Positions 1 through 33,244 of a DNA stretch of 33,244 nucleotides are shown in pieces (the first letter of the stretch is position 1; each line of letters starts with the position of its first letter). The notes below the pieces were generated by a model, which was given only the letters and a program-made list of their open reading frames with translations, ran no database searches and was not told where the DNA came from. The stretch comes from an uncultured Verrucomicrobiales bacterium (GTDB taxonomy: Bacteria > Verrucomicrobiota > Verrucomicrobiia > Limisphaerales > Palsa-1400). Where the stretch lies: NCBI GenBank assembly GCA_903898185.1, contig CAIUEN010000081.1:1-33244 (forward strand). Direction: 5' to 3'. A program made the translations under genes and the position numbers.

Positions 1-881
1 TCCTGAAACTGAATGCCCGTAACCACTTGGCTGACTTCGGTGCGGATGGCCTTAATTGTTCGGCTAAGACGAATATCTCGGGTCTGGCTTTCGGCAATGG
101 AAGCGCTCAGTTCCTGCAGTGATTGTTCGATTGCCGCATGCTTCTTATTGAGCGCCACTCTGCATTCCTCGCCTTGAACATTGAGTTTTCCAATGAGCTT
201 ATCGACGATTTCCAAGGCATTCTCAAGCTTGCCGAACTCGATTTTGACGCTTTCGATCGCTTTGGAGTGAACCTGCTCGATATCGCTGGTCAGAGTAATA
301 AAGATGTTCTGAATTTCAGTCGGCAACCTGGACGCTTCGATGCGAAAGAGGACTTGAATGTAACGCAACGGAGTTAGCAGCGACTCGATTTCACTCTCCA
401 AACGGCAAACTTGAACGATCTGGTCGCGGCGAAGGTGAAGTTCGCTTGCCAGTTCCGCCGAACAAGACTGGTAATCGCGAAGAAACTCGAGCGGACCGCG
501 CAGAACTTCGGCGGCGTGCTTGAATTGGTCCTGGCCATCAATTTGACCCGCACCCAATTTGAGGAACTCTTCGCTGCTGGAAACCAGGATTTCGCTGCTC
601 GCTGCGACTTGCTCCAGATCATTGCCGATGGTCAGGAATCGCTTCTCCATGTCATCCATCAACCCCAGAAATTCGGACTGACGGCTCTTGACGTTGTCGC
701 CTGCGGCCAGGATTTGCCTTTCAATCGACCTGCGACGCAACCGGGATACAACACGCCGGAACACTCCCTGGCCAAACTGTTTGACAGGGAACAATCGCTC
801 GCCTAATGACCGCAATCCCCCCAGCGCGGCTTGCGTCAACTGATTCTGGCCAAAATCCATGCGTAAATACTTCAAGTTCAC
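1..881 (-). CDS. Coiled-coil, methyl-accepting-chemotaxis-like protein, partial (runs off left edge)
   Basis: Manual reverse-strand translation is open from GTG 881 (or in-frame ATG 860) to the window edge: ...RRSIERQILAAGDNVKSRQSEFLGLMDDMEKRFLTIGNDLEQVAASSEILVSSSEEFL...ALNKKHAAIEQSLQELSASIAESQTRDIRLSRTIKAIRTEVSQVVTGIQFQ. Missing from the ORF track because it has no stop inside the window. Helical, MCP-like composition; the family call is tentative. Confidence 0.55.
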   Translation of the reverse strand, partial: MNLKYLRMDFGQNQLTQAALGGLRSLGERLFPVKQFGQGVFRRVVSRLRRRSIERQILAAGDNVKSRQSEFLGLMDDMEKRFLTIGNDLEQVAASSEILVSSSEEFLKLGAGQIDGQDQFKHAAEVLRGPLEFLRDYQSCSAELASELHLRRDQIVQVCRLESEIESLLTPLRYIQVLFRIEASRLPTEIQNIFITLTSDIEQVHSKAIESVKIEFGKLENALEIVDKLIGKLNVQGEECRVALNKKHAAIEQSLQELSASIAESQTRDIRLSRTIKAIRTEVSQVVTGIQFQ

Positions 882-994
882 GGGCCCCTAAATAAAATAA
901 CCGACACGCTCTTTCCTGTGTTATCGGCGAATCTGGCGCTCTCCTTAAGGAAGATTTGCTTCCAAGCAACTACTTTTAGTTACTTGAAGGTCAG

Positions 995-1073
995 AGGGAG
1001 AAATTAGCGGCTCGCTGACGCTCGCCGGAAAGAGGGCACAGGCAAGAATGCCTATGCTACCTGAATAGTTACA
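995..1073 (+). repeat. Palindromic intergenic repeat (family 2), copy 1
   Basis: GGGAGAAATTAGCGGCTCGCTGACGCTCGCCGGAAAGAGGGCACAGGCAAGAATGCCTATGCTACCTGAATAGTTACA; shared with 26294.. and 26554... Confidence 0.85.
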
Positions 1074-1086
1074 TCAAAAACGCATA

Positions 1087-1115
1087 GAACTCGCGGACAA
1101 TTTGCCCGCGAATTC
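1087..1115 (-). terminator. Imperfect hairpin downstream of the PUR-domain gene; weak terminator candidate
   Basis: GAACTCGCGG-acaatttgc-CCGCGAATTC (10-bp stem, one mismatch). On the minus strand it is followed a few nt later by TTTTT (AAAAA on + at about 1075). Confidence 0.3.
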
Positions 1116-1263
1116 TGAGTTCATCCGGCGAAATCCAGCCGGTTGAAAACAACGATCTTGAGGAATTCGTATCTCAAGACAAAAGCCTGTCTTCACTCAT
1201 CCCACCCACACGGAACCAAGCTCTAATCCCGCATATACAGGAAAGACGGCAAAATGACCAAGA

Positions 1264-1554
1264 CTATTGATCCTTGACAGGAATCTCCAGAGCGGCCTTG
1301 ACCATTTCGTCCATAACCTTCTTAAACTCTTCCAAACCAGTCGAAGGAACAATTACGTTGTCGCGCCTGCCATTTACATCTTCGGTGATGCGGAGGAAAC
1401 GGCCTCGAGGATTTTCCTTCAAGGTGAAAATGAAGGTCTTTCGTTCGATCTGAATCTTTTCCGTCTTGAGTGTATCTTCGTTTACGGGCGGCTTAGGCGG
1501 GCCGGCACTGTACGAGCGATAGCCATGGGGTGATGGACGTTCGTTCGAAATCAT
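1264..1554 (-). CDS. PUR-alpha-like DNA/RNA-binding protein (PurA/DUF3276 family)
   Basis: 96 aa; core IERKTFIFTLKENPRGRFLRITEDVNGRRDNVIVPSTGLEEFKKVMDEM matches the bacterial PUR repeat pattern. Confidence 0.85.
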   Translation of the reverse strand: MISNERPSPHGYRSYSAGPPKPPVNEDTLKTEKIQIERKTFIFTLKENPRGRFLRITEDVNGRRDNVIVPSTGLEEFKKVMDEMVKAALEIPVKDQ

Positions 1555-1638
1555 ATTACGTTTGTTCTTTCCGATCTGCCCTTTGGGGGCCTGTTATTAT
1601 TATTCCACTAGTACTACTTTGCCAAAACGCACGATTTG

Positions 1639-2193
1639 TCAACTCCGGATTTTACTGGAACCCACAAAACGGGAATTCTCGGCGCTCTTAACAACGCGCC
1701 AAAGATAAACCACCAATCCCCCCACGACAAGCAGATTCGCCATCTGAAACCCCGCATGCAGCGGTTTGAACGCTTTGTCGGCCCGTGTGCGTTCTTCGAC
1801 TGTCTTGGCCCAATATTTGGCCCGGTGCAACTGGCACAGCTTGGGTTGCGCCACCAGGCCTCCGAGCAATCCAAAACACGCCAAACCGATCAAAAGTCCG
1901 AGGGTAAATCGCCGCGCCGTACGCCCCAAGTAAAGCCACTCGAAGGCCAGATGAGCCAGTGCCACAGAGGCGCAGCAGTACTGCAATAGAAAATACCGCT
2001 CAAGGATCGCTTCAGCCGCAAATCCGGCGTACTGTCTGGTGAGGATACGGCCCGATTCGCCGGAGAAAACAGCCGGCAGACCAATGATCGTAAAGACAGC
2101 CGCTCCACACCAAACCGATGCGTTGGCAATGCCCAGGAATCTTAAAAATGCGATCACGAACACTAAACTAGGAAAAAAAACGCTCCATGCCAA
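1639..2193 (-). CDS. DUF4149-like integral membrane protein
   Basis: 184 aa with about four hydrophobic segments and an intramembrane FxxxxYxxxQ-like central region; resembles the DUF4149/TMEM205-type proteins. Confidence 0.6.
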   Translation of the reverse strand: MAWSVFFPSLVFVIAFLRFLGIANASVWCGAAVFTIIGLPAVFSGESGRILTRQYAGFAAEAILERYFLLQYCCASVALAHLAFEWLYLGRTARRFTLGLLIGLACFGLLGGLVAQPKLCQLHRAKYWAKTVEERTRADKAFKPLHAGFQMANLLVVGGLVVYLWRVVKSAENSRFVGSSKIRS

Positions 2194-2452
2194 GAGCCGA
2201 TTCCACAGGTCGAGCAGTTCTCATTATGTCAGGTAACAAGGATATCCAATCAATGGAAGATTTCTGCCTTCCGGGACTGCGCATGACTGGAATTGAACAT
2301 CCGCGCTCCAGAAAAATGTGAGATGTGCTCCTTCAGTCTTCTTGAGTCGCGCCGATATTCTATCGTGATTGGGCTGTAAAGGAATACAGGGTGTTCTTCG
2401 CAAATCGCGAAGGCTCTCTTTCCAGGATGAATCATCATAAATACGAATTTCA

Positions 2453-3049
2453 ATGCAAAGACACATTAATACAATTGAGCGATCCGGACGAATTTTTTCA
2501 TTCAAGTCGGCGCGACAGGATGGCGCGGTTTCCGTGCTTTCATTGGAACCGCCCGACACGCATTACCTGTCTGCCGCGCAAGGCTGGATCGGTCTTGGGA
2601 ATTGGAGCGAAGCTGCTGCTGAGCTGGATAAAATCAGGCCAATTATGCGCGCCCACCCGGATGTGCTGGAAATCAAGTATCGACTTTGCGCCATTGCAGA
2701 CAAATGGACAGAAGCCATGCTGATCTGCCGGACCCTGACACACCTCGCCCCTGACCGTCCTTTTGGCTGGCTCAATTTCTCTGTGGCCCTCAACAAGCTG
2801 GACCGGACGCGTGAAGCTTACAATATGCTTCTTCCCGTTCTGGAGCGTTTCCCGAATGACTCGCTGATCCGCTATGCCTTGGCTCGTTACGCATGCAGAC
2901 AGGGACTCCAAAAAGAGGCCTCGGTCTGGCTTCACCGGGCATTCGACCTCGGCGATCCATTCCAAATGATGACTGCCGCCCTCAACGACCCTGGACTGCA
3001 GCCGCTTTGGGCAGAGTTGGGAGTTCCCACATCCGCGCCGACACCCTGA
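2453..3049 (+). CDS. TPR-repeat protein
   Basis: 198 aa; TPR-like helices such as AAQGWIGLGNWSEAAAELDKI, RPFGWLNFSVALNKLDRTREAYNMLLPVLERFPND, SLIRYALARYACRQGLQKEASVWLHRAFDL. Confidence 0.75.
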   Translation: MQRHINTIERSGRIFSFKSARQDGAVSVLSLEPPDTHYLSAAQGWIGLGNWSEAAAELDKIRPIMRAHPDVLEIKYRLCAIADKWTEAMLICRTLTHLAPDRPFGWLNFSVALNKLDRTREAYNMLLPVLERFPNDSLIRYALARYACRQGLQKEASVWLHRAFDLGDPFQMMTAALNDPGLQPLWAELGVPTSAPTP

Positions 3050-3066
3050 ATTCGCGCCATTAGGGC

Positions 3067-3200
3067 CAGCAATTCTCATTTTGAGCAAGGAATTGGAAAA
3101 ACGCTGATCTGCCCGCTCACGGAGTATTCGATTCCCGGCGGAGCCAGAGGCACCGCAACCGGCAGGCCAGAGGCCTACCCTACATAATAAGAACTGCTGC
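3067..3200 (+). repeat. 134-bp MITE-like repeat, copy 1, with terminal inverted repeats
   Basis: CAGCAATTCTCATTTTGAGCAAGG...CATAATAAGAACTGCTGC; colinear with 7817..7950 (same length, about a dozen mismatches by eye). Ends are inverted copies of GCAG(C)AATTCTCATTATG. Contains a GGCAGGCC-AGA-GGCCTACC hairpin. Confidence 0.85.
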
Positions 3201-3284
3201 ATTAGGGCAGACCTTCTTTCGATTTATTATTGACGAACGTCTTAATATTATGCCGAGATGTACTAGCTATATTGGGCAATTAAG

Positions 3285-6200
3285 ATGGAAAAAATTTCAC
3301 GAAAGAGCGGCAATACCCGCTCCGGCAATACAACAAAATACGACGCTCATCATACGGTGCTGGCCAAAACCTACGGCACCTTGGCGGATTTGCGTCGAGA
3401 GTTATCGGACTCCAAGGCGGCGATCGCTGAAAGAACCGAGATACTGAATGTTTTTGCCGATTGCGCCGATTCGCAGCGCGCTTGGCTCCTGCTGGAGGAT
3501 TACTTCGAAAAACTCTCGCTCGCTAGGAAGGATTTTGTGGCGCCAGACTGGTGGCCTCGTTTGATGGCTTCGCGCGGAAAAAAACGACTTGAGGAAACGG
3601 CCATCCTTTTCCTGCGCGCAAAGCGCCCTGTGCCAACTGAACTCCAACCGCATGCCAATATGGCGCGGTTTTGTGAAATCGAGCACGAAGAAAAAGAGCA
3701 GGAATTGGCCAAACAGCTCGAACACTGGCTCTTCCCACCAAGCCCGTTGCACTTGGACTCGCCCCGCGCCAGCCTGCGGGTAATCTGCCAGCCCGAGCCG
3801 GTTGAGGAAAACTCCGCCCTCAACACGCTTTCGATCAAATTCCACATCCTGCGCCCCCGTGCCGGCGAGAAACTCAAGACCGTCGCCGAAATTGTCGATT
3901 TGACCACCCGCGCGGCGCACGAGCATGAGCTGTTTTCTCCGGCTGACTGGGAGTTTATCCAGTGGCTTGCGGAAACTCACCCCGCCCCGGAAGGCTTGGG
4001 GGATTCGCTTCAGCTCAAAGGACAACCGCTCCTGCAATGGCTGGTTCGATGGGGAGACAAGTCACGCATGGAATCCGCATCCGATGGCCGGTTGATGACT
4101 TTTCACGGACGATTGGCTGAGTTGAAACCCCATTTGGAGACGGTCGATGGCGAACTCTGTTTCACCCATCACATCCATTTACCCGACGGCGAAAGCCACC
4201 CGTTTGCAGCGGCCAAATTCTTTGCTGTGCAACCCCCAATCGCACTGGTGGACGGCGCTTTTTACCTGCTGCACAACCCGCCAACGTCCGATTTGCTCAA
4301 TCTGTGGGCTCAAACCCTGATTATGCCCGTCAGCAAGCTGAGCCGTCGCATGCTCACCCAATTGCGCAAAACGCGCTCCGAGAACGGCGTGGACTGGGAA
4401 CAACTGTGCCTCGCTCATCCGGCAGTTCCCCGCTTCACTTTCGAACTGGAAGATGACGTCATCCGATTGCGTTTGCTGGCCCAAAGTCGGCGCGACCAGA
4501 CCTTATGGCAATGGAATGGTCATGAGTGGCAATCCATCAATCCTCCCAAACAACCCGCTGGGAGACCAGAGGTTCTGGACGATCCAAGCCTCGACCCGGC
4601 CATTCGCTGGCTTCGCCGTCTGGACTGGTTTACTCCAGAACCCGGCCTTTGGGTCGGCGATGCCAATGAGAATTTTCTGAATATTCTTTCGGATGCCTGG
4701 CCTCTGCGTCCGCAAGATGCGGAGTATTTGGGCAACCCCGCATTCCATCGACTTTTTCTCCAATCTCGCCCACTAAAGCCATGCCTGGCCATCAAGGGAA
4801 GCGGCATCGACTGGTTCTCAGTCTCAACTGAATGGGAAACTGAGGGTTTGCGATTGACGAGCGCTGACCTGCAACGACTGCAAACCGCCACCGGACGATT
4901 TGTAAAACTTCCGGACGCGGGCTGGACCGAGTTGGATTCTCATTGTGTTCAAGAGGTTCACGAAGCCTTTGCCGATCTGGGGCTCGACGGACTGTTCGCA
5001 GTTCCGCAACAACTGTCTCTCCAGCAAGCAGCGCATTTGGATGATCATGGGTTGGAAGTATTTGGCGACTCACCCCAAGCCCAGGCTTTGCGCAAGAATC
5101 TGGCCGAGTTTTCAGGGATCCCTCCGACACCACTTCCAGCCGGGCTTATCGCCGACCTGCGTCCATATCAAAAATCGGGGTTCGATTTCCTGGTGCATTT
5201 AACAAAACACAGTCTCGGTGGCGTTCTCGCTGACGACATGGGACTGGGCAAAACCCTGCAAGCGTTGGCTTGGCTGGCTTGGATGCGAGAAACCAACTCC
5301 ACCCACCGCCCCGCCCTGGTCATCTGCCCTGCTTCCGTGCTTCACAACTGGTGTCGCGAGGCCAATCGTTTTGTGCCAGACCTCAAAGTGCTGGTTCTGG
5401 AAAGCGGCTCAGAACGGCACAATTTGCGAAAGCAGATTCCCGAATACGACCTCATTGTGACCAATTACGCCCTGCTCCGACGCGACCTTGAGGCGCTCCA
5501 AAAATACACATTCAGGGCTGTGGTTTTAGACGAAGCTCAGTTCATCAAGAACCCAGATGCCCAAATCACGCAGTCGGTCAAACAGATCAACGCCGAGCAT
5601 CGGCTAGCACTGACCGGCACGCCGCTGGAAAATAAGTTGCTCGACCTTTGGAGCATTGTTGATTTTGTTCAGCCCGGCTACATGAGCAATCAACAAAAGT
5701 TCATCGAGAAATACGAACCGAAAGGCGAAAACGCCGGCGATGAGCAGCGGATTGCCCGGCGGCGGCTGGCGGCCAAACTGCGTCCGTTAATGCTCCGCCG
5801 TCTCAAGAAGGAGGTTGCCCGCGACCTGCCGGATCGCATCGAACAGCGCCGCGATTGTGAATTGGGCGAAGACCAACGCAAACTCTATTTAAGCGAACTG
5901 CGCCGGAGCCGTGAACAGGTCATGGACGTGGTCCGTGAACATGGAATTAACAAGAGCACGATCCATGTGCTGGCAGCGCTTACCCGCTTGCGCCAGATCT
6001 GCTGCCACCCTCGGTTGGTCGGCAACGACTCAGCTTCGGGCAAAACCGACACCTTTTTTGAATTACTCGAACCGCTTCTGGCAGAAAACCAGAAAGTCCT
6101 GGTGTTCAGCCAATTCGTCCAGATGCTCCGTATCTTGGAAAAAGAGTGCCAGACCCGCCAAATCCCGACCCATATTCTCACGGGCGAGACAAAAAATCGG

Positions 6201-6545
6201 CAGGATGTCACCCAGGCATTCCAAAACGATCCCAATGGCTCTGTGTTCCTGCTGAGCCTTCGCGCCGCTGGAACGGGCTTGAACCTGACCACGGCCAGTT
6301 ACGTGATACTTTACGATCCGTGGTGGAACCCAGCCGTTGAAGCCCAAGCGATCGACCGTTCTCACCGCATTGGCCAGACGCGAACCGTCAATGCATACCG
6401 CCTGATTTCTCCCGGAACCGTCGAGGAGAAAATCTGGGATCTTCAGCAGCGCAAAGCCCAAACTATCGCCGACGTTCTTGGAGAAAAAGGCTTTGCGACG
6501 AATCTAACCAAGACAGACCTCGATTATCTCTTTTCGGAGGATTGA
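3285..6545 (+). CDS. SNF2-family DEAD/DEAH helicase (RapA/HepA-like)
   Basis: 1086 aa; [17 protein letters not shown] (Walker A), [11 protein letters not shown] (motif II), [79 protein letters not shown]. Exact start codon uncertain. Confidence 0.93.
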
Positions 6546-7756
6546 TGAACTTGGGCGTCAACCCGCAGGCGCAGTCCGTTGAGTCGGATAAAGCCGGTGG
6601 CGTCATCTTGGTTGTATGCCTGGGTGGGATCAGCTTCCATCGTGGCGATTTGCGGATTGTAAAGGCTAACCGGCGATTTGCGTCCGGCATTGATGATGTT
6701 GCCCTTATATAGCTTCACGCGAACCGTTCCGGTGACATTCTTTTGGCTCTCGTTGACGAGGGCCTGCAATGCGAGGCGCTCGGGCGCGAACCAGTAGCCA
6801 TAATAGACCAACTCGGAGTATTTCGGAATCAACGAATCGCGCAGATGCATGACCTCGCGGTCCATGGTGAGCGTCTCAATCTGGCGATGAGCAAAATGCA
6901 AAATCGCGCCGCCCGGAGTTTCATAGACGCCGCGCGATTTCATGCCAACGTAGCGGTTTTCGACCAGGTCAACCCGTCCGACACCGTGTTTGCCACCGAG
7001 CTTGTTGAGCGCGTTCATCACTCCCAGTGGGGTGAGTTGCTTGCCGTTGACCGCCACGCACAAGCCCTGCGCGAATTCCAAAGTCACATACTCTGGCTTG
7101 TCTGGAGCGTCTTCGGGCGAGACGCTCAGTTTGTACATCTCCTTGTAAGCGGGGGCCGAAGCGTCCAGCCATGGATCTTCCAAGATGCCCGCCTCAAAGG
7201 AAATATGCAGAAGGTTGCGATCCATCGAATACGGTTTCTTGGCGGTGGCCTGCACCGGGATGCCTTTATCCTCGCAATACTGAATCATCTCGGTGCGACC
7301 GGGGAATTGAGCGCGGAAAGAAGCATCGCGCCAGGGAGCAATGATCTTGAGCTCGGGCGCGAGCGCGGCGGTCGTCAGCTCGAAGCGCACCTGGTCGTTT
7401 CCCTTGCCGGTGGCACCGTGTCCAATGGTGTCCGCATTTTCTTGTTTCGCGATTTCGATCATCCGCTTGGCGATTAACGGACGGGCGATGCTGGTGCCCA
7501 GAAAGTATTGGTTCTCGTAAATTGCCCCCGCCTGCATCATCGGAAAAATAAAATCACGCGCAAACTCTTCGCGCAGATCGTCAATATAGATCTTCGACGC
7601 GCCGGTCTTGAGAGCCTTTTTCTCCAGTCCCTTGAGTTCCTCAGCTTGGCCGATGTCCGCGCAAAACGCGATCATCTCAGCGTTGTATTTTTCTTTCATC
7701 CATGACAGGAGCACCGACGTGTCCAACCCACCGGAATATGCCAAAACGATTTTCAT
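6524..7756 (-). CDS. argG: Argininosuccinate synthase
   Basis: 410 aa; [71 protein letters not shown]. Confidence 0.97.
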
Positions 7757-7816
7757 AAATTCACCTGCGACTTAACGCTATCCGGCGGGCATGAGCAACA
7801 CTGAAATGTGACAGGA

Positions 7817-7950
7817 CAGCAGTTCTCATTATGAGCAAGGAAGTGGAAAAACGATGATCTGCCCGCGTACGGAGTTTTCGACTCCCGGCGGAGCCAGAGG
7901 CACCGCAACCGGCAGGCCAGAGTCCTACCCCACATAATGAGAATTGCTGC
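7817..7950 (+). repeat. 134-bp MITE-like repeat, copy 2, same orientation as copy 1
   Basis: CAGCAGTTCTCATTATGAGCAAGG...CATAATGAGAATTGCTGC; near-perfect terminal inverted repeats; colinear with 3067..3200. Confidence 0.85.
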
Positions 7951-8132
7951 CACATCAAGCATCATTCCCATTGCTTCCCAAAAACAATTCTTTAAGGGCA
8001 GATGCCCAGTTGCCGATATAGGTATAAAATGATGTCCGATCTTGAGCGACAAACAACAAAGGTCTATACGCGGCGCTGGTATTGCGCAGCCGTGGCGCGA
8101 ATGGGCTGTAGCGCTGATGTCATCACGAAATC

Positions 8133-8942
8133 ATGAACGAAACCACAGCATTCCAGTTTATTATCGACTTGATATATGAGCGTTCGCGGATTCGTTTGAA
8201 CGATGGCAAACATGAGTTGATCAAGGCGCGGCTTGGCAAACGAATGCGCCTGCACGGTTTTTCCGATCTGCCCACTTACTGCGAATTCCTGAAAAATGGC
8301 GAGGACGAAGAGGAACTGACCCATGTAGTGAATTCCCTGACCACCAACTTTACGCATTTCCTCAGGGAAGAAGACCACCTCAAGTTCATGGTCAGCCAAG
8401 CCCTGCCGGCGGTTTGCGGGAACTCCCGCAAGCAATTTAAAGTCTGGTGCGCGGCGTGCGCATCCGGAGAGGAAGCCTACAGCATCGGCATGTACCTGTC
8501 TGAGCATTTCCCGACTCTAAGCGGGTGGGATTGGTCCGTGCTGGCGACCGACATTAGCACTAAAGCGCTCGGAGCCGCAATGCAGGGAATTTACCCGGCC
8601 CAGAAACTCGGCCCCTTGCCGGCACAATGGCAGCGTTCCTATTTCCAGAAGGGGCGAAATACGTGGGAAGGTCACTACCGAATCAAACCAGCGCTTGCAG
8701 AAAGGATTATTTTTCGACAAATTAACCTGTTAAAACCGTATGATTTTAACGACAGTTTTGCAGTTATCTTTTGTCGCAACGTGATGATCTATTTTGACCG
8801 ACCAACGCAAGAAGAGCTGATGAACCGCTTGTCGCAACATTTATTGCCTGGTGGATACCTGATAGTCGGGCACGCTGAAAGCCTGACCGGCCTGAGTGTT
8901 CCACTGCAGAGGGTCAGCCCAAGCATTTATCGCAAAGCATGA
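8133..8942 (+). CDS. cheR: Chemotaxis protein methyltransferase CheR
   Basis: 269 aa; FKVWCAACASGEEAYSIGMYLSE, WSVLATDISTKALGAAMQGIYP, FAVIFCRNVMIYFDRPTQEELMNRLSQHLLPGGYLIVGHAESL. Confidence 0.95.
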   Translation: MNETTAFQFIIDLIYERSRIRLNDGKHELIKARLGKRMRLHGFSDLPTYCEFLKNGEDEEELTHVVNSLTTNFTHFLREEDHLKFMVSQALPAVCGNSRKQFKVWCAACASGEEAYSIGMYLSEHFPTLSGWDWSVLATDISTKALGAAMQGIYPAQKLGPLPAQWQRSYFQKGRNTWEGHYRIKPALAERIIFRQINLLKPYDFNDSFAVIFCRNVMIYFDRPTQEELMNRLSQHLLPGGYLIVGHAESLTGLSVPLQRVSPSIYRKA

Positions 8943-8967
8943 GATGCACGGAATTTATTAAACTGAC

Positions 8968-9510
8968 ATGCCTGCGCCGACATTAACCGGATTTCAGATG
9001 CGGGTTGTCGTGGGGGTGGCGGACATGGCGGTGTCGAACAACACTGCGGCCATCCTGACGACCTACTCGCTGGGCTCGTGCTTGGGCATCACTTTCTACG
9101 ATTCGGTGGCGCGGGCGGGTGGAATGCTGCATATCATGCTGCCGACCTCCGAACTGGATCCGGCGAAAGGCCAGGCGCGCCCTGCCATGTTTGTCGATAC
9201 CGGGCTTCAAATGCTTCTGCGGGAAACCGCCAAGCTGCGGGTTCAGAAGGAGCGGTTGATAGCGTGCGTGGCGGGTGGCGCACAGTTCCTGGATACAAAA
9301 GGTTTTTTCAACATTGGCAAGCGCAACTACGAAAGCTTGCGCGAGCGGTTTCAGGAGCATGGCCTGCGCCTGCACTCCGAGGCGGTGGGTGGGCTGGTGA
9401 GCCGCTCCATGTTTTTACAGCTTGACACCGGCGAAGTGCGGATCAAGGTGTCTGGCCAGACAACAGAGCAAGTTTTATGGAAGAACTCGACGCCTATATC
9501 AATCAGGTAA
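8968..9510 (+). CDS. cheD: Chemoreceptor glutamine deamidase CheD
   Basis: 180 aa; LTTYSLGSCLGITFYD (catalytic Cys) and AGGMLHIMLPTS (catalytic His), CVAGGAQF. Confidence 0.93.
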   Translation: MPAPTLTGFQMRVVVGVADMAVSNNTAAILTTYSLGSCLGITFYDSVARAGGMLHIMLPTSELDPAKGQARPAMFVDTGLQMLLRETAKLRVQKERLIACVAGGAQFLDTKGFFNIGKRNYESLRERFQEHGLRLHSEAVGGLVSRSMFLQLDTGEVRIKVSGQTTEQVLWKNSTPISIR

Positions 9511-10319
9511 AGAAGCTTCCGCCGGCGCCCCGGACGCTCTCCAAGCTGCTGATGCTGCTTGGCGATCCGGACATTGACGCCACCCAGGTTGTCAGCCTTA
9601 TCACCCATGAACCGGCATTGACGGCCAACGTGCTCCAGCGCTGCAACGCGGCGTTTTTCGCGAACGGCGAGCCTGTCGGCAACGTCGGCGAAGCGCTCTC
9701 GCGCCTGGGGTTCAACCATGTTTTTCGCATCGTCGCTGTCCTTGTCGGAGCTCAGGCTTTTTCAGGCTCGCAAAAGAGCTATGGGTTTGAATTTGGCGAA
9801 CTGTGGCGCCATTCGGTCGCAGCGGCGCTGGCGGCCCAAAAAATAGCAGAGGCCAAGGGGGACGACGCCAACTTGGCCTTTACCGCAGGATTGCTTCATG
9901 ACATCGGCAAGAATGTGCTCGCCGAGGCGCTGGAAGAGCATTACATGGCCTTGATCCAACAGACTGAAGCCAGCCAGCAATCGCTTTTGGAAGTCGAGAA
10001 AAGCCTGTTGCACGTCCAGCATGCCGAAATCGGCGGGCGACTGTTGGAGCGCTGGAATTTTCCGCCGGAGCTCTCGACCGCTGTCGCCTACCACCATTCT
10101 CCGGGCGAAGCCAAGGAGCACCAAAAGTGGGCCTCCTACGTTTACTTGGGCAATATGATCGCGCATTTCATGAGCTACAGCTTCGGCCACCAAGCCTTTG
10201 CGTTTCGCGGGCGGGCCGAGGCGCTTGATCTGGCTGGGATACGCTCTGAGGATCTGCCACTTTTCATGATTGCCACATTTGAGGCTATTCAACAGGTGGA
10301 GGTTCTGTTTAAAATCTAA
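9477..10319 (+). CDS. HDOD-domain signalling protein
   Basis: 280 aa; LPPAPRTLSKLLMLLGDPDIDATQVVSLITHEPALTANVLQRCNAAFF..., FTAGLLHDIGKNVLAEAL, HHSPGEAKEHQ. Overlaps the 3' end of cheD by 34 nt. Confidence 0.88.
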   Translation: MEELDAYINQVKKLPPAPRTLSKLLMLLGDPDIDATQVVSLITHEPALTANVLQRCNAAFFANGEPVGNVGEALSRLGFNHVFRIVAVLVGAQAFSGSQKSYGFEFGELWRHSVAAALAAQKIAEAKGDDANLAFTAGLLHDIGKNVLAEALEEHYMALIQQTEASQQSLLEVEKSLLHVQHAEIGGRLLERWNFPPELSTAVAYHHSPGEAKEHQKWASYVYLGNMIAHFMSYSFGHQAFAFRGRAEALDLAGIRSEDLPLFMIATFEAIQQVEVLFKI

Positions 10320-10324
10320 CTCGC

Positions 10325-11494
10325 ATGCCTGAACGACCCATAAGACTGCTGATAGTTGATGACTCCGCGCTGGTTCGCAAGCACCTGTCGGATAGCCTGT
10401 CGAAGGACCCCGAAATCGAGGTCGTCGGAACAGCGGTTGATCCCTACGTGGCGCGCGACAAAATCCTCAAGCTCAACCCTGATGTCATCACGCTTGATAT
10501 CGAAATGCCACGGATGGACGGTTTGACCTTCCTCAAGCGCGTGATGAAATATCGTCCGATGCCGGTCATCATTCTCAGTTCATTGACCACAGAAGGATCA
10601 ACCTTGGCGATGGAAGCCCTGCGTTGCGGAGCAGTCGATGTTCTGGCCAAATCCAATGATTGGTGCTCGGCCTACGAGGATGATCGCGCCCTGGCTGAAA
10701 AGATCAAGGCCGCCGCCCGGGCAAGCCTCAAGAATTTGCAGACGGAAGAAATCGAGGAAAAAGTGGTGACCAAACCGACAGTCGAAGCCCTCCACACGGA
10801 GATCCGAAAATCCGCGCCTGCTGGCAGCACCGCGCCTCTGCCGGTTCTCCAGCATCCCTCCGTTCAAGCCCAGCCTGAATTTGTCTCGAAGCGCGCCTTC
10901 CCCCCGCGGCAGCTCATTGTGCTTGGAGCTTCCACAGGCGGCACCGAGGCGATCAAGGCCGTCTTGACGCGACTGCCCGCTGATATTCCGGGAATGTGCA
11001 TCGTGCAGCACATTCCGGCTTATTTCTCGGCGGCGTTTGCCAAACGCCTCAACGACCTTTGCCGGTTCGAGGTGCGCGAGGCGCGTCATGGTGATATAGT
11101 ACGTCCGGGTTTGGCGCTGGTGGCACCCGGCGGACAGCATATGATGTTAAAATGGAACATGACCCATTACCGCGTTGAATTGACAACGGGGCCGGCGATC
11201 CATCATCAGCGTCCGGCGGTCGATGTCTTGTTTGATTCAGCCGTCAAAGCCGGAGCCGGCGCGCAAACGCTGGCGATACTTTTGACAGGGATGGGCGCCG
11301 ACGGCGCCGACGGAATGCTCAAACTGCTCAAAGCCGGAGCGGCCACTGTAGCCCAAAACGAGGAAACCTGCGTCGTTTTTGGCATGCCCCGCGAGGCTAT
11401 CCGGATGGGTGCCGCGCAACAGGTGCTGCCTCTGGATAAAATCGCCGCAAGCATCGAGCGGTTTGCAGATTCGCCGTCCAACGGCAAGACGTGA
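10325..11494 (+). CDS. cheB: Protein-glutamate methylesterase CheB (REC + CheB_methylest)
   Basis: 389 aa; LLIVDDSALVRKHLSDSL receiver; VLGASTGGTEAIKAVLTRLPADIPGMCIVQHIP; LLTGMGADGADGMLKLLKAGAATVAQNEETCVVFGMPREAI. Confidence 0.96.
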   Translation: MPERPIRLLIVDDSALVRKHLSDSLSKDPEIEVVGTAVDPYVARDKILKLNPDVITLDIEMPRMDGLTFLKRVMKYRPMPVIILSSLTTEGSTLAMEALRCGAVDVLAKSNDWCSAYEDDRALAEKIKAAARASLKNLQTEEIEEKVVTKPTVEALHTEIRKSAPAGSTAPLPVLQHPSVQAQPEFVSKRAFPPRQLIVLGASTGGTEAIKAVLTRLPADIPGMCIVQHIPAYFSAAFAKRLNDLCRFEVREARHGDIVRPGLALVAPGGQHMMLKWNMTHYRVELTTGPAIHHQRPAVDVLFDSAVKAGAGAQTLAILLTGMGADGADGMLKLLKAGAATVAQNEETCVVFGMPREAIRMGAAQQVLPLDKIAASIERFADSPSNGKT

Positions 11495-11521
11495 TAGATT
11501 ACAACACAAACGCGAAAGATT

Positions 11522-13759
11522 ATGTCCGATAACTCAAGAGAAAGTCTGGCAGCACTGGCCCAATTCAACAGCCAGCTTGCAATGGAGTTGGTCTTTGCGG
11601 AACCAGGCAAGGATCAAGGCCTGCTGCCGGTCAATTACCTGCTGAGCCAGATGGCAGACCTGTGCGCCGCAAGCCCTCCGCCCAAGGAGATTGCCTTTTC
11701 GGTTTCCAAGGCGCAGGAGTGGGTGGAGATCATTTTTCTGGGCAACGGCCTTTTCGATGCCGATACCATCAAGCGCTTGGGCGAGTGGACACACTGGATG
11801 GAGCGCGCGTTTGAAGTCCTTGCTCAAGGCCAGCCGGTCCCGGCAATCCCGGACGGATGGAAAGCTGCCGATGATGCCGATGCTGATGCTCTAGCAGCAT
11901 CAACAGTCGCGCCCGTTGCCGGGGTTGCCAACACCGAAACGGAGATGCCGCTCATTGTCGAAGTCGATGACGTTGAAATGCTTCGCGAATTCATCAGCGA
12001 ATCTTACGAGCACCTCCATAACATCGAAATGGGCGTCCTTGTACTGGAGGATAAGCCCGAAGACCACGATACGTTAAACTCGATTTTCCGCGCGTTCCAC
12101 ACATTCAAGGGCGGCTCTGGACTTTTGAACCTGACCCCAGTAAATCGACTCGCCCACGAGTTGGAATCGCTGCTGGACTTGGCGCGTCATAAGAAAATAG
12201 GGATTTCATCGCAAGTCATTGATGTGATTCTCGAGGGCGGCGACGTCCTCAAGCGTTTTACTGTGGAGATTGAGCACCAGGTTTCAGATCAGCGCGGCTA
12301 CTCTCCCATCGTGATTCCGACGTCCGAACTGATCAGTCGGGTGCAACGCATCGTGCAGCAAGGGGTGCCACCAAGTTCCGCACCTGTGAGCGCACCTTCA
12401 ACCCCAGCTCCCCAAATCCAGAGTACCCCAAATCATCCGGCCCCCGCAACCTCAGCCGCGAGTGTTGCCGCAGCCACTGCGCCAATCGCGCCAATCACCG
12501 ACACGGAACATAAGCCTGAAAACAAAGAATCAGCCAAAGAGAATAGCGCCGCGCGCGCGTCCGATGCTCCGGCTGCCTCTTCAGCACTGGTTAAAGTGGC
12601 AACCCAGAAGCTGGATAATCTTGTCGATTTGACCGGCGAAATGGTGATCGCCCAATCCCAAGTGGTTCACGATCCAGCATTCACAGGCTTGGCGGATGTC
12701 CGCCTGCTCCGAAACTTGACCCAGTTGAGCCGAATCGCCAACGAACTGCAAAAAACAGTGCTCTCGTTGCGCATGGTTCCCATTCGGCCCACCTTCCAAA
12801 AGATGACACGGCTGGTGCGCGACCTGGCCACGCGCCAAGGCAAGTTGATCGAGTTGAAGCTGCACGGAGAAGACACTGAGTTGGATCGCACGCTGGTTGA
12901 GCAATTGAACGATCCGCTGGTACACATGATCCGTAACGCTGTGGATCACGGAATCGAAAAAGACGTTGCCCGACTCTCTCAAGGCAAACCACCGGTCGGA
13001 ACTATTGAACTGCGCGCCTGGCATCAAGGCGGAAGCATTATTCTTGAGGTCAAGGACGACGGCGCGGGACTTAATCGCGAACGCATCCGCGCCAAGGCGA
13101 TCAAGGAAGGCTTGATCAAACAGGAAGATATCCTGACCGACGACGAGGTATTTCATTTGATCTTCGAGCCTGGATTCTCGACCGCTGAGGTTGTCACCGA
13201 CGTTTCCGGTCGCGGTGTCGGCATGGACGTGGTACGCCGCAATATCGAACAACTGCGCGGAAAAATCGAAATTTTATCCACTGAGGGCAAAGGCAGCACC
13301 TTCCGGATTTACCTGCCGCTGACACTGGCGATTATTGACGGAATGCTCATTTCCATCGGGACCCAGCGCTATATCCTCCCGGCCCTGCTGGTGCGCGAAT
13401 CGTTTCGCCCCACCGCCGACATGATTTCCACCGTCCAAGGCAGAGGCGAAATGGTCAACGTGCGAGGGCGGCTGACTCCATTGCTGCGGCTCTATGATTA
13501 TTTTGGTCTCACGCCCGAATCGACCGACCCGACGCGAAGCGTGGTAGTGGTGGTGGGTTACGAGCACCAGCAGCGTTGCCTGTTGGTGGACCAGTTGCTT
13601 GGAAAACAGGAAGTGGTGATCAAGGCACTGGGAGAAACTTTCAAACAACGGAAAGATTTCGCCGGCGCGGCAATCTTGGGCGATGGCCAGGTGGGGCTAA
13701 TTATAGAAGTGGATGGATTGGTCAACCTGAAAGGTGATTCATCCAGGCGGGCAAGTTGA
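11522..13759 (+). CDS. cheA: Chemotaxis histidine kinase CheA with N-terminal extension
   Basis: 745 aa; Hpt FRAFHTFKGGSGLLNL, dimerisation/HATPase LVHMIRNAVDHGIE, SGRGVGMDVVRRNIEQLRG, CheW-like C-terminus. The Hpt starts only about 145 residues in. Confidence 0.95.
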   Translation: MSDNSRESLAALAQFNSQLAMELVFAEPGKDQGLLPVNYLLSQMADLCAASPPPKEIAFSVSKAQEWVEIIFLGNGLFDADTIKRLGEWTHWMERAFEVLAQGQPVPAIPDGWKAADDADADALAASTVAPVAGVANTETEMPLIVEVDDVEMLREFISESYEHLHNIEMGVLVLEDKPEDHDTLNSIFRAFHTFKGGSGLLNLTPVNRLAHELESLLDLARHKKIGISSQVIDVILEGGDVLKRFTVEIEHQVSDQRGYSPIVIPTSELISRVQRIVQQGVPPSSAPVSAPSTPAPQIQSTPNHPAPATSAASVAAATAPIAPITDTEHKPENKESAKENSAARASDAPAASSALVKVATQKLDNLVDLTGEMVIAQSQVVHDPAFTGLADVRLLRNLTQLSRIANELQKTVLSLRMVPIRPTFQKMTRLVRDLATRQGKLIELKLHGEDTELDRTLVEQLNDPLVHMIRNAVDHGIEKDVARLSQGKPPVGTIELRAWHQGGSIILEVKDDGAGLNRERIRAKAIKEGLIKQEDILTDDEVFHLIFEPGFSTAEVVTDVSGRGVGMDVVRRNIEQLRGKIEILSTEGKGSTFRIYLPLTLAIIDGMLISIGTQRYILPALLVRESFRPTADMISTVQGRGEMVNVRGRLTPLLRLYDYFGLTPESTDPTRSVVVVVGYEHQQRCLLVDQLLGKQEVVIKALGETFKQRKDFAGAAILGDGQVGLIIEVDGLVNLKGDSSRRAS

Positions 13760-13812
13760 TTTGCGATAATGAATGTTAAGCAAGTTCAAATTTTGCCGAT
13801 TAAGACGCTAGC

Positions 13813-14298
13813 GTGAATGATGACCTGAACAATGTATTGGAGAGCGCGGCTAAAACCGTGTTTACGACAATGTTGGAGACGCCCCTCGAAATAGATCGCT
13901 CAAACGAACCGTTCTTTGAAGGGGACTATCACATTGCCGGCGCAGTGGGACTGACAGGTGCCTACAACGGCATCATTTACCTCTATTCTACAGCATTATT
14001 TGCCCGAAAAATGACCAGTCGGCTGCTTGGCATGACAGATGACGAGATTGAAGGGGACGAGATGGTCAACGACGCTTTTGGAGAACTGACCAACATGGTG
14101 GGAGGTGTGATTAAATCCAACTTGGAAGAATTGAACCAAGCCTGTATGATGACCGTGCCGTCCGTAGTGCGAGGCAGTAATTTTTCGATCGAAGCAGTGA
14201 CCGGAGTGGAGCGTAGATCGGTTTATTGTATCTGCGATGGAGGACGGGTGCTTGTAGAAGCATTGATTAAAACAGCCGATACCGAGGAGTTAGCATAG
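13813..14298 (+). CDS. CheX/CheC-family chemotaxis phosphatase-like protein
   Basis: 161 aa, GTG start; HIAGAVGLTGAYNGIIYLY...MVNDAFGELTNMVGGVIKSNLEE matches the CheX E-x2-N-type active-site helix. Confidence 0.85.
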   Translation: MNDDLNNVLESAAKTVFTTMLETPLEIDRSNEPFFEGDYHIAGAVGLTGAYNGIIYLYSTALFARKMTSRLLGMTDDEIEGDEMVNDAFGELTNMVGGVIKSNLEELNQACMMTVPSVVRGSNFSIEAVTGVERRSVYCICDGGRVLVEALIKTADTEELA

Positions 14299-14300
14299 TC

Positions 14301-15446
14301 ATGGCCGTTAAAATATTATCCGTTGATGACAGTAAGACAATCCGACTCATAATCAGCCGGGCATTCAAAGCGTATGATTGCCAGGTGTTGGAGGCATCCA
14401 ATGGCTTGGAAGGGATGGCTATGGCCACCCGTGAAAAGCCCGATGTGATTATTCTTGACATCACCATGCCCATCATGGATGGCATGGAAATGTTGAGCAT
14501 GCTGCGCGCCAACCATGAACTGCGCGCCATCCCTGTGGTCATGCTCACCGCCGAGGCTGGACGCGACACGGTTCTGCGCATCGCCAAAATGGGTGTACGC
14601 GATTACCTCATCAAGCCTTTCAAAGAAGAGCAAATCATCGAGCGCGTCTCACGCATCGTCCCGCTCGAAACCGTAACCCCTGCTGGCAAAGCCAAGAAAC
14701 GGTTCGATGACCCAATCAAATTCTTGGTGGTGGATGATAAAGCCGCCATTTTGGAGCAAATCCGCGCCGGATTAGGCGACACCAATTGGCAAGTCGAAGG
14801 CGTTGCCGAGGCGAATATCGCTTTGCTGAACATCGAAAATAACAAACCCGACGTTGTTTTCTTAAGCACCACGTTGCCGGAAAACACCGCATTGTGGCTG
14901 GTGCAAAAAATCCGCAGCAACATCAAAACCCAGTCGCTGCCAGTCTTCGCCATGATGGTCAAGACGGCAATGCAGGATCAGGAACGCACACAGCAGCTTG
15001 GGTACTCCGGCGTTGTCACCAAGCCGATTGATTACACCGAATTGAAAACAAAAGTCGCCCGTTTCTTGAAGCTTGATGCCTCATACCGGTATTATAACCA
15101 GCGCGAAAACATACTCTGGATCAAGTTTCCAGATCCCATGACTTCCTTTGATTCCAACGAAATCACCACAAACCTGAACAGTAAAATAAGCGAAGCCGTC
15201 GATGCCGGACTGGACAAGGTGGTTATTGACATTCGCCAGGCCAAGCGGGTGGAGATGAGCATTGTGGAGTTGTGCTTCAGCATCGTTAAGATCGCTCAGG
15301 ACCTCTCGATGCATGTTGATTTTCTGGGCAATTCCTATGTCCAGGGCTTGGTCAACCAGTATCATGAAACCAAGGCGTGGCATTTCTTCGATACCGAGGA
15401 GGCTGCGATACAGTTCTACAACCCTAACAAGAGCCCGGCAGCGTAG
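14301..15446 (+). CDS. Response regulator with two REC domains and a C-terminal STAS-like domain
   Basis: 381 aa; REC1 ILSVDDSKTIR...DVIILDITMPIMDG...LIKPFK; REC2 FLVVDDKAAI...DVVFLSTTLPE...VVTKPID (phosphoacceptor position is Ser); C-terminal NLNSKISEAVDAGLDKVVIDIRQAKRVEMSIVELCFSIVKIAQDLSMHVDFLG resembles STAS. Confidence 0.85.
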   Translation: MAVKILSVDDSKTIRLIISRAFKAYDCQVLEASNGLEGMAMATREKPDVIILDITMPIMDGMEMLSMLRANHELRAIPVVMLTAEAGRDTVLRIAKMGVRDYLIKPFKEEQIIERVSRIVPLETVTPAGKAKKRFDDPIKFLVVDDKAAILEQIRAGLGDTNWQVEGVAEANIALLNIENNKPDVVFLSTTLPENTALWLVQKIRSNIKTQSLPVFAMMVKTAMQDQERTQQLGYSGVVTKPIDYTELKTKVARFLKLDASYRYYNQRENILWIKFPDPMTSFDSNEITTNLNSKISEAVDAGLDKVVIDIRQAKRVEMSIVELCFSIVKIAQDLSMHVDFLGNSYVQGLVNQYHETKAWHFFDTEEAAIQFYNPNKSPAA

Positions 15447-15457
15447 TTGATCATTCG

Positions 15458-16000
15458 ATGGCGCTGCCTGAGCGGAACCTATACCGATATATGCCCATAG
15501 TCGCTGACACCAATACCACATCGTCGCCCACGGCCTCGGCCGGAAAGTATCTCACCTTCCGCCTCAAAAACGAGTCCTATGGCATTGTTGTGCTGAAGAT
15601 TCGCGAGATCATCCGCCTTCAACCCATTACACCCGTGCCGCAAATGCCCTCCTACATCAAGGGCGTTCTGAACCTCCGGGGCAAAATCATACCCGTTATT
15701 GATTTGCGGGTGAAGTTCGGCCTTCAGGACATTACTGATGCCGACCACAATTGCATCATCGTGGTAAAAATCGATCTTCCCAATCGGGTCAGCAGCCAGA
15801 TTGGGCTGATTGTCGATGCCGTCGAGGAAGTGATCAATATCTCGGCCAACGAGATCGAAGCAGCGCCGGATTTCGGTGCCGTGTTGGACACTTCGTTCAT
15901 TCTTGGACTGGCCAAGATCAAAGGCTCGGTGAAGGCGTTGTTGGATATTGATCGCATTTTGACCGAAGAGACTTTGAGCGCCCTTGCGCCGGCAATTTAA
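15458..16000 (+). CDS. cheW: Chemotaxis adaptor CheW
   Basis: 180 aa; KYLTFRLKNESYGIVVLKIREIIRLQPITPVPQMPSYIKGVLNLRGKIIPVIDLRVKFGL. True start could be ATG 15491. Confidence 0.94.
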   Translation: MALPERNLYRYMPIVADTNTTSSPTASAGKYLTFRLKNESYGIVVLKIREIIRLQPITPVPQMPSYIKGVLNLRGKIIPVIDLRVKFGLQDITDADHNCIIVVKIDLPNRVSSQIGLIVDAVEEVINISANEIEAAPDFGAVLDTSFILGLAKIKGSVKALLDIDRILTEETLSALAPAI

Positions 16001-16009
16001 ATTGGACGT

Positions 16010-18762
16010 TCACGCCAATGCTTTTGGGTTTCTTATGACTCGAACAATGGCATCCCTAAGAATCGGCAACTCATAAGGTTTACTCAAGAATGCTTGGGGC
16101 AGTTCGGAGTGGTCGCCTGCCATGACTTGGTCCTCGCCGTAGCCACTGGCCAGAATTACCGGGATGTCGGGCGCAAGCTTGCGCAAAGCCGTCAATGTGG
16201 CCCAGCCATTCATGCGAGGCATGGTCAGATCACACAGGACGCAACCGATTTCGTACTGGTGCTGCTTGAACACCTCCAACGCTTGAATGCCGTCCTGCGC
16301 CTCAAAAACCGTAAACCCAGATCGCTTGAGCGCAAGCATTACTGCTTTACGCAAAATTGGATCGTCATCGACCACAAGCACAGTGCCACTCCCTGCCGTT
16401 TGCGGAGCTTGAACCAACGGCACCGGCTTCTGGGGAATTGCTTCCGCCGAAACAGGCAAGAAGATCCTAAAAACACTCCCGTTGCCTGGTTGACTCTCCA
16501 CTGTGACGCACCCGTTGTGCGCCCGCACAATCCCCAGAACTACAGACAACCCCAAGCCGCGACCAATGAATTTGGTGGAGAAAAACGGGTCGAATATCTT
16601 TTCGATATCCTGTTCCGCTATTCCGCATCCCCCGTCGGCCACCTCGAGACAAGCGTGGTCCGAGTCTTGGAACTTGCAGTCAATTGGAAAACGGTTGACA
16701 GCAGGAATATCCGTTGCATGAACGGTCTTTACGGTCAGGCGAATGAAACCCCGCGCCTGCCCCATAGCCTCCCAAGCATTGGTAAGCAGGCTGGTTAGAA
16801 TCTGTCGGATCTGGTTTGCGTTGGCGAAGATGACCGGACCTTTAGATGGCAGATCGGTTTCCAAAACCACGCTCTGTGGCATGACGGGGCGCAGCATGGG
16901 CAGATGGCTCTGGCAGGTTTCGGCAACATCCAATGGTTCACGCTTGGCAGCGGTTTGTCCAAGGTAGGTCAGCATCAGGCTGCTCAGTTCCGCCGCCTTG
17001 TGGGCCGATTGCATGGCTTCGGTGAGGTTTGCGACTGATCCCAAATCTGAGGGCAGATCGTTAAGGGCCATCTGCAGGTTCATCATCACCGCTTGGAGCT
17101 GGTTGTTGAAGTGATGGGCGATGGCCCCGGCCATGCGGCCCAGACTTTCCGATTTCTGGAGTTGGCGGTTTTGAAACTCAAGTTTCTTCTGCTCCGCTTC
17201 CAACTGCTTGCGCTCAGTGATATCGATGGTATAACCCGCCAGCAAAGTTTTACCTCTCTGTACTATTGGATACTTGATTGTGGTGTAGTTGCGGCCATCA
17301 TAATCCTCATCAAGTTTCAGCAAGTCACCCTTTTCAACGACCGCCCAGTCATCAGCGGTCATCCTTGCTGCGAATTCAGACGGAAACAACTCTGACATGG
17401 TCTTGCCCTGTATATCCAAACCCGCAACACCAATCATTTGTTTAAAATTGTCACTGGCTTGAATTACGCGACTTTCGGTCGATGTCACATCCTTGATGTA
17501 GGCGTAGATGGGTGAGTGACGTATAAACAGCGAGAACAACTCACGGCTATCCCTGAGCGCTTCCTCCGCCTGCTTGCGATCTGTGATGTCACTCACGCTA
17601 CCAATAAGAGCCAAGGGTTGCCCCTTGGGATTTCGCATGACGGAGAACAGATCTTCAAACCAACAATAGTGCCCATCCTTGTGCTTAAAACGATATTCTA
17701 TTCGATATGCCTTGCCGTGAGCGCCGGATATGGATTCGGCAATCAGCCGTTTGGTTTCAGCCAAATCGTTCGGATGAATCAATTCCAAGATGGCTTCAAG
17801 TGACAAGGACTTGATCTCGTCCGGAGTATAACCGGAAATCCGGGCAAAAACGGGGCTCAAATAATTATAGGTGTTGGTTTGCAGATTGCGTTTATAAGAC
17901 GCATCCTGCGAATTCTCCAGCACCTCCCGAAATTGCTCCTCGCTCTGGCGCAGTTCACGCGTGCGCAGTTCCAGCAGGTCCTGCACACGCAGCAAAGCGC
18001 GTTCACGGCGAGCCCGGGCACAGAGTTCGATGATATAATCGGGCCGGAACGGTTTCTGCAAGTAAGCGGCGGCACCCTTCTTCATCCAATCCAAGGCCAG
18101 TGCGGGTTCGGTGTCACCGGTCACCATCAGGCAGACGCAGTCGGGCCGCATAGCGCGAAACTCCACAAGCAGGGCATCGCCCAATTGGTCGGGCAGGTGG
18201 TAATCGAGCACAGCCACGTCGTAGGCGGTCTTCGCGAAGGCTTCGGTAGCCGCCTTGGCAGTGAGTGCCATTTCGGCATGGTATCCGTGGTTCTCGAAGG
18301 CATCCATGAGCACCTTGCAGAATTCGGCGCTGTCGTCCACGATCAGGATGCGTAATGGGTGTCTGACTTGCTCACCGTTCAAGATCGCTCGAACCTGTTC
18401 GCAGAAGCGTCCGCCGTCCACCGGAGATGGCAGGAAGGCTTCGGCTCTCAAGTCGGCGGCGATTCGGGAAGACTGGTCGCCAGAGAAGGTGGCCGAAACC
18501 ACCAAGATGGGGACTTGATTGAAAGCGGCATATTCGGGCGAACGCAGCAAACGGCAGAATTGCCAACCGTCGATGCCCGGCATGTAGAGGTCGGTAACGA
18601 TCAGGGACGGGACGTCGGCACAGGAGGTCAGTGCCATCAGAGCATCTTCAGCCCTTGTAAAGGCGAGGGGTTCCAAACCCGACTTGCGCAACAGCCCAGA
18701 CAACAGCTTGAGTTGAGTGGAATCGTCATTAACTACGACGGCAAATGGGGAAGATGGATTCA

Positions 18763-18763
<1 letters not shown>
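16010..18763 (-). CDS. Hybrid sensor histidine kinase REC-REC-PAS-PAS-HisKA/HATPase-REC
   Basis: 917 aa; two N-terminal receivers, PAS (NTYNYLSPVFARISGYTPDEIKSLSLEAILELIHPND), H-box SLGRMAGAIAHHFNNQLQAVMMNLQMA, FDPFFSTKFIGRGLGLSVVLGIVRAHNGCVTVES, terminal REC VLVVDDDPILRKAV. Start overlaps the stop of the upstream B12 kinase (TAATG). Confidence 0.92.
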
Positions 18764-22593
<3,830 letters not shown>

Positions 22594-22604
22594 GTTACTC
22601 AAAT

Positions 22605-22772
22605 TCAAATCTGCTCAAAGTGGCGAGTCTCCGTCTCACCGACGACCACTTTTATGCCTTTTGGAATGCCCTTGAATTTGCCAAGGGCGGCGAACGGAGC
22701 GGCGGTTGCCACGTCAGTGCGGTTCGACGTGAACGCGTCGCTCATAATTGAGTCGGTTTCGGTCTCTGACAT
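22605..22772 (-). pseudogene. In-frame-deleted remnant of the ABM-like gene (55-aa mini-ORF)
   Basis: Reverse-strand translation MSETETDSIMSDAFTSNRTDVATAAPFAALGKFKGIPKGIKVVVGETETRHFEQI*; both ends align with the ABM protein at 22926..23300, and the middle 67 codons are missing. Confidence 0.88.
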
Positions 22773-22925
22773 CCTTCGATCATAAGGTGTGGCTTTATCT
22801 TATATCAAGCCTTAACACGCATATGCGCTGTTTGTTCCGCTGGCACGCTTTCGGCACACTTTCGGTCGCTGCCGTTGCAAATTTTAGCCTTGATAGAATA
22901 CAAAGCCACGCTTCATAATCTCCTT
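22773..22925. promoter_or_regulatory. Divergent regulatory region between the inverted kinase units
   Basis: Upstream blocks are conserved in inverted orientation: CTTGATA-n6-AAAGCCAC precedes both ATGTCAGAGACC starts. A perfect palindrome CGCATATGCG (22818..22827) and tandem 11-mers GGCAC[G/A]CTTTC (22842..22863) lie in the core. Confidence 0.55.
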
Positions 22926-23300
22926 ATGTCAGAGACCAAAACCGACTCAATTATGAGCGACGCGTTCACGTCGAACCGCACTGACGCGGCAACCGCCGCC
23001 CCGTTTGTCGCCCTAAGCAAATTCATCGTTGCAAATGACAAGACCGCCGAGGTCAAGGAGGCATTTCGCCATCGACCGCACTTGGTGGATGGCAAACCCG
23101 GCTTTTTACGCATGGAAGTGCTCAGCCCGCTCGACCGACCTGAGGAAATTTGGGTCGTCACTTACTGGACCGATGCCGAGAGCTTCAAGCTCTGGCACCA
23201 CAGCCATCTCTACCAGCAGGCGCACAAGTGCATTCCCAAAGGCCTGAAGGTGGTCGCCGGTGAGACGGAGATTCGCCAGTTTGAGCAGATTTGCTGCTGA
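22926..23300 (+). CDS. ABM-superfamily (antibiotic biosynthesis monooxygenase / HmoA-IsdG-like) protein
   Basis: 124 aa from ATG 22926 (start supported by alignment with the left remnant); FVALSKFIVANDKTAEVKEAFRHRPHLVDGKPGFLRMEVLSPLDRPEEIWVVTYWTDAESFKLWHHSHLYQQAHK has the ABM ferredoxin-like pattern. Confidence 0.8.
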   Translation: MSETKTDSIMSDAFTSNRTDAATAAPFVALSKFIVANDKTAEVKEAFRHRPHLVDGKPGFLRMEVLSPLDRPEEIWVVTYWTDAESFKLWHHSHLYQQAHKCIPKGLKVVAGETEIRQFEQICC

Positions 23301-23305
23301 GAAGC

Positions 23306-25891
23306 ATGAACGACTTGAACCGTCAGGTCAGCGATGCCCTTGGCAGTCAGCGTGCCGCGCTTGCCGAGCGCATGGTGTCGCTGGAGTTTGTCCGCCATCC
23401 GGAGCTCGAACGGCGCTATGGGGAGGTCGGCTGCGGAAAATGCCTTGAGGACGCTGGTTATCATCTCATCTATCTGGCGCAAGCGATCGCAGTGGATAAA
23501 GTTGAGCTGTTCGTCGATTACATTGGCTGGGCTAAAGTTATGCTCGCCAAACACGGAGTACCGGAAGTGGATCTTGCCGGTATGCTCGAAACCATGAAGG
23601 AATCTTTGCGGCTGGAGCTGCCGTCGGAATTCAGCCCGATGGCCTGCGATTACCTGCGCGCCGTACTCAGGCAATTGCCGCAAATGCCCGATGACGTGCC
23701 ATCCTGCATGGCAGAACTCAACCCGCTCGCTCCGCTGGCCTGGCAATACCTGCAGGCGTTGCTCCGAGGCGAAAGGCATGTTGCCAGCAAGCTCGTCCTC
23801 GACACAGTCCAACACGGCACCCCTGTGCGCGACCTGTACCTTCATGTTTTCCAGCCTGCCTTGTATGAGGTTGGACGCCTATGGATGGTGAACCAGATCA
23901 GTGTCGCCCAAGAGCACTATTGCACTGCCGCCACACAGCTCATCATATCGCAACTCTATCCCTACATTTTGGGAGGAGAAAAAAAACGAGGCACGCTTGT
24001 AGCCACCTGCGTTTCGGGGGATCTTCACGAAATTGGCCTCCGCATGGTGACTGATTTTTTCGAGATGGACGGCTGGCAGACCCATTACCTCGGCGCGAAC
24101 GTGCCAACATCGAGCGTGGTTCAGATATTGATCCAATATGAGGCCACCGTCCTGGCCATTTCTGCGACTATCACTTACCACGTCCGTGCGGTCGAGTTGC
24201 TCATCGAAGCGGTGCGCCGCGCGCCCGAATGCCGAAGCATCAAAATCCTGGTTGGCGGCTATCCGTTCAAAGTTGCGCCGGACCTATGGAGAAAAGTGGG
24301 AGCGGATGGTTTCGCCGCTGATGCCCAAGAGGCCATCATTCTGGCCAACCGTCTCACCAACCAGCAAGTTGCCGACGTGAAGACGGGAGAAGCCAGTTCA
24401 GTGGGCGGAGGAGCCACGGAGCCAGAGGCTCCTGGCACCGGCAGACCAGAGGTCTGCCCCACAGAGGCGGATCTGCCCAAAGTCATTCTTGTGGCAAAGG
24501 ATCCGACCTCATTTGTTCAAGCGATCAACCTTCCCGATCACCACCTTTATGAGGAAATAACTCGCACCAACAACGAACTGGCAAACCTCCAGCGTGAGGT
24601 GGTCTGCAAGAATTCCGAGTTGGCTGCCGAGCAAGAGAAACTTAAGAGAAGTGAGCATCGTTATCGCAGCCTGAGCGCATGCTCGCCCCTTGGCATTCTT
24701 GAAATGAACGCTGATGGTCGCTGCCTTTACACCAATCCACATTGGCAAGTCATCACGGGGCTGACGGCGGATGAATCTTTGGACGACGGCTGGCAGCGCG
24801 TCTTGGATCCCCGCGACGCGACGACTTTCCTGAACGAATGGAATCAGGCTCTGCGCAAGGGCTTGGAGTTCAGCCGTGAGATTCGCTTGGTGAGCACGAG
24901 CGGTAAGCAGCGTTGGGCACAAGTTCGTTCGCGCTCCATTCTTGCCGAGCATGGCGAAGTTGTCGGTCAAGTCAGCACTGTCGAGGAAATTACCGAGCGC
25001 AAGCAGGCCGAGACCGCTCTCGAAAATGCGCACAAGGATCTTGTTAACCTCTCCCGTCAAGCGGGCATGGCGGAAGTGGCCATCAGCGTGTTGCACAACG
25101 TTGGCAACGTGCTCAACAGCGTCAGCGTTGCCTCATCTTGCATGGCCGACAATCTCCGACGGTCAAAATCTGGAAACCTGTCCAAAGTCGTCAAGCTGAT
25201 GAACGAGCACGAGACGGATTGGGGGCCATTCTTCACCAGCAATCCCAAAGGCAAACTCTTGCCCGGCTACCTCGCGCAACTGGCTGGCCACCTGGCCGGG
25301 GAACAGTCCGTCCTGCTCACGGAGCTTGCTGGTTTGCAAACGAATATCGAGCACATCAAGGACATTGTGACGATGCAACAGAGCTATGTCAAAGTATCCG
25401 GCGTATCAGAAATACTCAAGGTAAGCGACTTGGTCGAAGATGCTTTGAGGATGAGCGCGAGCATTTTGGCCCGTAACGATATTCGAATCATCAAGGAATT
25501 TGAAGAAATCCCTTCCCAGACGGTTGAAAGGAACAAGGCGCTGCAAATTATGATCAACTTGGTGCGCAATGCGGAGCAGGCATGTGACGAATCCGGCCAT
25601 CGGGAAAAGATCCTGACCCTTCGCGTAACCAATGGACGTGATTGCTTCCGCATCGCCGTCAGCGACAACGGCATCGGCATCCCCGTTGAAAATCTGTCGC
25701 GCATCTTCGGCCAAGGCTTTACCACCAAGAAAAACGGCCACGGTTTCGGCTTGCACAGCAGTGCGCTGGCAGCAAAAGAAATGGGCGGTTCGCTAACCGT
25801 TCACAGTGACGGCCCGGGCTTGGGCGCCACCTTCACGCTGGAATTGCCTTATGCCTTACCCGACGCAGCAGAACTCAAATTCCAAGACTAA
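23306..25891 (+). CDS. B12-binding sensor histidine kinase: cap/B12-binding - linker repeat - PAS - HK/HATPase (no receiver)
   Basis: LWMVNQISVAQEHYCTAATQ (W-x9-EH), SGDLHEIGLRMVTDFFEMDGWQTHYLGANVP (DxHxxG), PAS; H-box-like AGMAEVAISVLHNVGNVLNSVSV; HATPase VRNAEQAC...VSDNGIGIPVENLSRIFGQGFTTKKNGHGFGLHSSALAAKEMGG. The track begins at TTG 23291; ATG 23306 is preferred. Confidence 0.93.
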   Translation: MNDLNRQVSDALGSQRAALAERMVSLEFVRHPELERRYGEVGCGKCLEDAGYHLIYLAQAIAVDKVELFVDYIGWAKVMLAKHGVPEVDLAGMLETMKESLRLELPSEFSPMACDYLRAVLRQLPQMPDDVPSCMAELNPLAPLAWQYLQALLRGERHVASKLVLDTVQHGTPVRDLYLHVFQPALYEVGRLWMVNQISVAQEHYCTAATQLIISQLYPYILGGEKKRGTLVATCVSGDLHEIGLRMVTDFFEMDGWQTHYLGANVPTSSVVQILIQYEATVLAISATITYHVRAVELLIEAVRRAPECRSIKILVGGYPFKVAPDLWRKVGADGFAADAQEAIILANRLTNQQVADVKTGEASSVGGGATEPEAPGTGRPEVCPTEADLPKVILVAKDPTSFVQAINLPDHHLYEEITRTNNELANLQREVVCKNSELAAEQEKLKRSEHRYRSLSACSPLGILEMNADGRCLYTNPHWQVITGLTADESLDDGWQRVLDPRDATTFLNEWNQALRKGLEFSREIRLVSTSGKQRWAQVRSRSILAEHGEVVGQVSTVEEITERKQAETALENAHKDLVNLSRQAGMAEVAISVLHNVGNVLNSVSVASSCMADNLRRSKSGNLSKVVKLMNEHETDWGPFFTSNPKGKLLPGYLAQLAGHLAGEQSVLLTELAGLQTNIEHIKDIVTMQQSYVKVSGVSEILKVSDLVEDALRMSASILARNDIRIIKEFEEIPSQTVERNKALQIMINLVRNAEQACDESGHREKILTLRVTNGRDCFRIAVSDNGIGIPVENLSRIFGQGFTTKKNGHGFGLHSSALAAKEMGGSLTVHSDGPGLGATFTLELPYALPDAAELKFQD
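24414..24467 (+). repeat. Protein-coding double-hairpin repeat, copy C (encodes TEPEAPGTGRPEVCPTE)
   Basis: CCACGGAGCCAGAGGCTCCTGGCACCGGCAGACCAGAGGTCTGCCCCACAGAGG; same two-hairpin structure as copies A and B. Confidence 0.9.
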
Positions 25892-25902
25892 TCAGGGGCA
25901 AC

Positions 25903-26124
25903 ATATTTATCGAAACCTCAACTACAGAAGAACGCCTGCAGAAGCTTGAATCCAGCCTCGCGCACTCCGAGCGGCTCTATGATCAACTCAACCAAGTGGT
26001 CATTGAGCAGGCCCGCGCGATTCGAATGCTCCAAATCCAGCAACAACGCATGGCCTCCACCATTGAGGCTCACGAGTTGGAGCGCATCCGCGACACTAAC
26101 TCCAAGCCACCCCATTATCAGTAG
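25903..26124 (+). CDS. slyX: SlyX-family protein, non-canonical or undetermined start
   Basis: Manual translation: (I)FIETSTTEERLQKLESSLAHSERLYDQLNQVVIEQARAIRMLQIQQQRMASTIEAHELERIRDTNSKPPHYQ*; coiled coil with the characteristic C-terminal PPHY. No ATG/GTG/TTG in frame before the internal ATG; ATA 25903 follows AGGGGC. Confidence 0.7.
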   Translation: MFIETSTTEERLQKLESSLAHSERLYDQLNQVVIEQARAIRMLQIQQQRMASTIEAHELERIRDTNSKPPHYQ

Positions 26125-26142
26125 AACACCCTCCAATTTTGG

Positions 26143-26178
26143 ACAGGATTAACAGGATTAACAAGATTGACAGGATTT
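26143..26178 (+). repeat. Four tandem 9-bp repeats
   Basis: ACAGGATTA ACAGGATTA ACAAGATTG ACAGGATTT. Confidence 0.85.
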
Positions 26179-26293
26179 GAGAAGGCATCAGATTTATGGA
26201 CGCAGTTTAAGAAAGCTCCTTTGCCAGGTCATTATCCGATGAGCCACATCGAGACTCAGAATTACAAACCGAAAGGTAACTGTTTAGGTCGCC

Positions 26294-26375
26294 GGGAGAA
26301 ATTAGCGTCTCGCTAACGCTCGCCGGAGGTAGTGGCACAGGCAAGGATGCCTATGCTACCTGAAGTTACACCAAA
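26294..26375 (+). repeat. Palindromic intergenic repeat (family 2), copy 2
   Basis: GGGAGAAATTAGCGTCTCGCTAACGCTCGCCGGAGGTAGTGGCACAGGCAAGGATGCCTATGCTACCTGAAGTTACACC; flanked on the left by GGTAACTGTTTAGGT, an imperfect inverted copy of the right end. Confidence 0.85.
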
Positions 26376-26525
26376 AGATTGACAAATCTTTTTTTGAACG
26401 CTTTTCTTAACGCTTGTCCAAGAAGGCAATAGGGATTTCAGGACAATGGATGTGAATGTTTTGAACGGACTGCCTAGTTGGTGGTCCGAGTTTATGCAAA
26501 TCGTAACCATTCAGATTTCAGAGTA

Positions 26526-26546
26526 GAACAGGCATCTTGCCTGTTC
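26526..26546. repeat. Perfect hairpin repeat GAACAGGCA-TCT-TGCCTGTTC, copy 1
   Basis: 9-bp perfect stem, 3-nt loop; identical to 26631..26651. Confidence 0.9.
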
Positions 26547-26553
26547 GGGAGTG

Positions 26554-26620
26554 GGGGAAAGTTAGCGTCTCGCTGACGCTCGCCGAATTAAGGGGCACAG
26601 GCAAGGATGCCTGTGCTACG
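26554..26620 (+). repeat. Palindromic intergenic repeat (family 2), copy 3
   Basis: GGAAAGTTAGCGTCTCGCTGACGCTCGCCGAATTAAGGGGCACAGGCAAGGATGCCTGTGCTACG; contains AGCGTC-TCGCT-GACGCT and GCACAGGCA-AGGA-TGCCTGTGC stems. Confidence 0.85.
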
Positions 26621-26630
26621 TGTGCGAGTA

Positions 26631-26651
26631 GAACAGGCATCTTGCCTGTTC
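26631..26651. repeat. Perfect hairpin repeat GAACAGGCA-TCT-TGCCTGTTC, copy 2
   Basis: Identical to 26526..26546. Confidence 0.9.
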
Positions 26652-26687
26652 CGGGGGAAATTTAGGGCGAGAGGAGATGTATTTGTA

Positions 26688-27647
26688 ATGATTAAAGTTG
26701 AAAACTTGAGCAAATCGTTCGGCCCAAAGCTGGCTGTGGACGGTGTATCGTTCACCGTAGAGCGGGGCGAGGTGCTTGGCTTTCTGGGCCCCAACGGCGC
26801 AGGCAAGTCAACCACCATGCGCATGATCACCGGGTTTATCCCGCCGTCCGACGGCAGGATCACCGTCGGTGGATTCGATATGGTGGCCAATCCAATCCCC
26901 GCCAAGCGGCTGATTGGTTACCTTCCCGAAAACGCCCCTTCCTACGCCGATATGACGGTCGAGGGCTTTTTAAGTTTTGCCGCTGAACTGCGGGGAATGC
27001 GCGGCGACGCCAGAAAGAAGGCGGTCAGTCGCGCCATTGAAATGTGCTTCCTGGAATCGGTGATCTACCAAAGCGTCGATACCCTCTCCAAAGGCTATCG
27101 GCACCGCACCTGTTTCGCCCAGTCTATTATCCACGACCCGGATGTTCTCATTCTGGATGAGCCAACCGACGGCCTTGACCCGAACCAAAAGCACGAGGTT
27201 CGCAGCTTGATCCGACGGATGGGCGCTCGCAAAGCGATCATTTTCTCCACTCACATCTTGGAGGAGGTCGATGCCGCCTGCACACGCGCGATCATCATCG
27301 ACCGCGGTCGCATCGTGGCCAATGGCACACCCGAGGAACTGCGGCACAAGTCCGAGCAATCCGGCGCGGTGCTTCTGTGCGTCAGCGGTCAACCGTCCGG
27401 CGCGGTAAGCGAGCGCTTGAACCATCTGTCCAGCGCCCGGAGAACCACCATTGTGAAAGAAGAAAATGGCAAGGTCTGGGCTCGCGTTTATTCCAAATCA
27501 AAAAACACCGACGGCGAACTGGCCCGCAATGTGATGCAGGCGGCCCAGGGCTGGTCGGTTGAAGAATTACATACTGAAGAAGGCCGTCTTGATGACGTCT
27601 TCCGAAGCATCACGCTGTCTGAGACTGCCAAGGAGGTATCGAAATGA
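26688..27647 (+). CDS. ABC transporter ATP-binding protein (GldA-like)
   Basis: MIKVENLSKSFGPKLAVDGVSFTVERGEVLGFLGPNGAGKSTTMRMITGFI; LSKGYRHRTCFAQSIIHDPDVLILDEPTDGLDPNQ. The track start at 26607 runs through the hairpin repeats, so ATG 26688 is preferred. Confidence 0.92.
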   Translation: MIKVENLSKSFGPKLAVDGVSFTVERGEVLGFLGPNGAGKSTTMRMITGFIPPSDGRITVGGFDMVANPIPAKRLIGYLPENAPSYADMTVEGFLSFAAELRGMRGDARKKAVSRAIEMCFLESVIYQSVDTLSKGYRHRTCFAQSIIHDPDVLILDEPTDGLDPNQKHEVRSLIRRMGARKAIIFSTHILEEVDAACTRAIIIDRGRIVANGTPEELRHKSEQSGAVLLCVSGQPSGAVSERLNHLSSARRTTIVKEENGKVWARVYSKSKNTDGELARNVMQAAQGWSVEELHTEEGRLDDVFRSITLSETAKEVSK

Positions 27648-28414
27648 GTTTCTGTTGTTCTTGTAGTTCCTGTTGTTCTTGCGGTAATATTAAGACCATC
27701 GCCAAACGCGAGTTGGGCGGCTACTTTGCCTCTCCGGTCGCCTATGTGTTCATCGTTATATTCCTGCTGCTGACCGGGTTTTTTACCTTCATGGCTGGCG
27801 GCTTTTTTGAGCGGAGCCAAGCCAGCTTGGAATCGTTCTTTACCTGGCACGCTTGGCTTTACTTGTTTCTGGTGCCTGCCGTGGGCATGCGGCTGTGGGC
27901 AGAAGAGCGCAGAGTGGGAACACTGGAGTTGCTCCTGACCATGCCGATTACGACCTTGGAAGCCATTGTGGGCAAGTTTCTTGCTTCATGGGCCTTCCTG
28001 GCCATCGCGCTGTTTCTGACCTTTCCTGTAGTCATTACCGTGAATTGGCTTGGATCGCCTGACAACGGCGTGATTCTCAGCGCATACATCGGCAGTCTGA
28101 TGATGGCGGGAGCGTATCTTGCGATTACGTCGATGACATCGGCAATGACTCGCAACCAAGTCGTCAGTTTTATCATCTCGGTTGTCCTCTGCCTGTTCTT
28201 GATCTTGTGCGGTTTTCCGCCGGTGACGAACCTGCTCAGCCGCTTGGACAGTCCAAGGCTCGTCGAGGCAGTGGCCGCATTGAGTGTGCTGACCCACTTT
28301 GACGGTTTCGCCAAGGGAGTTTTGGATTCCCGTGACATTATCTACTTTTTATCGATCATCGGATTCTCGCTCTTTACCACGGGCGTGATCATCCGCAGCC
28401 ATCGAGCTGGCTAA
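27644..28414 (+). CDS. ABC-2 type permease (GldF-like) with Cys-rich N-terminus
   Basis: 256 aa; TIAKRELGGYFASPVAYVFIVIFLLLTGFFTF, RLWAEERRVGTLELLLTMPITTLEAIVGKFLASWAFL; ATGA overlap with the ATPase gene. Confidence 0.9.
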   Translation: MSFCCSCSSCCSCGNIKTIAKRELGGYFASPVAYVFIVIFLLLTGFFTFMAGGFFERSQASLESFFTWHAWLYLFLVPAVGMRLWAEERRVGTLELLLTMPITTLEAIVGKFLASWAFLAIALFLTFPVVITVNWLGSPDNGVILSAYIGSLMMAGAYLAITSMTSAMTRNQVVSFIISVVLCLFLILCGFPPVTNLLSRLDSPRLVEAVAALSVLTHFDGFAKGVLDSRDIIYFLSIIGFSLFTTGVIIRSHRAG

Positions 28415-28436
28415 CCATTTTTCAAAGGATACAGCG

Positions 28437-30335
28437 ATGAAGCAGAAGAACCTCGAAACTTATATTTATTCCACGTTGGGCGTCGCAGCGATGCTTGCGG
28501 CCCTGCTGGCATTCTACGTCGTCAGCAGCGCATTCAAGCAGCGCGTCGATTTGACGGCTGAAAAGTCTTATACCCTCTCGAAGGGCACCCGTGAAATCCT
28601 GGGCAAGCTCAACAAACGGGTTATCATCCGTTTCTATTGCACTCAGGGAGAGAACGCCATGCCGGTTCAGCTCAAGACCTATGCCCGGCGCGTTGAGGAT
28701 TTATTGAGCGAATACAAACAGGTTGGGAGCGGACGGATTGTCATTGAAAAATACGATCCCACCCCCGATTCGGATGCCGAGGACAATGCCCGTATCAACG
28801 GCGTCGAAGGCCAGCCAACCTCCGCTTTTGGCGGAGAAAAGGTCTATCTTGGATTAGCCGTGAGCATCCTCGATAAGAAAGTGGCCATTCCCTGGCTGGA
28901 CCCCAGCCGCGAAAAGTTGCTCGAATATGACCTCTCCCGCGCCATCTCTCGCGTGGCCAATCCAGTTCAGCCGATTGTTGGTGTCATGAGCGCCCTGCAG
29001 GTCTTCGGCGCGCCCAGCAACCCCATGATGATGCGCCGCAATCAGCGCGGGCCGGAGCCGTGGGTCTTCATCAGCGAATTGCAAAAGGACTTCACCGTGC
29101 GCGATGTCCCAATGACCTCGGCCAAAATCGACGATGACATCAAAGTGCTGCTCATCATCCATCCTCGGGATATTTCGGATGCCGCCCAGTTTGCCATCGA
29201 CCAGTTCATTCTGCGCGGTGGACGGGTGCTCGCATTGGTGGATCCACACGCCTACTTCGATCAAAAGCAGGATCAGATGGCCCAAGTTCTTGGCGAAAGT
29301 TCCGGCCAATCGACGATGGACAAGCTCTTCAAGGCGTGGGGCATTGAGATGGATGTGACCAAAGTAGTGGCTGACCTCAGCTTTGCCAACCGCAATCGTA
29401 ATGCTCTGATGCCAACCGTCTTGATGCTCAATCGCAATGGCATCAGCGACGATGACGCCGTCACCTCGCAGGTGGACAATATCGTCCTGCCTTTTGCCGG
29501 AGCATTCACCGGAAAAGCGTCCGATGGACTCAAGGAAACCGTTCTGCTCAAAACATCCCTCGACTCGCAATTGGTGGACGGCATGCTTTCCAGTATCGGC
29601 GGCGAGCAGATCGTCAAGGATTTCAAGCCTTCGAAGATTAATTACAATCTCGCCATCAAATTGACCGGCAAGTTCAAGACCGCCTTTCCTGACGGCAAGC
29701 CCGCCGACAAGAAAGATGCCAAGGATGCCAAAGACGCTCCCAAGTCGGACGACACTAACATCCTCAAAACGGCCACTGCCGAGGGCGCTGTGGTGCTCAT
29801 TGCCGACAGCGATCTCATCAACGATCAGGTTTGCGTGCAGGTGCAGGATATTCTGGGCTACAAGGTGGTTCAGATGCCCAATGGCAACCTCAACCTCGTG
29901 CAGAGCCTTGTCGAACAGTTGTCTGGAGATAGCAATCTCATCAGCCTTCGCAGCCGCGCCAGCATGAGCCGGCCATTCACTCGTGTCCGCGAAATGCAGG
30001 CCGCCGCTCAGAAGAAATACCAGGATGAGATCCAAAAGCTGGAGGCCAGCCTGAGCGAAACTCAGCGCAAGCTCAACGAGCTTCAGGCCAACAAAAAGGA
30101 TGCTCAGCAGAAGTTCATCCTTTCCAAAGAGCAGCAGCAGGAACTTGAAAACTTCCGCAAGCAGGAATCCGATGCCAAGAAACATCTCAAGGATGTTCGC
30201 AAGGAGTTGGCCAAGGAGACAGATCGAATGGAATTCTGGACCAAGGTGATTAATATCGCCGCCATGCCTGTGCTGGTGGCGATCACGGGACTGGTCCTCG
30301 CAGTTGTAAAACGTAAAAAAACAGCGGCACGATGA
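28437..30335 (+). CDS. GldG-like ABC transporter-associated auxiliary protein
   Basis: 632 aa; N-terminal TM, VDLTAEKSYTLSKGTREILGKLNKRVIIRFYCTQ, DQFILRGGRVLALVDPHA, C-terminal coiled coil and TM; typical GldG organisation. Confidence 0.88.
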   Translation: MKQKNLETYIYSTLGVAAMLAALLAFYVVSSAFKQRVDLTAEKSYTLSKGTREILGKLNKRVIIRFYCTQGENAMPVQLKTYARRVEDLLSEYKQVGSGRIVIEKYDPTPDSDAEDNARINGVEGQPTSAFGGEKVYLGLAVSILDKKVAIPWLDPSREKLLEYDLSRAISRVANPVQPIVGVMSALQVFGAPSNPMMMRRNQRGPEPWVFISELQKDFTVRDVPMTSAKIDDDIKVLLIIHPRDISDAAQFAIDQFILRGGRVLALVDPHAYFDQKQDQMAQVLGESSGQSTMDKLFKAWGIEMDVTKVVADLSFANRNRNALMPTVLMLNRNGISDDDAVTSQVDNIVLPFAGAFTGKASDGLKETVLLKTSLDSQLVDGMLSSIGGEQIVKDFKPSKINYNLAIKLTGKFKTAFPDGKPADKKDAKDAKDAPKSDDTNILKTATAEGAVVLIADSDLINDQVCVQVQDILGYKVVQMPNGNLNLVQSLVEQLSGDSNLISLRSRASMSRPFTRVREMQAAAQKKYQDEIQKLEASLSETQRKLNELQANKKDAQQKFILSKEQQQELENFRKQESDAKKHLKDVRKELAKETDRMEFWTKVINIAAMPVLVAITGLVLAVVKRKKTAAR

Positions 30336-31573
30336 ATCGCAAGCAATTAATCATTCTATTGGCGCTGGTCGCCGTATTGGGCGGAGCCGGCTTGGTGTTG
30401 ATGAATCGCAACCAGGATTCGTGGTCCGGCGCGCCGGATACGAAACAGGGCCGAAAATTCTTGGAAAACTTTCAAGTCAATGACGTCGCCCTAATTCGTT
30501 TGGTTGGAGACAGCGAGCTGAACCTGGTTCGCAAGGACGACTTGTGGCGTGTGCGCGAACGCGGCGATTATCCGGCTAATTTTAGTCAAATCAGCGGGTT
30601 CCTCATGAAACTGAGCGATCTCAAGATCACTCAATCTGAGCAGATCGAAGCCTCGCAAATTGCGGATCTCGGGCTCGTCGAACCCAAGCCCGATCAGAAG
30701 TCCGGCGAAAAAACCGCCACTCTGATCGAAACTAAAGATTCGACCGGCAAGGTGATGCGCGCTGTTCTTCTCGGCAACAAGCACACCCGCAGCATGACCG
30801 GCCCCTACGGAAACAACGAATATCCGGACGGTCGTTACGTGATGCTCCGCGAAGAGCCGAAAACTGCGTTGCTCATCTCTGATCCGCTGGGCACAACTGA
30901 TCCCAAGCCCGACCAGTGGCTCAATAAGGATTTCTTCAAAGTGGAGAAGATTAAGTCCGTCGCGTTCACCGCGTTGGCGCCAACCAACTCATGGACGCTC
31001 GCCGCAACCAACGAGGGGGGCACACTGGTGCTACAGGATTGCGAGACCAATGAGTTTCCCGATTCGGCCAAGATTTCATCGCTCAGTGCGACCCTTGGCA
31101 ACCCGAGCTTCGTCGATGTCGCGACCAATGCGACGCCCGAAATGAGCGGTCTCGACAAACCGCTGACGGCCAACATCGAGACCTTCGGTCATTTTAAGTA
31201 TGTTCTTAAAGTGGGAAAGAAAACTCCAGAGAACAACTATTTCGTAAACGTTTCGGTCAGCGCCGATCTGCCCAAAGAACGCACTCCCGGCAAGGACGAG
31301 AAACCGGAAGACAAGGCCAAGCTCGACAAGGAATTCGCAGACAAGCTCAAGCAATCCGAGGCCAAGCTTGCCCAAGAGAAGAAACTGGATAAATGGACCT
31401 ATTTGGTGAGTTCCTACACGATTGACCCGCTGGTGCGAGATCGCGCCCAACTCATGCAGGAAAAAAAGGATCCAAAAGTGGCTGATGACGCCGCACTTCC
31501 CAAAGCCAAGGACGAAGACAAGAACCAGGATTTCCAAGACATCTCAACCGAGCCCGCGATGGAGATGAAGTAA
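30332..31573 (+). CDS. DUF4340 domain-containing protein
   Basis: 413 aa; N-terminal TM, KFLENFQVNDVALIRLVGDSELNLVRKDDLWRVRERGDYPANFSQISGFLMKLSDLKI; ATGA overlap with the GldG-like gene. Confidence 0.85.
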   Translation: MNRKQLIILLALVAVLGGAGLVLMNRNQDSWSGAPDTKQGRKFLENFQVNDVALIRLVGDSELNLVRKDDLWRVRERGDYPANFSQISGFLMKLSDLKITQSEQIEASQIADLGLVEPKPDQKSGEKTATLIETKDSTGKVMRAVLLGNKHTRSMTGPYGNNEYPDGRYVMLREEPKTALLISDPLGTTDPKPDQWLNKDFFKVEKIKSVAFTALAPTNSWTLAATNEGGTLVLQDCETNEFPDSAKISSLSATLGNPSFVDVATNATPEMSGLDKPLTANIETFGHFKYVLKVGKKTPENNYFVNVSVSADLPKERTPGKDEKPEDKAKLDKEFADKLKQSEAKLAQEKKLDKWTYLVSSYTIDPLVRDRAQLMQEKKDPKVADDAALPKAKDEDKNQDFQDISTEPAMEMK

Positions 31574-31694
31574 AACAGCAGAAAGACATTTGTTTGGAGG
31601 GAGGGGTGCGGTCAATCCCGCATCCCCAGCCCGTAGAAAACCAGCCAGTTTCCAGCCTCGGAATACTCCCACTCTCGGAACCGAAGGTGAACAG

Positions 31695-33152
31695 TTATGC
31701 CAATTTCTTGCTCATTACTCGAATAATCGCATTGCGAAGCGCTTCAAATTCAAAAGGCTTACAAAAGAATGCCTGGGGCAACTCAGGGTGATGGCCGCTC
31801 ATTACCTCGGCCTCGCTATAGCCGCTAACGAGAATCACCGGGATGTCGGCCTGAAGTTTGCGCAAAGCCGTCAGGGTGTCCCATCCATTCATGCGAGGCA
31901 TGGTCAGGTCACTAATGACGCAACGGATTTCGTTCCGATGCTGCTGGAACACCTCCACCGCTTCAACGCCGTCGTTCGCAGTAAATACCGTAAAACCATG
32001 TTGCTTGAGCCTCGCCGAAATTACTTCCCGCACCACCCGCTCGTCATCGACCACCAGCACAGTGCCAGCGTCTGCCGTTTTCGGAGCTTGGGGTACATGT
32101 GGCTTCTGTGGAATTGCCTCTATCGACAGTGGCAAGAACACCCGGAAGGTTGTTCCCCGCCCCTGTGCGCTATCCACCGTGATGCCTCCGTAGTGCGACC
32201 TCACAATCCCCAAAACCACAGCCAAACCCATGCCCCGACCGACGAATTTAGTGGAGAAAAACGGGTCGAAGATCTTTTCGATATCGTTGTCCGGAATGCC
32301 GCAGCCACTGTCCTCTACTTCCACACAGGCGTAGGCGCTGTTTTTCGGTTGCCAATCCACAGGAAAGCGGTTTATGGCTGAAATATCCGCTGAGAAAACC
32401 GTCCTGACAGCCAGTCGTATGTTCCCCGAACTGTCCTTGAGAGACTCAGAAGCATTCGTGATCAGATTGGTGATTACTTGCTGGATTTGGTTTGCGCTGG
32501 AGCTAATGGCCGGGCCGGGAGATGGTAAATTGGTTTCCCAAACTGCGCTTTCCCGTATGCCAGCCCTGAGTATAGGCAGGCTGCGACGACAAGTTTCTGA
32601 AAGATCCAGCGGTTCACGTTTGACAACGGTTTGCCCGAGGTAGGTCAGCATCAGAGTGCTCACTTCCGCCGCCTTGCTAACCGCATCCATGGCTGCGGTC
32701 ATATTTTCGAGTGATTCCGCGCTTCCGGGCAGATCGTCCTTGGCCATCTCCAAGTACATCGTCACCGCGAGTAGTTGGTTGTTGAAATGGTGGGCGATGG
32801 CCCCAGCCATGCGGCCCAAGCTTTCAGATTTATGAAGCAGCCGGTTTTGAATCATCAGCTTTTCCTTCTCAGCCTCGGCCCGCTTTATGTCGGTAATGTC
32901 CCAGTTCGTTCCAATCATACGCGATGGTTGCCCCAAGCCATCTCGCTGAACAGAGGCGAGGGCACGGATATAACGAATGGTTCCATCAGACCAAAGAACC
33001 CGAAAATCTGTGTCAAACTCCTGTTCGCCGCGCAACGCAATCTGAATTTCTTCGTCGCATCGCTGCCGATCTGCCGGATGAACCCCCGTCAGCCATGCTT
33101 GGTAAGCGCCACCGAACTGATTAGAACTTAGGGAGTTGGAAGAAATAATCAT
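31695..33152 (-). CDS. PAS - HisKA/HATPase - REC hybrid sensor kinase
   Basis: 485 aa; PAS_3-like VHPADRQRCDEEIQIALRGEQEFDTDFRVLWSDGTIRYIRALASVQRDGLGQPSRMIGTNWDITDIKRAE; H-box SLGRMAGAIAHHFNNQLLAV; REC VLVVDDERVVREV. Paralogous to the C-terminal half of 16010..18763. Confidence 0.9.
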   Translation of the reverse strand: MIISSNSLSSNQFGGAYQAWLTGVHPADRQRCDEEIQIALRGEQEFDTDFRVLWSDGTIRYIRALASVQRDGLGQPSRMIGTNWDITDIKRAEAEKEKLMIQNRLLHKSESLGRMAGAIAHHFNNQLLAVTMYLEMAKDDLPGSAESLENMTAAMDAVSKAAEVSTLMLTYLGQTVVKREPLDLSETCRRSLPILRAGIRESAVWETNLPSPGPAISSSANQIQQVITNLITNASESLKDSSGNIRLAVRTVFSADISAINRFPVDWQPKNSAYACVEVEDSGCGIPDNDIEKIFDPFFSTKFVGRGMGLAVVLGIVRSHYGGITVDSAQGRGTTFRVFLPLSIEAIPQKPHVPQAPKTADAGTVLVVDDERVVREVISARLKQHGFTVFTANDGVEAVEVFQQHRNEIRCVISDLTMPRMNGWDTLTALRKLQADIPVILVSGYSEAEVMSGHHPELPQAFFCKPFEFEALRNAIIRVMSKKLA

Positions 33153-33244
33153 ACCAGAGGGCGCGGTTCAATTAGAACATCCCATTTAGGCAAAGTGACA
33201 GATCGCTGCAATCGCTCTTCTAATTTCGCCTTGGCCGCTTTGCA
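33149..33244 (-). CDS. C-terminal fragment of an unidentified protein (runs off right edge)
   Basis: Reverse-strand translation CKAAKAKLEERLQRSVTLPKWDVLIEPRPLV*; its TGA overlaps the ATG of the downstream kinase (ATGA). Confidence 0.45.
   Translation of the reverse strand, partial: CKAAKAKLEERLQRSVTLPKWDVLIEPRPLV

Follow-up and report, generated by a model that had tools for sequence, protein, structure and literature searches.

The window analysed here, a 33,244-nucleotide contig from an uncultured Verrucomicrobiales bacterium, contains two arms that form a divergent inverted duplication, 85–92% identical. The pair was examined in this one genome, a fragmented draft of 535 contigs. On the minus strand, the left arm carries a 55-codon open reading frame (22605..22772; the stub) followed by a kinase gene (18763..22593) for a 1276 aa protein with photoglobin-like, B12-binding_2, B12-binding, PAS, HisKA, HATPase, two receiver and Hpt domains. 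On the plus strand, the right arm carries an intact ABM gene (22926..23300; 124 aa; PF03992), for which the nearest solved folds are TT1380, MhuD, IsdG/IsdI and HmoB, followed by a kinase gene (23306..25891) for an 861 aa protein; its sensor half is shared with the left kinase and is followed by a PAS domain, after which Pfam recognises no kinase domain other than HATPase_c. Arm identity is 85–86% over 137–143 nt spanning the promoter and the head of the ABM gene, 88.6% over 1244 nt from the ABM tail into the kinase sensor region, and 91.8% across the PAS portion; with identity this high over these lengths, the match between stub and ABM gene is not a chance one. Divergence is patchy throughout, with 0.02–0.22 mismatches per site in most 60-nt intervals. 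The DNA alignment of the two kinases ends beyond about 20776 (left) and 25012 (right), past which the left kinase continues with HisKA-HATPase-receiver-receiver-Hpt and the right with HATPase and no recognised HisKA, and this loss of similarity suggests a swap of the output half.

Other repeats are present on the contig. A 65-bp repeat (21306-21370, 21417-21481 and 24418-24480) lies in the linker of both kinases, twice in the left and once in the right, where it is translated, and it occurs at >40 places in the genome. An 83-bp element (26294-26376, also 996-1079 and 26550-26619) has at least 40 genomic copies of about 90% identity and looks like a dispersed repeat family. Two more PAS/histidine-kinase/receiver genes (16068-17175 and 31747-32851) are 73% identical as DNA across 1.1 kb.

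The best PDB matches of the kinase sensor half were the photocobilins 8J2W, 8J2X and 8J2Y and CarH-type domains. The motifs GxxW, EH, GxxH and GxxxP, reported as the signature of light-responsive B12 domains (PMC11796333), are complete in the kinases of both arms. For the globin domain, single kinase sequences fall below the Pfam cut-off and a profile was needed; the profile of kinase residues 1–133 matched allophycocyanins (E 1e-7) and the bilin-binding globin domains of photocobilins (E 1e-5). It placed a CLED motif (residues 46–49 of the left kinase, 22447..22458, minus strand; 23441..23452, plus strand, in the right) on the chromophore Cys motif, the bilin-attachment CxRD of phycobiliproteins. 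CXRD and CXQD motifs occur in both phycobiliproteins and photoglobins (PMC10151467). From the structural matches, the four B12 motifs and a globin domain with a bilin-type Cys, we conclude that both kinases are probable B12/bilin photoreceptors of a photocobilin-like kind. Their B12 part is ∼30% identical to that of the characterised photocobilins (SasPcob, 8J2W/8J2X; AbPcob, 8J2Y; PMC10979010), with an rmsd of 1.9 Å, and they share with these proteins the complete B12 light signature and a globin-like domain that matches the bilin domain as well as phycobiliproteins; unlike photocobilins, they have the globin N-terminal of the B12 domain, a PAS and histidine kinase output, a bilin-type Cys and an adjoining ABM gene. 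The B12-binding fold and motifs are also common to the CarH/LitR photoreceptors, but the kinases lack the MerR DNA-binding domain of that group and have a kinase as output. A further histidine kinase with a B12 domain, the third in this genome (L130:5150-6799, minus strand), has neither a globin domain nor an ABM neighbour.

The sequence-only reading had described the stub as an ABM gene with an in-frame 201-bp internal deletion, retaining both ends of the protein without the 67 intervening codons. Local alignment of the arms bore this out, giving 33 matching head codons, a single clean 201-nt gap, 22 tail codons and then the matching kinase. The stub thus joins ABM codons 1–33 to codons 101–122 at a junction at 22673..22674 (minus strand), and the segment absent from the left arm corresponds to codons 34–100 of the right-arm gene (23025..23225, plus strand). 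The junction reads AAATTCA|AGGGCATTCC, and both gap ends in the right arm carry a 2-bp CA, which leaves the position of the junction ambiguous by 2 bp. Although the CA microhomology noted earlier is present, we discarded it as a clue to mechanism, since by our own arithmetic about 16% of junctions would have microhomology of at least 2 bp by chance, and 2 bp is too short to inform. The stub runs from its ATG to a TGA where the right arm has TGC, so that the final two ABM codons are trimmed; the former ABM stop position, two codons past the stub stop, remains TGA in the left arm. The frame is kept and the stub ends just ahead of the kinase ATG, as had been proposed, with a measured gap of 11 nt from the stub stop to the ATG at 22593.

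The lost segment includes most of the ABM fold. In the structural model of the intact protein (mean pLDDT 81.7), strands span residues 27–35, 60–66, 74–81 and 115–120 and helices span 40–48, 84–91 and 94–98; by this model, the loss of residues 34–100 removes nearly the whole fold and leaves the first and last strands alone. W90 and H100, nearly invariant across the ABM family, are among the missing residues. The intact protein scores 53 bits for PF03992, and the stub matched no Pfam family, even when the threshold was relaxed. The stub therefore lacks a complete ABM domain; it probably no longer yields a working enzyme, while delivery of ribosomes to the kinase probably persists.

When bacterial and archaeal genomes were searched with the sensor half of the kinases, 80 related loci were recovered. 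An ABM match is present at 15 of them; 13 of these matches are full-length, one is broken by a frameshift in a draft of low coverage (L044) and one is a remnant. By record titles, the loci with an ABM gene beside the kinase span Bacteroidota, Chlorobiota, Balneolaceae, Planctomycetota, Gammaproteobacteria and Bacillota, and in 9 of the 13 full-length loci the distance from the ABM stop to the start of the kinase frame is ≤14 nt, with overlap in some. On this distribution, an ABM gene tightly preceding the kinase is an old arrangement. The 55-codon short form was not found among the kinase relatives, and the right-arm state matches the outgroups at most informative differing sites. With 13 full-length relatives and no short one, the comparison sides with a derived deletion rather than an ancestral short form; the intact ABM is ancestral by this comparison. 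Within its own genome, the right-arm gene is the sole intact copy of this ABM, and at E 1e-20 or better no other genome of the order (320 genomes) or of the phylum sample (388 genomes) contained it; given this absence, the ABM-kinase pair may have been horizontally acquired. An independent remnant occurs in Aquiflexum lacus (L031:4861-4995), in which 45 C-terminal ABM codons with a stop at the 5′ end finish 2 nt ahead of the kinase ATG; no intact ABM of this family was found elsewhere in that genome.

Each arm has a promoter-like site, TTGATA-18-TATGAT in the left (22779..22808, minus strand) and TTGATA-18-CATAAT in the right (22890..22919, plus strand), each ending 6 nt before the ATG of the stub or of the ABM gene. 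Exactly these two such sites were found in the region, compared with 0.4 expected. In both arms the −10 element thus lies at the ∼6–7 nt from the start codon that marks a leaderless start, and a −10 element shortly before the AUG is a documented layout of leaderless genes (PMC12340547). We infer from the predicted promoter that the left transcript is probably leaderless, starting at or beside the stub AUG. In a 494-kb sample of the genome, with starts taken as first ATGs, −10 motifs 4–8 nt before starts were only mildly enriched (1.2% versus 0.6% per position), and Shine-Dalgarno cores preceded 23 of 218 genes, compared with 17 of 218 at a control position. On these counts the organism hardly uses Shine-Dalgarno signals, so that there is no evident sign of ribosomes entering strongly on their own at the kinase AUG; the left kinase AUG itself has no clear Shine-Dalgarno site. 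By the same token, genes free of such signals are normal in this genome, and the kinase could therefore initiate independently. RNA folding revealed no structure at the left kinase start stronger than in shuffled sequences (z 0.19) and mild structure at the right kinase start (z −1.78); with no special structure at the left start, folding gives no evident need for coupling.

The explanation that we favour, with modest confidence, is that the stub is a first cistron that delivers ribosomes to the left kinase and encodes a probably functionless peptide. According to this explanation, a two-gene unit of an ABM gene and a photocobilin-like sensor kinase was duplicated head-to-head, and 201 bp were then lost in frame from the left ABM gene, ending production of ABM protein from that arm; with the right-arm ABM still intact and able to act in trans, this loss would be tolerated. 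The stub would remain in first place on a transcript that is probably leaderless, with ribosomes loading at its 5′-terminal AUG, translating 55 codons, stopping 11 nt before the kinase AUG and re-initiating there. Of the three reading frames, only the retained one ends near the kinase ATG, the other two ending 58 and 42 nt upstream, so that an in-frame deletion would be favoured if kinase translation needs arriving ribosomes; longer intergenic gaps are known to weaken coupling (PMC2268962). Like the short upstream ORFs discussed in a review as serving merely to bring ribosomes to the next gene (PMC12548453), the stub is short, ends a few nucleotides before the next start and likely makes a functionless peptide, but unlike them it would have arisen by the gutting of a real upstream gene after duplication. 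The sequence-only reading had proposed that the stub persists either as a coupling leader or as a peptide; the predicted leaderless start, the 11-nt gap, the frame analysis and the tight junctions in relatives keep the first of these plausible.

A real rival, to which we give perhaps half the weight, is that the stub is the passive remnant of a decaying duplicate, with the kinase initiating at its own AUG and the open frame a coincidence. An unselected stub would be both in frame and still open with a chance of about 0.27 (1/3 in frame × about 0.8 open after 8 changes), and retention of the frame is thus weak evidence. The substitution pattern also fits decay. Between the stub and the corresponding ABM ends we counted 9.5 non-synonymous and 5.5 synonymous differences (dN/dS 0.49), compared with 33.5 and 76.5 in the B12 part of the two kinases (dN/dS 0.11); the stub value is 3–4 times that of the kinases (0.11–0.15), a contrast with a Fisher P of 0.0095 or 0.04 depending on rounding. 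By our own calculation, dN/dS of about 0.55 would be expected if one copy were constrained and the other free, and with a value near this the stub looks largely unconstrained. Because the counts are small and the N-terminal extension of the ABM protein is not conserved beyond this genome, a modestly raised dN/dS would be possible even for an intact gene. Where the family state at a site could be used, four changes were derived on the left (V28A, S31G, L109I and I118T, numbered by alignment column) compared with a single one on the right (G102C), and the stub is altered at family positions that are invariant or nearly so, including S31 and L109. The A. lacus kinase, moreover, persists beside its ABM remnant. 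Against the stub being a passive remnant, any transcript initiated at the one good promoter-like site has to cross the stub, whose AUG is predicted to lie at or next to the 5′ end of the message, and no clear Shine-Dalgarno site precedes the kinase AUG.

The same substitutions argue against the improbable alternative that the stub is a selected small protein, such as a regulator, or a protein that binds the kinase or the intact ABM. In its favour, the first 60 nt of the stub differ from the ABM ORF at a single site (P about 0.014 at 10% divergence, uncorrected for the many intervals viewed). We discarded this near-identity as a sign of selection on a peptide, since arm identity is patchy along the whole length and chance or gene conversion would explain it equally well. 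A dN/dS near the value for one unconstrained copy, four of five informative changes derived on the left, changes at conserved positions, the lack of a family match and the survival of only the first and last ABM strands all disfavour a selected peptide, and the second half of the earlier proposal with it. Very improbable is an artefact of assembly or binning that produced chimeric arms or a spurious deletion, which the fragmentation of the draft might allow. The arms differ along their whole length, mostly at 3–20% of sites per 60-nt interval, and so are not one misassembled copy; the clean gap preserves the frame, and the 33-kb contig contains both arms in its interior.

The catalytic triad of IsdG-type heme oxygenases is Asn/Trp/His. 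The intact ABM resembles the heme degraders IsdG, MhuD and HmoB in fold and sequence, and its W90 and H100 correspond to their Trp and His; unlike in those enzymes, the Asn position is Ser31, and it is Ser in 12 of 12 relatives covering the site, so that the complete triad is absent. Among 66 scorable relatives, 12 of the 15 that have an ABM neighbour carry the bilin-type Cys, compared with 10 of the 51 that have none (P 3e-5, relatedness not controlled), and this association hints that the ABM protein may supply or process a bilin. A canonical heme oxygenase (PF01126) was not found in this genome, nor in 7 of the 9 genomes that were tested among those with the ABM-kinase pair, which likewise counts toward such a link. 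Counting against it are the replacement of the catalytic Asn by Ser, two relatives that have an ABM gene without the Cys, and the one genome that keeps the kinase with a mere ABM remnant. We found no paper linking ABM proteins to photocobilins in the literature searched, which covered few subscription journals. We therefore offer only tentatively the possibility that the ABM protein makes or processes a bilin specifically for the photocobilin histidine kinase, the left arm being a natural knock-out that would keep ribosome delivery and depend on the right-arm ABM for any bilin that it uses.

As gene decay, the deletion is ordinary. Its value lies in the natural comparison that it sets up within one genome, between two near-identical sensor halves, one with an ABM gene and the other with a stub. 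This pair of arms opens two questions to direct test: can a first gene, once gutted, live on as a coupling device, and does the ABM protein work for a B12/bilin photoreceptor?
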